A stretch of DNA of 64,000 nt from Nocardia ninae NBRC 108245 (GTDB lineage: Bacteria; Actinomycetota; Actinomycetes; Mycobacteriales; Mycobacteriaceae): positions 50,722-114,721 of the forward strand of contig NZ_BJXA01000024.1 of the NCBI RefSeq assembly GCF_007990755.1. The letters are read 5' to 3'. The notes below the pieces were generated by a model. The model saw only the letters and a program-made list of their open reading frames with translations, had not been told where the DNA came from and did no database searches. Below, in pieces: positions 1-64,000 of this stretch (its first letter is position 1; every line of letters starts with the position of its first letter). Position numbers and translations under genes: made by a program.

Positions 1-453
1 GCCGTCCGCGGTCGCCCCGCCGATCACGAAACATGTTTCCAGCGTGGCGGATTGCGCCAGCACGGCGGTGGCCAGCGGTTGCAGCACGGTGTCGGTGACG
101 ATCGCCTTCGCGCCGCTGTCGCTGACGATGTAGGCGACCTCGGGCGGGGTGAGCCGGAAGTTGACCGGGACCGCGATGGCGCCGAGCGCGTTGATGCCGA
201 ACACGGCCTCGATGTATTCGGGGTAGTTCAGCGCGAGGATCAGCACCCGATCGCCGAAGCCGACGCCGCGGCGGGCGAGCGCGTCGGCGAACTTCAGCGA
301 ACGCTCGTGCAACTGCCGCCAGGTGGTGTCCGCACCTCGGAAGCGCAGCGCGACCGCGTCGGGCCGCATCTGCGCGTGCCCGGCGATCTGGTTGTTCCAG
401 TGGTTGCGCCGCGACTTGAGCGGCTCGTCGAGCGCCTGCGCACCGGTGGTCAT
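1..453 (-). CDS. fadD5: FadD5-like fatty-acid-CoA ligase, N-terminal 151 residues (runs off the window)
   Basis: This is the N-terminal part of an AMP-forming acyl-CoA synthetase, which activates a fatty acid with ATP and CoA. The visible protein begins MTTGAQALDEPLKSRRNHW and continues with an ANL-superfamily N-terminal domain: GVGFGDRVLIL, then NALGAIAVPVNFRLTP, then YIVSDSGAKAIVTD. These blocks resemble mycobacterial FadD5 from memory. The ATP-binding loop and catalytic core lie outside the window, so activity cannot be judged. The ATG at 453 is preceded by GAGGAG seven bases upstream. It is divergent from the nitronate monooxygenase at 795. The acyl-CoA ligase family call is firm; the FadD5 assignment is moderate. 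Confidence 0.75.
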   Translation of the reverse strand, partial: MTTGAQALDEPLKSRRNHWNNQIAGHAQMRPDAVALRFRGADTTWRQLHERSLKFADALARRGVGFGDRVLILALNYPEYIEAVFGINALGAIAVPVNFRLTPPEVAYIVSDSGAKAIVTDTVLQPLATAVLAQSATLETCFVIGGATADG

Positions 454-1766
<1,313 letters not shown>

Positions 1767-1774
1767 AACCCTGC

Positions 1775-2371
1775 TCAGCCTGATCGGACCCGGCCGGACA
1801 GGCCGGGTCCGATCAGTTGCACCAGGCGCCGGTACGCCTCGGTGGGCGAGAGCGGCGGGTCGGCGTCGGCGATCGCGCCGAGTATCCCGACCACGCCCCA
1901 GGACAGGAACGTCACGGTCGCGGCGAACTCGCCCTCGTCCATGTCGAGCTGCTCGGCGAGGCGTTCGGCGAGGATCTCGGCGACCATCTCGCGCGTCGTC
2001 CGCAGCAGCAGTGCACCGCTCTTGCGACCGAGCAGGGCTTGGTACACCTCAGGATTCGCCGCGGCCAGCTGGAACAGTGTTTGCACGGGGGCCAGCGGTG
2101 TCGCGGCGTCCGGGCCTGTGTCGGCGCCGGGTGCGGTCACCGCGGCCCGCAGGTAGTCGGTGCTGCTCAGCAACAGCAGGTCGTCCTTGTCGCGGAAGTG
2201 CGCGTAGAACGTGGACCGTCCGACATCGGCCCGGTGCAGGATGTCGCGCACCGAGATTCGGTCGTAACCGCGCTCCAGCATGAGTTCGATCAACGCCCGA
2301 TGCAGCAGGCTTTTGGTCCGCCGAACCCGGCGATCCGTGCTGCCCGTCAGTCTTTTCACTTCCGACGACAA
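1775..2371 (-). CDS. TetR-family transcriptional regulator
   Basis: A 198-residue TetR regulator. The helix-turn-helix lies at about residues 18-66 (RTKSLLHRALIELMLERGY, then ISVRDILHRADVGRSTFYAHF and RDKDDLL), followed by an all-helical ligand-binding domain. The chosen start is TTG at 2371, preceded by GGGAGG four bases upstream. An upstream extension in frame has no ribosome site. It is divergent from the methyltransferase at 2470 across about 100 bases, so that gene and its own promoter are the likely targets. The last codons form a perfect hairpin (1780-1816) that also serves the convergent nitronate monooxygenase gene. The ligand is unknown. Confidence 0.85.
   Translation of the reverse strand: MSSEVKRLTGSTDRRVRRTKSLLHRALIELMLERGYDRISVRDILHRADVGRSTFYAHFRDKDDLLLLSSTDYLRAAVTAPGADTGPDAATPLAPVQTLFQLAAANPEVYQALLGRKSGALLLRTTREMVAEILAERLAEQLDMDEGEFAATVTFLSWGVVGILGAIADADPPLSPTEAYRRLVQLIGPGLSGRVRSG
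1780..1816. terminator. Perfect 16-bp hairpin inside the 3' end of the TetR gene
   Basis: The arms 1780-1795 (CTGATCGGACCCGGCC) and 1801-1816 are exact reverse complements around the loop GGACA. It begins 14 bases after the nitronate monooxygenase stop, while forming codons of the TetR C-terminus (GPGLSGRVRSG). No clear U-tract follows, which is common in actinobacterial terminators. Confidence 0.6.
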
Positions 2372-2469
2372 TGTGCCTCCCGTACAAATGTCGCGAATCC
2401 GTCCCGAATGGAACGGTTTCCGTGGTTTTGCCTCTGGTCGAAGTGGCGGCCCCTCCCGACCATGAACAC

Positions 2470-3186
2470 ATGACCAAAAACGCACCCCAGTCTTCCATTC
2501 GACAGGGCCACCATGACACCGAAACCGGTGTTCTGCTTACCGAGCCGCGGCGTTACCGCATATTCAAGGCTCTATTTCTACTCGGTCGAGGTAACCGCCT
2601 CAACGCCAGGCTGGTCGTCCTCAGTGGTGCGGCCCCCGGCCATGCGGTAGCCGACATCGGTTGCGGGCCAGGTGATCTCGTCCGAGCGCTGGCCGCGCGA
2701 GTCGGCCCCGACGGTACTGCTGTCGGCATTGATCCGGCCGTGGAAATGATCGAGTTCGCGACCCGGCATTCCCGTGCGGTGCCGAATTGCCGATTCGAAC
2801 TCGGTGCCGCACAGACGCTACCGCTGCCCGACGCTTCCTGCGACGTGGTCACCTCGACCTTCGCCATGCACCATATCCCGGAGGCGCACCGCGCGGCGGC
2901 CGTCGCACACATGTTCCGGATACTGCGGCCCGGCGGCACGCTACTGCTGGCCGATACCCATCCGACCGGCCGGGTACTGCCCGCGGTGGTCCGGGTAATG
3001 GCACGCGCCGCCGCGCGCCGCACGCATGACGAGATCGGCTCGGATCACCACTCGGATCCGTTGGCGGCGGTGGATATTCGCCGCTATCGAGACATGCTGA
3101 CCACGGCTGGATTCGCCGCCGTGACCTTCCACGCCGTCCAGCCCGCGACGGGAGTCCTGCTGGCCACCAAGCCGGCTGAGGTCTAG
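2470..3186 (+). CDS. Class I SAM-dependent methyltransferase
   Basis: A 238-residue methyltransferase of the UbiE/Methyltransf_11 type. SAM-binding motif I is VADIGCGPGDLVRAL, motif II includes VGIDPAVEMIEFA, and the post-motif block is DVVTSTFAMHHI followed by RILRPGGTLLLAD. The acceptor is unknown. The ATG at 2470 was chosen; no strong ribosome site is visible. The gene is divergent from the TetR regulator, the classical arrangement for repression by that regulator. Its stop overlaps the end of the convergent flippase-like gene by four bases. Confidence 0.8.
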   Translation: MTKNAPQSSIRQGHHDTETGVLLTEPRRYRIFKALFLLGRGNRLNARLVVLSGAAPGHAVADIGCGPGDLVRALAARVGPDGTAVGIDPAVEMIEFATRHSRAVPNCRFELGAAQTLPLPDASCDVVTSTFAMHHIPEAHRAAAVAHMFRILRPGGTLLLADTHPTGRVLPAVVRVMARAAARRTHDEIGSDHHSDPLAAVDIRRYRDMLTTAGFAAVTFHAVQPATGVLLATKPAEV

Positions 3187-5555
3187 ATCATGTCCTTCGA
3201 CGCCAGCCAGCGCATGGTGAACCAGCCGCACAGCACCGGCAGCCAGCAGGTGAGCACGCGGTAGAGCAGCACCGAGGGCACCGCGATGTCCAGCGGCACG
3301 TTGAAGGCGCCCAGACCACCGATCAGCGCCGCCTCGACGGCGCCGACACCGCCGGGTGTCGGCGCCGCCGAGGCCAGCGTGCCGCCGATCATGGTGACGA
3401 TGGTGACGGTGATGAACGTGGTGCCGCCGCCGAAGGCTTCCACGCTGGCCCACAGCGCACCGGCCATGCCGAGGGTGATCGCGGCGCAGCCGAGAATGAT
3501 CACCGAGAAACGCTTGGGATCGCGCGCCAGTTGGGCGAGCTCGCTGAGTACCTCCTGCAATTGCGGGCGCACCGAATTATTCAGCCAGCGGCGCAATTTC
3601 GGCACGAACATGAAGGTGCCGATGATGCCGACGCCGACACCGGCGATCAGATACAGCACCGTGGCATCGGGCACGAAGTGCGAAAGATCCGCGGAGGTGC
3701 CCGCCGCGATGCTGAATACCGCGAGCAGGCACAGGTGCGTGATCACCTGGACCGCCTGCTGTAGCGCCACCGCCGCGGTGGCGCGCACCGTGCCGACACC
3801 ACCCTTCTGCAGGAACCGGACGCTGAGGGCGAGGCCACCGACCCTGGCCGGGGTGGTCGTCGCGGCGAAGGTGTTGGCGATCTGCATGATCACCAGGTTC
3901 TTCAGGCTCACCGCGCCGGACGCGCAGGCCCACAGCGCCGCCGCCGCACCGACATAGGTGAGGCTCGAGACGGCGAGCCCGAGCAGTGCCCACCACCAGT
4001 TGGCCGTCTTGAGCTGGGTGAAGAACGTCGGCACCGCGCTGATGAACGGGTACGCGACGTAGACGAGCCCGATCAGCAGCACCAGCTGGATGATCTGGTT
4101 GCGGGTGAACCGGGTGATCTGCTCGGCCTCGATCTTGTCCTGGCCGGTCTGCTTGCGCACCTCGTCGCGGGCGTCCGCCAGCGCGTCCTTCCAGCCGGGC
4201 ACCGACTTGCGCAGCCCGGCGGGCATGGCGGACTTGGCGAGCCGGCTCGCCGCGGCGATGACCGGCTCCTTGCCCAGGGATTCGATGGCCGCGGCCACCG
4301 CGGGCTCCTTGCCGAAGATCGCCGTGGTGGACACCAGCAACTGGGCGATATCGGATTGTTGCTGCTTGTCCGAGGCGCCGTATTCGGCGTTGGCGAAGCC
4401 GCCGAACAGCGTGGTGCCGTTGTCGATTCGGATCTCGGTCGGGCGCAGGTCGCCGTGCGAGATCTGACCCTGGTGCAGGGCGCCGAGCGATTTCCAGACC
4501 CCGGCCAGCTGGTCGACCGACGCTTCGCTGATCCGGGTGCCCTTGGGCATGGTGTGCGCGTGCAGCATCCAGCCGCGGTCCAGCGCCGCGACGGCGACCG
4601 GTGTGCTGCTCGCCAGGCCGAGGTCGCCGACGGCGATGGTCATCAGCGCGCGATGCTCGACGGCGCGGTGCATGGAGCCGTGCATCGCCGCGGTTTCGCT
4701 GGCGCGGAAGGTGAGCCAGCGCCAGAGCTGGCGCAGTGCGCCGAAGCTGCGCTGATTCTTGCCGTACATCTCGACGACGAGCCCGCGTTCGGGCCCGTCG
4801 ATGGCGGCGGCCAGCACCAGCGGCCCGCGCCCGGCCGGATGCACCACGGTGAATCTGGTGACCGTGTGCCCGCGTCTGGCCAGCACCCGCACCGCGGCGT
4901 CGAGCGGCACCTCCAGCGCGGGCGTGCCGACGACCAGCACGATGACCGCGCCGACCAGCCAGCCGACGGCAAGGCCGAACATCGCCCGTGCGGGCACCAC
5001 GGTGCTGACTACCAAGTGGATCGGCGCGAACGCCAGCAGCAGGAACCACAGGTACCGCCGGGGCCGGTTGGGCAGCCACGGGCTGGACACCGTGAGCACG
5101 GCCGCCAGCATCGCGATCCAGCGCGGATCGTCCAGGAATTGGGAGAGGAAGGTGTCGAGCCGATCCGGCACCTGCAGATGCCATTTCGGCGCCGAGAGGC
5201 CCGTGCCGGTGATCGAGAGCAGCAGTCCGGCGGTGAGCCCCGCCGCCGCGTAACCGGCGAGCAGTTTCCACTGCCTGCCGATGATCAATTCGATCAGGAT
5301 GGCGAACGGCAGCGCCAGAATCGCCATGCCGTAGACGAGATACACCAGATTCGATTGGTCGGGGTTCAAGAATCCGACGATGTTGGATACCGAACGTTCC
5401 AGCGCAAGCCATTCCGGCCGGGTGATCACCGACGCCGCAATGACGATCGCCACCCACGTCGCCGCGAGCACCACGCGAATGATGTCGCTCGTCCGCCGGA
5501 TCAGCGGTTGTAGGAGGTTGCCCGTTACCGGGATTTCCCGCCCGTCGACTCGCAT
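3183..5555 (-). CDS. Flippase-like (LPG synthase TM domain/UPF0104) protein with degenerate kinase-like domain
   Basis: A 790-residue integral membrane protein in three parts. Residues 25-210 hold about six membrane segments. Residues 215-460 form a cytoplasmic kinase-like domain. Residues 485-790 match the lysylphosphatidylglycerol synthase transmembrane/flippase-like family (eight segments, including ANTFAATTTPARVGG and PTPGGVGAVEAALIGGL). The kinase-like part keeps a catalytic-loop-like HGDLRPTEIRI (367-377), but the DFG position reads GGF (385-387), so it is probably a pseudokinase. The ATG at 5555 follows GGAGG by five bases. The substrate is unknown; a lipid or lipid-linked molecule is likely. 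Gene 5801 is divergent, and the spacer carries one copy of a repeated element. Confidence 0.75.
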   Translation of the reverse strand: MRVDGREIPVTGNLLQPLIRRTSDIIRVVLAATWVAIVIAASVITRPEWLALERSVSNIVGFLNPDQSNLVYLVYGMAILALPFAILIELIIGRQWKLLAGYAAAGLTAGLLLSITGTGLSAPKWHLQVPDRLDTFLSQFLDDPRWIAMLAAVLTVSSPWLPNRPRRYLWFLLLAFAPIHLVVSTVVPARAMFGLAVGWLVGAVIVLVVGTPALEVPLDAAVRVLARRGHTVTRFTVVHPAGRGPLVLAAAIDGPERGLVVEMYGKNQRSFGALRQLWRWLTFRASETAAMHGSMHRAVEHRALMTIAVGDLGLASSTPVAVAALDRGWMLHAHTMPKGTRISEASVDQLAGVWKSLGALHQGQISHGDLRPTEIRIDNGTTLFGGFANAEYGASDKQQQSDIAQLLVSTTAIFGKEPAVAAAIESLGKEPVIAAASRLAKSAMPAGLRKSVPGWKDALADARDEVRKQTGQDKIEAEQITRFTRNQIIQLVLLIGLVYVAYPFISAVPTFFTQLKTANWWWALLGLAVSSLTYVGAAAALWACASGAVSLKNLVIMQIANTFAATTTPARVGGLALSVRFLQKGGVGTVRATAAVALQQAVQVITHLCLLAVFSIAAGTSADLSHFVPDATVLYLIAGVGVGIIGTFMFVPKLRRWLNNSVRPQLQEVLSELAQLARDPKRFSVIILGCAAITLGMAGALWASVEAFGGGTTFITVTIVTMIGGTLASAAPTPGGVGAVEAALIGGLGAFNVPLDIAVPSVLLYRVLTCWLPVLCGWFTMRWLASKDMI

Positions 5556-5563
5556 GAGCTCCT

Positions 5564-5712
5564 CCGCCTCTCCGCGTCTCTTGCCGGTCGTTCGGTGCGC
5601 TCAACGTACCGTCGCGGCCCGGCGGTTCACGGCATGCTGCGTTCTGGGCGTACCCGGCGAGTTACCCGTGTAGTGACGAAATCAGTTGTTTACGTCCGCC
5701 GGGGAGAATACA
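5564..5712. repeat. Copy A of a diverged ~150-bp intergenic element (copy B at 42911-43060)
   Basis: This spacer aligns over its whole length with 42911-43060, in the same orientation. Identical blocks in order are CCGCCTCTCCGCG, TGCCGGTCG, GTCGCGG, CGAGTTACCC, ACGAAATCAG and CGTCCG, at nearly identical spacing. It lies between divergent genes (minus gene start 5555, plus gene start 5801), so it may be a shared control region. A small degenerate mobile element is the alternative. Confidence 0.7.
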
Positions 5713-5800
5713 CACCGTCGCGGCGCGGCTGCCTCGCCCGAATCGCCGCCGATCCGCGGGCCTGTGCGGTATCTCACGCCGCGCGGGGATTGAACCTGAC

Positions 5801-6727
5801 ATGAGTGTCAGATTCGAGAATCGACGCATGGACAACGAGCTCTACGACTACAGCCCGATCACCGACCGCGCCCCGATTCGCTGGCCGGACGGCGCTCGCG
5901 TCGCCTTCTATGTCGGCCTGAACGTCGAGCACTATCAGGTGGATCAGCCTTCGACGAGCATCTTCCCCGGGACCGCCGGCCTCGCCCCCGACCCGTTGAA
6001 CTACGGCTGGCGCGACTACGGCCCCCGGGTGGGCATCTGGCGGTTGACCGAGATCCTGGACCGGCACCGTATTCGCGCCAGCGTGCTGCTCAATTCCGAT
6101 GTGGTCGAGCACAATCCGCAGATCATCACGGCGGGCTTGGCGAGGGACTGGGCCTGGCTGGCGCACGGGAAGAACAACTCTATCTTCCAGGCTGATATGA
6201 CGATCGAGCAGGAGCGCGACTACCTCACCGAGGTGGTCGAGACGATCGAGCGGGCGACCGGGCGCAGGCCGCGCGGCTGGATGGGCCCGGCGCTCACCGA
6301 GACCTTTCACACCCCGGCGCTGCTGGCCGAGCTCGGCCTGAGCTACGTGCTCGACTGGACCAACGACGACCAGCCCTATCGGCTGAATGTGCCCGGGATG
6401 CTGAGCGTTCCGTACACGGTCGAGCTGAACGACAACACCCTGTTCCTCGGCAAGGGGACCAGCGGCCCCGACTTCGTGCGGATCGTGCGGGACCAACTCG
6501 ACCAGCTCTACGCGGAGTCGGCCGACAGTGGCCGGGTTATGGCGCTCGCGCTGCACCCCTTCGTCATCGGGCAGGCGTTCCGGGCCAAGTATCTGGATCA
6601 GGCGCTGGAGTACGTGGTGAACCATCCCGGCGTGTGGTCGACCACCACCGACGACATCGCCGCGCACTTCGCGGGCGCGTCACCCCTTGCTGAATCCGCG
6701 CGGGCCGAAGACGATCAGGTCAGTTAG
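5801..6727 (+). CDS. Polysaccharide deacetylase (NodB/PuuE-type) family protein
   Basis: A 308-residue protein of the polysaccharide deacetylase superfamily, closest in layout to the cytosolic PuuE/allantoinase-like branch. Visible blocks are WPDGARVAFYVGLNVEHYQ, the metal-site-like VLLNSDVVEHNP (SD), AWLAHGKNNSIF, the catalytic-loop-like GRRPRGWMGPALTET, and MALALHPFVIGQ near the end. No signal peptide or membrane segment is seen. The hydrolysed bond (N-acetyl, amide or imide) cannot be told. The start is ambiguous between ATG 5801 and ATG 5828, neither with a strong ribosome site. It precedes an SDR gene on the same strand. Confidence 0.75.
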   Translation: MSVRFENRRMDNELYDYSPITDRAPIRWPDGARVAFYVGLNVEHYQVDQPSTSIFPGTAGLAPDPLNYGWRDYGPRVGIWRLTEILDRHRIRASVLLNSDVVEHNPQIITAGLARDWAWLAHGKNNSIFQADMTIEQERDYLTEVVETIERATGRRPRGWMGPALTETFHTPALLAELGLSYVLDWTNDDQPYRLNVPGMLSVPYTVELNDNTLFLGKGTSGPDFVRIVRDQLDQLYAESADSGRVMALALHPFVIGQAFRAKYLDQALEYVVNHPGVWSTTTDDIAAHFAGASPLAESARAEDDQVS

Positions 6728-6804
6728 GCGTACCTGCGGCCGTACCAGGCCGGGGATCGACTACGTCCGGCTGCTCGCGTTTGGCCGATGTTCAGGAGGC
6801 AGGG

Positions 6805-7650
6805 ATGGCTGTGCAGGACCAGGATCTGACAGGGAAGACCGTGGTGGTGACCGGTGCGAGCTCCGGTATCGGCGCCGAGGCGGCGGCGACATTGGCCGCC
6901 CGCGGCGCCACCGTCGCGGTGGTCGGCCGGTCACCGGAGCGGACGGCCGAGGTGGCGGCCAAGGCGGGTGCGGAGCCCTTCCTCGCCGACTTCGCCCGGT
7001 TCGACGAGGTACGCAAACTCGCCGACCAGCTGCTCGACCGCTATCCGCGCATCGACGTGCTCGCCAACAACGCGGGCGGTTCCTGGCCGAAGCGGACCGC
7101 CACCGACGACGGCAACGAGCTGACCTTCCAGGTCAATCACCTGTCCCCGTTCCTGCTGACCAGCCTGCTGCTGGACCGGCTCGTGCAGTCGCAGGCGCGG
7201 GTGATCAACACCGCCAGCATGACCTACCGGATGGCGAAGCTGAACCTCGACACCGTCAACGCGACCACCGGGTCGTTCAACCAGATGGGCGCCTACGCGG
7301 CGTCGAAGCTGGCGAACATCGTGTTCACCCGGGAATTGGCGCGCCGCACCGCTGGCACCGGTCTGGTCACCGCCGCGTTCCACCCCGGCGCGGTAGCCAC
7401 CCATGTGTACGACAACGCGCCGCTCGGCCTCGGCGCGCTCATCCGGTCCCCGCTGGCCAAACCGTTCTTCATCAATCCGAAGAAGGGCTCGGAACCGTTG
7501 GTGCACTTGGCAACCACCGCCGACGACATCAACGGGCACTACTTCCACCGGCTCGAGCTGGAGCCGCCGAGCAACAAGCAGGCGGTGGATCAGGCGCTCG
7601 CGCAACAGCTGTGGGAGCTGTCCGAGCGGGTCACCGGCGCGTCCCGGTAG
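6805..7650 (+). CDS. Short-chain dehydrogenase/reductase (retinol-dehydrogenase-like)
   Basis: A 281-residue classical SDR. The NAD(P) motif is VVVTGASSGIGAEAA, the structural motif is VLANNAGGSW, the catalytic Ser is in INTASMTYRM, and the catalytic Tyr/Lys are in YAASKLANIVF. Long C-terminal segments resemble the retinol dehydrogenase/WW-oxidoreductase-like subgroup. ATG 6805 is set by a perfect AGGAGG at 6794-6799. It is convergent with the second SDR, with only three bases between the stops. The substrate is unknown. Confidence 0.85.
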   Translation: MAVQDQDLTGKTVVVTGASSGIGAEAAATLAARGATVAVVGRSPERTAEVAAKAGAEPFLADFARFDEVRKLADQLLDRYPRIDVLANNAGGSWPKRTATDDGNELTFQVNHLSPFLLTSLLLDRLVQSQARVINTASMTYRMAKLNLDTVNATTGSFNQMGAYAASKLANIVFTRELARRTAGTGLVTAAFHPGAVATHVYDNAPLGLGALIRSPLAKPFFINPKKGSEPLVHLATTADDINGHYFHRLELEPPSNKQAVDQALAQQLWELSERVTGASR

Positions 7651-7653
7651 CGG

Positions 7654-8424
7654 TTACTGTTCGGCCTCGGCGAGCTGGGCGGGCGCGCCGTCCGGCCCGC
7701 TCGGCTCCGCGCCGATGCCGAACACCCCGCCGGTGAAGCTGCCGCCGTCGAGTTCGATGATCGCCTGCGCGACCTGCTCGGTGGGTACCACTGCGGGAAA
7801 AGAGTTGGGCGCGATGGCATTCGCGCGCACCCCGAACTCCGCGAATTCGTCGGCGATATTCCGGGTCAGCTGGTTGAGCGCCGCCTTCGACGCGGAGTAC
7901 AGCGTCTGCCCGGGATACACCTCCGAGCCGGAGATGCTGGAGACGTTGACGATGTTCCGGTTCGCCGCGCGGTTCTCGGCGCCGGTGTGCAGCCAGCTGC
8001 GCTGGGCCAGCCGGGCTGCGAACCGCAGCGGCACCGCGACATTCAAGGTGAAGTGCGGATCGAACTGCTCCAGCGAAGCGTCACCGTCGACGATGCCGCG
8101 CGGCTGCAACTGGACGTGCGCGGCATTGTTGACCAGCAGGTCGACCTTGCCGTACCGGGCGAGCGCGAGATCGACCACCCGCTCCACCTCGCCCGGTACG
8201 GTGAGATCGGCGCGGACCACGAAGACTCGCGAATTGTTCTCCGGCACCGGCTTTTCCGGCTCCAGCGGGTCGACGAACGACTCCAGCTGCGAGGGCACCG
8301 CGGGCGTGCGGGTGCGGCAGACCGCGACGATGTCGTACTCGGTGTAATAGGAGCGGCAGAACACGTTGCCGAGCGTGCCGCCCGCGCCCGTGATCAGGCA
8401 GACCCGGCGTTCACCAGTAGACAA
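7654..8424 (-). CDS. SDR family oxidoreductase coupled to the upstream 2OG oxygenase
   Basis: A 256-residue SDR with cofactor motif CLITGAGGTLGNVF, LLVNNAAHV, VNVSSISGSEVYPGQTLYSASKAAL (catalytic S/Y/K; quoted for its three residues only) and ANAIAPNSFP. It starts with TTG at 8424, supported by GGGGAGGGG six bases upstream, and lies inside the last codons of the oxygenase gene (14-base overlap). The two proteins are therefore probably co-translated. A Pro/Asn-rich insertion after beta-4 (VDPLEPEKPVPENN) is longer than usual. The pairing suggests oxygenation followed by oxidoreduction of a small molecule, but the product is not predictable. Confidence 0.8.
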   Translation of the reverse strand: MSTGERRVCLITGAGGTLGNVFCRSYYTEYDIVAVCRTRTPAVPSQLESFVDPLEPEKPVPENNSRVFVVRADLTVPGEVERVVDLALARYGKVDLLVNNAAHVQLQPRGIVDGDASLEQFDPHFTLNVAVPLRFAARLAQRSWLHTGAENRAANRNIVNVSSISGSEVYPGQTLYSASKAALNQLTRNIADEFAEFGVRANAIAPNSFPAVVPTEQVAQAIIELDGGSFTGGVFGIGAEPSGPDGAPAQLAEAEQ

Positions 8425-9202
8425 TCTTGTCCCCTCCCCAGCGGGCCACCGCGTCGTCTTTGGTCCGGTGCACCCACATCACCACGCTGTTGCGGTCCTT
8501 GATGTTGCCGCCGGCGAAGGTGTGCCAGGTGCGCGGCGTGACTTCGAACAGGATCAGCGAATTATCCAGTGGCGGAATCAGTGTCAGCTCCGGCAGCTTC
8601 TCACCATCGGAAAGGTTGTTGTAGAGCGCGGTTTCGCCGCCGTCGCCCGGCTGCCATTCGGGGTTGCCGAAGTAGAACAGCACAGCCACCGCGCGGATCG
8701 ACTCGCGGGCGAGCACCCCGGCTTCACGCTGGCCGGACTTGATGTCTACCGAGTCGGCCGGCAGCCGCACCTCGTCGGGGCTCGGCGGCTCGCCGGGGAA
8801 CCACGCGGGATTGAGGTCGTTGTGCGGCCACCCGTACGGGGCACCCGGCGCGTGATGATGCACCGACCCTTCGACGTCACCGGTCGCGGTGACGCCGGCG
8901 ATCCCCGCGACCAGGTCGTGCCATTCCCGGGAGGCGAACACATCGAACGCGGTGCCCCGCAGATTGGCCAGGCGGATCCCGTCGGCGCTGTAGTTCGCCG
9001 CCACCTGCTGGAACAGGTCGGGGCTTTCGCGACGCACCCGGGCCAGGTCCTCGCTCATCCGCGCGAAATACTCCGGTACGAACACGTCGCGGGCGTACAC
9101 ATGCGGGAACGGGTCGCTACGCCGGATCCAGCGCCGATGGGCGAACAGATCCGCGAAGCGCTTCGGGCGCGCCTGCGCCTCCAGTACCGATTCGGTTGTC
9201 AC
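8411..9202 (-). CDS. 2-oxoglutarate/Fe(II)-dependent oxygenase (prolyl-4-hydroxylase-like fold)
   Basis: A 263-residue double-stranded beta-helix oxygenase. The iron triad is visible as H-x-D in GWPHNDLNPAW and the distal His in TPRTWHTFAGG. The Arg that binds 2-oxoglutarate is likely in DRNSVVMWVHR. The N-terminus (PFPHVYARDVFVPEYF) resembles the P4H-like family acting on small molecules or peptides. Two in-frame GTG starts occur, at 9211 and 9202. The downstream one has the better spacing from GGGAGGG and was chosen. It overlaps the next SDR gene by 14 bases. Confidence 0.78.
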   Translation of the reverse strand: MTTESVLEAQARPKRFADLFAHRRWIRRSDPFPHVYARDVFVPEYFARMSEDLARVRRESPDLFQQVAANYSADGIRLANLRGTAFDVFASREWHDLVAGIAGVTATGDVEGSVHHHAPGAPYGWPHNDLNPAWFPGEPPSPDEVRLPADSVDIKSGQREAGVLARESIRAVAVLFYFGNPEWQPGDGGETALYNNLSDGEKLPELTLIPPLDNSLILFEVTPRTWHTFAGGNIKDRNSVVMWVHRTKDDAVARWGGDKIVYW

Positions 9203-9405
9203 ACCACTCACTCCCTCCCGGTCGAACCACTCGCGATCATATTGCGCGGTGCACGCCCTCGCCGCTGGTGTTCGTTTTGTGCGCGGGTGGGCGGGTGGTG
9301 CGCATCGGTGGGAGTGGTCGGGCCAGGAAGGCCCGCCTGCGGTCCGATTTCCGGCAACCCCTCGTGTTCCGGAAGTCCGCGACCGCGCCGGTCAGGCCGT
9401 GCCGG

Positions 9406-9792
9406 TCACCATGCGTGCGTGCCGGACTGTTCGACCGGCCGGGCGCCGGAGAAACGTGCCGCGAGGAAAGCGAGGTAGGCGATGAAGCCCACCGACCCGA
9501 GCGGCCTGCTCCGCCGGAAGGTGATGGCCAGTCCCAGTACTACTTCGGTGAGCCCGTTGCGATAGGTCCAGCGGCGGGTGGCGCGGGGAAATGCGCGCGC
9601 GGTCAGCGGATCGAAGGCCTGCGGCGCCGTGAAATGTGCCGCGCCGGTACCGGCGAGTCCGAGTCCGAAAGCCCGCGCGCGCAAGCTGTCCGGCGTCCGT
9701 GCCGGGAGCACGGCAGGATTCTGCGGCGGACTCCCCGCCGCGAGCGCTCGGGTCGACTTGCGGCGCTTACGACGGCCGATGATTCTGCCCAT
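9406..9792 (-). CDS. DoxX-like membrane protein
   Basis: A 128-residue small membrane protein. After a basic N-terminus (GRRKRRKST) come membrane segments including RAFGLGLAGTGAAHFT, TEVVLGLAITF and VGFIAYLAFLAARF. The GTGAAHFTAPQAF...RRWTYRNGLTEVVLG pattern fits the DoxX-like family. Its role is unknown; family members are linked to redox and thiol stress. The ATG at 9792 is preceded by GAGGAG. A palindrome shared with the ABC1-kinase genes lies about 110 bases upstream next to a -10-like TAGGGT, so it is probably a member of that regulon. Confidence 0.7.
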   Translation of the reverse strand: MGRIIGRRKRRKSTRALAAGSPPQNPAVLPARTPDSLRARAFGLGLAGTGAAHFTAPQAFDPLTARAFPRATRRWTYRNGLTEVVLGLAITFRRSRPLGSVGFIAYLAFLAARFSGARPVEQSGTHAW

Positions 9793-9896
9793 GCTTCTCC
9801 TCGGTAGGCCTAGGTGCGGACGCTCAGCCAGCGGCTGCGGAAGAACTCGGCTGGCTGCCGACGGACTCCCTGCACAACTGAGGGGTAATTATCCGA

Positions 9897-9918
9897 ACCC
9901 TAGCACTGTCTGGGACAG
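9897..9918 (-). promoter_or_regulatory. Operator CTGTC-N3-GACAG with -10-like TAGGGT, for the DoxX-like gene
   Basis: The site CTGTCTGGGACAG (9906-9918) has perfect 5-bp inverted arms around TGG. Read on the minus strand it is followed after three bases by TAGGGT (9902-9897). The same arrangement recurs at 11521, 12427 and 14479. The spacing places the palindrome between the -35 and -10 regions, where a bound regulator would block transcription. Confidence 0.65.
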
Positions 9919-9964
9919 CATGTCTCGGTAGGTGTCGTACCTTGCCCGTGGGGGACGGCCCGGC

Positions 9965-11455
9965 TCAGCCGACCGACATCTGGCGATTCGCGGCCTGGGC
10001 CCGCTGCTCGCGGACTGCGGCCAAGTCCACCGGCCGGTCCGGGTCGGGATCCTCGAGCGTGCCGAGCGCCTCGGCCAGCATCGGCATCCAGCGCAGGATC
10101 TCCTCGCGGTACGGCCCCTCCGTCTCCAGCTGGCTCAGCACCCCGACCAGCGTGAGCGCGGCCCGCGCGAACGGCGTGAAGTAGGCGGGCATCGTCATCT
10201 CGCGCACCACATTCGACAGCCGCGGATTGGTGGTGCGCAGCACCTGTTTGCGCAGCCACGGCGTCGTCATCCGATAGGTTGCGTGCTTGAACGGCTCACT
10301 GCACGGTTCGACAACGGCGTAGAGCGCGTCGCTGTCGAACGCGCGTCCGAAGGTAACGAAGCCGTGCCGCCGGGTCGCCGCTTCCAGCTGCTCGGGTCCG
10401 CCGCCGGTGAAGAAGGCCTTGCAGTAGTCGATCGCCAGTTCCTCGAAACCCTCGGGCGGCCAGGCACAGCAGGCCCCGAAGTCGACCACGCCGAGCCGTC
10501 CGTCGGGCAGTACGCGGAAGTTGCCGGGATGCGGATCGGCATAGAGCAGCCCGTGCCGTCCCCAGCCGGAGGTGACGAAACGAACCATGAGCATGCCGAC
10601 CCGATCGCGCTCGTCCTGCGCGCCGGTGGCCACGATCCTGGTGAGCGGGGTGCCCTCGACCCACTCGGTGATCAGCACGTCGCCGCACTGCGCGACCACC
10701 TCGGGGACGTAGAAGTCCGGGTCGTCCGCGTAGGCCACGGCGAAGGCGCGCTGATACTCGGCCTCGGCCGCGTAGTCCAGTTCCTCCCGGACGCAGTCGC
10801 AGATCGCCTCGGTGACCGCCTTGACGTCGGCGCCGGGCAGGAAGACGGTGGCCAGATGCGAGATCCGGCGCAGCTGCTCCAGATCGCCCTCCACCGCCTG
10901 GCGGCCGCCGGGGTACATCACCTTGACCGCGACCGCCCTGCCGTCGTGCCACACCGCGCGGTGTACCTGGCCGAGCGAGGCCGCGGCCGCCCGTCGATCG
11001 TCGAATTCCCGGAAGCTGTCGCGCCAGTCCGCACCCATGCTGGCCGCGATGGCCTCGTGCACCGTCCGCGGCAGCATGGCGGGGGCCGCGTCCTGCAGCT
11101 GGCTCAGCGCGATCCGATACGGCTCGGCGAGCTCCGGCGGCAGCGCCAGTTCGTAAATCGCAAGCAGCTGACCGAGTTTCGCGGCGCAGCCCTTCAACTC
11201 GCCGAGCACCTCGAACATGTGCTGGGCGGTGCGCAATTGGATGTCTCGATTGACTTCTTCGGACGATCTGCCGAGGGCGCGTTTACCGACGCCCGCGGCC
11301 TGCCGACCGGCGAAGGCCAAGGGCAGTGCGGCGAGCTTCGCATTGCGAACAGCGGTGCGAACTGGGGGTTTGCCGTCGGACCTCGACGCGAAAAGGCGCG
11401 AGCGCTTGCTCGTTGAACCCTCGTCTGAACTGTCGCCGCTGCGCCGGATCGCCAT
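9965..11455 (-). CDS. ABC1/UbiB (AarF)-family atypical kinase, copy 1
   Basis: A 496-residue member of the ABC1/ADCK/UbiB family, atypical protein-kinase-like ATPases linked to isoprenoid lipid and quinone metabolism. Hallmarks: the KxGQ motif AAKLGQLLA (91-99), the Ala-rich nucleotide loop RAAAASLGQVHRA (155-167) replacing a Gly-rich loop, VAVKV with the ATP-contacting Lys178, DPHPGN (307-312) and VVDFGA with DFG (325-327). All catalytic residues are present. No C-terminal membrane anchor is evident. It is transcribed divergently from the GntR gene through two palindromes. A second family member lies at 12476. The target lipid or protein is unknown. Confidence 0.88.
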   Translation of the reverse strand: MAIRRSGDSSDEGSTSKRSRLFASRSDGKPPVRTAVRNAKLAALPLAFAGRQAAGVGKRALGRSSEEVNRDIQLRTAQHMFEVLGELKGCAAKLGQLLAIYELALPPELAEPYRIALSQLQDAAPAMLPRTVHEAIAASMGADWRDSFREFDDRRAAAASLGQVHRAVWHDGRAVAVKVMYPGGRQAVEGDLEQLRRISHLATVFLPGADVKAVTEAICDCVREELDYAAEAEYQRAFAVAYADDPDFYVPEVVAQCGDVLITEWVEGTPLTRIVATGAQDERDRVGMLMVRFVTSGWGRHGLLYADPHPGNFRVLPDGRLGVVDFGACCAWPPEGFEELAIDYCKAFFTGGGPEQLEAATRRHGFVTFGRAFDSDALYAVVEPCSEPFKHATYRMTTPWLRKQVLRTTNPRLSNVVREMTMPAYFTPFARAALTLVGVLSQLETEGPYREEILRWMPMLAEALGTLEDPDPDRPVDLAAVREQRAQAANRQMSVG

Positions 11456-11496
11456 GACTCACCTCACACTGTGCGCCGACCAGTGTTACACACGTG

Positions 11497-11533
11497 CAGT
11501 CTGGCACAGTAGGCCTTAGACTGTCTGGGACGT
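11497..11533. promoter_or_regulatory. Two tandem operators in the divergent ABC1-1/GntR promoter
   Basis: CTGTCTGGGACGT (11521-11533) and CAGTCTGGCACAG (11497-11509) match the local palindrome CTGTC-N3-GACAG with one or two mismatched arm bases. Their centres are 24 bp apart. On the minus strand the first is followed two bases later by TAAGGC, a -10-like hexamer for the kinase gene. A further partial copy, GGATCCCAGACGG (11565-11577), overlaps the first codons of the GntR gene. Autoregulation is therefore likely. Confidence 0.65.
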
Positions 11534-11561
11534 ATTCGAACGTAGTCGAAAGGTGACTTCG

Positions 11562-12338
11562 ATGGGATCCCAGACGGTAGTCGCCGACGTTGCCGATGAG
11601 TTGGCACGCCGGGTTGCCGCGGGGGAGTATCAGCCGGGGGATCTCATGCCGTCCGTGCGGCAGGTGGCCGAGGAGTTCGACATGAACCGGGCGACCGCGC
11701 AGCTGACGCTGGGACGGCTGGAGACGAACGGATTCGTCGAGGCGCGCCGCGGCAAGGGTTTCACCATCCGCGATGTCCGCGAGGCCGGTGGCGTCGATGT
11801 GTATCGGCAGCTGTTCCGGTTCTCGATTCCGATGCCAGACGTCGCGACCGAGATGTTCCGCGACATCGTCGATGTCGAGCGCGGCATCGTGATGGAGACG
11901 CTGCTCGCCTACACCGGCAGCGAGCAGGCGATCGATCAGACCGTCCTCAAGGCGGAGATCGACAAGCTGGAAGCCATTGCCCGCCAGGATGATCCGGACC
12001 TGCGCCAGATTCTGGCCATCGAGGTCGGGCTGGTCCGCAGGCTGCTCACGGCGCTCGGGCTCACCATGCAGCGGGCCATCATGAACTCGGTCGGCGAGAT
12101 GGTGCTCGAGGTGCCGGAGGCGGTCGAGGCGTTCTTCGCGGGCGCACCGGATCTGCACGTGCTGGTCTGGCGGGCGCTCGCGGCGGTGTGGGACTCCGGT
12201 TCCGGGCCGTCCGACGCGCAGGTCGCGCTGTTCGAGGATCTGTTCGGGATGTACCACGAGCGGGTGATCCTGCGCTTCGACGAGCTGGTGGGCGCGGCGC
12301 ACGGGCACGCCGACAACGGGCACGCGGCGACCGCCTGA
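11562..12338 (+). CDS. GntR-family transcriptional regulator
   Basis: A 258-residue GntR protein. The N-terminal winged helix spans about residues 5-72 (VADELARRVAAGEYQPGDLMPSVRQVAEEFDMNR begins it; then LGRLETNGFVEARRGKGF). The C-terminal part is all-helical (VERGIVMETLLAYTG, IDKLEAIARQDDPDLRQ) and FCD-like in style but divergent. ATG 11562 was preferred over GTG 11553 because AAGGTG lies eight bases upstream. Repeated palindromes lie at its own promoter and at four neighbouring promoters, so it is the best candidate for the factor that binds them. The effector is unknown. Confidence 0.85.
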   Translation: MGSQTVVADVADELARRVAAGEYQPGDLMPSVRQVAEEFDMNRATAQLTLGRLETNGFVEARRGKGFTIRDVREAGGVDVYRQLFRFSIPMPDVATEMFRDIVDVERGIVMETLLAYTGSEQAIDQTVLKAEIDKLEAIARQDDPDLRQILAIEVGLVRRLLTALGLTMQRAIMNSVGEMVLEVPEAVEAFFAGAPDLHVLVWRALAAVWDSGSGPSDAQVALFEDLFGMYHERVILRFDELVGAAHGHADNGHAATA

Positions 12339-12426
12339 CGGCGTCTTCCCCGCCCGCAGTCCCGATCTCCCTTGCTGTTCCGCCCGGCCGATGCGACTCG
12401 TGCGGCCGTATTGCCCCATTGCCTCA

Positions 12427-12447
12427 CTGTCCCAGACGGAATAGGGT
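12427..12447 (+). promoter_or_regulatory. Operator plus -10-like TAGGGT upstream of ABC1 kinase copy 2
   Basis: CTGTCCCAGACGG (12427-12439) is the shared palindrome with one arm mismatch. It is followed by TAGGGT (12442-12447), 28 bases before the start codon. The layout copies that at 9897-9918 on the opposite strand. Confidence 0.65.
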
Positions 12448-12475
12448 AAAGGGCACGCAACGAAGCGAGGGAAAC

Positions 12476-13813
12476 ATGGCAGGCAGCAGGCGTAAGGGCT
12501 TGGCGCGGTCGGCGAAGTTGGCCGGCCTGCCGATGAGCATCATGGCCCGCCGGGTCACCGCGACCGGGCGCGCGATGATGACCGGCGCATCGCGCGACGA
12601 ACTCGACGACGAGCTCATCGACAAGGCCGCCGACCAGATGTTTGCTGTACTCGGCGAACTCAAGGGCGGCGCGATGAAACTCGGCCAAGCACTGAGCGTG
12701 GCTGAGGCCAGCATTCCGCCCCGCTTCGCCGACCGCTACCGCGACGCGCTCACCAAGCTCCAGTCGCAGGCGCCGCCCATGCCGACCAGCGCTGTGCATC
12801 GGATGCTCGCCGAACAACTCGGCTCCCGCTGGCGCGAACGCTTCACCGAGTTCGATGACAAGCCGGTCGCCGCGGCCAGCATCGGGCAGGTGCACCGCGC
12901 CGTCTGGCGCGACGGCCGCACCGTCGCGGTGAAGGTGCAGTACCCGGGCGCCGACACGGCCCTGATGTCGGACTTGAAAATGCTCCAGATGTTCTCCGGC
13001 GCTTTCGGTCTCATGATGCCGGGCGCGGACACCAAGGCACTGATCGCGGAGTTCATCGACCGCACCGCCGACGAGCTCGACTACCGGATCGAGGCCGATC
13101 ACCAGCGGCGCTTCGCCAAGGTCTTCGCCGGTGACCCGGACTTCCAGATCCCCAGGGTGATCGCCAGCGCACCGAAAGTGCTTGTCTCGGAATGGATGCA
13201 GGCCACTCCGCTCTCAGCGATCATCGCCGACGGCACCAAACAGCAGCGCGATCGAGCGGGCCGGCTGCTCGTCGAATTCTCGCTGTCCTCGCCGGTCCGG
13301 GCCGGGTACCTGCATTGCGATCCGCATCCGGGTAACTTCCAGCTGCTCGACGACGGGCGTCTCGGGATCATCGACTTCGGCGCGTCCATCGCACTGCCGG
13401 AGGGCATTCCGTCGGTGATCGGCGAGCTGGCTCGCTGTGCGGTGCGCGAAGACTACGGACAGTTGGCGATCGTGCTGCGCGACAACGGTTTCGTACGGCC
13501 GGGCCACGCGCTGGAGCTCGGCCCGATCGAGCGACTGGTGGCGCCGATCGTGGCGCAGATCAGCGGCGAGAGCGTGCACATCAGCCGAGAACTGTTGCAG
13601 GGGCACACCGCTCGCGCGCTGGACATGAAGAATGTGTCGCTGGCCAACACCAGGGCGGTCAAGGCGCCCGCCGAGATTCCGGAGCTGGCCATGCTCGGCC
13701 GGGTCTTCGCCGGCGTCGTCGGGGTGTGCGCCCAGCTCGACGCGGAAGGACCGTTCGTCGAGCTGGTCGCGCGCTGGCTGCCCGGTTTCGGCGAGGACGG
13801 AGCCGCGGCCTGA
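12476..13813 (+). CDS. ABC1/UbiB (AarF)-family atypical kinase, copy 2
   Basis: A 445-residue paralogue of the kinase at 9965. Motifs: KxGQ in GGAMKLGQALS (64-74), the Ala-rich loop VAAASIGQVHRA (131-142), VAVKV with Lys153, DPHPGN (282-287) and DFG (300-302). It is shorter at the N-terminus than copy 1. ATG 12476 follows GAGGGA by four bases and the upstream operator. An open frame reaching back to 12188 overlaps the GntR gene and is not used. Both kinases look active and face outward from the regulator, which suggests a matched pair acting in one process. Confidence 0.87.
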   Translation: MAGSRRKGLARSAKLAGLPMSIMARRVTATGRAMMTGASRDELDDELIDKAADQMFAVLGELKGGAMKLGQALSVAEASIPPRFADRYRDALTKLQSQAPPMPTSAVHRMLAEQLGSRWRERFTEFDDKPVAAASIGQVHRAVWRDGRTVAVKVQYPGADTALMSDLKMLQMFSGAFGLMMPGADTKALIAEFIDRTADELDYRIEADHQRRFAKVFAGDPDFQIPRVIASAPKVLVSEWMQATPLSAIIADGTKQQRDRAGRLLVEFSLSSPVRAGYLHCDPHPGNFQLLDDGRLGIIDFGASIALPEGIPSVIGELARCAVREDYGQLAIVLRDNGFVRPGHALELGPIERLVAPIVAQISGESVHISRELLQGHTARALDMKNVSLANTRAVKAPAEIPELAMLGRVFAGVVGVCAQLDAEGPFVELVARWLPGFGEDGAAA

Positions 13814-13817
13814 TCGC

Positions 13818-14411
13818 TCAGAGGCGACTGGCGAGCCCGCGCAGACTCCATCGCGCGAACGGCCGGGCCAGCGGCGCGAAGAGCTGATACGGAAGCAGCC
13901 AGCTGAGGCGCGGCTGTGCGGCCAGCGTCCAGGTGAGGGTGGTCGCGCCGGAATCCGTTGCGCTGAGCACGTATTCCTCGGCGATCGACTTGACGGCGAA
14001 CGGCACCGAGGAGGTGGTCGCGGTCAGCGCGAGCCGGTGCCCCTCTTCCCTGGCGACGACCTGTTCGGCACCGGCTACCAGAAAGCCGTCGAAGACGCGG
14101 GTGGCGCCGACGCCGCGGTCCTGGTCGGGGTAGCGCATGCCGTTGATCAGCGGCAGCCAGGAGAAGAACCCGTTGGTGTCGAGGGCGGCCCAGACACGCT
14201 CCGGTGACGCGTCGAAAGTGTGCGCGGCGGTGACCACGAAGCCTGCTTTCTTCGCCACGAAGCGCTCGAGTTTGTCGGCGCGCACCGGCGTGAGCGAGCT
14301 GCCGCCACCGGCGAGCACGGCCTTGGCCGAGCGTCGCAACCCGATCAGCACGGCCACTCCGGCGAGACCGAGGACGAGCAAGATGGCGGCGGCAATAATC
14401 CAGGGCGTCAT
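13818..14411 (-). CDS. SRPBCC (START-like) protein with N-terminal membrane anchor
   Basis: A 197-residue protein. Residues 3-27 form a membrane anchor (IIAAAILLVLGLAGVAVLIGL). The rest is a polyketide-cyclase/SRPBCC domain, starting VTAAHTFDASPERVWAALDT and ending near TLTWTLAAQPRLSWLLP. Such domains bind lipophilic ligands in a deep pocket. ATG 14411 follows GAGGAG by eight bases. The promoter carries the same palindrome as the ABC1-kinase genes, so a joint role with these lipid-linked kinases is plausible. The last codons nearly abut the convergent kinase gene. Confidence 0.78.
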   Translation of the reverse strand: MTPWIIAAAILLVLGLAGVAVLIGLRRSAKAVLAGGGSSLTPVRADKLERFVAKKAGFVVTAAHTFDASPERVWAALDTNGFFSWLPLINGMRYPDQDRGVGATRVFDGFLVAGAEQVVAREEGHRLALTATTSSVPFAVKSIAEEYVLSATDSGATTLTWTLAAQPRLSWLLPYQLFAPLARPFARWSLRGLASRL

Positions 14412-14470
14412 GGGGATACTCCTCGTGCTGCTACTGCGGTGATCGACGGCGCGGCAGCCGACGCTCGCGA

Positions 14471-14491
14471 AGTCTACACTGTCTGAGACGG
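14471..14491 (-). promoter_or_regulatory. Operator plus -10-like TAGACT between SRPBCC and DUF5996 genes
   Basis: CTGTCTGAGACGG (14479-14491) is the local palindrome with one arm mismatch. On the minus strand it is followed after two bases by TAGACT (14476-14471), giving a promoter for the SRPBCC gene. The divergent DUF5996 gene begins 43 bases away and could be co-controlled. Confidence 0.6.
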
Positions 14492-14534
14492 TCAACTGAA
14501 GGGGTGGCTGACGCGACGGCGTACCGTTTTCTGC

Positions 14535-15497
14535 ATGACCGTGCCATTCGAGCCGTTGCCCGCGATTCCGCTGGACTCTTGGCGGCCGACCAAGGAGACA
14601 CTGCACCGCTTCGCCCAGATCGTCGGCAAGGTGGCGCTGGCCAAGGGCGTCCGGCGCAACCACTGGTGGCACATGACCTACCGGCTCACCGCGCGCGGCT
14701 GGACCACCGTCCCGCTCGGGTCTGCCCGCAACGGGCCGGTCTTCACCTGCGCGTTCGACTTCTTCGATCATGTGCTGCGCATCGCCACCGATCAGGGCAC
14801 CCAGGTCGAGATCGATCTCGTCGACCAGTCGGTGGCCACCTTCTACGGCGCGGTGCGCAACGGTCTGCGCGACTTGGACGTGGATGTCGTGCTGGCGCAC
14901 CCGAATCCGTTCGACCTACCGGACGCGCACCGGCCGTTCGAGGACGACGACGAACACCGTGACTACGATCCGGACAAGGCGCGCCACGCTTTTCAGGTGC
15001 AGAGTCAGGTCGGCCGGGTACTCGAGGAGTTCAGCGCGACCTTCTCCGGAAAGATCAGCCCGGTCCAATTGTTCTGGCACACCTTCGATATCGCGGTGCA
15101 GCGGTTCTCGCCGCAGCACATCGAGCTGCCCGACACGGTGGACCCGGTGACCCGCGAGGCGTACTCGCGCGAGGTGATCAGCTCCGGCTTCTGGTTCGGC
15201 GACGACAAAGTGCCGGAGCCGACGTTCTACTCCTACACCGCACCCGAGCCCGCCGGACTGGCCGACCGTGCGCTGACCCCCGCCGGTGCCCACTGGATCA
15301 CCGCGGGCGCGGGCCACTCGGCGTACTACCCGTACGACGCCGCCCGTCAGACCGCCGACCCGGTCGGCGCCGCGCTCGAGTTCTTCCAGTCCGTCTACGC
15401 CAACGGGGCCGAGCTGGCCGGGTGGGATACCGACCAGCTCGCCTGCGCGGGCGGCATCACCGACCCGGTGTTGCGCGAAAAAGGCTGGCTGGAGTGA
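14535..15497 (+). CDS. DUF5996 family protein
   Basis: A 320-residue protein of uncharacterised family DUF5996. Recognisable features are the N-terminal block LDSWRPTKETLHRFAQIVGKV, RRNHWWHMTYRLTARG, a repeated FWHTFD-type segment (VQLFWHTFDIAVQRFS), and a C-terminal part rich in Tyr/Trp (PTFYSYTAPEPAGL, WITAGAGHSAYYPYD). No signal peptide or membrane segment is seen. The function is unknown; conserved aromatics and His would suit an enzyme or binding fold. The start has no strong ribosome site. It is divergent from the SRPBCC gene across an operator of the local regulon. Confidence 0.72.
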   Translation: MTVPFEPLPAIPLDSWRPTKETLHRFAQIVGKVALAKGVRRNHWWHMTYRLTARGWTTVPLGSARNGPVFTCAFDFFDHVLRIATDQGTQVEIDLVDQSVATFYGAVRNGLRDLDVDVVLAHPNPFDLPDAHRPFEDDDEHRDYDPDKARHAFQVQSQVGRVLEEFSATFSGKISPVQLFWHTFDIAVQRFSPQHIELPDTVDPVTREAYSREVISSGFWFGDDKVPEPTFYSYTAPEPAGLADRALTPAGAHWITAGAGHSAYYPYDAARQTADPVGAALEFFQSVYANGAELAGWDTDQLACAGGITDPVLREKGWLE

Positions 15498-16622
15498 CTA
15501 CAGTCCGCCGTTGAGTTTGTTGAGCCGGTCGCAGGATTCGACGTACTCCTGGATCAGCCGATTCACCACGTCGGCGGAGCGCTCGACCTTGGTCATCATG
15601 CCGACCACCTGACCGACCGGATTGAAGTTCACGTCCTTGGCCGCCTCCGGGTAGCGGTGCCCGCGCTTGACGCCGTCCAGCGCCACCATCATCTGTAGCG
15701 GCATGGGCAGCGGGTCGGGGGTGTCGGCCTGCTCCCAGGCGTCGGTCCAGTCGTTGCGCAGCATGCGGCACGGCTTGCCGGTCCACGCCCGCGAGCGCAC
15801 GGTGTCGTGGCTGGACGCGTCGATGTAGGTCTGCATCTGCGCGGGCGGCACATTGGCCTCCTCGACGGTCAGCCACAGCGAACCGGTCCACGCGCCCGCC
15901 GCGCCCATCGCCATGGCGGCGGCGACCTGGCGGCCGTTGCCGATGCCGCCCGCCGCGAGCACCGGTAGGTCGCCGACGGCGTCGATCACCTGCGGCCACA
16001 GCACCAGCGAGGAGATCTCGCCGCAGTGCCCGCCGCCCTCGGTGCCCTGGCAGACGACGAAGTCCAGGCCCGCGTTCTTGTGATTGAGCGCGTGTTTCAC
16101 CGAGCCGCACAGCGCGCCGATGAGCCTGCCGGAGTCCTGTACCTGCTTGATCACGTCGTCGGGCGGGGTGCCCAGCGCGTTGGCGACCAGCTTGGCCTTC
16201 GGGTGCCGCAGGATCACCTCCACCTGCGGGGCCGCGGTGGTCGCGGTCCAGCCGAGCAGCTGGTTGTGCCGCTCGCCGTCGGGCAGCGCGGGCACGCCGT
16301 GGTCGGCCAGGATCTTCTCGGCGAAATCCCGGTGGCCGTTCGGAACCAGTTCCGCCAGTTTGGCTTCCAGCTCTTCGGGGGACAGGCCATCGATGCCCTG
16401 GCCCTCGTACTTGCTCGGAATCACCAGGTCGACGCCGTACACGCCGTGCACGTGCTCGTCCAGCCAGGCCAGCTCGACCTCGAGCTCCTCGGCGGTGAAG
16501 CCGACCGCACCGAGCACGCCGAGCCCGCCGGCATTGCTGACCGCGGCCGCCACGTCGCGGCAGTGGGTGAACGCGAAGATGGGGAATTCGATCCCGAGCC
16601 GTTCGCAGATTTCGGTACGCAT
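15498..16622 (-). CDS. NAD(P)H-dependent flavin oxidoreductase (nitronate monooxygenase family)
   Basis: A 374-residue TIM-barrel FMN protein, longer than the family member at 795. Visible motifs: FPIFAFTHCRDVAAAVSNAG, FVVCQGTEGGGHCGEISS, and the phosphate loop VLAAGGIGNGRQVAAAMAMGA. The HPIVQGGM block of true nitronate monooxygenases is replaced by FPIFAFTHC. This branch includes oxidoreductases of actinobacterial steroid catabolism such as IpdC, but I cannot assign that role. Two KstR-like boxes in its upstream region support a link to sterol or lipid breakdown. ATG 16622 has GGGAG about 12 bases upstream. Confidence 0.78.
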   Translation of the reverse strand: MRTEICERLGIEFPIFAFTHCRDVAAAVSNAGGLGVLGAVGFTAEELEVELAWLDEHVHGVYGVDLVIPSKYEGQGIDGLSPEELEAKLAELVPNGHRDFAEKILADHGVPALPDGERHNQLLGWTATTAAPQVEVILRHPKAKLVANALGTPPDDVIKQVQDSGRLIGALCGSVKHALNHKNAGLDFVVCQGTEGGGHCGEISSLVLWPQVIDAVGDLPVLAAGGIGNGRQVAAAMAMGAAGAWTGSLWLTVEEANVPPAQMQTYIDASSHDTVRSRAWTGKPCRMLRNDWTDAWEQADTPDPLPMPLQMMVALDGVKRGHRYPEAAKDVNFNPVGQVVGMMTKVERSADVVNRLIQEYVESCDRLNKLNGGL

Positions 16623-16679
16623 GGCGTGCTGGTCTCCCTCACTGCTCCGCCGCCGCGAACGACGAGCTGCAGCTTGTCC

Positions 16680-16693
16680 TAGAACGAGTTACA
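16680..16693 (-). promoter_or_regulatory. KstR-like operator TAGAACGAGTTACA
   Basis: The 14-mer matches every defined position of the published KstR consensus TNNAACNNGTTNNA (mycobacterial and rhodococcal cholesterol repressor). It lies 58 bases upstream of the flavin oxidoreductase start. Other TetR repressors bind similar AAC-N2-GTT boxes, so the identity of the factor is inferred. Confidence 0.5.
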
Positions 16694-16816
16694 TAGTTGT
16701 CCGCGGTGCTCGTCAGCTCACGCTCGAACTCAGACGCGTCGAATCGGCCGCGAGCCGCAGCGATCGCCATGACACGGCCGCGGCTTCCTCGACTGGTCTG
16801 TGCACCATCGTCTGAC

Positions 16817-16830
16817 AGTAACACGTTCTA
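16817..16830 (-). promoter_or_regulatory. Second KstR-like box upstream of the flavin oxidoreductase
   Basis: AGTAACACGTTCTA (TAGAACGTGTTACT on the minus strand) keeps the AAC-N2-GTT core and one of the two outer positions of the KstR consensus. It lies between the end of the WS/DGAT gene and the flavin oxidoreductase, 124 bases from the perfect box. Confidence 0.4.
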
Positions 16831-16851
16831 GTTTTGCTCGGCAGACCTCTT

Positions 16852-18207
16852 TCAAACGGCGGCTTCCTCCAGCGCGGTCAGCGCGTCTTCGAGGTGGTCG
16901 AGCAGGCGGGGGAGTTCCGGCACGCTGCGCCGGCAGCCGACCAGACCGAAGTCGAGATTGTCCGCGTTGGTGGTCAGCGTGATGTTCACCGCCTGGCCGT
17001 CGAACGGGATGGACATCGGGTAGGTGGCGTCGAGGCGAGCACCGTTCCAGTACATGGGTTCGCGGGGGCCCGGCACGTTCGAGATGACGATATTGAACGG
17101 CGGATTGGTCAGCGGGACGAGGCCGGGCAGCAGGCTGAGCGCGATCGGGCTGACCATCAGCGCGGACAACGCCATCGTCTGCAGGTTCGACAGCGAGCCG
17201 TACACCTCCTTGCTCTTGCGCATCGACTCGCTCACCACCCGCAGCCGTTCCAGCGGATCGGCGACGTCGGTGCCGAGGTTGCACAGCGCCGCGCCGACCT
17301 TCACACCATTGGTCTCCACGTCGTCCGCGCTGCGCAGCGACATCGGCACCATGGCGATCAACGGCTTGTCGGGCAACTCGTCTCGCTCCGCGAGGTAGGC
17401 GCGCAGCGCACCGGCGGACATGCTCAGCACCACGTCGTTGATGGTCGACCCGGTGGCCTTCTTCACCTGCTTGATCCGCTCCAGCGGCCAGGACCGGACC
17501 ACGGTGCGGCGGGCGCCGCCGATCGGCACGTTGAACATGGTGCGCGGCGCCTCGAAGGGCATGGTCAGCTGCTGCTGGACCAGGACCGAGCGTGCGGTCC
17601 GCAGCAGGGCGGGTCCGGATGCGGCCGCCGACAACAGGTTTCGGGCCGCGCCACGCAGCCCGTTGCTCGACTCGGCGGCGGGCTCGCGCGGCGTCCTCGG
17701 CAGGTTCCACGGGACCTTGGCCGCGGTCGCGGCCGGGTCGTTCGTCAAGGTCCGCTGGATGACGCGTTGTGCGGAGACGCCGTCGATCAGGGCGTGATGC
17801 ATTTTCGAGTAGACGGCGAAGCGGCCGTCGGCCAAGCCCTCGATGAGGTAGATCTCCCACAGCGGGCGGTGCCGGTCGAGCAGGGTGCTGTGCAACCCGG
17901 ACGCGAGCTCGACCAGCTGGTCCAGCCGGCCGGGGCGCGGCACCGCGAGGCGGCGCACGTGGTATTCGAGTTCGACGTCGTCGGCTTTGGTCCAGGCCAG
18001 CTGCGGTGCGCCGAACAGGGTGGCCGGATGCTTACGGAAGGTCGAGTCGATGTCCTTGCACGCCAGCAACTTCTCGTGCGTCAGCCGGGCGAAGTCCGGC
18101 CCGGCGTCCTCGGGCGCCTCGAAGAGTTGCAGCGAGCCGACATGCATCGGGTGTTCGCGGGATTCGGCGAGGAGGAAGACGGCATCAATCGGTGCGATGA
18201 GGTCCAT
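16852..18207 (-). CDS. WS/DGAT-family wax ester synthase / diacylglycerol acyltransferase
   Basis: A 451-residue acyltransferase that esterifies acyl-CoA to diacylglycerol or fatty alcohol to make storage lipid. It starts MDLIAPIDAVFLLAE and carries the catalytic HHxxxDG motif in MHHALIDGVSAQ (residues 137-143). Further family blocks are NDVVLSMSAGALRAYL and FNIVISNVPGPREPMYWNGARL. ATG 18207 was chosen because the family begins at this Met and a GGGGG lies about ten bases upstream. An extension to 18258 is unlikely. Nocardia and relatives usually encode several such paralogues. The gene probably contributes to triacylglycerol accumulation. Confidence 0.88.
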   Translation of the reverse strand: MDLIAPIDAVFLLAESREHPMHVGSLQLFEAPEDAGPDFARLTHEKLLACKDIDSTFRKHPATLFGAPQLAWTKADDVELEYHVRRLAVPRPGRLDQLVELASGLHSTLLDRHRPLWEIYLIEGLADGRFAVYSKMHHALIDGVSAQRVIQRTLTNDPAATAAKVPWNLPRTPREPAAESSNGLRGAARNLLSAAASGPALLRTARSVLVQQQLTMPFEAPRTMFNVPIGGARRTVVRSWPLERIKQVKKATGSTINDVVLSMSAGALRAYLAERDELPDKPLIAMVPMSLRSADDVETNGVKVGAALCNLGTDVADPLERLRVVSESMRKSKEVYGSLSNLQTMALSALMVSPIALSLLPGLVPLTNPPFNIVISNVPGPREPMYWNGARLDATYPMSIPFDGQAVNITLTTNADNLDFGLVGCRRSVPELPRLLDHLEDALTALEEAAV

Positions 18208-18340
18208 GGTGTGGTCGCCCCCTGACGACAGTGGTGTGGTTGCAAACGAATCGACCACGTTGTCGGGCGGGCCCGCGCGCAGCCATGAATCCTGCGCGAC
18301 ACCACCAACTTACCTGGTCCGGACGGTAGCCGCCCGGTCT

Positions 18341-19030
18341 TCAGCGAACCTTTACTGCCAGTAAGTAACCCTGTAGGAATCGTTCGCCCGGATCCGGCTC
18401 CCGGACCATCCGCGTGTGCACCGTGAACCCGGCGTCCCGCAACAGTGCGGCAAGCCGCTCCGGTGCCCACCGGTAGGCGCGAGCCACCTTGTGGTCGAAC
18501 GCTTCTACCGTGTCGGGGGTGTCGGTCGCGAAGAATGCCAGCAACGCGTGCCCTTGCACCGCTAATACCCGATTGAACTCAGCCAACACATCCGGGACTC
18601 GTTCCGGCGGAAGATGAATGATCGAGTACCACGCGACCAGCCCGCGCAAAGAGGCGTCGGCCAGGGCCAGTTGTTCCATCGTGCCTTCGTGGAAGGACAG
18701 CTCCGGATATCGGTGCCGCGCGATGGCGATCATCTCCGGCGACAGATCGATGCCGAAGGCAGGCACACCGAGGGTGTGCAGGTGCGCGGTGAGCCGCCCC
18801 GGCCCGCAGCCGATGTCGGCGACGGCACCGGAACCGTTGGCCTGCAACAGTTCCGCGAACACCGCCAACATGGCGCGGTCGTGTGGCTGGCCGGCCAGGT
18901 GGTTCTCGACGAATTCCGTGTAGACCTCCGCGATGCCGTCGTATGCGTCGCGGGTGCTGTCCACGTCTGCTGGGGTGCTTGGTTTTCCGGTCACCCCAAC
19001 ATCATCCATATCGCGCAGTGGATCAGGCAT
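18341..19030 (-). CDS. SAM-dependent methyltransferase
   Basis: A 229-residue class I methyltransferase: motif I VADIGCGPGRLTAHL, acidic loop FGIDLSPEMIAIA, post-motifs LVAWYSIIHLPP and RVLAVQGHALLAFFAT. The N-terminal DAYDGIAEVYTEFVENHL is typical of the family. ATG 19030 overlaps the stop of the upstream SnoaL-like gene (eight bases), with GAGG just upstream, which points to coupled translation. The substrate is unknown. Confidence 0.8.
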   Translation of the reverse strand: MPDPLRDMDDVGVTGKPSTPADVDSTRDAYDGIAEVYTEFVENHLAGQPHDRAMLAVFAELLQANGSGAVADIGCGPGRLTAHLHTLGVPAFGIDLSPEMIAIARHRYPELSFHEGTMEQLALADASLRGLVAWYSIIHLPPERVPDVLAEFNRVLAVQGHALLAFFATDTPDTVEAFDHKVARAYRWAPERLAALLRDAGFTVHTRMVREPDPGERFLQGYLLAVKVR

Positions 19031-19460
19031 CGGCCTCGAAGGCTTGCGCGACGGCGAGGCTGTCCTCGTATACGTGATGCCTGGTGACCAAGCCCGCCTC
19101 GACGGTCAGGTGCAGCGCGAAACGGGCGCGGTAGGCGCGGCCGGTGCTGCGCGCGGTCTGCCGGATCTCGCCGAGCACCACCGCGTGGTCGCCGTCGACG
19201 AGGACGCGTTCGATCTCGGTCGCCGCCTGCTCGGGCACATGGTGCTCGGCGATCGCGCGGAAGTGCGCGGCGGATTCGGCGCCGGTCGAGCGGTGCCGAA
19301 TCCAGGGTGTCGCGGCGCGGCCGTGCTCGGCGTCCGGCCAATCCAGTTTCCAGTCCACCTCGTCGGCGTACAGCTCGGCGATCGCGTCGGCGTCGCCGGA
19401 ACCGATGCGGCGCAACAGTTCCGCTACCACGGCGTGGGTGGTTGTGGTGGTCGTCGACAC
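19023..19460 (-). CDS. SnoaL-like / NTF2-fold protein
   Basis: A 145-residue SnoaL-like protein of the NTF2 superfamily. The N-terminal helix block VVAELLRRIGSGDADAIAELY is followed by the strand-rich half ERVLVDGDHAVVLGEIRQTARSTGRAY and ARFALHLTVEAGLVTRHHVY. These proteins act as isomerases, hydrolases or binding proteins. GTG 19460 was selected from GGGAGG eight bases upstream. The downstream methyltransferase begins inside its last codons, so the two are one transcription unit. Confidence 0.78.
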   Translation of the reverse strand: MSTTTTTTHAVVAELLRRIGSGDADAIAELYADEVDWKLDWPDAEHGRAATPWIRHRSTGAESAAHFRAIAEHHVPEQAATEIERVLVDGDHAVVLGEIRQTARSTGRAYRARFALHLTVEAGLVTRHHVYEDSLAVAQAFEADA

Positions 19461-19541
19461 GGCCGATCCTCCCGATCTCACTGCCGCCTCCGGTCGAGGC
19501 GGCGAGACACCATTCTGGGCGCGCCGGGTGGACTCCGTCGA

Positions 19542-20459
19542 TTACCTCTCAGGTAATTGGACCGCCGCTTCCGGCGCCGCGGGTGTGGTGCACAGTGCTT
19601 CCTCCGGTTTCTCCCGACTGCGTGCGGTGCCCAGGATGGAGCCGAGGATCACCAGCGGGAAGCCGATCGCCATGCCCGCGGTGAGCGGTTCGCCGAGCGC
19701 CGCGACGCCGAGCACGATGGCCACCGCGGGATTGATGTAGGTGATCACCGTCGCCCGGGCCGGGCCCACCTCGGAGATGAGCGCGAAGAACAACAGGAAC
19801 GCGGCGGCCGTGCAGATCAGCGCGAGGCCGAGGACCGACAGGGTGGCGTCGGCGGGGTAGCTGGTCGGCCTGCGCAATGCGGCGAACGGTGCGTAGACCA
19901 CGGCGGCGATGATCAGCGAAGCGGTCACCACGCCGAGCGGTGGCAGGTCGGCCAGCGACCGGTTGATGACGATCGGGCCGACCGCGTAACCGATGGTGGT
20001 CAACGCGATCGCGCCGAGGGCGGCGGGGCTGGACAGGTCGATATCGAGGCCGACCAGGGTGGCCACCCCGGCGAACCCGATCAGCAGCCCGGTCAGCCTG
20101 CGCCGGTCGAAGCGGTCGTGGCCGAGTTTGGTCACCAGGACCACCGCGATCAACGGCGTCGCCGCGATCAACAGCCCGACGGTCGAACTGTGCAGCGTGG
20201 TCTCCGCGTACCCGATGAAGAACCACGGCCCGACGATCTCGGCCACCGTGTACAGCAGCAGCGGCCGCCAGCGCCGGAAGACCGGAGCCAAGGCGTTGGT
20301 GTACAACGCGATCGGCAACAGCACCAGCGCACCGAGCAATGTCCTGGCGAACGCGACGACCACCGGGTCGAAGTCCTCGACCGCGATCCGGATCATGGCG
20401 TACGGCACGCCCCAGATCAGACCCATCGCGAGGAACAGCGCCCACCCGCGCCGCGTCAC
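19542..20459 (-). CDS. EamA/DMT-family permease
   Basis: A 305-residue drug/metabolite transporter with ten predicted membrane segments in two EamA repeats: one from RGWALFLAMGLIWGVPY to LVGLDIDL, the second from ALGAIALTTIGYAVGP to FPLVILGSILGTA. The family marker AEIVGPWFFIGYAETTL is visible in the first repeat. It is likely an exporter of metabolites or amino acids. GTG 20459 is supported by GAGGGG seven bases upstream, whereas the upstream GTG at 20510 adds a polar stretch without a ribosome site. The last 25 residues are a non-membrane tail. Confidence 0.82.
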   Translation of the reverse strand: MTRRGWALFLAMGLIWGVPYAMIRIAVEDFDPVVVAFARTLLGALVLLPIALYTNALAPVFRRWRPLLLYTVAEIVGPWFFIGYAETTLHSSTVGLLIAATPLIAVVLVTKLGHDRFDRRRLTGLLIGFAGVATLVGLDIDLSSPAALGAIALTTIGYAVGPIVINRSLADLPPLGVVTASLIIAAVVYAPFAALRRPTSYPADATLSVLGLALICTAAAFLLFFALISEVGPARATVITYINPAVAIVLGVAALGEPLTAGMAIGFPLVILGSILGTARSREKPEEALCTTPAAPEAAVQLPER

Positions 20460-20634
20460 GCGACCGCCCCTCGGCACAGAACAGATATATGGGTCACCGG
20501 CATGCTCCACTCGCTTTCGATCGAACGGGAGCTTATACAGAAGATCCGATCATCCGACAGATCCACTTTTCGGGGCTCGGACCAGGCCAGTGGGCCCTGT
20601 CACCCTGGGGCGTCAGCGCCGTCGGCCGAGGGTT

Positions 20635-21366
20635 TCAGACGGTGTCGACCAGCGGGCGCATCCGGTCGGCGGCACCCTGGTCGTCGCGCCAGGTGCAGGC
20701 CAGACCGAAGGCGGCCACCCGGCCGCTGTCCACGATGGCGCGCACCGCACCGGAGACTGCCTGCAAGCTCGGTCCGTCCAATGCGGGGAAGAGCAGGCCG
20801 GGCAGGTCGCCGGGATCGACCACATCGCAGTCGAGATGCAGGTAGATCGGGCCGTCCGGCAGGTCACCCAGGTCGGCCACGGTGCGGTGGCTGATCCGTG
20901 CCGTGCGCAGGAACTCCGCCTCCGGCGGGTCGAGATCACGACCGTCGACCAGCACAGCGCGTTCTTCGGCTATGTCTCGCAACCCGATTCGATCAGCGAT
21001 CAAGTGCCGCCCGTACCCGGTCAGCATCCGCAGCGGCATCCCACCGAGATACCCGGAGGCGGACGTCTCCAGCGTCTGCACATCGCCGTGCGCGTCGAAC
21101 CAGACGATCGCGGGATCCACACCCGCCCGCTGCAACCCCGCCACCACGCCCAGCGAGGTCGTGCAGTCGCCCGACACCACCACGGGGCGTTCGCCCTTGC
21201 GGACAGACGCCGCAACCTTTTCCGCGACCGCCTCGTAGATCACCGCCATTCGCGTCCATGGATCGGCCACCTCCGGCAGATCCGCGGTGATCACCTCGTC
21301 CGGGGTCACCGGCGCATCCAGTTCTGGACGGTGTTCGTCGAGATGGTAGGGCACGAGAAAACGCAT
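20635..21366 (-). CDS. Arginase-fold (ureohydrolase family) protein with altered metal site
   Basis: A 243-residue ureohydrolase-fold protein. Metal-binding blocks are present as WFDAHGD and HLDCDVVDP. The first block, normally GGDHS, reads SGDCTTS, so the His metal ligand is replaced by Cys. It is shorter than arginase (about 300). ATG 21366 starts MRFLVPYHLDEH. Longer frames upstream run into the opposite gene. Arginine, agmatine or formiminoglutamate hydrolysis cannot be assumed with the changed ligand. It is divergent from the alanine-dehydrogenase-like gene. Confidence 0.75.
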   Translation of the reverse strand: MRFLVPYHLDEHRPELDAPVTPDEVITADLPEVADPWTRMAVIYEAVAEKVAASVRKGERPVVVSGDCTTSLGVVAGLQRAGVDPAIVWFDAHGDVQTLETSASGYLGGMPLRMLTGYGRHLIADRIGLRDIAEERAVLVDGRDLDPPEAEFLRTARISHRTVADLGDLPDGPIYLHLDCDVVDPGDLPGLLFPALDGPSLQAVSGAVRAIVDSGRVAAFGLACTWRDDQGAADRMRPLVDTV

Positions 21367-21507
21367 GTGCCCGAGCCTAATTCGATACCCGGTGGTCGGC
21401 ACTCGATTATCGGCAGGTTGCGGATGTCCCGGGTCGGCGCTGATCTTCGGCGTCGGGCAGCGCCGGCGCTCGGGACGCTCGACCAGGTCAGGGCTGGTCA
21501 GTGCGCG

Positions 21508-21513
21508 TAGACT
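21508..21513 (+). promoter_or_regulatory. -10 element TAGACT placing a leaderless start at 21520
   Basis: TAGACT ends six bases before GTG 21520, the spacing expected between a -10 box and the first transcribed base. No ribosome site precedes this GTG, so a leaderless mRNA is inferred. Confidence 0.5.
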
Positions 21514-21519
21514 CATTTG

Positions 21520-22662
21520 GTGAAGCAACTAACGATCGGTGTAGTCGCGACCTCCCGCAAAGAGGACGAGCACCGGTTGGCGATCCATCCGGCGCACCTC
21601 GACCGAATCGATCCCGGGCTTCGCGACCGCGTCTTCCTCGAGCACGGCTACGGCGATCGCTTCGGCTATACCGACGAACACCTCGCGCCGCTGGTCGCCG
21701 GCCATCGCTCGCGGGCGGAGCTGTTCGCCGAGTGCGATGTGCTGTTGCTGCCCAAGCCGCTGGCCGAGGATCTCGAGCAACTGCGGCCGGGGCAGGTCGT
21801 GTGGGGTTGGCCGCACTGCGTGCAGGACGAGCGGATGACCCAGCTGGCCGTCGACCGCGGGCTTACCCTGATCGCCTGGGAGGCAATGAATCACTGGACG
21901 AAGGAAGGCAACTTCAGCGTCCACGTCTTCCACAAGAACAACGAACTGGCCGGCTACTGCTCGGTGCTGCACGCGCTACAGCTGCGCGGATCCACCGGTG
22001 ACTACGGACGGCGGATGCGTGCCGCCGTGATCAGCTTCGGCGCCACCGCCCGCGGCGCCGTCCGCGCGTTGAACGCACTCGGGATCAGTGACGTCACGGT
22101 GCTGACCCAGCGCAGCGTCTCGGCCGTCGCCTCGCCGTTCGCGTCTGTGCGGATGCAGCACTTCGAGCGCGACCCCGCCAACCCCGGCCGGACCCTCGCG
22201 TTGAAAGCGCCGGAACCCGGACCGCTGGCCGAGATGCTCGCCCAATACGACGTGGTGGTCAACTGCATCTTCCAGGACACCGAGGACCCGCTGATGTTCG
22301 TGCGGAACGAGGACCTGCCCTTGTTCGCCCGCGGCACTCTGTTCGTCGACGTCTCGTGCGACGAAGGGATGGCCTTCGAATGGGCCCGTCCCACCTCGTT
22401 CACCGCGCCCATGTTCACCATCGGCGACGACTTGCACTACTACGCCGTCGACCACAGTCCTTCCTTCCTGTGGAACTCGGCCACCTGGGAAAACTCCGAG
22501 GCGCTGCTCGAATACCTGCCCATCGTCATGGCGGGCCCGGACGCCTGGGACGGCAGCGAAACCGTGCGTCGCGCCATCGAGATCCGCGACGGCCGCGTGC
22601 AGAACCTGCGCATCCTCTCCTTCCAGAACCGCGCTGCCGCCTACCCGTACGCCATCGTCTGA
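21520..22662 (+). CDS. Alanine dehydrogenase / PNT-family NAD(P)-dependent dehydrogenase-like protein
   Basis: A 380-residue protein of the alanine dehydrogenase/pyridine nucleotide transhydrogenase fold. The N-terminal domain has TSRKEDEHRLAIHPAHLDRI and VLLLPKPLAEDLEQL. The active-site-like block is WGWPHCVQD with LTLIAWEAMN. The nucleotide domain follows as RMRAAVISFGATARGAVRAL, with LG replaced by FGA. The whole resembles the N5-(carboxyethyl)ornithine synthase or saccharopine-dehydrogenase-like branch more than classical Ald. GTG 21520 is likely a leaderless start after TAGACT. It ends 21 bases before a strong hairpin. Confidence 0.72.
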   Translation: MKQLTIGVVATSRKEDEHRLAIHPAHLDRIDPGLRDRVFLEHGYGDRFGYTDEHLAPLVAGHRSRAELFAECDVLLLPKPLAEDLEQLRPGQVVWGWPHCVQDERMTQLAVDRGLTLIAWEAMNHWTKEGNFSVHVFHKNNELAGYCSVLHALQLRGSTGDYGRRMRAAVISFGATARGAVRALNALGISDVTVLTQRSVSAVASPFASVRMQHFERDPANPGRTLALKAPEPGPLAEMLAQYDVVVNCIFQDTEDPLMFVRNEDLPLFARGTLFVDVSCDEGMAFEWARPTSFTAPMFTIGDDLHYYAVDHSPSFLWNSATWENSEALLEYLPIVMAGPDAWDGSETVRRAIEIRDGRVQNLRILSFQNRAAAYPYAIV

Positions 22663-22683
22663 CCGCTGGTTTGCGCACAACCA

Positions 22684-22722
22684 AAAACCCTGCCCGGCGC
22701 GTAGTGCGCCGGGCAGGGTTTT
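22684..22722. terminator. Strong bidirectional terminator between convergent genes
   Basis: A perfect 17-bp stem (22684-22700 with 22706-22722) closes a GTAGT loop. The outer arm ends in TTTT on the plus strand and, by symmetry, on the minus strand. It stops both the dehydrogenase gene and the convergent cutinase gene. Confidence 0.9.
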
Positions 22723-22744
22723 GTCTTCAGTGGACCGATAGCCC

Positions 22745-24394
22745 TTACTTCGTGCTGGTGGTGGTCGGTGCCACGGATTCCGTTGTGGTGGTGGGCGGCA
22801 CGGTGGTGGTCGGCTGCGCGGTCTCGGTCGGGGTGACCGAGGTCGGAGCCGCTGTGGTGGTCGACTGCGGGGCGACCGAGGTGGTGGTCGGCGACGCCGA
22901 GGTGGTCGGCGTCGTGGTGGGCGCGCTGCTGGTCGTGGATGGCGCGGCACTGGTGTTCGGCGTCGCGCTCTTGGTCGGCGTGGCCGACGGCGATGTCGAG
23001 GTGGCCGCGGCCGCCTTGTACACGGCGGCGAGATCCGCTTGTTCCGGCTTGGCGGTGGTGTCGACCTTCTTGCCCGCCTGCGCCTGCTTGGCCAGGTGGG
23101 TGATCCAGGCGGCCGCGTATTCGGCGGAGGTGAGCGGCTTTCCGTTGGCAGGGTCGGCGTCACGCCAGTAGTCGAAGTGGTGACCGGTGTGGTTCGGCCC
23201 GAGGGTGAGCTTGTACGGGTCGTTCATGACCACCGGAATGGTGTTCTGGTTCGTCACGATGAGCCCGACGATCTCGTTCAGGATCTTCTGCGGCAGGTAG
23301 GCCAGCGGCGACATGTCGTCGGCCGCGATCGCATCCGCCTTCACCGGAGTCTTCGGCGCCTGGCCCGGCTTGTAGGCCGGATCCGACACCTTCAGCAGCA
23401 CCTGCAGGAAAGTCTCGTCGCTCTTGAGCCAGTTCGGCTGCGACTGGATGTCGGCGAACGCGGCCAATGCGATGCGGCTGAGCACGACGGCGACGTCCTG
23501 CCCGGTCGCCGGTGTGAGACCGTCCTTTTCGAGCGCGTCGACATTGATCTGCCTGCCGACATTGACCACGAGTTGCAGCAGGGAGATGTTTTCCGGTGCG
23601 GCGCAGGTGAGATCGCCGTCGGAACAGAACGAGGCGATCCGGCCGTTCAGCGCACCGAAATCACCGCTGGTACCCGGCAGGGCACCCTGGCCCGGCGTCG
23701 GGTTCTTCCCGTTCTGATACTTCTGGTCGAAGCCGTCCGGGTTGCCGTACGGATCCTTCGAGCCGGGGAACGGCCCGTCGCCCGCCCCACGACCGGAGTC
23801 GGCGAGGATGACGACACCGACGACATTGGCCGGGTCGACGATCCCGTAGGCACCGTCCTTGTCGGCTTCCTGATGCCCGACCTTCATCGCGACCCGGCGC
23901 ACGACATCGGCGCCCTCGCTGTAGCCGACGATGGAGAACTTGGTGTCGGGACAAGCCTTCGCGATCTCGCGCATCACCTGCTCGGTATTGGCAGCACCGG
24001 CGTTGACGGCGTCCTCGTAGGTCGCCATGTTCGCCGGGTACGCGATGTAGACCGCGGCGTAGGAACCCGGATCGACGGCACCGTTGGGCGCGTTGACGAC
24101 CGGGTCGACCCATTCACTCTTGTGGTCGCCGGACAGCGCGGCGGGCAATTCCTTGCCGTTGGCGTCGACCAGCAGTTTCGTCGTCCCCGCGACGGGCGTG
24201 TCCCCGCGGCCCGCCACCGAGATGCTCACCATGTCGTGGCACTCGGTGACCGACGACGTGAGCTGCGTGTCTCGCGTCTGTGGCGTCGACGTCAGTGCGA
24301 ACGTGGTGGCCACGACCGCCGCCAGCCCGAGCACCGCGGGCGCCGCGACGGCGGTCGCGATTCGATGTCGCGCGAAGAACTCGCGAAATTCCAT
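22745..24394 (-). CDS. Secreted or anchored cutinase-family serine esterase with long Ser/Thr/Pro tail
   Basis: A 549-residue cutinase-family (alpha/beta hydrolase) protein. A membrane/signal segment lies at about residues 12-34. The nucleophile elbow GYSEGADVV is at 157-165. An Asp in GDLTCAAPENIS and a His in GPNHTGHHFDYW are candidate triad members, and Cys pairs are present. This matches mycobacterial cutinase-like lipases/esterases acting on cell-envelope lipids. Residues from about 447 to the end are almost pure Ser/Thr/Pro/Ala, a probable wall-spanning or glycosylated stalk that ordinary cutinases lack. ATG 24394 was chosen with AGGA close upstream. Confidence 0.82.
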   Translation of the reverse strand: MEFREFFARHRIATAVAAPAVLGLAAVVATTFALTSTPQTRDTQLTSSVTECHDMVSISVAGRGDTPVAGTTKLLVDANGKELPAALSGDHKSEWVDPVVNAPNGAVDPGSYAAVYIAYPANMATYEDAVNAGAANTEQVMREIAKACPDTKFSIVGYSEGADVVRRVAMKVGHQEADKDGAYGIVDPANVVGVVILADSGRGAGDGPFPGSKDPYGNPDGFDQKYQNGKNPTPGQGALPGTSGDFGALNGRIASFCSDGDLTCAAPENISLLQLVVNVGRQINVDALEKDGLTPATGQDVAVVLSRIALAAFADIQSQPNWLKSDETFLQVLLKVSDPAYKPGQAPKTPVKADAIAADDMSPLAYLPQKILNEIVGLIVTNQNTIPVVMNDPYKLTLGPNHTGHHFDYWRDADPANGKPLTSAEYAAAWITHLAKQAQAGKKVDTTAKPEQADLAAVYKAAAATSTSPSATPTKSATPNTSAAPSTTSSAPTTTPTTSASPTTTSVAPQSTTTAAPTSVTPTETAQPTTTVPPTTTTESVAPTTTSTK

Positions 24395-24816
24395 GTCCTG
24401 ATCCCCATTCCAATTTCCGGCACGTGGACGGGCAGGGCCCCCCGAGGCCATGCGTCACCAGGAACGTCGTGGACGGGGCGGCGATCGTTACGTAGTCGAG
24501 CTCCTGAGGCGACGAGCAACACAAATGAGTAACACTGGGGGAGCGGCGTTTGCCCCCACTGGTAGGGGCATCGATGACTCCTCGTCTCGAATGTGTTCAG
24601 TTCCGCTACACGCTGCCCGCGGCGACTGCACGATCTGTGCATCGAAGAGGTTCGAGGTGGAACTTCCTCGCACGCGTCCGCCCTGCGCGCGGCGGAAATT
24701 CGCGCCTGCGTTCGCACCTGGGTACAGCCCACGCTCGATCTACGGATACTCGACGGCGCCATGGTTCGAAAGTTTCATGGCACAACACAACTCGCAGTAT
24801 TCGAGAAAGGTGTTCG
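24395..24816. other. Gene-free region upstream of cutinase and IPNS-like genes
   Basis: These 422 bases separate two divergent genes. Several overlapping open frames cross them but none has a ribosome site, a start in context or recognisable protein sequence. It presumably holds the promoters of both neighbours. No strong hairpin or repeat was seen. Confidence 0.45.
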
Positions 24817-25839
24817 ATGGTGGAACAGCAGACCGTCACCGTGGTCGAGGGGTTTGTCCCGGTGATCGACTTGTCGTTTAAAGATAATGCGGCGGGCCGC
24901 ACAAGGATTGCCGAAGCGATCAATCGAGCGTGCGCGAGCTCCGGCTTCTTCACCATCGTGGGTCACGGGGTGCCTGCGGAGCTGATCGAGCGGATGTGTG
25001 TGACGAATCGAGAATTCTTCGCACTGCCCGATACCGTGAAAGAACGTGTCGCGCACCGGCCTGGTGTATCCGGATTCCGCCGTCTCGGCGGGTCGACTGC
25101 GCACAGCCTGGACCTGAAGACCCCACCCGACCTGTGCGAAGTCTTCTCGGCGCATGTCACCGGCGATTTGCCGGACGAGGAACGTAACTGCCTCGGCGAC
25201 TACTGGGCGTCATGGAAATTGGCCAATGTATGGCCGACTGTTCCCGTTGATTTCGAGAGCATCTGGCACGAGTACATCGCGGCCATGACGGAGCTGGCCG
25301 GTGACCTCATGCGGTTGTTCGCGCTGGCCCTCGACCTCGAAGAACATTTCTTCGACCGGATATTCGACAACCATGTTTCCTCGGTGGCCGTCAACTACTA
25401 CTTCCCACAACACCATCCGCCACTTCCCGGGCAACTACGCCGCGGCGAACACACCGACTGGGGCAGCCTGACCATCCTCTACCAGGACACCGACATAGGC
25501 GGCCTCCAGGTGCGGCACGGTAACGGCGAATGGCAGGACGTCCCGACCATTCCCGGCGGTTTCATCGTCAATATCGGTGATCTCATGGCGTTGTGGACCG
25601 CGGGCCGCTGGGTATCGACCATGCACCGGGTGATCAACCCGGAACTCGGTAATGCCTCGTCACGACTGTCGATCCCGTTCTTCTATCTGCCCGATCATGA
25701 TGCGGCCATTGATCCGATCGGGTCGTTCGCGGGCGGCGACCACGACACATTCGGGATAACCACCGCCGGACAATGGATCTCGCGGAAAATGCAGAAAACA
25801 TTCGCGGAAGATCCGGCCGACTACCACTCAGCCGACTGA
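24817..25839 (+). CDS. Isopenicillin-N-synthase-like 2OG/Fe(II) dioxygenase
   Basis: A 340-residue member of the IPNS/DIOX-N family. The N-terminal DIOX domain includes FVPVIDLSFKDN and FFTIVGHGVP. The catalytic domain has the iron ligands H-x-D in GEHTDWGSLTILYQD and the distal His in STMHRVINPE. The co-substrate Arg is in SSRLSIPFFYLP (R-x-S). All catalytic residues are present. ATG 24817 follows AAGGTG. Substrates in this family include small acids, alkaloids and pyrimidines; none can be assigned here. A hairpin follows seven bases after the stop. Confidence 0.85.
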   Translation: MVEQQTVTVVEGFVPVIDLSFKDNAAGRTRIAEAINRACASSGFFTIVGHGVPAELIERMCVTNREFFALPDTVKERVAHRPGVSGFRRLGGSTAHSLDLKTPPDLCEVFSAHVTGDLPDEERNCLGDYWASWKLANVWPTVPVDFESIWHEYIAAMTELAGDLMRLFALALDLEEHFFDRIFDNHVSSVAVNYYFPQHHPPLPGQLRRGEHTDWGSLTILYQDTDIGGLQVRHGNGEWQDVPTIPGGFIVNIGDLMALWTAGRWVSTMHRVINPELGNASSRLSIPFFYLPDHDAAIDPIGSFAGGDHDTFGITTAGQWISRKMQKTFAEDPADYHSAD

Positions 25840-25845
25840 AGCTCG

Positions 25846-25876
25846 GCCACCGGTCCGCCGCTCGCGGACCGGTGGC
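25846..25876. terminator. Hairpin terminator between convergent genes
   Basis: A perfect 13-bp stem, GCCACCGGTCCGC (25846-25858) pairing with 25864-25876, closes a five-base loop. It lies between the stop of the dioxygenase and the stop of the convergent FAD oxidoreductase. There is only a short T run after it. Confidence 0.75.
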
Positions 25877-25901
25877 TTCGACTGCGCCACAGCGGCTCCC
25901 G

Positions 25902-27125
25902 TCATTGGGCGACGAGTTCAGCTTCCACCGCGCCGGCCCCAAGGTGACGGCGGCGGCTCGGCATCCCCAGCGTGGGGTGCGCGGCGCTCCACGCCGCCCC
26001 CGAGCAGATCAGCTCCTTGACGCGGGCGGCGAACCGGCCGGTGAGGACGGTGGACGTCGGCTGATCGTCGGGCGTCACCTTCTGCACGATGGCGTCGCGG
26101 CGGCCGAGGCTGATGCACTGGCTGGCATAGCCGATCAGGGTCTCGGGAACCTTGCGCCCGGTCAACCGCGCAGCGAGGGCGTCGGCGCACTGCCAGGCCA
26201 TCGGAGAAGCCGTGGCGCAACCCATCCGCAGTGGCCGGCCGCCCACGCCCATCGCGAACGCGGCATCGCCGACCGCGGAGACATCGGGGTGCGACACCGA
26301 GCGCAGGGTGCCGTCGACGACGATCTGCCCGCTCGCCGATACCTCGAGGGTGGTCGCGGCGGCGATCGGGTGCACCGCGAAACCCGCTGTCCAGACGGTC
26401 AACTGGGCGGGGATCCGGTGCGCACTGTCGTGGATCGGCGTTGCACCCGCCGCCGGAGCTGACGCGAGGACCACACCGTTCGCCTCGACGCGCACGACGT
26501 CGGCGCGCTCGTGCACTGTGATACCGAACCGTTCGAAGGTACGCCGCAGGTGGCGCTGGGCCTTGTCGCTGAGCCAGTCGCCGACCCCGCCGCGGGCCGC
26601 GATCGCGACCTGGAGGTCCGGGCGGGCCTCGGCGATCTCGGTGGCCGCTTCGATACCGGTCAGGCCGCCGCCGACCACCAGCACGGTCTCGCCGGAGGCC
26701 AACTCGTTCAAGCGCTTCCGCAGCCGCAACGCGGCCTGCTTACCTGCGACGTGATGGGCGTGCTCGGCGACACCGGGGGTGCCGTAGTCGGCCACGGTGC
26801 TGCCCAAGGCGTACACGAGACTGTCGTAGCCGAGGGGCGCGGCGCCGTGCTCATCGGTGAGATCGACGGTCTTGCCGTCGACGTCGACCGCGTCGACCCG
26901 GGCCACCCGCACCTGCACCCCGGTGCCCGCGAACATGTCGCGCAGCGGGCGGGGCGCCAGCTCCTGGCCGCTCGCGAGCTGGTGCATGCGCACCCGCTCG
27001 ACGAACTCGGGATCGGCATTGACCAGCGTGATCTCGGCGTCGTCGCGGTGCAGCCGCTTGGCGAGGCGACCGGCGGTGATGGCTCCGGCGTATCCGGCGC
27101 CGAGGACGACAATGCGATGCTTCAT
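25902..27125 (-). CDS. NAD(P)/FAD-dependent oxidoreductase (NDH-2-like)
   Basis: A 407-residue two-dinucleotide-domain flavoprotein. The FAD motif IVVLGAGYAGAITAGRLAKRL starts at residue 4. The NAD(P) motif VLVVGGGLTGIEAATEIAE lies near the middle. The second FAD contact is PDVSAVGDAAFA. The arrangement resembles type II NADH dehydrogenases and related FAD oxidoreductases, but no C-terminal membrane helix is evident. ATG 27125 follows GAGGAG. It lies downstream of the ECF41 sigma gene on the same strand with an 80-base gap; ECF41 genes are typically next to their target oxidoreductase. Confidence 0.82.
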   Translation of the reverse strand: MKHRIVVLGAGYAGAITAGRLAKRLHRDDAEITLVNADPEFVERVRMHQLASGQELAPRPLRDMFAGTGVQVRVARVDAVDVDGKTVDLTDEHGAAPLGYDSLVYALGSTVADYGTPGVAEHAHHVAGKQAALRLRKRLNELASGETVLVVGGGLTGIEAATEIAEARPDLQVAIAARGGVGDWLSDKAQRHLRRTFERFGITVHERADVVRVEANGVVLASAPAAGATPIHDSAHRIPAQLTVWTAGFAVHPIAAATTLEVSASGQIVVDGTLRSVSHPDVSAVGDAAFAMGVGGRPLRMGCATASPMAWQCADALAARLTGRKVPETLIGYASQCISLGRRDAIVQKVTPDDQPTSTVLTGRFAARVKELICSGAAWSAAHPTLGMPSRRRHLGAGAVEAELVAQ

Positions 27126-27205
27126 GGCGAGCTCCTCTGTGGTTGCGTACACCTCCTGAACCGGACAGCCCCGCGATCCCTGACAGAAAGCTCTTGTGAT
27201 GTGGG

Positions 27206-28168
27206 TCACCACTTCCGGATGATCGGCTCCTGCGGCCCGGCGGCCGCCCACTGACGAGTGATGCGTGCCAGTTTGTCGGGGTTGACCTGGATGTGGATCG
27301 CCGCGACGCCGTCGGCGGACGGCTCGAGACCCACGACCCCGTACACCCGCTCGCCGACCTCGACCAGCACGGCGGGCGCACCGTTGATCACCACGGCATA
27401 GAAGACCGCGTCGTCGCCGACGAAGGCTCGTTTGGCCGGAGTCGGCTGGAACACGTGACGCAGGTACCGCGCGATGTCGAACGCGCCGACGACCGGAATC
27501 TTGCGGGCAGGCAGTCGCCCACCGCCGTCGGCGATACTGACGGCGTCGTCGGTGAGCAGCCGGATCAGTGGCTCGGTATCGCCGCTGAGCGCCGCGGCGA
27601 GAAATTCCTCGACGATCCGGCGTGCGGTGTCCGCGTCGACCTCGGCGCGCGGCCGTTCGGTGCCGACGTGCTGCTTGGCGCGCCGGTAGAGCTGCTGGCA
27701 GTTCGATTCGGTCAGGTCGAGGATCTCCGCGATCTCCCGATGCGAGTATCCGAAAGCCTCACGCAGCACGTACACCACGCGCTCATTGGGCGACAGGCGC
27801 TCCATCAGGGTGAGCATCGCGAGGGAGACCGACTCGCGCTGCTCGACCGTGTCGGCCGGGCCGAGCATCCGATCGCCGGCCAGCACCGGTTCCGGCAGCC
27901 ACTGCCCCACATAGGTTTCCCGCCGGGCGCGGGCCGAGGTCAGCTGGTTGAGGCAGAGGTTGGTGAGCACCTTGGTCAGCCACGCCTCCGGAGTCTCGAT
28001 CCGGGTCCGGTCGGCCGCATGCCAGCGCAGGTACGCGTCCTGCACGGCGTCCTCGGCGTCACCGGCGGAGCCCAGCAGCCGATAGGCGATCGCTTCCAGG
28101 CGACCCCGGTAACTCTCGAACAGATCGGCTTCGTGCGTGCTGAGCGACATGCCCCTATGGTCGACCAT
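27206..28168 (-). CDS. sigJ: ECF41-group RNA polymerase sigma factor (SigJ-like)
   Basis: A 320-residue extracytoplasmic-function sigma factor with a fused SnoaL-like domain. Region 2 includes AYRLLGSAGDAEDAVQDAYLRW, and region 4 includes LSPNERVVYVLREAFGYS and the helix EIAEILDLTESNCQQLYRRA. ECF41 signatures are all present: WLPEP in the linker, DGGGR in the SnoaL domain, and NPDKL near the C-terminus. In this group the C-terminal domain replaces an anti-sigma factor. The start is ATG 28168 (GAGG nine bases upstream) or ATG 28150. The neighbouring FAD oxidoreductase is the likely regulon member. Confidence 0.85.
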   Translation of the reverse strand: MVDHRGMSLSTHEADLFESYRGRLEAIAYRLLGSAGDAEDAVQDAYLRWHAADRTRIETPEAWLTKVLTNLCLNQLTSARARRETYVGQWLPEPVLAGDRMLGPADTVEQRESVSLAMLTLMERLSPNERVVYVLREAFGYSHREIAEILDLTESNCQQLYRRAKQHVGTERPRAEVDADTARRIVEEFLAAALSGDTEPLIRLLTDDAVSIADGGGRLPARKIPVVGAFDIARYLRHVFQPTPAKRAFVGDDAVFYAVVINGAPAVLVEVGERVYGVVGLEPSADGVAAIHIQVNPDKLARITRQWAAAGPQEPIIRKW

Positions 28169-28210
28169 CTGGGCAGGCCTCAGCTACCCGACCCGGGCGT
28201 GACCTGGTGG

Positions 28211-29551
28211 TTACGGGACCCCGACCGGGCCGAGGCAACTGGCTGGCGGGTCGACCAGGAAGCAGGGGGCCGGGCCGCGGGTGGGCCGGTAGCCGTCGGG
28301 GACACCCCCCTCGGCGACGAGTTGCGTGTAGGTGCCGACCGCGTCGGTGGGGCGGCGTACCAGGCCTGGGTCGGTGCGCACATCCACCGTATAGAGCCCG
28401 AATCGCGGTGTGTAGCTACCCCATTCGTAATTGTCGGTGATGCTCCAGTAGTTGTAGCCGATGACATTCATGCCGTCGGCCTTGGCGCGCTGGATCCAGT
28501 AGACGGTGTCACGCAGGTGATCGCTGCGGGAATAGCCGTCGGCCCGGGGTCGGCCGTTCTCGGTGGGCATGCCGTTCTCGACGATGTAGAGCGGTTTACC
28601 CGGGTAGCGGCGCGAATAGTGTTGCAGCGCGTAATAGATGCCCTCGGTCCGCAACGGCAGATCCCAGATATTCGTGCCCGGCAGGCTCGGCATGGCGGAT
28701 CCGGTGGCTCTGCTGATGCCGCCGAGCAGTGACTGCACCGGGTCGTAACCGAAGTAATAGTCGATGCCGACGTAGTCGAGCCGGTGTCCGATGCGATCGA
28801 GGAACGACCCGTTGACCTCGCCCTCCGCACCGGCGACATAACCGACATTGCTCGTCACCTGCGCGCCGGGCTGCACATGGTGAATGTGGTCGTAGATGGC
28901 GTTGTGCGCCTGCGCGATCCGATCCAGCATCTCGCCGGCGTCGGCGGCGCCCCTGCGGACCTCGTGCGAGATGTAGGCGGCCGGCTCGTTCACCGCGACC
29001 CACAGCGGATTGCGGGAGGCGTAGCGATCGACCACCGTACGCATATTGTCCAGCCAATCACCGACCATGCCCGGGTTCCGCCAGCCGCCGCGATCGACCG
29101 CCCAGCCCGGGTATACCCAGTGGTCGAGGGTGATCATCGGCTGCATTCCCGCCCGCGCGATAGCTGCGATGACGGCGTCGTAGAACCGGAACGCTTCCTC
29201 GTCCCACACCCCCGGCGCGGGTTGCACTCGGGCCCATTCGATCCCGACGCGGAACACTCGCACGCCGAGCGCGGCGGCCGCATCGATGTCCGATTCGTAG
29301 CGGTTGTAGAAGTCGACCGAATCGTGCAACGCGTCGTAATCGGGGTGTTTGGGGATGTAGCGGGTCCAATTGCTGTCGGGCGCATGGCCTTCGGACTGGA
29401 ATCCGGAGGACGCGACACCCCAGAGGAAGTTTCCGAGCGGCGCCGCTACCGGGCGAATCGGCGGAGCCGCAGCAGAGTTCGTGCATAGCAGCATCGTCGA
29501 CGCGGCAGCGGCGAGTACGGTCAGTGCATACCGACGGAACCGGAATCGCAT
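28211..29551 (-). CDS. Secreted glycoside hydrolase family 1 (beta-glucosidase-like)
   Basis: A 446-residue GH1 enzyme with a signal peptide (YALTVLAAAASTMLLCTNSAAA, cleavage near residue 30). The acid/base Glu is in WVAVNEPAAY (Glu189) and the nucleophile Glu in LYIVENGMP (Glu325). The FLWGVASSGFQSEG N-terminal signature is intact. It is likely an exported retaining beta-glycosidase. ATG 29551 lies six bases after TACCCT, so a leaderless mRNA is possible. The C-terminal 30 residues carry two Cys. Its stop lies about 40 bases from the sigma-factor start on the same strand. Confidence 0.85.
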   Translation of the reverse strand: MRFRFRRYALTVLAAAASTMLLCTNSAAAPPIRPVAAPLGNFLWGVASSGFQSEGHAPDSNWTRYIPKHPDYDALHDSVDFYNRYESDIDAAAALGVRVFRVGIEWARVQPAPGVWDEEAFRFYDAVIAAIARAGMQPMITLDHWVYPGWAVDRGGWRNPGMVGDWLDNMRTVVDRYASRNPLWVAVNEPAAYISHEVRRGAADAGEMLDRIAQAHNAIYDHIHHVQPGAQVTSNVGYVAGAEGEVNGSFLDRIGHRLDYVGIDYYFGYDPVQSLLGGISRATGSAMPSLPGTNIWDLPLRTEGIYYALQHYSRRYPGKPLYIVENGMPTENGRPRADGYSRSDHLRDTVYWIQRAKADGMNVIGYNYWSITDNYEWGSYTPRFGLYTVDVRTDPGLVRRPTDAVGTYTQLVAEGGVPDGYRPTRGPAPCFLVDPPASCLGPVGVP

Positions 29552-29663
29552 CACCTCAGGGTAACTGGAGGTGCACCGTCGAAGTGCGGATAGCGCGATA
29601 GTCGGCGTTTCGGGAGCTTGTCGGCAAATGTCTCAGAGGCGCAGCCACTTTCGCCTACCTGCC

Positions 29664-30062
29664 TCACAGCGTTCGCTCTTGCTCGGCTTCGACCTGGTCG
29701 TCGAAGCGCGCCCGGGCCCGCTCGACATCGGGCAACGTGACGGTGGACCAGCGCAACAGTGCGTCGATGAGGTCTTGCAACGACTTGCCCAGCGGTGAGA
29801 TCCGGTACTGCACGGCGACCGGACGGGTATTCGTCACGATCCGGTCGACCATCCCATTGCGCTCCAGCCGCCGCAGCGTTGCCGTGAGCGACTTCTGCGT
29901 CACCACCGGGATCGCCCGACGAAGTTCGTTGAAGCGCAACGGGCTTTCGCACAGCGCGTCGAGGACATGCAGCGACCACTTGTCGAGCATCTGATCCAGC
30001 AACTCACGGTGCTGCGCGGTCAGTTGCGGGCTGTCCGAAGGTGCGAGGGCGGTTTCTTGCAT
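29664..30062 (-). CDS. HxlR-family transcriptional regulator
   Basis: A 132-residue HxlR/DUF24 winged-helix protein: LLDQMLDKWSLHVLDALCESPLRFNELRR begins the domain, then VVTQKSLTATLRRLERNGMVDR and YRISPLGKSLQ. One Cys (in LCESPLRF) occupies the position where redox- or aldehyde-sensing family members carry the sensor. ATG 30062 has AGG five bases upstream. It is divergent from the RidA gene at 30134, with a palindrome between them, a common pairing for a repressor and its detoxification target. Confidence 0.85.
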   Translation of the reverse strand: MQETALAPSDSPQLTAQHRELLDQMLDKWSLHVLDALCESPLRFNELRRAIPVVTQKSLTATLRRLERNGMVDRIVTNTRPVAVQYRISPLGKSLQDLIDALLRWSTVTLPDVERARARFDDQVEAEQERTL

Positions 30063-30097
30063 GACACCTAGTCTCGTTGAAGTGTCCTCGGGGCACC

Positions 30098-30116
30098 AGG
30101 TAGACATCGGATACCT
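30098..30116. promoter_or_regulatory. Inverted repeat AGGTA-N9-TACCT in the hxlR-like/ridA-like divergent promoter
   Basis: Exact 5-bp arms (30098-30102 and 30112-30116) flank nine bases, in the middle of the 71-base spacer. It is the likely operator of the HxlR-type regulator. Confidence 0.45.
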
Positions 30117-30133
30117 ACTCCGAGAGGAACACC

Positions 30134-30544
30134 ATGGCCGTCCAACTGCTGACCCCCGAGGGCATGTTCACCCCCGTTCCCTACCACCACGTCTCGATCA
30201 GCACCGGCACCCGCCACGTGCACGTCGCCGGCCAAATCGCCCGCGATGCCGAAGGAAACCCCGTCGCCCCGGGTGATCTCGCCGGTCAACTCGCGCACGC
30301 GCTGCGCAATACGGCCGTCGGCCTCGCCGGTGCCGGCGCAACCTTCGCCGACGTAGTCCGCCTCCGCTTCTTCGTCACGAACTGGACCCCGGACAAGTAC
30401 CACGACTTCGTCGCCGGAATCGACCGCGTTACCGAAGAACTCGGAATCCCCCAGCCCCTACCGCCGCTCTCCGCAATCGGCGTCGACTACCTCTTCGAGC
30501 CCGACGTGCTCGTCGAAGTAGAGGCCTACGCCATCCTCGACTGA
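30134..30544 (+). CDS. RidA/YjgF-family enamine-imine deaminase
   Basis: A 136-residue Rid protein that hydrolyses reactive enamines or imines. Family blocks are HVHVAGQIARDAEGNPV, VGLAGAGATFADVVRLRFFVTNWTPD and PPLSAIGVDYLFEPDVLVEVEAYAI. The canonical catalytic Arg of RidA (R-x-A-V) is not in its usual PxRxxV context; PPLSAIGV occurs instead, so it is probably a Rid1-7 subgroup rather than archetypal RidA. ATG 30134 follows GAGAGG. The divergent HxlR gene likely controls it. Confidence 0.82.
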   Translation: MAVQLLTPEGMFTPVPYHHVSISTGTRHVHVAGQIARDAEGNPVAPGDLAGQLAHALRNTAVGLAGAGATFADVVRLRFFVTNWTPDKYHDFVAGIDRVTEELGIPQPLPPLSAIGVDYLFEPDVLVEVEAYAILD

Positions 30545-30575
30545 CCCCGCAGACCGTCAGTACGTCCAAGGCGCT

Positions 30576-31043
30576 TCAGTACTGGATCAAGCCGCCCACT
30601 GGCACGTCAGCGACATGACCGGTCGCTGGAAGCGTCCGGGCAAGGGCGAGACCGATGTCCACCAGTGACGATCGGCGCAGGCGGTCGACGTCGGCGAGGG
30701 GAGTCCATGTCGGCTCGACAGTTTCACCATTCGACTCGGGCCGAAGTCGGCCGCCGCTGACACGGACTCGATAGAAGATACCGACATTCTGGTGCTCGGT
30801 CCCGGCACGTGCGGCGGCCGCGGGGATCACCCGCGAATCCACACCGAGCAGGCGTTCGATAATCCCCCGATACCCGGTCTCTTCGGTGAGTTCCCGGATC
30901 ACCGCATCGAACGGATCCTCCCCATGCTCGACCTTGCCACCCGGAAGAGTCCAGTTACTCGCACCATCCGGAGGCACGTGCCGGGCGAGCAACACCCGCC
31001 CGTCCTCGATGCATACGGCATAAGCCGCCAGCCGGAAACTCAT
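30576..31043 (-). CDS. Nudix hydrolase
   Basis: A 155-residue Nudix protein that cleaves nucleoside diphosphates linked to another group. The Nudix box GGKVEHGEDPFDAVIRELTEETGY fits GX5EX7REUXEEXGU at about residues 35-58. ATG 31043 gives MSFRLAAYAV, matching the usual first strand. An upstream ATG at 31073 is also in frame; neither has a clear ribosome site. The substrate is unknown. Confidence 0.82.
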   Translation of the reverse strand: MSFRLAAYAVCIEDGRVLLARHVPPDGASNWTLPGGKVEHGEDPFDAVIRELTEETGYRGIIERLLGVDSRVIPAAAARAGTEHQNVGIFYRVRVSGGRLRPESNGETVEPTWTPLADVDRLRRSSLVDIGLALARTLPATGHVADVPVGGLIQY

Positions 31044-31082
31044 TCCTGTCGCTTCACCATTTCTCCGCCCCATCGGTGCCGA

Positions 31083-31613
31083 TCACCAGATATCAACCCA
31101 GACAGGTCGTTTAGGAATGTCGAACAAGGCCGACTTCTTATGGACCACTACGGGAACCGAGGAGCCGACGCTCAGTCGCTCGGCCAGCGCACGCGCTTTG
31201 ACCTCGTGGAATTGCGGATAGAAGAATTGCTTCTGCACGCGGGCGTCCCCGCCCGAGTCCGGGTGCGGGAACTGGACTTCGACCCGCACCCGCCACAAAT
31301 CGAAGTTGAGCACAGCCCGACCTTGCTGACATCGCAGATCCGACTCGACGACCACCGCAGACATCGCGGTTCCGGCTCGCCGCAGGTAATTCCGGCGCAG
31401 GCGCCATGCGGCGGCCAGTACGAGCATCCATCCCCCGGCGCCCAGCACGATGCTCACCGGAAGAAACAGCGCCATCGCGAGTTGTGAATCGGTCCAGCGG
31501 GCTACCGCGGCACCCAGGTTCAGCGCACCCCCCATAAACGCCACCGCTGCTACCACGACACCCAGCATCCACACCAGCGCCATCGGGTCGAGCATCTTCC
31601 GGGACCGCCCCAC
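31083..31613 (-). CDS. DUF3592-type membrane protein, orphan copy
   Basis: A 176-residue protein closely similar to the product at 34114 (from reading, about 85% of residues identical). Two membrane segments are visible (VWMLGVVVAAVAFMGGALNLG and MALFLPVSIVLGAGGWMLVLAAAW). A beta-rich domain follows with AMSAVVVESDLRCQQ, FYPQFHEVKARALAERLSVGS and VPVVVHKKSALFDIPKRP. This fits DUF3592-type membrane proteins. It starts GTG 31613, with GAGGAG upstream, where the paralogue has ATG. Unlike the paralogue it is not attached to the EspC-like operon. The function is unknown. Confidence 0.7.
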   Translation of the reverse strand: MGRSRKMLDPMALVWMLGVVVAAVAFMGGALNLGAAVARWTDSQLAMALFLPVSIVLGAGGWMLVLAAAWRLRRNYLRRAGTAMSAVVVESDLRCQQGRAVLNFDLWRVRVEVQFPHPDSGGDARVQKQFFYPQFHEVKARALAERLSVGSSVPVVVHKKSALFDIPKRPVWVDIW

Positions 31614-31739
31614 ACCAACTCCTCATCACACCAGCGGCAATCTGCCGACTGTAGTGGCATCGCGGAACGCTGGAACCCACCCCGACGGTCTCAGGGCACC
31701 GTCCGGTGTTGACAGCCGGGCAGGTGTGGTGACAACATC

Positions 31740-31773
31740 TGCATGCACCTACAGTTATTGCATGCACATACAA
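31740..31773 (+). promoter_or_regulatory. Two 14-bp direct repeats containing TGCATGCA upstream of RidA-OYE operon
   Basis: TGCATGCACCTACA (31740-31753) and TGCATGCACATACA (31759-31772) differ at one position and repeat every 19 bp, about two helical turns. Each begins with the self-complementary octamer TGCATGCA. A consensus-like -35, TTGACA (31709-31714), lies upstream. They are likely operator half-sites for an unidentified regulator of the genes at 31792 and 32219. Confidence 0.5.
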
Positions 31774-31791
31774 CTTCCGAGAGGGACGACG

Positions 31792-32187
31792 ATGACCACG
31801 CAACGCATCGAGAAGATCGCTACCACCCCCGATTGGTATGCGCCGTACAAGATCTCGCAGGCGATCAAGGCGAACGGCCTCATCTACGTGTCCGGGCAGT
31901 CGGGTATCGACGAGCAGGGACGCACCGTCTCCGGCGACTTTCTGGAACAAGGGCGGCAGGCATTCGCCAACATCAAGCGAGTTCTAGCGGAGGCCGGGGC
32001 CGACCTGCATGACGTGGTGAAGGTCGGCATCTTCGTCACCGACATGGCCGCCGATCTCGACAAGGTCATGCAGCTTCGCGAGGAGTTCCTCAGCGAGCCC
32101 TACCCGGCCGACACCCTGCTCGAAGTGTCGTCGCTCGCCCAGCCCGACTGGCAAATCGAAGTAGAAGTCACCGCACTCGCTCGCTGA
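31792..32187 (+). CDS. RidA-family protein
   Basis: A 131-residue Rid-family protein: GLIYVSGQSGIDEQGRTVSGDF, then GRQAFANIKRVLAEAGADLHDVVKVGIFVTDMA, and the C-terminal ADTLLEVSSLAQPDWQIEVEVTALA. The canonical catalytic Arg (PxRxxV context) is replaced by ADTLLEV, so it may not be a classical enamine deaminase. ATG 31792 follows GAGGG by seven bases. It is 31 bases upstream of the old yellow enzyme gene on the same strand, so the two form an operon. Confidence 0.82.
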   Translation: MTTQRIEKIATTPDWYAPYKISQAIKANGLIYVSGQSGIDEQGRTVSGDFLEQGRQAFANIKRVLAEAGADLHDVVKVGIFVTDMAADLDKVMQLREEFLSEPYPADTLLEVSSLAQPDWQIEVEVTALAR

Positions 32188-32218
32188 CCTTCGATCCACC
32201 CTCGCGAAAGGAAAACCC

Positions 32219-33307
32219 ATGTCCGACAGCCCTTTGCTACGCCCCTACCGCCGCGGCGCACTCGACCTGCCGAACCGCATCGCGATGGCCCCGATGACCA
32301 GGGGACGCGCGGACGACTCCACCGGCGTCCCGAACCCGCTCACCGCGGACTACTACGCCCAGCGCGCGAGCGCAGGACTGATCGTCACCGAAGGCATCTA
32401 CGCCAACGTTCTCGGCAAAGGCGGCCCCGGCATTCCCGGCCTCGTCGATGATGCGCAGGTAGCAGGCTGGCGCAAGGTGACCGATGCGGTGCACGCGGCG
32501 GGCGGGCGCATCTTCGCCCAGCTGTGGCACGTCGGCCGGATGACCCACCCGCTGATCCTGCCGGGCGGCGCGACCCCGCTGGCACCCTCACCCGTGCGCA
32601 TCACCGACGCGCAGATCTTCACCGGCCAGGGGCTGAAGGACCATGTCACGCCGCGCGCGATGACAACCGCCGAAGTCGACGCCACGATCGAGGATTTCGC
32701 CACCGAAGCACGCAACGCCCTCGCGGCCGGCTTCGACGGCGTCGAGATCCACGGTGCGAACGGCTACCTGATCCAGCAATTCCTGGCCGAGAACACCAAC
32801 CAGCGCACCGACCGCTACGGCGGCTCCCGCAACAACCGGCTCCGACTGGCCGTCGACATCGTGACGGCCGTCGCGGCCGAAGTGGGCGCCGAACGCGTCG
32901 GCCTGCGCATCTCCCCCGACAACCCGGAAAACCAGCTCGCGGAACAAGATCCACGGACCACCTACCGCACCCTCCTCGACACCCTCAACCCCCTCGGACT
33001 CGCCTACCTCCACGTCATCGAACGCGGCGAGTACCCCGCCCTCGCCGACCTGCGCCCACGCTGGTCCAACACCCTCATCGCGAACTTCAACGGCCCGACC
33101 CCCACCACACCCGCCGCAGGCGAAAAGATCCTGGAAACCGGCCTGGCCGACCTCTTCTCCTTCGGCCGCCTCTTCATCGCCAACCCCGACCTCCCCGCCC
33201 GCTTCGCCACCGGAGCCCCCCTCAACGAATACGCCCGCGACCTGGTCTACGGCGGCGGCGCCGAGGGTTACACCGACTATCCCGTGCTGCAAACGGAACG
33301 GGTATGA
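32219..33307 (+). CDS. Old yellow enzyme family NADH:flavin oxidoreductase (alkene reductase)
   Basis: A 362-residue FMN TIM-barrel enzyme that reduces alpha,beta-unsaturated carbonyls. Family blocks are NRIAMAPMTRGRA, IFAQLWHVGRM, GFDGVEIHGANGYLIQQFL (His/Asn substrate pair), DRYGGSRNNRLRL and LFSFGRLFIANPDLPAR. The length and motifs fit the NemA/OYE class. ATG 32219 follows AAAGGA by six bases. The pairing with a Rid protein suggests detoxification of electrophiles. From about 32940 on, the codon usage becomes extremely C-rich. Confidence 0.88.
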   Translation: MSDSPLLRPYRRGALDLPNRIAMAPMTRGRADDSTGVPNPLTADYYAQRASAGLIVTEGIYANVLGKGGPGIPGLVDDAQVAGWRKVTDAVHAAGGRIFAQLWHVGRMTHPLILPGGATPLAPSPVRITDAQIFTGQGLKDHVTPRAMTTAEVDATIEDFATEARNALAAGFDGVEIHGANGYLIQQFLAENTNQRTDRYGGSRNNRLRLAVDIVTAVAAEVGAERVGLRISPDNPENQLAEQDPRTTYRTLLDTLNPLGLAYLHVIERGEYPALADLRPRWSNTLIANFNGPTPTTPAAGEKILETGLADLFSFGRLFIANPDLPARFATGAPLNEYARDLVYGGGAEGYTDYPVLQTERV

Positions 33308-33397
33308 GCCGTCGTGGCCACCAGCCGTTGTCTCAGTTCGATGGCATTTCTTCAGCCTGACTAGGTTGGGCAGTCTCGAACGGGCGGCGCGGTCGGT

Positions 33398-34000
33398 TCA
33401 GCCCGGCGGTAGGAACTCCAGGATCCGGGCAAGAGTGTCGCTGGTACTGGTGTGTAGGTGACCAGCCATACCGAGTGAGCGTGCGATCGCGACATGGCCG
33501 GGAGTGTCATCGATGAAGAGTGCCTCCTCGGGACGGGCACCCACGCGCTGGAGGGCCGCGATGTAGATGCGGGGGTCAGGCTTGGCATACCCGACTTCGC
33601 ATGACAACACGATGGCATCGACCATGTCGAGAAGCCCGGCGTTCGCCATCCGGGTGCGAATATGTGGCCAGGCGTTACTGACGACAGCGGTCTTCGCCAA
33701 GCCGTGGACGTTTCGCAGGCTCGCCACGAGGGTGGCATCCCATGTCTCCCTGGACGCTAGATCGCACCGGATCGTGTTGATCAGATCGGGGCCGACGGCG
33801 AGCCGGTCTCCGACGATCCGCCACCAGGACTCCTCGCTGATACGGCCGATCAGTACCTGGTCGTCACTTCCGCCGAAGAGCGCAGCGAGGAAGGCAGATG
33901 GGGATATCCCGAGTCTGGAGCTCCACTCGGCGGCGGCCGCGGTCAGATAGTCGGGTACGAGGACGCCGCCGATATCGATCAGGATCGCAGGCCGATTCAC
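33398..34000 (-). CDS. HAD-superfamily hydrolase
   Basis: A 200-residue HAD hydrolase (subfamily IA, YihX/haloacid dehalogenase-like). Motif I reads ILIDIGGVLVP, with DxG instead of DxD, motif II is AVVSNAWP, motif III is YAKPDPRIY, and motif IV is ALFIDDTPGH. The second Asp of motif I, the usual acid/base of phosphatases, is Gly. GTG 34000 was chosen because motif I should lie near the N-terminus; no strong ribosome site is seen. Substrate unknown. Confidence 0.78.
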   Translation of the reverse strand: MNRPAILIDIGGVLVPDYLTAAAAEWSSRLGISPSAFLAALFGGSDDQVLIGRISEESWWRIVGDRLAVGPDLINTIRCDLASRETWDATLVASLRNVHGLAKTAVVSNAWPHIRTRMANAGLLDMVDAIVLSCEVGYAKPDPRIYIAALQRVGARPEEALFIDDTPGHVAIARSLGMAGHLHTSTSDTLARILEFLPPG

Positions 34001-34113
34001 GCAGTCACCGCCTTGGGGCGCAGGAAGAGCTAGCGGCGGTCGAAGTGGGCTCGGCACGGACGAGCGGGACAAGACAGAATCTCAAAACCATCGAAGGCGT
34101 CGGGTCGGTGCGC

Positions 34114-34644
34114 TCACCAGATATCGGCCCAGACGGGCCTTTTGGGAATGTCGAACAATGCGGAATTCTTGTGAACCACAATAGGAACCGAGGAGCCGAC
34201 GCTCAGGCGCTCGGCCAGCGCACGTGCTTTGACCTCGCGGAATTGCGGATAGAAGAACTGTTTCTGCACGCGGGCGTCACCGCCCGACTCCGGGTGCGGA
34301 AACTCGGCTTCAACCTTCACCAACCACAAATCGAAGTTGAGTACGCCCAGCCCCTGCTTGCATCGCAGATCCGATTCGACGACTACCGCAGACATCGCGG
34401 TCCCGTTGTGCCGCAAGTAATTCCGGCGTAGCCGCCATGCTGCCGCCAGCACGAGCATCCATGCACCTGCGCCCAGCGCGACGCTCACCGGAAGAAACAA
34501 TGCCATGGCGAGTTGCGAACCGGTCCACCGGACAATCGCGGCACCTAGATTCAGCGCGCCCCCCATAAAAGCCACCGCTGCTACCGCGACACCCAACGTC
34601 CACACCAGCGACATCGGGCCGATCATCTTCCGGGGCCGCCCCAT
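34114..34644 (-). CDS. DUF3592-type membrane protein, operon copy
   Basis: A 176-residue protein, near-identical in plan to the one at 31083 (two membrane segments, then a beta-rich domain ending DIPKRPVWADIW). Differences are scattered single residues. DNA similarity also covers about 20 bases past the stop codon. ATG 34644 lies one base after the stop of the upstream gene, so translation is coupled. It is the third gene of the EspC/WXG-like operon. Whether it is a membrane partner, immunity factor or envelope protein is unknown. Confidence 0.7.
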   Translation of the reverse strand: MGRPRKMIGPMSLVWTLGVAVAAVAFMGGALNLGAAIVRWTGSQLAMALFLPVSVALGAGAWMLVLAAAWRLRRNYLRHNGTAMSAVVVESDLRCKQGLGVLNFDLWLVKVEAEFPHPESGGDARVQKQFFYPQFREVKARALAERLSVGSSVPIVVHKNSALFDIPKRPVWADIW

Positions 34645-34645
34645 G

Positions 34646-35143
34646 TCAGCGCCAGCGCCGCTCATCGGGGTGGTCCTCGAAGTCGTCCGGCCAGTCACTG
34701 GGACCGACTACGGTTTCGCCTGATCGCGGGCGACGGGTGGGGCCGTGAGTGGGTGGCCACATCGGGGCCGGTGGTGGGGTGGGCTGCTGCGGCGGCTCCG
34801 GAGTCCACGGCCAGATGAACAGCGGCGAGTTCTTCATCTCGGCGACCTCCGGTGGTACCGGGCGAGCGAGCGTTTCGATGTCGCGCCAACGGCATTCACC
34901 GGTACTGACGCGTTCGGCGTATGCCTTCAGCGCCGGGGAGGCGGTGTCCATACCGGCGACCATTGCGATGAATTCCTCGGACACCTCGGTGGGACTGTCG
35001 AAGAGTTCGTCAACATCGATGTTGGACAATCGGATAGTGGCAGTACGTAGATTGTCTACCGCGTCCATGACCTTCCGGGCGATCGCGTCCACCTGAGGGT
35101 CGAGGTCGGGCTCCCGTATGTTGCCCCACTGTGGTCTCGTCAT
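34646..35143 (-). CDS. Small proline-rich protein of the EspC-like operon
   Basis: A 165-residue soluble protein of no family I recognise. Residues 1-75 are helical and acidic (VMDAVDNLRTATIRLSNIDVDELFD). Residues 95-165 are rich in Pro/Trp/Arg (IWPWTPEPPQQPTPPPAP). ATG 35143 overlaps the upstream stop in ATGA, and the ribosome site GGGAG lies inside the upstream gene. The tight coupling suggests it works with the EspC/WXG-like protein, for example as a chaperone or immunity protein. That is inference only. Confidence 0.65.
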   Translation of the reverse strand: MTRPQWGNIREPDLDPQVDAIARKVMDAVDNLRTATIRLSNIDVDELFDSPTEVSEEFIAMVAGMDTASPALKAYAERVSTGECRWRDIETLARPVPPEVAEMKNSPLFIWPWTPEPPQQPTPPPAPMWPPTHGPTRRPRSGETVVGPSDWPDDFEDHPDERRWR

Positions 35144-36402
35144 AACGCGTTCTCCCACGGTGCGGCGCCGGATCCGGCGTCATATGACTCGGTGGGGCGG
35201 TTCACGGTGTCGCCGTACTGCGAGATTTGCTGAATATCCTTGGCGAGAGCCGCCTTACGAGTAGCGTCATCGATCCTCCGGGTGACCGGCGCGATGGCCT
35301 CGTCCAGCTTCTGGTTCGCCTTCTCCTTCAACTGGCCTACCGGATCTTTGATGATATCGAGAAGCTTCTTGAATGCATCGGCCAGCTCCTTTATCTTGAA
35401 TACCACGTCGATGGCGGCTTTGATGAGATAGCCGATGTCGACGACCAGCTTGGCGATGCGGGCAGCTCCGAGGCCGGGAACGGCTGCCGACAAGATGTTG
35501 GCGACCGACTTGAGAGCGCCCTTGATATCGTCGAAATCGACGTACTTGTTGAGCATTCCCCATAGCTTTTGGAGGATGAATTTGATACCGTTCCTGATCT
35601 CGTCGGAGACGGCTCCTGCGCAATCACTGACGATTCGACCGACCGGGCCTTCCCATTGCATTGCCGCGACCTGCTTGGTCGCCCAGTCGCTGAAGGCTAC
35701 CGAGGCTGCACCGTCCCAGTTGGGCTTGCTATTCGTGCTGCCGTCGATCCGCTTCACTCCCGCTTCGAGATTCTTGCCGCACGCCTCGAGTCCGTTGCCT
35801 GCTGCCTTGTAAACCTCGCCGAGCCTGCGGATCTCGGACCAATTTCCGGGAATCGGCTCCAAACATGAGACCAGTGGATCGTATTCGGTTCCCGCCGCGC
35901 GAGTGATGCTCTTGATGGACTCGTTCACATGGCCGAGTACCGGGAAAACTTCGGCGATGAGCCCGGCGAGTTCCTCTTTGTTCGCAGCCGGCGCTTCGAG
36001 TTTGAAAGACTCCGGCTTCGAGTAAGTGGCGGCACCGGTGTATTGCGCGGTCACGCCGATCTCTTCAGTGCTGTCACCCGCCGCGATAATAGATTCGGTA
36101 TGTGCGTTCAGTTCGGCGTAAGTCTTCTGATCCTGGCTGTGATACATCCAGGCGGCTTTGTTGAGCTCGATGCTTGTGCCCAGGGTGGTATTCGCGAGCA
36201 CCGCGTGACGTCGAGACATCCAGTCGGCCGCGTCATTGATAGGGGTCACCAGCGTATCGATGATCGGCCCATGCAGCCACTCCGCAGCCCTCCCCTCCTT
36301 TGCCACGAAGCTGGAGACCAGCAAAGCGTCCCCAGCGATCGAGGAGACAAGGTTACTCAGACCAGCAATTTCGCTGGGGTTCGCTGCGAATGTCTCTGCC
36401 AT
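35140..36402 (-). CDS. EspC/WXG-like type VII secretion candidate, 420 aa
   Basis: A 420-residue mostly helical protein. Residues 1-100 resemble ESX-1 secretion-associated EspC (PF10824-type): HGPIIDTLV, then LGTSIELNKAAWMYHSQD, ending in YxxxD (Tyr87-Asp91), the known type VII export signal. Residues 175-245 carry a WXG-like turn (PNWDGAASVAF, Trp229-Gly231). Residues 290-390 form a long amphipathic/hydrophobic helical array, and the last 40 residues are a polar tail. The domain order resembles WXG/LXG toxin carriers, but no known toxin domain is visible. ATG 36402 has AGGG about 11 bases upstream. No secretion machinery is in the window. Confidence 0.7.
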   Translation of the reverse strand: MAETFAANPSEIAGLSNLVSSIAGDALLVSSFVAKEGRAAEWLHGPIIDTLVTPINDAADWMSRRHAVLANTTLGTSIELNKAAWMYHSQDQKTYAELNAHTESIIAAGDSTEEIGVTAQYTGAATYSKPESFKLEAPAANKEELAGLIAEVFPVLGHVNESIKSITRAAGTEYDPLVSCLEPIPGNWSEIRRLGEVYKAAGNGLEACGKNLEAGVKRIDGSTNSKPNWDGAASVAFSDWATKQVAAMQWEGPVGRIVSDCAGAVSDEIRNGIKFILQKLWGMLNKYVDFDDIKGALKSVANILSAAVPGLGAARIAKLVVDIGYLIKAAIDVVFKIKELADAFKKLLDIIKDPVGQLKEKANQKLDEAIAPVTRRIDDATRKAALAKDIQQISQYGDTVNRPTESYDAGSGAAPWENAL

Positions 36403-36521
36403 CCGTATAATGCCCTAACTCTGTACTTTTCATTGCAGTGGAGCCGAACAACGTTGTCTCGCGGCCGGTGTTGCGTCGGCGGACGTTCCGCGTGCGGGGC
36501 ATGGTCCGTCGAGTAGCGGCA

Positions 36522-37163
36522 CTAGTTGGTGCTGAGTGATTCGCTGAAGATCTCGGCGAGATCGCGGATCTGGTCACATGGCGGCGGCACCGCTACCGGA
36601 CCAGGCGGTACGATCAATCCGACCGTGAAAATCCCGTCGGAGGCTTTGATCGACGCCCAACACCCGCCATCGACCTGAGGGGTTCGATACAACACAGCCT
36701 CACGCCCGCCGATCGTGTCGGAGTTGAATATGCTGTGGCCCGGGTTCTTTCGGATATCGTCCAGAGTCAGGTCGCTCGACGTCACAGCCGCCCCGCCAGT
36801 GGGGTACTGTTCGCCATCGACGAGTGTTTCACGCCAAAATTGACAGCCGATTTCTGTGAAAGTACCGGAACCGCTTTCGGCTGTGTATCTCTCGCGAGTC
36901 GCCGGGTCGAAGCCTGCCCTGGTCACCAGGTCGTCACCCACACGCACACAGGGATCGAACCGAACAGGGTTGGCGCCGGTCTGGACCGGTGCTGGTGGGA
37001 CGCTCACCTGCATGGAGGCAGTCGTCACAGGCGATGTCGTCGCGGGACCCGCGGTGCTGGAACCTTGATCGGTCGAGCCCTCAGTACAGGCGACCAGCAT
37101 CGTCGCACTCCACGCCAGGCAGCCAGCGGCGAAACTTCTTCGCAGAATCGACGAAACGCTCAA
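36522..37163 (-). CDS. DUF3558-type lipoprotein
   Basis: A 213-residue exported lipoprotein. The lipobox is MLVAC (Leu-Val-Ala-Cys) about 22 residues after the start. A low-complexity Thr/Ser/Pro linker follows, then a DUF3558-like domain: FDPCVRVGDDLVTRAGFDP, IGCQFW and LDDIRKNPG. DUF3558 lipoproteins are common in Nocardia and Mycobacterium. TTG 37163 is set by GGGGAGGGG seven bases upstream. It lies upstream of the EspC/WXG-like operon on the same strand with 119 bases between, and may belong to it. Confidence 0.78.
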   Translation of the reverse strand: MSVSSILRRSFAAGCLAWSATMLVACTEGSTDQGSSTAGPATTSPVTTASMQVSVPPAPVQTGANPVRFDPCVRVGDDLVTRAGFDPATRERYTAESGSGTFTEIGCQFWRETLVDGEQYPTGGAAVTSSDLTLDDIRKNPGHSIFNSDTIGGREAVLYRTPQVDGGCWASIKASDGIFTVGLIVPPGPVAVPPPCDQIRDLAEIFSESLSTN

Positions 37164-37356
37164 CGTGCCCCCTCCCCGATGGTCAAACCCCTGGCGATCA
37201 ACGACAATACGATGACCTCCGATTCCGGTCAAGCGATGCTGTCACTCCTGGACTGCTTCGACCAACGCCCTGCGGATCCGACAGCGGGGGCTGATATCTC
37301 TGCCTCGCTAACCCGAAACCGATAACGGCGGAGAGATAAATCCAGCCCGACGCGCC

Positions 37357-40300
37357 CTAACCGCGCGCCATATCCACGAACCGACTCAAATGCAGCTGGT
37401 GCGCAACGGTAATGGTGGCGGTCGGACCGTTACGGTGCTTGCCGACAATGAGGTCGGCTTCGCCACCGCGTGGGTCGTCGCGTTCGAAGGCGTCGGGGCG
37501 GTGCAGCAGGATGACCATATCCGCGTCCTGCTCGAGGCTGTTGTGCACTGAAACACCTTGGGCGACAAAGTTATGGGTGCCGGGAACTGTGCCGTCGTAG
37601 ACGTCCTGCTCGCCGAGGCTGGTGATCTCGACGACCTTGTCCCAGAAGACGTCGTTGGTGGCGAACATCTCGATTTCGGCGTCATCGAGGACCGCCGCGA
37701 CCCGGGCGAGGCGCGACCGGCTGGGGGAGCACTTCCACATGGTCGAGCCGCAGAAGCGCGAGCCCATTGCCGCCGAGAACTCGCGGTGCGTCATGTGGTT
37801 GGTGGCCAGCAGGCTCCGAACCTTGGTCCACACTTCCCGGGGCACGGTGTCGACGTTGGTGTTGCGCACCATCGGTTCCAGCTCGACCAGTGCCGCCTCC
37901 GCCGCCTTCCCGCGAGCGCCGTGTACTCCGACATCGCGCAGGAAAATCGTCTGGTCGTCCGAACCGTCGATCAGGAGGTGCCAGCACGGGCGGTAGTTGC
38001 CCTTGCGGACCTGCTTGATACGTCCGTGCACACCGAGGCGAAGCAGCAGCTGCGCTACATCGTCGATGAGGCGGCGGCTGGTCGATGCGTAGTAGACGCG
38101 AGCTTGATGGCCTTTGGCGTCCCAGCGCACCGAGCCGTCCGTTGCCCAGAGGTGACGGAGGAACAGCGCGACCTGATCGTTGGGGAGCGCGAAAATGGGC
38201 TGCGGAACGAACTTTTCATAGCTGCGCAACCCGAAAAGGCCGAGTTCGTCGAGCCATGCCGCGATGGGATTGCGTTTGCCATGGGTGAGACGTTCGGGGG
38301 CGCGCAAACGCAGAGTTGTTACGCGGGCGGCGGCGTAGTCGTCACGCGCGGCGGTGACACCGAAATGAGTTGCCGCTTCGGTGACAGCCGCGAGATTTTC
38401 CTCGTCGACGCTGGCGTAGCGGATCGGCTGGCGTTTGACGCAGGATCCATCACCGATCATGTGCGCCAACAGGATTACCTCGGCATCCGCCATCCGGGTC
38501 GTCTGCACCGGCTCGGGGACGACGCGTGGCGTAGCCAGACGATCATCGATGGCCAACTTCTCCAGTGGAATCCAGCCGTCGACGGTCAGGAAGGGATGGT
38601 TGCCGGTGGCTTCGACCTCACGCCCGGAGGCGAGACGCAGTCGGAACACCTCCTTGCGCCCGCTGGGAAATACCTTGACCATCGGGCGCGCGACCATCCG
38701 CATGCGCTCGTCCAACGACCACACCAACGGTTGCTCCCCGCTGGTGAGAAGCTCGCCCAGCGTGGTTTCCCCACCGGTGTCGGCACGGAGGATGCGGGTA
38801 GACGCGGGCAGGCAGCCCGACTCGCGAAGGTCGGACACCATGGGGCGCTTGTCGGTTCGCTGTTCAGGACCGCGGTTCAGCTGGCTGATCGCGACCACCG
38901 GAACCTCGAGTTCCTTGGCGAGCAGTTTCAGATTTCGCGAGAAATCCGAGACTTCCTGCTGCCGGGATTCGACCTTTTTACCGGAGGTCATCAGCTGGAG
39001 GTAGTCCACCACAACGAGTTTCAGATCGTGGCGTTGTTTCAGGCGCCGCGCCTTCGCCCGAATTTCCATCATGGTGAGGTTCGGTGAATCGTCGACGAAC
39101 AGCGGAGCTTCACTGATCTCACTCATCCGGCGGGCCAGTTTGGTCCAGTCGTCGTCGCTCATACGGCCCGAGCGCATGTCGCCGAGCTTGATTTTCGCTT
39201 CCGCCGACAGCAGACGCATCACGATTTCCGTGCGGCTCATCTCCAGCGAGAAGATGACGCTCGGCAGGCCGTGCTTGATCGAGCAGCTGCGCATGAAGTC
39301 CATGCCGAGGGTGGAGTTGTGCGTCGGCACCATCGTCTGCCCGGCGAGATAAAGGTGGTCGCCGTTGTCGACCTCCACGCAGCGCACAGGAACCGTGTCG
39401 ATCTTGCGGACGTCCACGATCTGCCGGGATCCGGAGCGCGCGGTGCCGGGCACTGCGTGGTTCAGACTGTCATCCGCCGAACGAAGAGTGTGGACGATGT
39501 CGCCGGTTGTCCGTACCGCGGGCCGGAACCCATGGGAGCGGGCGACGGTAAGCCACTGATGCTCCTCGTCCGCGACAAGCACGGTCCCGTCGGAGAACTC
39601 GACCTCGTAGCACGGGCGGTCGGTGAGGATGTCGGTGGCGGCTACGACGCGGGTGGGGTGTCCGTTGGCGTCGAGGAGTTCGTCGCCGACGCGGACTTCA
39701 CCCATGGTGGTCCAGCCGGTGGGGGTCGGGAGGGGGGTGTCGAGGGCTAGGGCCTTACCGACACCGGGTCGAGCCGCGACGATGACCATCTGTCCGGGGT
39801 GCAGACCGTTGGTCAGTTCGTCGAGTTCGGTGAAACCGGTGGGGACGCCGAGGGAGATGCCGCCGCGGCTGGCGATGGAGTCGATCTCGTCCATCGTGGG
39901 CTGCAGGAGCTCCTCGAGGGGGAGGAAGTCTTCGGTGGTGCGGCGTTCGGTGACCTCGTAGACCTCGGCCTGGGCGCGGTCGACGACCTCGGCGATGTCC
40001 TGGCCGTCGGCGCCGGCGTAGCCGTATTGGACGATGCGGGTGCCGGCCTCGACGAGGCGGCGCAGGATGGCTTTTTCGGCGACGATCTCGGCGTAGAAGC
40101 TGGCGTTGGCCGCGGTGGGGACGGTCTGGGTGAGCGTGACGAGGTAGGGGGGCCCGCCGATGCGCTTGAGTTCGCCGCGGCGGTCCAGGCCTGCCGAGAC
40201 GGTCACCGGGTCGGCGGGTTCGCCGCGACCGTAGAGGTCGAGGATGGTGTCGTAGATGAGCTGGTGGGCAGGGCGGTAGAAGTCGCCGGGCCGCATGACC

Positions 40301-40452
40301 TCGATGACGTCGGCGATCGCGTCCTTGCTCAGCAGCATGCCGCCGAGCACGGACTGCTCGGCCGCCATGTCGTGCGGTGGCTGGCGCCCGAAGTCCTCAC
40401 CGGGGGGCTCGGGCGGGAAGTTCGCGTGCCCGCGGTCATCGACGACTGCCAT
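37357..40452 (-). CDS. dnaB: Replicative DNA helicase DnaB with two inteins
   Basis: The 1031-residue precursor encodes the hexameric replicative helicase. Exteins total about 460 residues, the normal DnaB length: N-terminal domain 30-170, RecA-type ATPase from 200 on. Walker A (ARPGVGK-S) is interrupted after Lys233 by intein 1 (234-379). Walker B is LKLVVVDYLQL (478-488). Intein 2 (547-971) sits at SDLRESG/SLEQDAD. Both inteins end His-Asn and are followed by Ser, so splicing should restore the helicase. The reading frame is intact. Order with rplI, rpsR, ssb and rpsF matches the near-origin block of Mycobacteriales. ATG 40452 was chosen because MAVVDDRGH precedes the domain. Confidence 0.95.
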   Translation of the reverse strand: MAVVDDRGHANFPPEPPGEDFGRQPPHDMAAEQSVLGGMLLSKDAIADVIEVMRPGDFYRPAHQLIYDTILDLYGRGEPADPVTVSAGLDRRGELKRIGGPPYLVTLTQTVPTAANASFYAEIVAEKAILRRLVEAGTRIVQYGYAGADGQDIAEVVDRAQAEVYEVTERRTTEDFLPLEELLQPTMDEIDSIASRGGISLGVPTGFTELDELTNGLHPGQMVIVAARPGVGKALALDTPLPTPTGWTTMGEVRVGDELLDANGHPTRVVAATDILTDRPCYEVEFSDGTVLVADEEHQWLTVARSHGFRPAVRTTGDIVHTLRSADDSLNHAVPGTARSGSRQIVDVRKIDTVPVRCVEVDNGDHLYLAGQTMVPTHNSTLGMDFMRSCSIKHGLPSVIFSLEMSRTEIVMRLLSAEAKIKLGDMRSGRMSDDDWTKLARRMSEISEAPLFVDDSPNLTMMEIRAKARRLKQRHDLKLVVVDYLQLMTSGKKVESRQQEVSDFSRNLKLLAKELEVPVVAISQLNRGPEQRTDKRPMVSDLRESGCLPASTRILRADTGGETTLGELLTSGEQPLVWSLDERMRMVARPMVKVFPSGRKEVFRLRLASGREVEATGNHPFLTVDGWIPLEKLAIDDRLATPRVVPEPVQTTRMADAEVILLAHMIGDGSCVKRQPIRYASVDEENLAAVTEAATHFGVTAARDDYAAARVTTLRLRAPERLTHGKRNPIAAWLDELGLFGLRSYEKFVPQPIFALPNDQVALFLRHLWATDGSVRWDAKGHQARVYYASTSRRLIDDVAQLLLRLGVHGRIKQVRKGNYRPCWHLLIDGSDDQTIFLRDVGVHGARGKAAEAALVELEPMVRNTNVDTVPREVWTKVRSLLATNHMTHREFSAAMGSRFCGSTMWKCSPSRSRLARVAAVLDDAEIEMFATNDVFWDKVVEITSLGEQDVYDGTVPGTHNFVAQGVSVHNSLEQDADMVILLHRPDAFERDDPRGGEADLIVGKHRNGPTATITVAHQLHLSRFVDMARG
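37540..38814 (-). other. DnaB intein 2, 425 aa, with LAGLIDADG-type endonuclease
   Basis: Cys547 to Asn971 of the precursor. Splicing block A is CLPASTRILRAD, block B is GNHPFLTVDGW, block F/G ends HNFVAQGVSVHN, followed by Ser972. Two LAGLIDADG motifs, LLAHMIGDGSC and LRHLWATDGSV, keep the acidic residues, so the homing endonuclease may be active. It lies at the conserved extein site SDLRESG/S. Confidence 0.92.
39316..39753 (-). other. DnaB intein 1, 146-aa mini-intein inside Walker A
   Basis: Ala234 to Asn379 of the precursor. It starts with Ala in place of the usual Cys/Ser (ALALDTPLPTPTGWTTM), has a block-B-like ADEEHQWLTV, and ends TMVPTHN before Ser380. At 146 residues it is the size of a splicing domain alone and lacks LAGLIDADG motifs. 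It separates Lys233 from Ser380 of the P-loop, so the helicase cannot bind ATP until splicing occurs. A non-nucleophilic first residue implies the Ala1-type splicing pathway. Confidence 0.85.
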
Positions 40453-40685
40453 GAGACTCGACCGTCCTCTCTCTACCCACCGGGGCCCACGCTATTGATG
40501 ATCGTTCTACTCTCGGTGCTCCGACACGCTGCCGCAGCGCAGCGGCTGAGGACCGAGACCACCTGCGGGTTCCAGCTACCGTTGCGGTATCCACGATTTC
40601 CGGACGTGCGGGCCGTTCGTGCACGACGTAGCGACGAACTTAGGCGACCCGAAGGGTGGTCGCCAAACGCCACTGTGCACACACC

Positions 40686-40927
40686 TGTGGATAACTTGGG
40701 GACTGTTCACCTAACTGTGTGCACCCCCTGTGTACTACTTGGGGAAAACCCAGGTCACCCCGCGAAAACCCGCAGATAGATATCGATTTACCGATCTATC
40801 CACGTGTGGATGAATAAAGTCGCGGCGTGTCGGCCAAGTTGAACAGCCGGGCGTGTTGGGTTAACAGCACGGGTGACGGCTATGAGCTGAATCACATTGC
40901 CACCGGTCGGTTTCCTGAGTATCCACA
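40686..40927. promoter_or_regulatory. Cluster of DnaA-box-like sites upstream of dnaB
   Basis: Compared with the box TTATCCACA: TGTGGATAA at 40686-40694 is a perfect reverse match. CTATCCACG (40796-40804, two mismatches) abuts TGTGGATGA (40805-40813, one mismatch) as an inverted pair. GTATCCACA at 40919-40927 has one mismatch. Four sites in 242 bases within the gene-free spacer suggest DnaA binding, either to control dnaB or to titrate DnaA. oriC itself is expected beside dnaA, which is not here. Confidence 0.5.
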
Positions 40928-41043
40928 GGCCTGCGCGTGGGAACCCTGTGACCAGCGTCGATCTGCCGAAAATGTTCCGTATGGCAGTGCCCGGTAATGA
41001 GCAAACAGCTAGTTATTCAGAAGAGTGGCCAGCGTCGCACAAC

Positions 41044-41082
41044 CGAAGACCACCCCCGTGCCGAACACGGGAGTGGTCTTCG
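41044..41082 (-). terminator. Terminator of the rpsF-ssb-rpsR-rplI operon
   Basis: Arms 41044-41060 and 41066-41082 pair over 17 positions with one mismatch (CGAAGACCAC-CCCGTG) around a CCGAA loop. The hairpin begins 14 bases beyond the rplI stop on the minus strand. Confidence 0.8.
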
Positions 41083-41095
41083 ATGTGGTGCTATA

Positions 41096-41548
41096 TCAGC
41101 TGGCAGCGACCGTCAGGTCGAACTTGGCCACCACGTCCGGGTGCAGGTGCACCACGACGCCGTGCTTGCCGGTCGACTTGATGTGCGACTTCGGCAGCTC
41201 GATGCTGCGCTTGTCGACCACGGGCCCACCGGCCGCCTTGATGGCCGAGGCGACATCCGCCTGGGTCACCGAGCCGAACAGCTTGCCCGTGCCCGCCGTC
41301 TTCACCGACAGCGAGACCGACTCGAGGTTCTCGATGGCCTGCTTCAGTTCGTTGGCGTGATCCAGGTCGCGCACCTTACGGGCGTCCTGCGCCCGGCGGA
41401 TGCCCGCGACCTGCTTCTCGGCGCCACGGCTGGCCACGATCGCCAGTCCGCGCGGCAGCAGGAAATTGCGGCCGTAGCCGTCCTTGACCTCGACGGTGTC
41501 GCCGGGCGCACCGAGGTTGTCCACGTCAGCAGTCAGAATCAACTTCAT
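41096..41548 (-). CDS. rplI: 50S ribosomal protein L9
   Basis: A 150-residue L9: the N-terminal domain [36 protein letters not shown], the long connecting helix (residues 41-75) and the C-terminal rRNA-binding domain ending [17 protein letters not shown]. The length is normal. ATG 41548 follows GGGAGG. It is the last gene of the rpsF-ssb-rpsR-rplI operon, 17 bases after rpsR. Confidence 0.97.
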
Positions 41549-41565
41549 TTGCGTGCCTCCCTTAC

Positions 41566-41817
41566 TCAGCGAGCCGTCGACACGTAAGGAAGCAGCGCCA
41601 CCTCACGCGAGTTCTTGACGGCAACCGCGATGTCACGCTGGTGCTGCACGCAGTTGCCGGTGACGCGGCGGGCGCGGATCTTGCCGCGATCGCTGACGTA
41701 CTTACGCAGCAGCGCCGTGTCCTTGTAGTCGATGTTGACGATTCCGGACTTGGCTTCTTTGCAGAATGCGCAGGCCTTCTTCTTGAGCACCTTTTCGCGC
41801 GCTGGCGCTTTAGGCAT
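41566..41817 (-). CDS. rpsR: 30S ribosomal protein S18, zinc-ligand (C+) form
   Basis: An 83-residue S18 with [22 protein letters not shown] and [17 protein letters not shown]. Cys16, Cys19, Cys56 and His59 form the C-x2-C/C-x2-H zinc site. Mycobacteria often hold a second, zinc-free S18 elsewhere for zinc starvation; its presence would explain why this copy keeps the ligands. ATG 41817 follows GGAG. Confidence 0.96.
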
Positions 41818-41876
41818 GGTCTTTTACTCCGTAATCAGTGATGGTCCACGCGAGGTAGACCTATGAGTTGCCGTTA

Positions 41877-42419
41877 TCAGAACGGCGGTTCGTCATCTAC
41901 GCGGCCGCCGCCCCCGAAGGAGCCTGCCGCGGGCGCACTGCCCCAAGGATCGTCCTCGGCACCGCCGGAACGTCCACCGCCACCACCGGCCGGGGCGGAG
42001 TTACCGCCGCCACCGGAGCCACCGGATCCGAAGCCACCGCCGCCACCGCCGCCGCGACTGGTCTTGTTGACCTTCGCGGTGGCGTACTTCAGCGAGGGGC
42101 CGACTTCGTCGACCTCGAGCTCGACGACGGTGCGCTTCTCACCCTGAGCAGTTTCGTAGGAGCGCTGCTTCAGTCGCCCGCTCACGATGACTCGGGAACC
42201 CCGGGTCAGGCTTTCGGCGACATTTTCCGCAGCCTCGCGCCAGATATTGCAACGCAGGAAAAGCGCTTCGCCGTCTTTCCATTCGTTCGAATTACGGTCG
42301 AACATCCGGGGAGTCGACGCGACGGTGAAATTGGCCACCGCCGCTCCCGCGGGCGTGAATCGAAGCTCCGGGTCGGCCGTCAAGTTTCCGATGACGGTGA
42401 TGACTGTGTCGCCTGCCAT
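41877..42419 (-). CDS. ssb: Single-stranded DNA-binding protein
   Basis: A 180-residue SSB. The OB-fold spans residues 1-110 ([52 protein letters not shown]). A Gly-rich linker follows at 115-165. The C-terminal tail is DDEPPF, the conserved acidic peptide that recruits replication and repair partners. ATG 42419 follows AGGAGG. It lies between rpsF and rpsR. Confidence 0.97.
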
Positions 42420-42507
42420 GTGGTTCCTCCTGCTCGGTGTGCAGTCCGCGTCTCGCTGTTGCGTCGTAGCCTAGAGACAGGCACCGACGCAATCGAGGGT
42501 TGCGGGA

Positions 42508-42795
42508 CTACTTGTCGTGGCGCAGAACCTTGGTGCGCAGCACCGACTCGTTCAGGCCGAGCTGGCGATCGAGTTCGCTCACGGTCGCGGGCTCCGCGGT
42601 CAGATCGACCACCGCGTAGATGCCCTCGGCCTGCTTGGCGATCTCGTAGGCAAGCCTGCGGCGGCCCCAGATATCGACCTTGTCGACCTTGCCGCCCTCG
42701 GTACGAACCACGTTGAGCATCGTCTCGAGAGACGGACCAACGGTGCGCTCGTCCAGACTGGGATCGAGAATAACCATCACTTCGTAATGACGCAC
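42508..42795 (-). CDS. rpsF: 30S ribosomal protein S6
   Basis: A 95-residue S6: [45 protein letters not shown] and a C-terminal [15 protein letters not shown]. The start is GTG 42795, and it is preceded by a near-perfect anti-16S match, AGGAGGTGAT. It is the first gene of the operon; its promoter must lie in the divergent spacer that contains copy B of the 150-bp element. Confidence 0.96.
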
Positions 42796-42910
42796 GGACC
42801 AATCACCTCCTGTGGACTAGGAAACGGCCACGGGCTCTCCGTGGCAGGAGGGTCGTTGCGTCAGCAACCCGACAAGGCTACATGAACGCCCTTTGACCTC
42901 CGAAACTCCC

Positions 42911-43060
42911 CCGCCTCTCCGCGACTTCTGCCGGTCGTGGGTGCGTCCGGGCTGCCGTCGCGGGCCGTCGGTCACGAGCGGGTCGGGTCCTGGGCGTGCC
43001 CGACGAGTTACCCATCTGCGTACGAAATCAGCTGTCGCGTCCGTATCTGCGGGGGATACA
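42911..43060. repeat. Copy B of the diverged ~150-bp intergenic element (copy A at 5564-5712)
   Basis: The 150 bases align end to end with copy A in the same orientation. It occupies the divergent spacer between rpsF and the GT87 gene and ends 36 bases before the GT87 start. No reading frame is shared by the two copies, which argues for a regulatory or small mobile sequence. Confidence 0.7.
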
Positions 43061-43095
43061 GACGAGGCCGGGTCGTGCCACTTAGGGTGGTGCTC

Positions 43096-44481
43096 ATGCC
43101 GACCGGACTCGCCATCAGCGACCTGATCGCGCGCCGCGTGACCCGTCGCACGGCGCTCGCGGCGGTGCTGCTCGTGTTGTGCGGGCTCACCCTGGCGCTC
43201 GGGTATGCGAACAAGGCGCGGTGTGCGGGAGCGCCGTTCACCGCCGACGGTCGCAGCACGGTATTCGATGTCACCAAGGATTCGGATGTCTGCTACTCCG
43301 ATATCCAGTTCCTCTGGCTCGGCCGCGATATCAACGAGCACGTCTTTCCCTATGTGCACGGTGGCATCACCGACGACGGCACGCTGGTCGGCGGGGCGGT
43401 CGAGTATCCGGTGCTCAGCGGCGCGCTGATGTGGCTGGGTGCGCTCGGCGCGGACAACGATGCCGAGTTCCTGCGGCACTCCGCGCTGTTGCTGGCGCCG
43501 TTCGCGCTGCTGACCGCCTGGATGCTGGCCCGGCTCGCCGGGCCCGCCGCGCTGCTGTGGGCGGCGGGACCGCCGCTGGTGCTCTACGCCTTCCACAATT
43601 GGGAACTCCCGGTGGTGTGCACGGCGGTCGCCGCGGTGTACGTGGTCGCGACGTGGACCCGATATTCGTTGCGCACCAGGGGCGTGGTGGCTGCGGTGCT
43701 GCTGGGTCTCGGGTTCTGTTTGAAGCTGTACCCAGGGATTTTCGTGCTGCCGCTGCTGGCCTACGTGCTCACCGGTGGTGTCGAACGCGACCGCGAGGAC
43801 ACCGGCCTGGACGTGCGCGGCGCGCTGCTGACGGCGGGCGCGGCGATCGGCACGGTGATCGCGGTGAACCTGCCGTTCGCGCTGGCCGGGTACGAGGGGT
43901 GGCGGGCCTCGATCACCTTCCAGCAGTTGCGGCAGGCCGACATCACCACGAATTCCATCTGGTACTGGGGACTTCGGCCGCTGTTCGGGCCGGATACGCA
44001 GAGCGAGGCAGTGTTCCAGCAGGTGGTGTCTATCGCTTCACCGACCCTGGTGCTCACGGCGTTCGCACTCGCCATGTGGCTCGGCTGGAAGCGATACCTC
44101 GCCACGAAGGTGTTCCCGTGGGTCGGCGTGAGCGGTGCGATGCTGTGCGGATTCCTGTTGTTCCACAAGGTGCATTCGCCGCAGTACACGTTGTGGCTGG
44201 TGCCGTTCCTGGTGCTGCTCGAGGTGCCGTGGGCGGCGATCGCGGCCTACTTCGTCGCTGACGCCGCCCTCGGGATCGGCGTTTTCCGGTACTTCTACGC
44301 GCTGGGTTCCGGCCTGCCCTGGGAAAATATGGAGAAGGTCGTGCAGTTCGGGGTGTGGGGCAGGGCGGTGCTGCTGGTCGCGCTGTTCTTTCTGTTTCTG
44401 CGGGCCCGGCCGCGCGGTTTCCGGCCGGTGCCGCCGCCGGTGCCGCGGTTCGCGCCCGGCGCGCTGATCTCGGTCGGCTAG
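43096..44481 (+). CDS. GT87-type (DUF2029) integral membrane glycosyltransferase, Rv0051-like
   Basis: A 461-residue protein with about 10-12 membrane segments, like the polyprenol-phosphate-dependent mannosyltransferases of the mycobacterial envelope. Family features are the acidic first loop after segment 1 (CYSDIQFLWLGRDINEHVFPYVHG, with a DI near the catalytic position), VEYPVLSGALMW, GFCLKLYPGIFVLP and FHKVHSPQYTLWLVPF. Location beside rpsF matches Mtb Rv0051, though that gene faces the other way relative to rpsF. ATG 43096 follows AGGGTGG. The likely donor is polyprenyl-phosphate sugar; the acceptor is unknown. Confidence 0.8.
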   Translation: MPTGLAISDLIARRVTRRTALAAVLLVLCGLTLALGYANKARCAGAPFTADGRSTVFDVTKDSDVCYSDIQFLWLGRDINEHVFPYVHGGITDDGTLVGGAVEYPVLSGALMWLGALGADNDAEFLRHSALLLAPFALLTAWMLARLAGPAALLWAAGPPLVLYAFHNWELPVVCTAVAAVYVVATWTRYSLRTRGVVAAVLLGLGFCLKLYPGIFVLPLLAYVLTGGVERDREDTGLDVRGALLTAGAAIGTVIAVNLPFALAGYEGWRASITFQQLRQADITTNSIWYWGLRPLFGPDTQSEAVFQQVVSIASPTLVLTAFALAMWLGWKRYLATKVFPWVGVSGAMLCGFLLFHKVHSPQYTLWLVPFLVLLEVPWAAIAAYFVADAALGIGVFRYFYALGSGLPWENMEKVVQFGVWGRAVLLVALFFLFLRARPRGFRPVPPPVPRFAPGALISVG

Positions 44482-44499
44482 CCGCTCGGCCAGTTCGCG

Positions 44500-45120
44500 C
44501 TACCCCTGCGCGAACCCGCGTTGCAGCGCGGCGGCGATCTCTATCGCGCGGACGGTCTGGAATTCGATGGCGGCCAACTCGATTTCGCCGGGAGGTATCT
44601 GCCCGTTGTTCGAAACATGGCTCGCCCCATAGGGATTGCCGGAGCGGAACTGCACCGGGTCGGCGTAGCCGGGCGGCACGATGATCGAACCCCAGTGGTA
44701 GAAGGTGTTGTTCATGGCCAGGATGGTCGATTCCTGACCGCCGTGCGCGGTGCCGGTGGCGGTGAACGCGGAGGCGACCTTGTTCACCAGACCGCCCTGT
44801 TTCCACAGGCCGCCCGCGGTGTCGATGAACTGCTTCAGCTGGGCGGCGGGCAAGCCGAAGCGGGTCGGGCTGCCGAACAGGATCACCTCGGCCCAGTCCA
44901 GGTCGGCGATCTGCGCCTCCGGGACGTGCCCGGTGGCCGCGTGATTGGCCGACCACAGCGGGTTGGCGGCGATCGCCTGCGCCGGTGCCAGCTCACCCAC
45001 TTTGCGTAGCCGGACCTCGGCGCCAGACTTTTCGGCGGCCGCCGCGGCAGCCGCCGCGAGCCGGTACACGCTGCCGGTTGCCGAGTAATAGATGATCGCG
45101 ACCTTGACCACGGTGTGCAC
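44500..45120 (-). CDS. wrbA: WrbA-like NAD(P)H:quinone oxidoreductase (flavodoxin fold)
   Basis: A 206-residue flavodoxin-like protein that reduces quinones by two electrons. FMN-binding blocks are VAIIYYSATGSVYRLA, VILFGSPTRFGLPAAQLKQFIDT and SAFTATGTAHGGQEST. The WrbA-specific NTFYHWGSIIVPPGY follows. The start is GTG 45120, or GTG 45111 giving a shorter N-terminus; GGGAG lies upstream of the first. It is divergent from the SARP regulator gene. Confidence 0.85.
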   Translation of the reverse strand: MHTVVKVAIIYYSATGSVYRLAAAAAAAAEKSGAEVRLRKVGELAPAQAIAANPLWSANHAATGHVPEAQIADLDWAEVILFGSPTRFGLPAAQLKQFIDTAGGLWKQGGLVNKVASAFTATGTAHGGQESTILAMNNTFYHWGSIIVPPGYADPVQFRSGNPYGASHVSNNGQIPPGEIELAAIEFQTVRAIEIAAALQRGFAQG

Positions 45121-45369
45121 GGTTGTCTCGTCTCCCTGTTTCGCGCTGCGAGGTGCGTCACTGCCTACCTCGGCGGACAGCGTGCCGGGCGCTGCTGAAC
45201 GGTTGCTCGAGACCTGCCGAACGCCCAGCTCAGCGACCGGTCCCGACCGTGTCGACAGCCGGCGAACGCAGTGGTCACCGCCCCTGCGGTGCGCATGCTT
45301 TCCGTGTTCACGGGACGCCGGTCCGCTTACCCTGGTCGGGCCAGGTCGGAGTGAGGCGGTGGAGAACGG

Positions 45370-48300
45370 ATGGATCAGGCGGTCGCGGGCTCGCCGCCCG
45401 CGGTGCGGTTGACGCTGCTCAACGGGGTGGAAGCGCACCGCGGCGAGCAGATCCTGCCGCTCGGCCCGCCACAGCGCCGGACCGTGCTGTGCGTACTGGC
45501 CTTCCGGCGTCGGCAATGGGTGTCGGCGTCGAGCCTGCTCGCCGCGCTGTACGACGGAGTGCCACCGGCCAGCGGGGTCGGCGTGATCCAGACGTATGTG
45601 TCCGCGCTGCGCCGAGCACTCGAGCCGGACCGTAAACCACGCACGCCACCGGTGCTGCTGCTGTCCGGTCACGGCGGATATCAGCTGCGGATCGAGGACG
45701 AGCAGACCGATCTCGGCGTGTTCGACCGGTTGGTCGGGGAGGCGGGCCGCGCCCGCGAAGCCGGCGATTTGGCGCGTGCCGAAGACCGCTATGCGCAGGC
45801 CCTCGCCCTGTACTCCGGTGAACCGCTCGCCGGACTGCCCGGCCCGTTCGCGCAACGCCAACGCACGGCACTGGCGGAGCGGCGGCTCGCCGTGGTGGAG
45901 GACAGCCTCGATGTCACTGTGGCACTGGGCCGTTCCGATGAGGTGATCGATCGGCTGCGCGTCCTCACGGCGGAACACCCACTGCGGGAACGTCCACGCG
46001 TGGTGCTGATGCGCGCGCTGTACTCGCGCGGGCGTCAGTCCGAGGCGCTGGACGTCTACCGGGAGACGCGTAACTTGCTGGTGGATCAGCTGGGCGTCGA
46101 ACCGGGGGAGGAACTTCGCGCCCTGCATAAACAGATCCTGTCCGGCGAAGTAGTGGTAAACCGGGCGCCGCAACGACCGCACGATGAGAGGCAACCGAGC
46201 CCGGTCGCCGAACCGCGTGCGAGCGAGAAGACTGCTGACTCGACTGCCGTTGTAGCGCAACGTCTTAAGCGACAGACTGTGTCTGATGGTGTGCCCGCTC
46301 GGGCCGCTGATAGTTCGGAAGATGCCGCCGCGCAACTTCTTTCGGACACCGCCTGGGTCAGGGAATCGGCACCGCTCCCACCAGGCGCTGAACATCGCCT
46401 CGCCATGGTGTCCGCGCTGTGGCCGGCACCAGCATCGCCACCGACGGCGACACCGACGCCGCCTGCCCCGGTACCGGCTTTCGTTGCATCGCCAGCTCCG
46501 CTGGCAGCGGAGACAACGCAAGCACCAGTACCGCCAGCGACACCATCACCAGCGACACCACCATCGGCACCTGTCCTGGCACCGGTACCGCAACCCGATT
46601 CCGCAGCACCGCTGGTGTTCGAACGCGACCAGGAGTTGACACGGATCGCGGCGTGGACCGAGCGGGCCGCCGCGGGTGGCGGTGGGTTGGTGGTGATTTC
46701 GGGGCGGCCGGGGTTCGGGAAGACACAGCTGCTCGACGAGTTGGCGCGGCGGGTGCCTGATGCACGGCGGGTGGACCTGCCGCCGCCGTGGGAGGGTGCG
46801 CCGCCGCTGGGGGCGATCACGGAGCTGTCCGGTGTCGAAGTGTCGGCGCTGGACTCCGATGCTCAGCTGGTGGAAGCGTTGCATGCCAAGCTGATTCAGG
46901 ACTCGTCGGCGGATCTGCACGTGGTGCTGGTGGATGGTGCGGAGCACCTGGACGAGCGTTCCGCGCGGGTGTTGACGGCGGTGGCACCACGGCTACGCCG
47001 GATGCGTGTGCTACTCGTGCTGGCGTTGGACGAACGTCCCTGGGAGCCGGCGATTCTCGATCTGCATGCACAGCTGGAACCGCTCGCCGTCGCGATCTTG
47101 CGGCCGAGTGGACTCAGCGTCGCCGCGATCGAGGGCCTGTACGAGCGGCGAACCGGGGCGGTGTGCCCGCCGGGCCTGGCCGCGGATATTCAGCAGGTGA
47201 CGGCGGATATCCCGCTGCTGGCCGGTGCGTTGATCACCGACCTGGTCGCACTGCGCGACCACGACCGCATCCCGGAATATCTACCGGAGGGCTGCTATTC
47301 GCGCTCGATCAGCCGACTGCTCGGCCGATACTCCCCGCGTGGGGTCGCCATGCTGCGCGCCCTCGCCGTGCTGGCGGATGTGGCGCCGACCATCGAGGTG
47401 CTCGCTGCCGCCTGTGACGAACCGGTCAGCGTGATCGAGCACCGCTGCGAATTACTCGCCGCCTCAGGAATTTTGACTTCGGTGAAGCCACCGGTCTTCC
47501 GTCATCCCTTGATCGGCAACACGATCCGCTGGCTCGGCCGCCGCGAGGACGCGGACCGGATCCGGATCGCCGCCGCCGAACAGGCGCGCAGCGCAGGCTA
47601 CTCGGCCAGGCAGGTCGCCGCCTACCTTCGTGATCTGGTCGGCGTGCAGTACGCGCGGTGGACGGTGGTACTGCTGGACGCGGCGGAGGAATGCTTGCGG
47701 CACGGCCTGATCGTCGACGCCGTGCGCCAGTTGGCGGCGGCGTTGCGCATCACCGCGCCGGCGGGTCGCGACGACATCCTCGTTCGCCTCGGCCAGTTGG
47801 AGTTGTGGACCAACCCGGCCGCGGCCCGCGCGCACCTGGAGGAGGCGCTGCACAGTCAGCGTGCGCGTGAGGTCGCGCCGACCGCGCTCATTCCGCTGGC
47901 TTGGACGATGTCGACGCGCTGGCAGTCGGACGCGGCGATGGCGCTGGTCGACGAGGTGCTCGCCGAGACCGAAAGTCGAGACCCATTGGCGGCCAAGAGT
48001 ATTCGATCCGCGTCCTGGTCGGTCGCCGGATTGACCTCGGCGTCTTGGCGCAATTACATCGCCGCACTGCGCGGCACCGATTCGACCGATCAGATCACCA
48101 CGGCGATACTCACCTGGGACGACGCCTTCCGCGTGCGGCACACCGCGCGCGAAACCCTCGCCCGCTTTCCCGCCGAACCCGATCCGGCCCGCGGCTGGGA
48201 GGTGTTGCCGCAGCAGCTGATCGGCCTGCTGGCGCACCTGTCCATGTGGTCCGGCGACCTCGCGCTGGCCAGGCAACTCAGCGAACAGCGCAAGGACCAT

Positions 48301-49089
48301 CACTTCGGCACCATCGACGTCTACCGTCTCATCCTGCATTCGGAAGTGTTGTTGCGCTGCGGTGACTACCGCCGGGTGCTGCGCGAGGTCGCGCCGACCG
48401 TCGGCACGCTGGGCGACGAGTCGATTCGGCCGCCGCTGGCACTGGTCGCCCAGTACGCACACGCTCTGCTCGGGCTGGGCCGCCTGACCGAGGCCGAGCA
48501 GTGGCTCGACAGCGTGACCGAGCATGCCAACCCCGAAACCTGGGAGTGGACCGTGGTCATTCACGTCAAGGGTCTGCTGTGTGCCGCCCGCGGCGATTCC
48601 CGCCAGGCGATCGCGCATTTCTTGGACTGCGGCCGCCGTGTCGGTGCGGTGGGCATCCGCAACCCGGCCCACATCCCGTGGCGCAGTTCCGCGGCCATGG
48701 AACTGGTGCGCCTCGGCGACCGCGCGCAGGCCCGCGAACTGGCCGCCGCGGAACTCGAGCTGGCCGAACAGTGGGATACCCCCGGCACCATCGGAAGGGC
48801 CTTGCGCGCCATGGCTTCCGCCGCACCGGGCGGCGTGGACGCGGACCTGCTCGACCGGGCCGTCGGCCTGCTGCGCCGCTACGACTCGCCGGTCGAGCTG
48901 ATCCCGGCGCTGCTGGAACTCGCCGCGGTCCGGCACGACAGCGGCGACCAGGAGCGGGCCGTCGAACTGCGCTGGGAGGCTCGATCCCATGCCGAAACCA
49001 TCGGCGCGACAAGGTATCTCGAACTCATCGGCGATCTGCTCGGCGCGACGGCGAGCGTCCCGTCAGCCGGCAGTCTGCCCACCGGCTGA
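45370..49089 (+). CDS. Large SARP/AfsR-like regulator with ATPase domain
   Basis: A 1239-residue pathway regulator. Residues 10-100 form an OmpR-type DNA-binding domain (LGPPQRRTVLCVLAF, VIQTYVSALRRALE). Residues 105-260 are the bacterial transcriptional activation domain with TPRs (YRETRNLLVDQLGVEPGEELRALH). Residues 350-420 are a Pro/Ala/Thr linker. An AAA/STAND-type NTPase follows, with Walker A GRPGFGKT near 445-452 and VVLVDGAEHLDER as Walker B. The C-terminal 500 residues are TPR-like. No LuxR domain is seen. ATG 45370 follows GGAG. Regulators of this size usually sit with a biosynthetic cluster, but none is visible adjacent. Confidence 0.85.
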   Translation: MDQAVAGSPPAVRLTLLNGVEAHRGEQILPLGPPQRRTVLCVLAFRRRQWVSASSLLAALYDGVPPASGVGVIQTYVSALRRALEPDRKPRTPPVLLLSGHGGYQLRIEDEQTDLGVFDRLVGEAGRAREAGDLARAEDRYAQALALYSGEPLAGLPGPFAQRQRTALAERRLAVVEDSLDVTVALGRSDEVIDRLRVLTAEHPLRERPRVVLMRALYSRGRQSEALDVYRETRNLLVDQLGVEPGEELRALHKQILSGEVVVNRAPQRPHDERQPSPVAEPRASEKTADSTAVVAQRLKRQTVSDGVPARAADSSEDAAAQLLSDTAWVRESAPLPPGAEHRLAMVSALWPAPASPPTATPTPPAPVPAFVASPAPLAAETTQAPVPPATPSPATPPSAPVLAPVPQPDSAAPLVFERDQELTRIAAWTERAAAGGGGLVVISGRPGFGKTQLLDELARRVPDARRVDLPPPWEGAPPLGAITELSGVEVSALDSDAQLVEALHAKLIQDSSADLHVVLVDGAEHLDERSARVLTAVAPRLRRMRVLLVLALDERPWEPAILDLHAQLEPLAVAILRPSGLSVAAIEGLYERRTGAVCPPGLAADIQQVTADIPLLAGALITDLVALRDHDRIPEYLPEGCYSRSISRLLGRYSPRGVAMLRALAVLADVAPTIEVLAAACDEPVSVIEHRCELLAASGILTSVKPPVFRHPLIGNTIRWLGRREDADRIRIAAAEQARSAGYSARQVAAYLRDLVGVQYARWTVVLLDAAEECLRHGLIVDAVRQLAAALRITAPAGRDDILVRLGQLELWTNPAAARAHLEEALHSQRAREVAPTALIPLAWTMSTRWQSDAAMALVDEVLAETESRDPLAAKSIRSASWSVAGLTSASWRNYIAALRGTDSTDQITTAILTWDDAFRVRHTARETLARFPAEPDPARGWEVLPQQLIGLLAHLSMWSGDLALARQLSEQRKDHHFGTIDVYRLILHSEVLLRCGDYRRVLREVAPTVGTLGDESIRPPLALVAQYAHALLGLGRLTEAEQWLDSVTEHANPETWEWTVVIHVKGLLCAARGDSRQAIAHFLDCGRRVGAVGIRNPAHIPWRSSAAMELVRLGDRAQARELAAAELELAEQWDTPGTIGRALRAMASAAPGGVDADLLDRAVGLLRRYDSPVELIPALLELAAVRHDSGDQERAVELRWEARSHAETIGATRYLELIGDLLGATASVPSAGSLPTG

Positions 49090-49118
49090 CGCAGGCCGGG
49101 ATGTCGGGTGGTCCGCCC

Positions 49119-49835
49119 TTACCGACCGGCGGCCCGCGCGATCAGCTCGGCGATGGCATCCGGCTGAGTGATCATCGCGGCGTGCCCGGTGGCCAGCGAA
49201 ACGATGTGATCCTCGGTCGCCACCTGGTAGGCCATCTTGGTCTCCAGGTCCGGGTGGATCATCGCGTCCAGCTCCGAGATCTGGTACCAGGTGTTGTCCC
49301 GCAGCGTCTGCCACGCGGGCGTCGCGGTGCCCGAACCGGCAAGCGACAGCACCGAAGTGGGCTTCTGGGTGGCGGCGAGCAGCGCGGCCTCGCGCGGATC
49401 GGCGTCGGCGGCGAAGTCGGCGTGGTAGCGGTCGCGGGCGATGATCAGGTCCGGGACGTCCTCGGCGCCGATGTTCACCAGGTCCGCGCCGCTGGGCAGG
49501 TCCTGGCCGAATTCCTGGTTGATCTGGAAGGCGGACTGGCCCGCGGTGGGGGCGTACGCGGCGACGAACACCAACCCGGTGACGTCGGCGCGACCGGCAC
49601 CTGCCTGGCTGATCACGGCACCACCGTAGGAGTGGCCGACCAGGATCGTCGGACCGGTCAGCGCGTCCAGGTCGCGGGTGACGGCGGCGACGTCGTCGGC
49701 GAAGCCGCGCAGCGGCAGCTGGCTGGCGATCACGGTGCCGAAGCCCTTGTCGAGCAGGCGCTCGATCACCTTGTTCCAGCTGGACCCGTCGGCCCAGGCG
49801 CCGTGCACGAGCAGCACATTCGGGGTGGTGGTCAT
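49119..49835 (-). CDS. Alpha/beta hydrolase (EstA/salicylate-esterase-like)
   Basis: A 238-residue alpha/beta hydrolase starting VLLVHGAWADGSSWNKVIERL. The nucleophile elbow is LVGHSYGGAV. The catalytic His is likely in SLATGHAAMITQP. The oxyanion HGAW is present. This compact type resembles plant-methylesterase-like and pyrethroid-hydrolase-like bacterial esterases. ATG 49835 follows GGAGG. Substrate unknown. Confidence 0.83.
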   Translation of the reverse strand: MTTTPNVLLVHGAWADGSSWNKVIERLLDKGFGTVIASQLPLRGFADDVAAVTRDLDALTGPTILVGHSYGGAVISQAGAGRADVTGLVFVAAYAPTAGQSAFQINQEFGQDLPSGADLVNIGAEDVPDLIIARDRYHADFAADADPREAALLAATQKPTSVLSLAGSGTATPAWQTLRDNTWYQISELDAMIHPDLETKMAYQVATEDHIVSLATGHAAMITQPDAIAELIARAAGR

Positions 49836-49973
49836 GGGTTTTCCTCCAGTTCACGTCGGAGCGCCGCGGTACCGGCGATCGATCTCCTACAGCATCTGGA
49901 GTCAACTGAACGTGGTCTGAATGTCCACCGAACGCACTGGTCACGCGGTCTATCCCGCGCGAAAGGGGGTGTT

Positions 49974-50597
49974 CTATTTACGGGCGCTGTGCCAGTTCAT
50001 GCCCCAGCGGTAAGCCTCGTCAATCTCTTTCTGCGCACCGTTGATGTAGTGCACTTCACGGTGGACCGTGATGCCACTGCCCTGGTTCTGCAGCAGCGCG
50101 ATGGCACAGGAACGGGCACCGTCCACCGGCGAGTCGAGCCGTACTTCGATCTGCGGGCCGGAAGTCGGGAAGAGGGTGACCACACCGTCGGCGGCGGCCC
50201 AGTTCGGCACACCCTCGTAGATGAAGGCGAAGATCAGAATGCGCCGGAACAGTGCGGGCCGAGCGAGATTGATGTGCATGTTCTCACCGCCGGTCGCGTT
50301 GCCGCTGCGGTCGTCACCGTCGAGCGCGATGAACGGCTCGGCGTCGAGCGCGCCGAAATTGTTGCCGACCGCCTGCACGACACCCTTGTTGCCGTTGGCC
50401 AGTTCGTAGAGGCAGCCGAGGTCGAGGTCGACCGGCTTGGACCTGCGGAAGAAACCCTTCGAACCGCTGGACCAGTTCAGGTTGACCCGCATGTTGCCTT
50501 GCTGCTCACCCGGTTTGGTGAGGTTGATGCTGGGTGTCGCCTTCGACAGGGTCACCTTGGACAGGTTGACCCCACCGGCGTTGCTGTCGTTCGCCAT
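49974..50597 (-). CDS. TerD-family stress protein, 207 aa
   Basis: A TerD (calcium-binding, tellurite-resistance-type) protein. After a leader (GVNLSKVTLSKATPSINLTKPG) the core has VDLDLGCLYELANGNKGVVQ, IALDGDDRSGNATGGENMHINL and ILIFAFIYEGVPNWAAADGVVTLF. Asp pairs in DLDLG and DGDD match calcium ligands. The longer N-terminus differs from classical TerD. ATG 50597 has AGGGGG upstream. It is followed on the same strand, upstream, by the TerC gene. Confidence 0.87.
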   Translation of the reverse strand: MANDSNAGGVNLSKVTLSKATPSINLTKPGEQQGNMRVNLNWSSGSKGFFRRSKPVDLDLGCLYELANGNKGVVQAVGNNFGALDAEPFIALDGDDRSGNATGGENMHINLARPALFRRILIFAFIYEGVPNWAAADGVVTLFPTSGPQIEVRLDSPVDGARSCAIALLQNQGSGITVHREVHYINGAQKEIDEAYRWGMNWHSARK

Positions 50598-50687
50598 CGG
50601 CGTGATCCCCCTAGAGAAATGGGAGCGGCAGCGGTCCTCCCGAGGGAGTGGCCGCTGCCGCACGAGTATTCGGCTGCCTGCCGAAAA

Positions 50688-51788
50688 TCAGCCTACCGGG
50701 GTCGGCTCTCGTTCGCTCTCCACTTCTTTGTCGTTGTCGCGGCGATTGCGCAGGATGCTGGAGATGAACGCGGCACCGATGAACGCGACACCGACCAGGC
50801 CGGTGACGAGCTCGTTGACGTGCACGCCGATCGAGACGAACAGGATGACCGCCAGCGCGCCGATCGCCCAGTGCGCGCCGTGCTCGAGGTACACGTACTC
50901 CGCCAGCGTGCCCTTGCGCACCAGGTAGACGGTGATCGACCGGACGAACATGGCGCCGATCAGACCGAGGCCGAGCGCGATGATGATCGGGTCGGCGGTG
51001 ATGGCGAACGCGCCGATCACGCCGTCGAAGGAGAACGACGCGTCGAGCACCTCGAGGTAGAGGAACAGGAAGAACCCGGCCTTACCCGTGGCCTTGACCA
51101 GCTCCGACGGTCCGTCACCGGTGTGCTCCTCGGTGTGGAACATCGAGCCGAGCCCGTCCACCACGATGTAGACCACCATGCCGAGCAGGCCTGCGAGCAG
51201 CACGGTCGAGCGCTTGTCGTCGGGGGTGAGCAGTTCCGCGGTGAGCACCAGGCCGATGGACGCGACGACCACCGAGAGCATGTCGAGCTTGCCGAATCGG
51301 GCCAGCGGGCGCTCCAGCCAGGACAGCCAGGTGATCTCCCGCTCTTCGAAGATGAAGTTGAGGAACAGCAGCAGCAGGAACATGCCGCCGAACGCGGCGA
51401 TCTGCGGGTGCGCGTCGGTGAGCAGCGTTTCATAGCTCGGGTCGCCGTTCGGGAAGTACGCCGCGTCGCCCTCGGGGGGACTCAGCGCCAGGTCGAACGC
51501 CTTCACCGGGTTCAGCCCCGCGGTGATCCAGACGATGGCCAGCGGGAAGACCAGGCGCATGCCGAACACGGCGATCAGGATGCCGACGGTAAGGAAGATC
51601 CGTTGCCAGAACTCGCTCATCCGCTGTAGCACCGTCGCATTGATGACGGCGTTGTCGAAGGACAGTGATACTTCGAGGATGCCGAGGATCAAGACCAGCG
51701 CCAAGGCCGTCGGTCCGTTGTACAGGAACGCGACGACGAGCGACAGCACTGTCACGATGATCGACATGCCGAAAATGCGCACGACCAC
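50688..51788 (-). CDS. TerC-family (DUF475) membrane protein
   Basis: A 366-residue integral membrane protein with about nine segments. Family motifs are LEVSLSFDNAVINATVL and, in the second half, LEVLDASFSFDGVIGAFAIT, both with a membrane-embedded Asp pair. They support the DUF475/TerC family. TerC proteins work with TerD in tellurite and metal stress and export manganese in some bacteria. GTG 51788 was chosen because AAAGG precedes it by eight bases and the homologous start is M-V-V-R-I-F-G; an extension to 51968 lacks homology. Confidence 0.85.
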   Translation of the reverse strand: MVVRIFGMSIIVTVLSLVVAFLYNGPTALALVLILGILEVSLSFDNAVINATVLQRMSEFWQRIFLTVGILIAVFGMRLVFPLAIVWITAGLNPVKAFDLALSPPEGDAAYFPNGDPSYETLLTDAHPQIAAFGGMFLLLLFLNFIFEEREITWLSWLERPLARFGKLDMLSVVVASIGLVLTAELLTPDDKRSTVLLAGLLGMVVYIVVDGLGSMFHTEEHTGDGPSELVKATGKAGFFLFLYLEVLDASFSFDGVIGAFAITADPIIIALGLGLIGAMFVRSITVYLVRKGTLAEYVYLEHGAHWAIGALAVILFVSIGVHVNELVTGLVGVAFIGAAFISSILRNRRDNDKEVESEREPTPVG

Positions 51789-51950
51789 GCGGGGACCTTT
51801 CGTTTGCGTCGACCGGACGATTAGCTGTCCGAGCGCTTGTTTGATGAAACCGATTCGGCGCCGCTGATACCAGCGTGGCCGGAGAACCCTTGCTTGTCCA
51901 ACGATGCTGCACACCGCAGGGTTCCCGCGCACCCGGATGCCCGGGCGCAC

Positions 51951-51982
51951 AAGCAGGGGGCCCGTCACCGGGCCCCCTGCTT
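51951..51982 (-). terminator. Terminator of the terD gene at 51998
   Basis: A perfect 14-bp stem, AAGCAGGGGGCCCG (51951-51964) pairing with 51969-51982, around a TCAC tetraloop. It lies 16 bases past the TerD stop on the minus strand. Confidence 0.88.
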
Positions 51983-51997
51983 ACTGTGAAGTGTGCG

Positions 51998-52573
51998 TTA
52001 GACGTTCACGCCGTAGTCACGGGCGATACCGGCGAGGCCGGCCGCGTAGCCCTGACCGATGGCACGGAACTTCCACTCCGCACCGTTGCGGTACAGCTCG
52101 CCGAAGACCATCGCGGTCTCGGTGGAGGCGTCCTCGGTGAGGTCGTAGCGTGCCAGCTCTTCGTTGTTGCTGCGGTCGACAACGCGAATGTAGGCGTTGC
52201 GCACCTGACCGAACGACTGCTGCCGCGTCTCGGCGTCGTAGATCGACACCGGGAAGAAGATGCTCTCGATGGTCGGCGGCGTGTTGGCCAGGTCGACGTT
52301 GATGACCTCGTCGTCGCCCTCGCCCTCACCGGTCTTGTTGTCGCCGGCGTGCTCGATGGCGCCTTCCGGCGACTTCAGGTTGTTGAAGAACACGAAGTGC
52401 TGGTCCGAGAGGACCTTCTTGTCCGCGCCGGTCGCGATCGCGCTGGCGTCGAGGTCGAAGTCAACCCCGGTGGTGGTCCGTACGTCCCACCCTAGGCCGA
52501 CTGCGACGGCGGTCAGGTTAGGCGCCGCCTTGGTCAGCGAGACATTGCCGCCCTTGGACAAACTGACACCCAT
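51998..52573 (-). CDS. terD: TerD-family tellurite-resistance/stress protein, 191 aa
   Basis: A canonical 191-residue TerD: MGVSLSKGGNVSLTKAAPNL, GLGWDVRTTTGVDFDLDASAI, DNKTGEGEGDDEVINVDL and SIYDAETRQQSFGQVRNAYIRVVD. The acidic clusters are the calcium-binding sites of the family. ATG 52573 begins at the invariant MGVSLSKGG. It is divergent from the helical protein at 52719. Confidence 0.95.
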   Translation of the reverse strand: MGVSLSKGGNVSLTKAAPNLTAVAVGLGWDVRTTTGVDFDLDASAIATGADKKVLSDQHFVFFNNLKSPEGAIEHAGDNKTGEGEGDDEVINVDLANTPPTIESIFFPVSIYDAETRQQSFGQVRNAYIRVVDRSNNEELARYDLTEDASTETAMVFGELYRNGAEWKFRAIGQGYAAGLAGIARDYGVNV

Positions 52574-52706
52574 GCGGGATTCCCTTTCAATAGTCCGTCA
52601 TTGGTTCCCAGCATGTCCGAATCGCCGGGTACGCCTTACGACAGTAGTAGGTTTCCGCGAACTTGCGTAGGAACCCGCAGAACCCTCGGTGAACACGAGA
52701 GATCTC

Positions 52707-52712
52707 TAAGAT
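52707..52712 (+). promoter_or_regulatory. -10 element TAAGAT for leaderless start at 52719
   Basis: TAAGAT ends six bases before GTG 52719. The spacing and absence of a ribosome site suggest a leaderless transcript heading the helical-protein/HpcH/PRTase/HAD operon. Confidence 0.5.
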
Positions 52713-52718
52713 CGGGGC

Positions 52719-53936
52719 GTGGCGGGTCGTAGGCGTGGTTGGTTCCGTTCGTCCGGGAACAACGAATGGATCGAGCAGGCGCGAGCCTCGCTCGCGTCCG
52801 CGTTCCTCGACATGGACCAGCGTCAGAGCGCGGCCGAGGCTGCGGTGCACGCGGCCGAGGAGGTGTTCCCGGACCGCCGAATGGCCGCGGCCTGGGAGCC
52901 GGTGCGCGGCCGTTGCTACGACGCGGCGGGGGCGTACGTGGCGCTGACCGAGCAGCTCGACCAGGCCGAACGCGAAGGAACCCCGCAGGCGCAGGGCCCG
53001 CAGCAGACCGCGACGGTGACCAGGCAGCTGACCGACGCGGCCCGTGCCGTCGACGAGTTCTACCGCGGTCATCAGGCCCAGCTCGAGCAGGCCGTCGCCA
53101 TCCTCGGCACGGTGCCGCAGCTCGCCCACCAGGTGAAGGTCACCGCGGCCGGCGTGCGCGGGCAGGCGGCCGAATCCGAGTACGCGAACTACCCCTCGGT
53201 GCGCGCACACACCGCGGCCGTCGATGAGGCTCTCATCACACTGGAAGCCCTGGGGCCGGGCGCGTCCGCCGCCGCGGTCCGCGAGGCCGCGAACCGGCTG
53301 GAGGCGGCGACCAAGAGGTTGACCGACGCGTTGGCGCAGGCGCCGACCCGGGCCACCGCCGCGAAGACCGCGATCTCCTCGGTCAGCACCAGGCTGGCCG
53401 CCGCCCGGACCAAGGCCGAGGGCCTGGCACCGGCGTACTCGAGCCTGCTGCGCGAATTCAACGCTGCGAGTTCGGCCGATTTAGCTGACAATGAGCGGGA
53501 AAGTCAGCGAGCCATCGACGCCGCGGAGGCCGCCCTGGGCCGGGCGCGCGCGGCAGCGGCGGAGCACAACCCGGAGATTGCACTTGATCTGACCACATCC
53601 GCCCGCGGGTATCTCACGGAGGCCGAGCAGCGGGTCGACGCCGTCATCAAACGGCTCGCCACGTTGCGTGAAGTACGGTCCGACCCGCAAGAGAAAGCCA
53701 AGGCCGTACGATTTCGGCTGCGGGACGCCCAAATGCTCGCGGTGAGTCGCGGGCTCGTCACCGAATGGGGCTCTGTGCTGGATGCGCAGGCCGCACGGAT
53801 CGACCGGATCAGCGAAACACTGACAGGTAGGCACCCGAACTACTGGGCCTATGTGGTGGAGCTGGATACCATCACCGACTTCATAGCCGGGGTAGTGGAT
53901 CGAATGAGAAAACAAGCAGGACCACGACGAGAATGA
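52719..53936 (+). CDS. Helical protein heading the Ter biosynthetic operon
   Basis: A 405-residue soluble protein, almost entirely helical and Ala/Glu/Arg-rich, with coiled-coil-like stretches (residues 165-300: AAVREAANRLEAATKRLTDAL). No catalytic motif is seen. Comparable proteins occur in actinobacterial Ter gene neighbourhoods, perhaps as membrane-surface or scaffold components. It is 13 bases before the HpcH lyase gene, so the two are cotranscribed. The start is GTG 52719, read as leaderless. No signal peptide or membrane segment. Confidence 0.72.
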   Translation: MAGRRRGWFRSSGNNEWIEQARASLASAFLDMDQRQSAAEAAVHAAEEVFPDRRMAAAWEPVRGRCYDAAGAYVALTEQLDQAEREGTPQAQGPQQTATVTRQLTDAARAVDEFYRGHQAQLEQAVAILGTVPQLAHQVKVTAAGVRGQAAESEYANYPSVRAHTAAVDEALITLEALGPGASAAAVREAANRLEAATKRLTDALAQAPTRATAAKTAISSVSTRLAAARTKAEGLAPAYSSLLREFNAASSADLADNERESQRAIDAAEAALGRARAAAAEHNPEIALDLTTSARGYLTEAEQRVDAVIKRLATLREVRSDPQEKAKAVRFRLRDAQMLAVSRGLVTEWGSVLDAQAARIDRISETLTGRHPNYWAYVVELDTITDFIAGVVDRMRKQAGPRRE

Positions 53937-53949
53937 GGGTGGGAAAACG

Positions 53950-55164
53950 ATGACCGCAGGCATCGCCGTCCAGCGGGAGGTTTCCCTGCGGAAGCGCATG
54001 CCGCTGCGGCATTTCCGGCAGCTGCACGGACCGGAGGCGCGCGATCTGTTCCACCGCGAGCCGGAGCCGTTCGGCGACGACTACACCGATCGGGAACTAC
54101 TGGCCGTCGGCCTCGGCGCGACGCTGTACGCACCGGCCACCCGGCCGGACCTGGCACTGACCATCAGCAAACGCGCCGAACGCGGCGTGTGCTCGATGGT
54201 GATCGACCTGGAAGACGCGGTCGCCGATCACGAGGTCGAGCCGGCCAAACGGCAGACCGTGGACGCGCTGAACCTGTTGGCGGCCAACGGTGATTCGAAC
54301 CCGCTGCTGTTCGTCCGGGTCCGCGACGCGGACACGATCGGCGAGATCGTCGAGCAGCTGGGTGCGGGCGCCTCGGTGCTGACCGGTTTCGTGTTTCCCA
54401 AGTTCGACAGCGCGACGGGGCCGAAATATCTCGCCGCGCTGGACGCCGCGATGCAGCGACTGGGCAGGCCCATCTACGGGATGCCGGTGCTCGAATCGGC
54501 GGGGCTGGTGCACCGGCAGACGCGCGATCAGGAGCTGACGCTGATCGCGGAGCTGCTGGCCGAACATCGGGAGCGGGTGCTCGCGGTGCGCGTCGGCGCG
54601 ACCGACATGTGCTCGACGTTCGGCATTCGGCGCGACCGGGATCTGACGATCTACGACGTGCGGGTGGTCGCCGATGTGATCGCCGACATCGTGAACTACC
54701 TGGGCCGCGCGGACGGGACCGGTTTTGTGATCACCGGGCCGGTCTGGGAGTACTTCGCCGATCACGAGCGGATGTTCCGGCCGTTACTGCGCACCGCGCC
54801 GTTCGAGGAGTCCGACGCCGTGCCGTTCCGGCAGTACCTGGTGAGCCGGGACCTCGACGGCCTGCTGCGGGAGATCACGCTGGATCGGGCCAATGGGATC
54901 CAGGGCAAAACGGTGATCCATCCGTCGCATGTGGCGGCGGTGCACGCGCTGTCGGTGGTGACGCACGAGGAGTACTCCGACGCGCTGGACATTCTGCAGG
55001 TCGATGTCGGCGGCGTCGCGGCGTCGGGTTATCGGAACAAGATGAATGAAATGCGCCCGCACCGTAGTTGGGCGCGGCAGACGTTGTTGCGGGCGCGGGT
55101 TTTCGGTGTGGCGAATAAGGGAGTTTCGTTCGTGGATTTGTTGACGGCGTTGGTAACGGTATGA
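53950..55164 (+). CDS. HpcH/HpaI aldolase (citrate lyase-like) of the Ter biosynthetic module
   Basis: A 404-residue C-C lyase of the HpcH/CitE family. Key blocks are CSMVIDLEDAVADHEVEP (metal/substrate-binding acidic pair), FVFPKFDSATGPKYL, IYGMPVLESAGLVH and TVIHPSHVAAV. It is longer than typical CitE (about 300). In the Ter literature (Anantharaman, Iyer and Aravind 2012) this lyase, the PRTase-TRSP, a StiP-like protein, a HAD phosphatase and an ATP-grasp enzyme form a nucleoside-like metabolite pathway. Its stop overlaps the PRTase start as ATGA, so the two are translationally coupled. Confidence 0.85.
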   Translation: MTAGIAVQREVSLRKRMPLRHFRQLHGPEARDLFHREPEPFGDDYTDRELLAVGLGATLYAPATRPDLALTISKRAERGVCSMVIDLEDAVADHEVEPAKRQTVDALNLLAANGDSNPLLFVRVRDADTIGEIVEQLGAGASVLTGFVFPKFDSATGPKYLAALDAAMQRLGRPIYGMPVLESAGLVHRQTRDQELTLIAELLAEHRERVLAVRVGATDMCSTFGIRRDRDLTIYDVRVVADVIADIVNYLGRADGTGFVITGPVWEYFADHERMFRPLLRTAPFEESDAVPFRQYLVSRDLDGLLREITLDRANGIQGKTVIHPSHVAAVHALSVVTHEEYSDALDILQVDVGGVAASGYRNKMNEMRPHRSWARQTLLRARVFGVANKGVSFVDLLTALVTV

Positions 55165-57662
55165 CCGGCGCTGCGCTCGATGTTGTCGGAATTCCCTGGG
55201 CGACAAAAACTCTCGGTCTTCAGCTGCACCACGAAGAGTCGTACAGCGCGATCGATGCCGGGCAGGCCAGTGCGTTGCCCGCCGAGCTGGCGATCGCGGA
55301 ACTGATTCAGCCCGGCCTGCGCCGCAATCCGCGGCGCGCGCATCTGCTGGTGTCCACCGTGCTCGGTAAGCATCTGCCGACCGACCCGCGAGTGGTGCTC
55401 GACGGCGGGAATCGGCTCGGTGACCTGGTGCGTGAGCTGCTCGGGGACCGCGAGGCGCTGGTGCTCGGCTTCGCCGAAACCGCAACGGGGCTCGGGCATT
55501 GCGTGGCGGCGCGGATCGGCGCGGTCGGTTATCTGCATTCGACGCGGCGCGACGTCGCCGAGGCGCAGACCCTCACCGGATTCGAGGAGGGGCACTCGCA
55601 TGCCACCTCGCATCTGCTCCAACCCGTGCCCGCCGATATCTTCGTGAACGATCTTCCGTTGGTGCTGGTCGATGACGAAATCTCCACCGGCGCAACGGCG
55701 CTCGACGCGATTCGGGCGTTGCACGCCTTCTCGCCGCGCTCGCATTACCTGCTCGCCTCGCTGGTGGATATGCGCCTGGACGCCGATCGCATCGCCTTCG
55801 ACAAGGCGGCCGCCGAGCTGGGCGTCAGCATCGAGACCGTCTGCCTGGCGTCGGGGCGCACCGTGCTGCCCGACGGTCTGGTGGACGCGGTCGCGGAGCT
55901 GCCGGGACCAGAACTGAATCCCATTGCCGCACAGCGTGGTTCGTTCGAACGGATTGAGCTGCCCTGGCCCGCTACGGTGCCCGAGGGTGGCAGGCACGGG
56001 ATCCTGCGGGCGGACCTCGCCGCGTTCGACGCGGCCGTCGGGGCCGCGCACGAGGTGCTGCGGTCGCGGCTCGAGCTGACGTGCCCCGGACGGCCCGTGA
56101 TCGTGCTCGCGCACGAGGAGCTGATGTATCTGCCGCTGCGGCTCGCGGCGGAGTTGGCCGATTCCGGCACGCCGACTCGCTACCAGACCACCACTCGGTC
56201 GCCGGCCTACGTGCTGGACGAGCCCGGATACCCGCTGCGTCGCGGATTCCGTTTCACCGCACCGGAATCGGGTCAGGAAGCGCCGCGCTACCTGTACAAC
56301 GCGCACTGGACGGCGGAGTTCTCCGGTCGGCCCGGCGGTGCCGCGCCGGCCGAAACCGGTGATCCGGTGCTGGTCGTCGTCATCGACCCGCCCGCCGATA
56401 CCGCCGCGCTGGTCGAGGACGGTGGGCTCGTCGATGCACTGACCGCCTCCGGCGCCGACGTACTTGTCGCGGTGATCCCCGGTGCCGATCCCCGTGCCTT
56501 GCATGCCGCGCGCGGTGGTGCCGCGGTGGCGCGCGCACTGCCTGAACCGCTGCACGGACCCGACTTCGGTTCGTATGCGGCCGAAGATGTTTCGTGGCTG
56601 TTGAAGGACCTGTCCGACGTCGACCTCGAAGCCGACGTGGCCGAACGGGAACGGCGCATCCAATCCGGTGTCGCGCACTACGCGGAGTCGCTGCCGATCG
56701 AGTACCAGCCCGACGCCGCCTACCGTTCGCTGTTCGACGAGGTGCTCGCCGACAGTGCCGAACGGCTGGCGCTGGCCGTGGCCACCGTCGCCGAACTCGT
56801 GGTGGCCGAACGTGGCGACGACATCGTGCTGGTGTCGCTGGCGCGGGCGGGCACACCGATCGGCATTCTCATGCGGCGCTGGTTGCGCTCCGGGCGGGCC
56901 GCCGGGAGCCTGAACGTGCCGCACTACGCGGTCTCCATCGTGCGGGATCGCGGTATCGATGCTGTCGCACTGGATTACCTTGCGCGCCATCATGATCCGG
57001 CTTCGATCGTGTTCGTGGACGGCTGGACCGGCAAGGGCGCCATCACGCGCGAGCTCACCGAGGCGCTCGACGCGTACCACGCGGCGGGCGGTGCGCGGTT
57101 CAACAATGAGCTCGCCGTGCTCGCCGACCCAGGGCATTGCGTCCGCACCTATGGCACGCGCGACGACTTCCTCATCGCGTCCGCCTGCCTGAATTCGACT
57201 GTGTCCGGCCTGGTTTCCCGCACGGTGCTGAACGACACGCTGATCGGGCCGGGCGAGTTCCACGGTGCCAAGTACTACCGCGAACTCGCGGACGACGACG
57301 TCTCGCAGCGCCTGCTCGATACGGTGACTGCCGCGTTCGATGTCGTCCGCGCTCGAGTGCCCGCGGCGGTCGCGGCAGTTCGGGACGGCGATCGTACGCC
57401 GACTTGGGCGGGCTGGGCCTCGGTCGAGCAGGTTCGCGCCGAATACGGCGTCGCCAGTGTGAATTTCGTGAAGCCCGGCGTCGGCGAGACCACCCGGGTG
57501 CTGCTGCGGCGGATGCCGTGGCTGGTGCTGGTGCGCGACGCCGAGGCGCCCGAACACGCGCACATTCGCTTGCTCGCCGCGGCCCGCGGCGTGCCGGTCG
57601 AGGTCGTGCCCGACCTGGCCTACTCGTGTATGGGACTGATCAAGGACGTGCAGCAGACATGA
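55161..57662 (+). CDS. PRTase-TRSP / StiP-PELOTA fusion protein of the Ter biosynthetic module
   Basis: An 833-residue multidomain protein. Residues 1-250 are a phosphoribosyltransferase with PRPP loop VLVDDEISTGAT (168-179). Residues 310-385 carry the TRSP motif (TTRSPAYV, 345-348). Residues 505-735 match the StiP cysteine-protease-like family: YAESLPIEYQP, VSLARAGTPIGILMRR, FVDGWTGKGAI, SACLNSTVSGLVSRT. Residues 755-833 are PELOTA-like (VNFVKPGVGETTRVLLRR). In many bacteria these are two genes; here they are one chain. ATG 55161 overlaps the upstream stop, and its own stop overlaps the HAD start. Role: making or processing an unidentified nucleoside-like metabolite, by family inference. Confidence 0.82.
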   Translation: MTGAALDVVGIPWATKTLGLQLHHEESYSAIDAGQASALPAELAIAELIQPGLRRNPRRAHLLVSTVLGKHLPTDPRVVLDGGNRLGDLVRELLGDREALVLGFAETATGLGHCVAARIGAVGYLHSTRRDVAEAQTLTGFEEGHSHATSHLLQPVPADIFVNDLPLVLVDDEISTGATALDAIRALHAFSPRSHYLLASLVDMRLDADRIAFDKAAAELGVSIETVCLASGRTVLPDGLVDAVAELPGPELNPIAAQRGSFERIELPWPATVPEGGRHGILRADLAAFDAAVGAAHEVLRSRLELTCPGRPVIVLAHEELMYLPLRLAAELADSGTPTRYQTTTRSPAYVLDEPGYPLRRGFRFTAPESGQEAPRYLYNAHWTAEFSGRPGGAAPAETGDPVLVVVIDPPADTAALVEDGGLVDALTASGADVLVAVIPGADPRALHAARGGAAVARALPEPLHGPDFGSYAAEDVSWLLKDLSDVDLEADVAERERRIQSGVAHYAESLPIEYQPDAAYRSLFDEVLADSAERLALAVATVAELVVAERGDDIVLVSLARAGTPIGILMRRWLRSGRAAGSLNVPHYAVSIVRDRGIDAVALDYLARHHDPASIVFVDGWTGKGAITRELTEALDAYHAAGGARFNNELAVLADPGHCVRTYGTRDDFLIASACLNSTVSGLVSRTVLNDTLIGPGEFHGAKYYRELADDDVSQRLLDTVTAAFDVVRARVPAAVAAVRDGDRTPTWAGWASVEQVRAEYGVASVNFVKPGVGETTRVLLRRMPWLVLVRDAEAPEHAHIRLLAAARGVPVEVVPDLAYSCMGLIKDVQQT

Positions 57663-58504
57663 TGGAGCTACGAAGACCCCGAAGACGCACGCTGGTCGCC
57701 ACCGACCTGGACCGGACAATGATCTACTCGCGCAACGCCTTCAGCGCGACCGCCGACGTGCCGACTGTCTGCGTGGAACATCTCGAGGGTGCGCCGCTGT
57801 CGTTCATGACGACCGCCGCCGCGCTGCGCATGCAGACCCTCACCGAACCGGCCGCCGTCATCCCGACGACCACCCGCACCATCAAGCAGTTCACCCGCAT
57901 CCAATTGCCCGGTGCCCCCTGGCGTTACGCCATCACCAGCAACGGCGGCAACATCCTCGTCGACGGTGTGCCGGACCTGCGCTGGCGCATCGACATCGAC
58001 GCCAAGGTCCGTGCGGGCGGCGCGACACTTTCCGAGGTCACCGCCGAACTCCGGAACCGCATCGATGATTCGTGGGTCACCAAGTTCCGCGAGGCCGACG
58101 ACCTCTTCTGCTACCTGGTCGTGCGCCCCAAGGAAGTCCCCGCCGGTTTCCTGGCCGAGTGGGACGCCTGGTGCCGGGCTCGTGGCTGGTCCGCCTCCCA
58201 GCAGGGCCGCAAGATCTACTCGATGCCCGATGTCGTCTGTAAGAGCCACGCCGTCGCCGAGGTCCGCCGCCGTCTGCTCGAATCCGGCGAACTCGCCACC
58301 GAGGCCGAAACTTTCGCCGCTGGCGACGGTGCCCTGGACGCCGAGATGCTGCGCGCCGCCGACTACGCCATCCGCCCACGGCACGGCGAACTCGAACACC
58401 TCAACTGGACCCACCCCAACCTCACCATCACCCGGGCCACCGGCATCCTCGCGGGCGAGGAGATCATCAACTGGTTCATCAAGGGCGCACCGTCGGCTGA
58501 GTAG
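57659..58504 (+). CDS. HAD-superfamily phosphatase of the Ter biosynthetic module
   Basis: A 281-residue HAD (Cof-like/trehalose-phosphatase-like cap) phosphatase. Motif I is LVATDLDRTMI (Asp16, Asp18), motif II includes ITSNGGN, motif III is the Lys of VCKSHAV, and motif IV is FAAGDGALDAEML (Asp223, Asp227). All catalytic residues are present. ATG 57659 overlaps the upstream stop in ATGA. It is the last gene of the coupled set and probably dephosphorylates the product of the PRTase-lyase steps. Confidence 0.85.
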   Translation: MMELRRPRRRTLVATDLDRTMIYSRNAFSATADVPTVCVEHLEGAPLSFMTTAAALRMQTLTEPAAVIPTTTRTIKQFTRIQLPGAPWRYAITSNGGNILVDGVPDLRWRIDIDAKVRAGGATLSEVTAELRNRIDDSWVTKFREADDLFCYLVVRPKEVPAGFLAEWDAWCRARGWSASQQGRKIYSMPDVVCKSHAVAEVRRRLLESGELATEAETFAAGDGALDAEMLRAADYAIRPRHGELEHLNWTHPNLTITRATGILAGEEIINWFIKGAPSAE

Positions 58505-58544
58505 CTCCGGTCGGCCCGGTGGCCGACCGCGCGCTTCGGCACCC

Positions 58545-58550
58545 GACAAT
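58545..58550 (+). promoter_or_regulatory. -10-like GACAAT for leaderless start at 58557
   Basis: GACAAT ends six bases before GTG 58557. Another GTG (58551) directly abuts it. No ribosome site is present, so a leaderless mRNA is inferred. Confidence 0.4.
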
Positions 58551-58556
58551 GTGCGG

Positions 58557-59465
58557 GTGCGGGTATTGGTGACGGGTGCGAACGGCTACCTCGGCGGTGC
58601 CGTCGTCAAGCAACTGCGGGTCAGCGGGCACGAGGTGATCGGGCTGGTGCGTGGCGCGGGGACGCCGGGGGAGGGTCCGGTTCGGACCGCCGACCTGCTC
58701 GACCCGGAGGCCTTGGCCGTGGCTGTCCGCGACATCGATGTGGTGTGTCATCTGGCCGGGCTCACTCGCGTCCGCGAGTCCCTCGCCGATCCACTGCGCT
58801 ACTTCGAGGTAAATGTCGGTGGCACGGTCGCGCTGCTGCGCGCGATGGCCGCGGCGCAGGTGGGCGGGCTGGTGTTCGCGTCCACCGCGTCGATCTACGG
58901 CACGCCGGACCGGCAGCCGATGTCGGAGGAACTGCCGGACCGTCCGCCACATCCGTACGCCGCAAGCAAGGCGGCCGTCGAATCGGTGATCGCCGCGCAG
59001 GCGGCGACCGGTCAACTCGCGGCAGTGGTCTTGCGGTTGTTCAATATCGCGGGCGGCGCCGACCCGGACCCGACCAGGATCGTGCCGCGCATCCTCGCCG
59101 TAGCGGCGGGCGACGAGCCTTGCCTGGCGATCAACGGTGATGGCACCGCGGTGCGCGACTACGTGCATATCGAGGACGCCGCAACAGCTTTCGCGGCGGC
59201 AGTCGCACACCTGCCCCAGCGCGGTGCGTGCCGCCGGTACAACATCGGCAGCGGCGGTGGCACCAGTGTCGCCGAACTCGTGGCCGAGGCCACCCGGCTG
59301 ACCGGTCGGGCCATCGCTGTCGAGCATCGGCCTGCGGCGCAGGAGCCACCGCTGCTGGTCAGCGACAGCGGCCGGGCGTATCGCGAATTGGGTTGGCAAG
59401 CAACGAGATCCGACCTGACTACGATCTTGCGTGACGGATGGGCCGCCCAGCACGAGACGTCATGA
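58557..59465 (+). CDS. NAD-dependent epimerase/dehydratase family protein (GalE-like)
   Basis: A 302-residue extended SDR. The cofactor motif is VLVTGANGYLGGAVV, the catalytic S/Y/K set is STASIYG and YAASKAAVE, and the C-terminal block is YVHIEDAATAFAAAV with RYNIGSGGGTS. The order suits nucleotide-sugar 4-epimerase or dehydratase. GTG 58557 is read as leaderless. It follows the Ter biosynthetic operon after about 50 bases, so cotranscription with it is possible but not required. The substrate is unknown. Confidence 0.83.
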   Translation: MRVLVTGANGYLGGAVVKQLRVSGHEVIGLVRGAGTPGEGPVRTADLLDPEALAVAVRDIDVVCHLAGLTRVRESLADPLRYFEVNVGGTVALLRAMAAAQVGGLVFASTASIYGTPDRQPMSEELPDRPPHPYAASKAAVESVIAAQAATGQLAAVVLRLFNIAGGADPDPTRIVPRILAVAAGDEPCLAINGDGTAVRDYVHIEDAATAFAAAVAHLPQRGACRRYNIGSGGGTSVAELVAEATRLTGRAIAVEHRPAAQEPPLLVSDSGRAYRELGWQATRSDLTTILRDGWAAQHETS

Positions 59466-59476
59466 TCGGCGCGTGA

Positions 59477-60061
59477 TCATCGCCTACGGTCGCGGAACTG
59501 CTCGAGCAAGTCGAGGCCGTCGCGCAGTGCTGTCGAGCGTTCGGTGCTCAGCCGCTGCCGCAGGATCTCCGTCTCGGACCTGGTTGCCGCGGTCTTCTTG
59601 TCCGGCGCGAACGGAATACCGGTCGCGAGCGCACGCAGTCCCAGCGTGCACATCTCACCGAGCATGCCGATACCGATCGACAGGGTGATGGGCTTGGCGT
59701 CGTGATGCATCCCCATGGTGCTGCCGAGGGCGTTGATGCCGAAACCCACCGCCGCCGAAGCCGCCCAGACGCCAAGGGTTTTCGCAGTGTAGCGCTGCCA
59801 GAGATGCCCGTTCCGCTCGAAGAGCACCGTCGTGGTGCCACGCACGGCACCGAACGCGATGCCCACCACGCCACCGATCACCAACCAGGTGATGTCGACG
59901 CCATTGAGCCCCTCGACTCTGGTGACGCTGTAAATCCCGACACCCACCAGGATCAACGGCGTCAGAAACGTGTCACGCGCGTCCACCGGTTCCCCCAGGA
60001 ACCGCTTCACGATCAGCACGATCGCCCCCACGATGATGACGAGCAGCAGTCCCACACTCAT
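59477..60061 (-). CDS. DUF1453-type membrane protein
   Basis: A 194-residue membrane protein with about four to five segments. The LGEPVDARDTFLTPLILVGVGIYSV and FGAVRGTTTVLFERNG blocks resemble DUF1453/CcdC-like proteins. The C-terminal 40 residues are charged and helical (RSETEILRQRLSTERSTALRDGL) and cytoplasmic. ATG 60061 follows GGGAGG. The function is unknown. It converges with the epimerase gene. Confidence 0.68.
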   Translation of the reverse strand: MSVGLLLVIIVGAIVLIVKRFLGEPVDARDTFLTPLILVGVGIYSVTRVEGLNGVDITWLVIGGVVGIAFGAVRGTTTVLFERNGHLWQRYTAKTLGVWAASAAVGFGINALGSTMGMHHDAKPITLSIGIGMLGEMCTLGLRALATGIPFAPDKKTAATRSETEILRQRLSTERSTALRDGLDLLEQFRDRRR

Positions 60062-60170
60062 GGCGCCTCCCAGCACGAAGTCCTGCCGGGAAACTAACCC
60101 TGCCCCGAGCGCCACCGAGTCCGCCGAACGGACGATCCGAAGGATGACTGAGGGTCGTTCGGCCGGGCCG

Positions 60171-61085
60171 TTACTTGCTGATCAGGCCTGCGATCTGCTC
60201 GGCGATGGCGGTCATGCCGTCGAGGTTGGGATGGTACGAGCTCATGACGGCGGCGAGATCCGGTGTGCGGGTAAAGGGATCGGCGAAACCGGTGACCCAC
60301 GGCGCGGGTGTGCACGGTGTGTGGGTTTGGTCGACCTCGATGACGTCGGCGCCCGCCGAGCGAGCCGCGCGGGCGGTCGCGGCGAGCAGCCCGTCATAGC
60401 CTGCCCGCGCGGCGCTCGCCTGGTTCGGTTGCAGGGGTACGGCCGTGCATGCGGTGGCTTCGCGGTCGACGACGGGCAGATAGTCGACGAACAGCACGCG
60501 AGCATCGGGTGCCTTGGCGTGCACCGCGTCGGCGATACGCACCAGCGCCTGCTCGACGCGACCGTAATCCGTATCCATCGACGGCCCAGCGAGATCGCCG
60601 CCACCGAGCGCACACCCGCGGGTCGCCACATCGGCCGCCGCAGTGGGCAGCGAAAACGCCTGGACGGCAGCGTTACCGCAGCTCTGGGTGATCATGGTGC
60701 CGACGAGACGCAGGTCGTTGCCGCCGATGGTGACGGTGACCAGCCGGGTGTCGGCGGTCACCGCGTCGAGCTGCACCGGTACCGACCGCCCGTCCCGGAG
60801 TCGCTGCGGAGTATCCAGGATATGGGCCGTGGTCGCGCCCGAGCAGGTGACGTCGGTGAGCGCGAGCCCGAGCGCGTCGGCGAGCAGGCGCGGGTAGTTC
60901 TGCGCGGATCGGGCGCACCCGGTGTCGGCGACCGGCGCGATCCCCGGCCCGGCCGCGTAGGAGCTACCGAGCGCGACATACTGTGCGGCGGGTTGCGCCA
61001 CGGCCACCGCGGGACCCAGGCCGGCGCTGGTGACAGCGGCAGCAGCGATTGCCAACGTACGGAGGAGCATCGAACGTCGCGCCAC
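60171..61085 (-). CDS. Secreted SGNH/GDSL hydrolase
   Basis: A 304-residue exported esterase/lipase. The signal peptide (LRTLAIAAAAVTSAGLGPAVAVAQ) precedes block I ALGSSYAAGPG (nucleophile Ser), block III TIGGNDLRL (Gly/Asn) and block V MSSYHPNLDGM (His). All SGNH blocks are present. GTG 61085 was chosen over GTG 61097 because AAGGTGG lies about eight bases upstream. A perfect 12-bp palindrome, CCAGACGTCTGG (61103-61114), lies just upstream and may be an operator. Similar enzymes in Mycobacteriales act on lipid esters. Confidence 0.83.
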   Translation of the reverse strand: MARRSMLLRTLAIAAAAVTSAGLGPAVAVAQPAAQYVALGSSYAAGPGIAPVADTGCARSAQNYPRLLADALGLALTDVTCSGATTAHILDTPQRLRDGRSVPVQLDAVTADTRLVTVTIGGNDLRLVGTMITQSCGNAAVQAFSLPTAAADVATRGCALGGGDLAGPSMDTDYGRVEQALVRIADAVHAKAPDARVLFVDYLPVVDREATACTAVPLQPNQASAARAGYDGLLAATARAARSAGADVIEVDQTHTPCTPAPWVTGFADPFTRTPDLAAVMSSYHPNLDGMTAIAEQIAGLISK

Positions 61086-61167
61086 GGTATCGACCACCTT
61101 GTCCAGACGTCTGGCTGGCTTTGTCCGAACGTAGCGCAGTCCGGGACCCGCCGCGGCGCAAGGGTAC

Positions 61168-61932
61168 TCAGTACCCCTGTTGCCCGCCCAACTGCTGAGC
61201 GATGACGCCCTGCAGACGTTGCAGTCCGGTGGGTGTGATGCCGCTCTGGATCTGGCCCTCGATGGTGCGGACCAGCATGGCGTCGCTGATCACCTTCTCG
61301 CTGGACTGGATGAGCACGGTGCCCGCACCGGTGAAATCGAATTGGCGTTCCTCGCCGGAGTTGACGCCGAACCGCGCGGCGCCCGCGGCTAGGAAGCTGG
61401 AGATCCAGCGCTGGTCGTAGTGGTGGCTGGGGGAGGGGCAATCGGCCCAGCCGACCAGGGATTCGGGGTCGACCCGCAGCGGCGGCTCGGCGAACATGAC
61501 CGGGCCGTTGGAGGAGGCGAGGAACTTGCCGGTGCCGATGAGGGTGAGGAAGCCGGGCACGATGGACTGGTTCAGCGACAGCCCCGGCTCGAACGCCAGC
61601 AGGTTGGCGGCGCGGATGGTGAGGTTGCCGTTGTCCTCGAGGTCATAGGAATTGATGTCGTAGCCGCGGTCGCCGATGATCAGCTTCCCGTGCCCCTCGG
61701 CCACCACGTAGTCGCCGGTGAACAGCGGCGCCGAGAATTGCTGCGCCACCATGTGCATCAGCCCGCCCTGCAGGCCATGGGTGAGCATCTGGAATCGCAT
61801 GTCGCCGTAGTAGGCGATCATCGCGCCCTTGCGCATGAACCACGGCTTGTTCAGGTCGATGCAGTAGGCGTAGCTGTTTCCCGGAATATTGTCGCTGTCA
61901 CCGAGATTCATCGGATTCAAGATATCGGTCAT
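61168..61932 (-). CDS. AIM24-family protein, third of a tandem trio
   Basis: A 254-residue AIM24 (TIGR00266/DUF124-like) protein: an N-terminal SYAYCIDLNKPWFMRKGAMIAYYGDMRF, the HGLQGGLMHM loop and beta-strand repeats including LTIRAANLLAFEPGLSL and LTLIGTGKFLASS. Sequence and size differ from the two upstream copies, so the three are old paralogues. ATG 61932 lies two bases after the previous stop, with GAGAAG as ribosome site inside it. AIM24 genes often neighbour Ter genes; the role is unknown. Confidence 0.83.
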   Translation of the reverse strand: MTDILNPMNLGDSDNIPGNSYAYCIDLNKPWFMRKGAMIAYYGDMRFQMLTHGLQGGLMHMVAQQFSAPLFTGDYVVAEGHGKLIIGDRGYDINSYDLEDNGNLTIRAANLLAFEPGLSLNQSIVPGFLTLIGTGKFLASSNGPVMFAEPPLRVDPESLVGWADCPSPSHHYDQRWISSFLAAGAARFGVNSGEERQFDFTGAGTVLIQSSEKVISDAMLVRTIEGQIQSGITPTGLQRLQGVIAQQLGGQQGY

Positions 61933-61934
61933 GG

Positions 61935-62639
61935 TCACAACTTCTCTTCCGAGGCCTGCACGTACACGACACCCTGTCCGACACAATGCAATTGCATCGC
62001 CTCGCCGGAACCGCGACCCACCGCGTCGCGCCAGCTGAGCGCGGTCTTCAGCTCGGTCTGCACGTTTCCGTACGCGGCGACGAACGCCTGCGGGTCCACC
62101 ACGATCGGATTCGGGCCGCCCACTTGCAGTTCCAGGAAGCCGCCGTGGGCCAGCAAGACGGCGGCACCCTGCCCGGACAGTTGCGTGGTGAACATGCCCT
62201 GGCCGGTCAGCGCCCCGGTCGCGGCGCCGCGCAGCGCACCCATCAGTCCGCCGCCGCCACCGCCCCCGCTGCCACCCGAACTCATCACCGAGACAATGGA
62301 ACTCTGCAAACCCGCGGTATTGGCCAGCAATCGCGAAGCCTCGACCCGCAGCATCGCACCCGGCTGCATCTGAACCACATGGACTTCCAGTCCCGCGAAC
62401 CCGTAATGCACCTCACCGGTGCCCTGCGCCAGCATGGTGCGCTCGTGCTCACCCGCCATCATGCGGCCTGCCATGCGCATCAACCCGCCGCCGCCACCCA
62501 TCGCCTGGCCACCCGGAATCTGGTGCGGCGCAAAGGAAACATCACCCGTGTAGAACAGCATCGCGCCGGTGCGGGCGGCCACGCCACCCGCCATCCCGAC
62601 GTTGACCTTGACGACCTTGCTGTTGACTTTCTCGAACAT
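61935..62639 (-). CDS. AIM24-family protein, second of a tandem trio
   Basis: A 234-residue AIM24 protein. It begins MFEKVNSKVVKVNVGMAGG, has a Gly/Met-rich segment (GGQAMGGGGGLMRMAGRMM) and a poly-Gly run near residue 128, then GMFTTQLSGQGAAVLLAHGGF and ELQVGGPNPIVVDPQAFVAAYG. The VVDPxAFVAA block is shared with the first copy. The start is ATG 62639, ten bases after the upstream stop. Confidence 0.83.
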   Translation of the reverse strand: MFEKVNSKVVKVNVGMAGGVAARTGAMLFYTGDVSFAPHQIPGGQAMGGGGGLMRMAGRMMAGEHERTMLAQGTGEVHYGFAGLEVHVVQMQPGAMLRVEASRLLANTAGLQSSIVSVMSSGGSGGGGGGGLMGALRGAATGALTGQGMFTTQLSGQGAAVLLAHGGFLELQVGGPNPIVVDPQAFVAAYGNVQTELKTALSWRDAVGRGSGEAMQLHCVGQGVVYVQASEEKL

Positions 62640-62649
62640 CCGCTCGCCC

Positions 62650-63273
62650 TTACCGTTCCGCCGGCTGGATCAACACCACGCCCTGGCCGTCCCAGCGCAG
62701 CGAGAACGCCTCGCCCGCATCCTGACCGACCACCGTGCGCCAGGAGACGTCGGTGACGAACGACTGATTGAGGTTGCCGCGCGCGGCGACGAACGCATCC
62801 GGGTCGACCACCAGCGGGTACTGCGGCGACACCTCGAGATGGATCAGCGGCCCGCCCGCCGACAGCAGCGCGACCTGCCCCTGCCCGGACACCGTCGTGG
62901 TGAACAGTCCCGCGCCGGTCGACGCGCCGCGCAGGCCGGCGAACCGCACGTCGGTGCGTAGATTCCCGGCGAAGGCGAGCAGCTGCTGCGACTCCACCTG
63001 CAGCGTCTCGTTGTTGAGGTTGACCACGGTGACGTGCTGGCCGTTCACGGCGAAGAAGACGCGGCCGTTGCCGGAGCACTCCATCAGCGCGAGTTTCTCG
63101 CCGGTGGCGCGGCGCTTGAGTCCGGCGAGCACGCCGTCGCCGCCGCCGAAACCGGCCGCCTTGAACTGCACGTTGCCTTCGTAGGCGATCATCGACCCGG
63201 ATATCGCCCGTAGGCTCGTCCCGGCGAGGTGCGCCTCGATCACCTTCTTGGATTGTTCGAACAGTTGCGCCAT
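62650..63273 (-). CDS. AIM24-family protein, first of a tandem trio
   Basis: A 207-residue AIM24 protein: LRAISGSMIAYEGNVQFKAAGFGG, VNLNNETLQVESQQLLAF and GLFTTTVSGQGQVALLSAGGP, then PLVVDPDAFVAARG. ATG 63273 was chosen over longer upstream frames, which lack homology; no strong ribosome site is seen. It is the promoter-proximal member of the trio, divergent from the TerD-like gene at 63458, across 184 bases. Confidence 0.83.
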   Translation of the reverse strand: MAQLFEQSKKVIEAHLAGTSLRAISGSMIAYEGNVQFKAAGFGGGDGVLAGLKRRATGEKLALMECSGNGRVFFAVNGQHVTVVNLNNETLQVESQQLLAFAGNLRTDVRFAGLRGASTGAGLFTTTVSGQGQVALLSAGGPLIHLEVSPQYPLVVDPDAFVAARGNLNQSFVTDVSWRTVVGQDAGEAFSLRWDGQGVVLIQPAER

Positions 63274-63457
63274 GAGGGTGTTTTTGCTCGCTGTCTCGTT
63301 ACGGGAACATGGAAAAACCCCACATTCCAACTGCGTGTCGACACATTAGCCGATGCCCCGGCAACTGTCGGGGTCAACGAGGGTGTTTACCGGAACCGTT
63401 GCCCGCGCCTTTCTCGTAGAGTGGCATTCGAACGCACCGACAAGCGAAGGGTCTAAC

Positions 63458-64000
63458 TTGTCCGCAACACTCGCCAAGGGCCAAAACGGTCCGCTGGCCA
63501 CGAACGACGTGGTGGTCTCCATCCAGCTCACGGCGCCGGCGGATCTTTCCGCACTATTGGTCACCGAGCAGGGCAAGGTCCGCTCCGACGCGGACTTCGT
63601 CTTCTTCAACCAGCCGAGCGGACCCGGGGTCAACCTGCAGCCCGCGCCCGCCGGGCAGCCCGCCTCGCTTGCCGTGTCGCTGAACTCGGTTCCCGCCGAT
63701 ATCGCGCAGATTCGCGCGGTGATCACACTGGACGACGCGAACAGCAACTTCGGGCAATTCCCCGCGCCGACCGCGATCGTGTCGGACGCGACGGGTAATC
63801 GGTTGTTCGAGTACCAGATCGAGGGCTTGAGCACCGAGTCGATCGTCATCGCGCTCGAGCTCTACCGCCGCCAGGGCAGCTGGAAGGTGCGCGCCGTCGG
63901 GCAGGGCTACGCGGGCGGTTTCGCCGCGCTGGTCACCGACCACGGCGTGACGGTCGACGATTCGTCGTCCCAGCAGCAGGCCGCGCCCGCACCGCAGGCC
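63458..64000 (+). CDS. TerD-family protein with degenerate first metal site (partial, runs off the window)
   Basis: At least 181 residues. It starts TTG 63458 (LSATLAKGQNGPL), with GAAGGGT upstream. The TerD core follows: KVRSDADFVFFNQPSGPG, DIAQIRAVITLDDANSNFGQ, RLFEYQIEGLSTESIVIALELYRRQGSW and GQGYAGGFAALVTDHGVTV. The first acidic cluster of classical TerD (DFDLDASA) reads ADLSALLV, so one calcium site is probably lost. After about residue 168 comes a Gln/Ala/Pro-rich region that continues past the window end, so this is a longer TerD variant. Confidence 0.85.
   Translation, partial: MSATLAKGQNGPLATNDVVVSIQLTAPADLSALLVTEQGKVRSDADFVFFNQPSGPGVNLQPAPAGQPASLAVSLNSVPADIAQIRAVITLDDANSNFGQFPAPTAIVSDATGNRLFEYQIEGLSTESIVIALELYRRQGSWKVRAVGQGYAGGFAALVTDHGVTVDDSSSQQQAAPAPQA

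Follow-up and report, generated by a model that had tools for sequence, protein, structure and literature searches.

The GntR-family protein encoded at positions 11562-12338 (+) of the window, the whole 64,000-nucleotide stretch of Nocardia ninae DNA analyzed here, is probably a FadR-fold repressor that recognizes the palindrome CTGTC-YSR-GACAG, is released from it by a ligand and governs a regulon of uptake, mobilization and oxidation genes. The evidence comprises the conservation of the motif, the promoter geometry, the list of first genes behind the sites, the linkage of motif and regulator gene and the predicted fold, from which we infer binding, the direction of control, the ligand, the substrate and the role of the kinases. 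The regulon most likely represents an inducible program for the uptake, mobilization and oxidation of a hydrophobic compound.

The locus (9406-15497) belongs to a genome of 9.70 Mb and, according to open reading frames and Pfam matches, contains genes in the order DoxX-like (-), ABC1a (-), GntR (+), ABC1b (+), SRPBCC (-) and DUF5996 (+). The open reading frame at 9406-9792 encodes a small membrane-type protein without Pfam or NCBIfam match at 0.001, for which we keep the label "DoxX-like" of the preliminary description; its orthologues stand behind sites at two other loci (L266 and L268). ABC1a (9965-11455), divergent from the regulator gene, and ABC1b (12476-13813) encode ABC1/UbiB-type atypical kinases with PF03109 scores of 180.2 and 203.1 bits (cut-off 22.9). 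Their translations contain KLGQ, AAASLGQ and AAASIGQ, DPHPGN and DFGA, and both kinases thereby carry what we take to be the ABC1/UbiB motifs, namely KxGQ, the Ala-rich loop and DFG. At least a partial ABC1a match was found in 54 of 74 GntR loci compared. The SRPBCC protein (13818-14411; Polyketide_cyc2, PF10604) has an N-terminal hydrophobic helix as judged by eye, and the DUF5996 protein (14535-15497) matches PF19459 with 361 bits.

The winged helix-turn-helix domain PF00392 covers residues 9-69 of the GntR protein (E 3.2e-14, 52.8 bits, cut-off 27). In the AF2 model, helices are predicted within residues 77-251 and strands in the winged domain only, and FadR entries rank first in fold searches with this model. 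Across 30 orthologues, the recognition region shows no variation from N42 to L48. The metal-binding FCD subtype has a conserved Asp and three His; H199 and H232 are the only invariant His in 30 orthologues, which does not fit this subtype. According to the accessible part of PMC4494728, the C-terminal domain in the FadR subfamily is entirely helical, with six or seven helices in 150-170 amino acids, and the C-terminal part of the GntR protein is predicted to be of this kind. The same source gives the palindromic consensus NyGTNxACNy for GntR operators and GTM-N0-1-KAC for those of the FadR subfamily. The sequence ctGTc-YSR-gACag agrees with the former, the protein being its putative binder, and its GTC-N3-GAC spacing is wider than the latter.

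All five palindromes named in the preliminary description (9906, 11497, 11521, 12427 and 14479) are present in the sequence, as are its four hexamers TAGGGT (two), TAAGGC and TAGACT; all palindromes except that at 11497 were retained as candidate operators. On the reverse strand, CTGTCTGGGACAG (9906-9918) is followed by tgc and TAGGGT (9902-9897) on the side of the DoxX-like gene; this site has no good -35 element. CTGTCTGGGACGT (11521-11533) lies between ABC1a and the GntR gene, as would suit autoregulation. It is overlapped by TAGACT (11517-11522, +), the -10 element of gntR, which stands 17 bp from the -35-like element GTGCAG (11494-11499, +; column conservation mostly 0.85-0.91), and the -10 element of ABC1a on the opposite strand, TAAGGC (11513-11518), is poor. 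CTGTCCCAGACGG (12427-12439) occupies the 17-bp spacer between the -35 and -10 elements of ABC1b, TTGCCT (12419-12424, +) and TAGGGT (12442-12447, +). CTGTCTGAGACGG (14479-14491) is common to SRPBCC and DUF5996, with TAGACT (14471-14476, -) suiting the former gene and TACACT (14475-14480, +), which runs into the operator, the latter; an arrangement of this type recurs at five other loci (L266, L268, L270, L302 and L309). The forward-strand hexamers at 11517 and 14475 are additional to those named earlier.

The preliminary description had listed a lack of conservation upstream of orthologues among the outcomes that would refute its proposal. Conservation was found upstream of GntR orthologues when 150 bases around the gntR start were compared for the window, 60 named Nocardia loci and 14 further loci, in total 75 loci with 69 distinct sequences. 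At the 11521 site, all but one of the distinct sequences (68 of 69) contain CTGTCTGRGAC, the sole exception being a locus of another genus (L100) in which GntR stands in tandem with an ABC1 gene. The most conserved block is TAgACTGTCTGGGACGT, with most flanking columns at 35-65%. This conservation separates true from false copies in the window. The copy CAGTCTGGCACAG (11497-11509), previously taken for a site, was rejected as an operator because its equivalents scatter between 2 and 9 mismatches (2 in 14 of 68) and are not kept as a palindrome; its palindrome-like appearance is explained by its coincidence with the GTGCAG element and the spacer. The partial copy reported at 11565 was likewise rejected as a conserved site, being a half-site at the GntR start codon that, by eye, varies between orthologues. 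Among named Nocardia the closest GntR proteins are those of N. suismassiliense (97%) and of N. tenerifensis and N. colli (95%). A second GntR clade with the start MGDRTVV or MGERTVV (L139, L141, L147, L148 and L150) keeps the operator without an adjacent ABC1a. At E 1e-40 the GntR protein is present in three or four copies in each of four genomes (G217, G166, G171 and G223), with paralogues of 36-38% identity among them.

When the motif is written loosely, as CTGTCN3GACAG with up to two mismatches, its 32 occurrences in the window do not exceed the 35.8 expected by chance, and this form was discarded as evidence. This frequency would suit the idea that the repeats reflect chance or a basal promoter element, which is nevertheless very improbable given a 13-bp palindrome with a defined centre, fixed promoter offsets and linkage to one regulator gene. 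With the centre fixed as YSR, ACTGTCTSRGACRG with up to one mismatch gave 26 matches in the own genome versus 4 for the reversed control, palindromic places being counted on both strands. Over 94 oriented site-gene contexts, the pattern TANNNT peaks at offsets +15 (31), -4 (29), -2 (20) and +16 (17), with a mean of 1.3 per offset. Since hexamers at -4 and -2 include letters of the operator, the TA dinucleotide was counted alone, giving 34, 29, 20 and 19 at +15, -4, -2 and +16 with a mean of 1.9 elsewhere. In the best cases, promoters of ABC1b orthologues read TTGACC-17-TAGGGT with the operator inside the spacer, those of flavin monooxygenases TTGATC-17-TAGTCT or TACTCT, while at DUF5996 and SDR promoters TACACT runs into the operator and in divergent gene pairs a single operator lies under both promoters. 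A protein bound in the spacer or on the -10 element would block RNA polymerase, which argues for a repressor.

Across 118 Nocardia genomes, CTGTCTSRGACAG is present in 59 and the GntR protein in 98 at E 1e-40. At least 26 of these 98 have an exact core site among the matches listed, so that beyond the gntR promoter site the regulon appears to be clade-dependent. Among the places listed, which leave out nine matches of one genome (G197), 68 have the centre TGA, TCA, TGG or CCA and 55 the centre CGA; 32 of the 68 are within 5 kb of a GntR orthologue. A scan of 48 loci around sites and 16 other loci yielded 80 sites, four of which (CGA and CGG centres) were set aside. Of the remaining 76, one place being counted twice (L307 and L308), 72 are intergenic by our gene calls, and for 68 a gene begins no more than 350 bp downstream, leaving eight with no called start within that distance; these gene calls come from a home-made codon model, and counts from related genomes are not independent. 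Five of the 35 site loci without GntR hold no reference gene type (L269, L273, L281, L306 and L310): L269 and L310 have a lipase-like and a carbonic-anhydrase gene, and L273 and L306 belong to GntR-less genomes with the sites inside called genes. A stretch of about 24 kb in another genome (L307 and L308; G166:C56:34489-62230) contains six exact operator copies together with flavin monooxygenases, SDRs, YrbE/MCE, Abhydrolase_3, SRPBCC, a GntR copy and a divergent ABC1 gene. In other genera (G067, G135, G005, G073 and G050), multiple palindromes lie at the 3' ends of transposase genes and not at promoters (L188-L200 and L202, several per genome); the one transposase tested (L193) has the integrase core PF00665, "IS3-type" being a label taken from the two-gene layout. 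Copies in G092 are at contig ends in two places, and those in G080 and G129 are single.

The regulon had been described as local, a view that the distribution of sites does not uphold, as further loci of the own genome carry them and so do dozens in other Nocardia. Five unlinked sites of the own genome have between zero and two mismatches in their flanks. One separates TetR-ABC1c-PF00144 from SDR-SDR-flavin monooxygenase (C2:115195), and the others are found at an alpha/beta hydrolase-SDR fusion (C25:92800), a CMAS-type methyltransferase (C38:20457), a secretory lipase (C108:8746) and two Metal_hydrol genes with a flavin monooxygenase (C125:15337). A near-site with one mismatch, ACTGTCTGGGTCAG, is found some 100 bp upstream of the YrbE gene in an mce operon (L315 4687; G000:C20:64685).

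Counted by site, with a site between divergent genes credited to both, the first genes are SDR-type (19), flavin monooxygenases (17), ABC1b (7), Abhydrolase_3, DUF5996, SRPBCC and TetR c6 (5 each), YrbE (4) and fourteen clusters with one or two sites, including an AMP-binding enzyme, a lipase-like and a Metal_hydrol gene. The tallies for SDR, flavin monooxygenase, YrbE and ABC1c are partly circular, since their reference proteins came from site loci; for ABC1a and ABC1b the references were the proteins encoded in the window itself. In four genomes (L206, L278, L296 and L307) a site precedes YrbE/MlaE genes belonging to mce operons. Half of the 48 site loci (24) contain an ABC1 gene, as do 13 of the 35 that lack GntR, compared with one of 26 control loci around chance pattern hits. 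At four of the 13 (L277, L289, L292 and L297) a GntR gene is still only a few kb away. The remaining nine comprise four in which the site faces the TetR-ABC1c operon and five (L274, L287, L294, L300 and L304) in which it faces a flavin-monooxygenase-type gene (AMP-binding in L287) with an ABC1a-like gene on the other side; ABC1 in these five is thus a neighbor and not a demonstrated target. The own genome has seven strong ABC1 genes (at least 182 bits) and nine weaker matches; three of the seven, ABC1a, ABC1b and ABC1c via its TetR operon, are site-linked, and no site was found at the other four. In 20 GntR-less genomes the best matches of ABC1b reach 49-52% identity only, so these offer no close orthologue for comparison. 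Altogether, comparative evidence supports the linked lipid-type regulon proposed earlier, with both ABC1 kinases, SRPBCC and DUF5996. Its designation as an envelope module fits less well: oxidoreductases, hydrolases and importers of the Mce type predominate among the first genes, a composition better suited to the uptake and oxidation of a hydrophobic compound.

As the preliminary description had suggested, the GntR protein is the most likely binder of the palindrome. This putative assignment follows from comparative evidence: the sites cluster at GntR genes, including second copies and the orthologues of another genus, and in 20 GntR-less genomes only two core sites are among those listed, both inside called genes. 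Ownership of the palindrome by a different unlinked regulator such as a TetR protein, with gntR only one of its targets, seems unlikely. Short palindromes suit TetR proteins too, and a TetR gene (c6) lies beside a site together with ABC1c; however, c6 reaches E 1e-60 in no more than 13 of the 118 genomes and was rejected as general binder, many genomes that lack it have listed core sites (e.g. G206, G223 and G255), the GT/AC half-sites fit GntR and the recognition residues of the GntR protein are invariant, in addition to the clustering of sites.

The CGA-centred copies CTGTCTCGGACAG, none of which (0 of 55 among the places listed) is within 25 kb of a GntR gene, were rejected as a neutral negative control, since 12 of 22 inspected loci have a copy before the same PF00144 hydrolase (cluster c14; Pfam assignment on the own-genome copy). 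A fair judgement of linkage therefore rests on genome size (10 kb out of 6-10 Mb) and on the remaining tests. The distance from copy to called start at the 12 loci is 98 bp (8), 97 (1), 133 (1) or 53 (2). A distance of 97-98 bp applies to CTGTCCGAGACAG in L211 (3001; G000:C56:55837), L233, L234, L239, L241-L243, L246, L258 and L262. No copy of the palindrome occurs in the 250 bp preceding the PF00144 gene in 17 of 17 close orthologues from GntR-less genomes, a one-sided comparison as the GntR-bearing loci were chosen for holding a copy. In the own genome the CGA copy ends 5 nt before TTGCCC-17-TACCGT; a place just upstream of the -35 element is activator-like, and GntR might also activate from it. 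Separately, ACTGTCTTAGACAG in the own genome (L214 1035; G000:C78:1035) lies 47-59 bp before a gene starting MTPS, as does CTGTCCGAGACAG in two other Nocardia (L240 and L247); the own copy encodes an SLT_2 transglycosylase domain and is possibly a further target.

On the repressor reading, ligand-free GntR would sit in the -35/-10 spacer or on the -10 element and block RNA polymerase at gntR itself, ABC1a, ABC1b, SRPBCC/DUF5996 and the DoxX-like gene. Unlinked targets would be TetR-ABC1c facing SDR-SDR-flavin monooxygenase, the alpha/beta hydrolase-SDR fusion, Metal_hydrol-flavin monooxygenase and perhaps the mce operon. A hydrophobic or acyl-CoA-like ligand may release GntR from its operators, allowing uptake (Mce/YrbE), membrane mobilization (ABC1 kinases with SRPBCC, a family whose members often bind lipids) and oxidative attack (flavin monooxygenase, SDR and hydrolases). 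The main functional rival is a role in membrane stress or drug tolerance, in which ABC1, SRPBCC and hydrolases would protect the membrane and the oxidoreductases detoxify. We consider it possible but distinctly less probable than catabolism. SDRs and flavin monooxygenases can indeed also detoxify, and both kinases match the model of MABP-1 (NF050082), reported in the available part of PMC8696161 to confer macrolide resistance; yet they score 360.2 and 509.9 bits, below its cut-off of 800, and the mce-operon YrbE/MlaE genes behind sites in four genomes, like the AMP-binding enzymes, lipases and Abhydrolase_3 among first genes, suit substrate use.

The preferred reading, uptake and oxidation of a hydrophobic compound, has relatives among known systems. 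FadR of E. coli and Vibrio, a fatty-acid-responsive GntR protein, is 16-19% identical in alignments, has GTM-N0-1-KAC in place of GTC-N3-GAC as operator and controls other genes. The acyl-CoA-responsive FadR binds long-chain acyl-CoA, and it is in fold that the GntR protein resembles it. Mce1R (Rv0165c), a FadR-subfamily protein, is described in the accessible parts of PMC2277422 and PMC2867952 as a GntR-type negative regulator of mce1, its binding site being undeciphered according to the latter; in contrast, the gene studied here is divergent from ABC1a and not from mce, and the mce operons seen lie elsewhere. Mce3R and KstR (Rv3574) resemble the regulator studied here in their wide lipid-catabolic regulons in mycobacteria but are TetR-type, and Mce3R binds a non-palindromic sequence (PMC11667970 and PMC1995591, the last point PMC11667970, as far as available). 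MoyR (Rv0792c) is a GntR protein linked to monooxygenase genes, but belongs to the HutC subfamily with another gene set and no such operator in the available part of PMC8698889. The yeast UbiB proteins Cqd1 and Cqd2, which influence where the membrane lipid CoQ is located in the cell (PMC8346625, in part), and MABP-1 share the ABC1 domain of UbiB/ABC1/COQ8 kinases with ABC1a and ABC1b, whereas here ABC1 either shares an operator with monooxygenases, SDRs and Mce importers or is their neighbor. The searched literature, 5.39 million papers that include a minor part of the subscription titles, contained no description of the regulon and no mention of any of four spellings of the motif or of DUF5996, and for Nocardia, GntR and ABC1 together only work on Myxococcus/Streptomyces transport proteins, as far as accessible. 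The earlier statement that no system of this composition is described thus stands within that scope: the parts are of known kinds, and the composition of the regulon, the operator and the recurrence of ABC1 look undescribed there.

ABC1/UbiB kinases occur across life, and to our knowledge the role of the bacterial ones outside quinone synthesis is largely open. The presence of several ABC1 kinases under or beside one lipid-type regulon offers a concrete hypothesis, substrate mobilization for oxidation, with a defined gene set. As a tentative conjecture, somewhat short of an even chance, ABC1 kinases acting apart from quinone synthesis may form with SRPBCC and Mce an inducible machine of Nocardia that extracts a hydrophobic substrate of sterol, terpenoid or wax-like kind from the membrane and passes it to flavin monooxygenases and SDRs, controlled by one FadR-like regulator with its own operator class that may also activate the PF00144 hydrolase from a CGA-centred site. 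The regulon would add a class of GntR operators with three bases between GTC and GAC and would place DUF5996 in a regulatory context.
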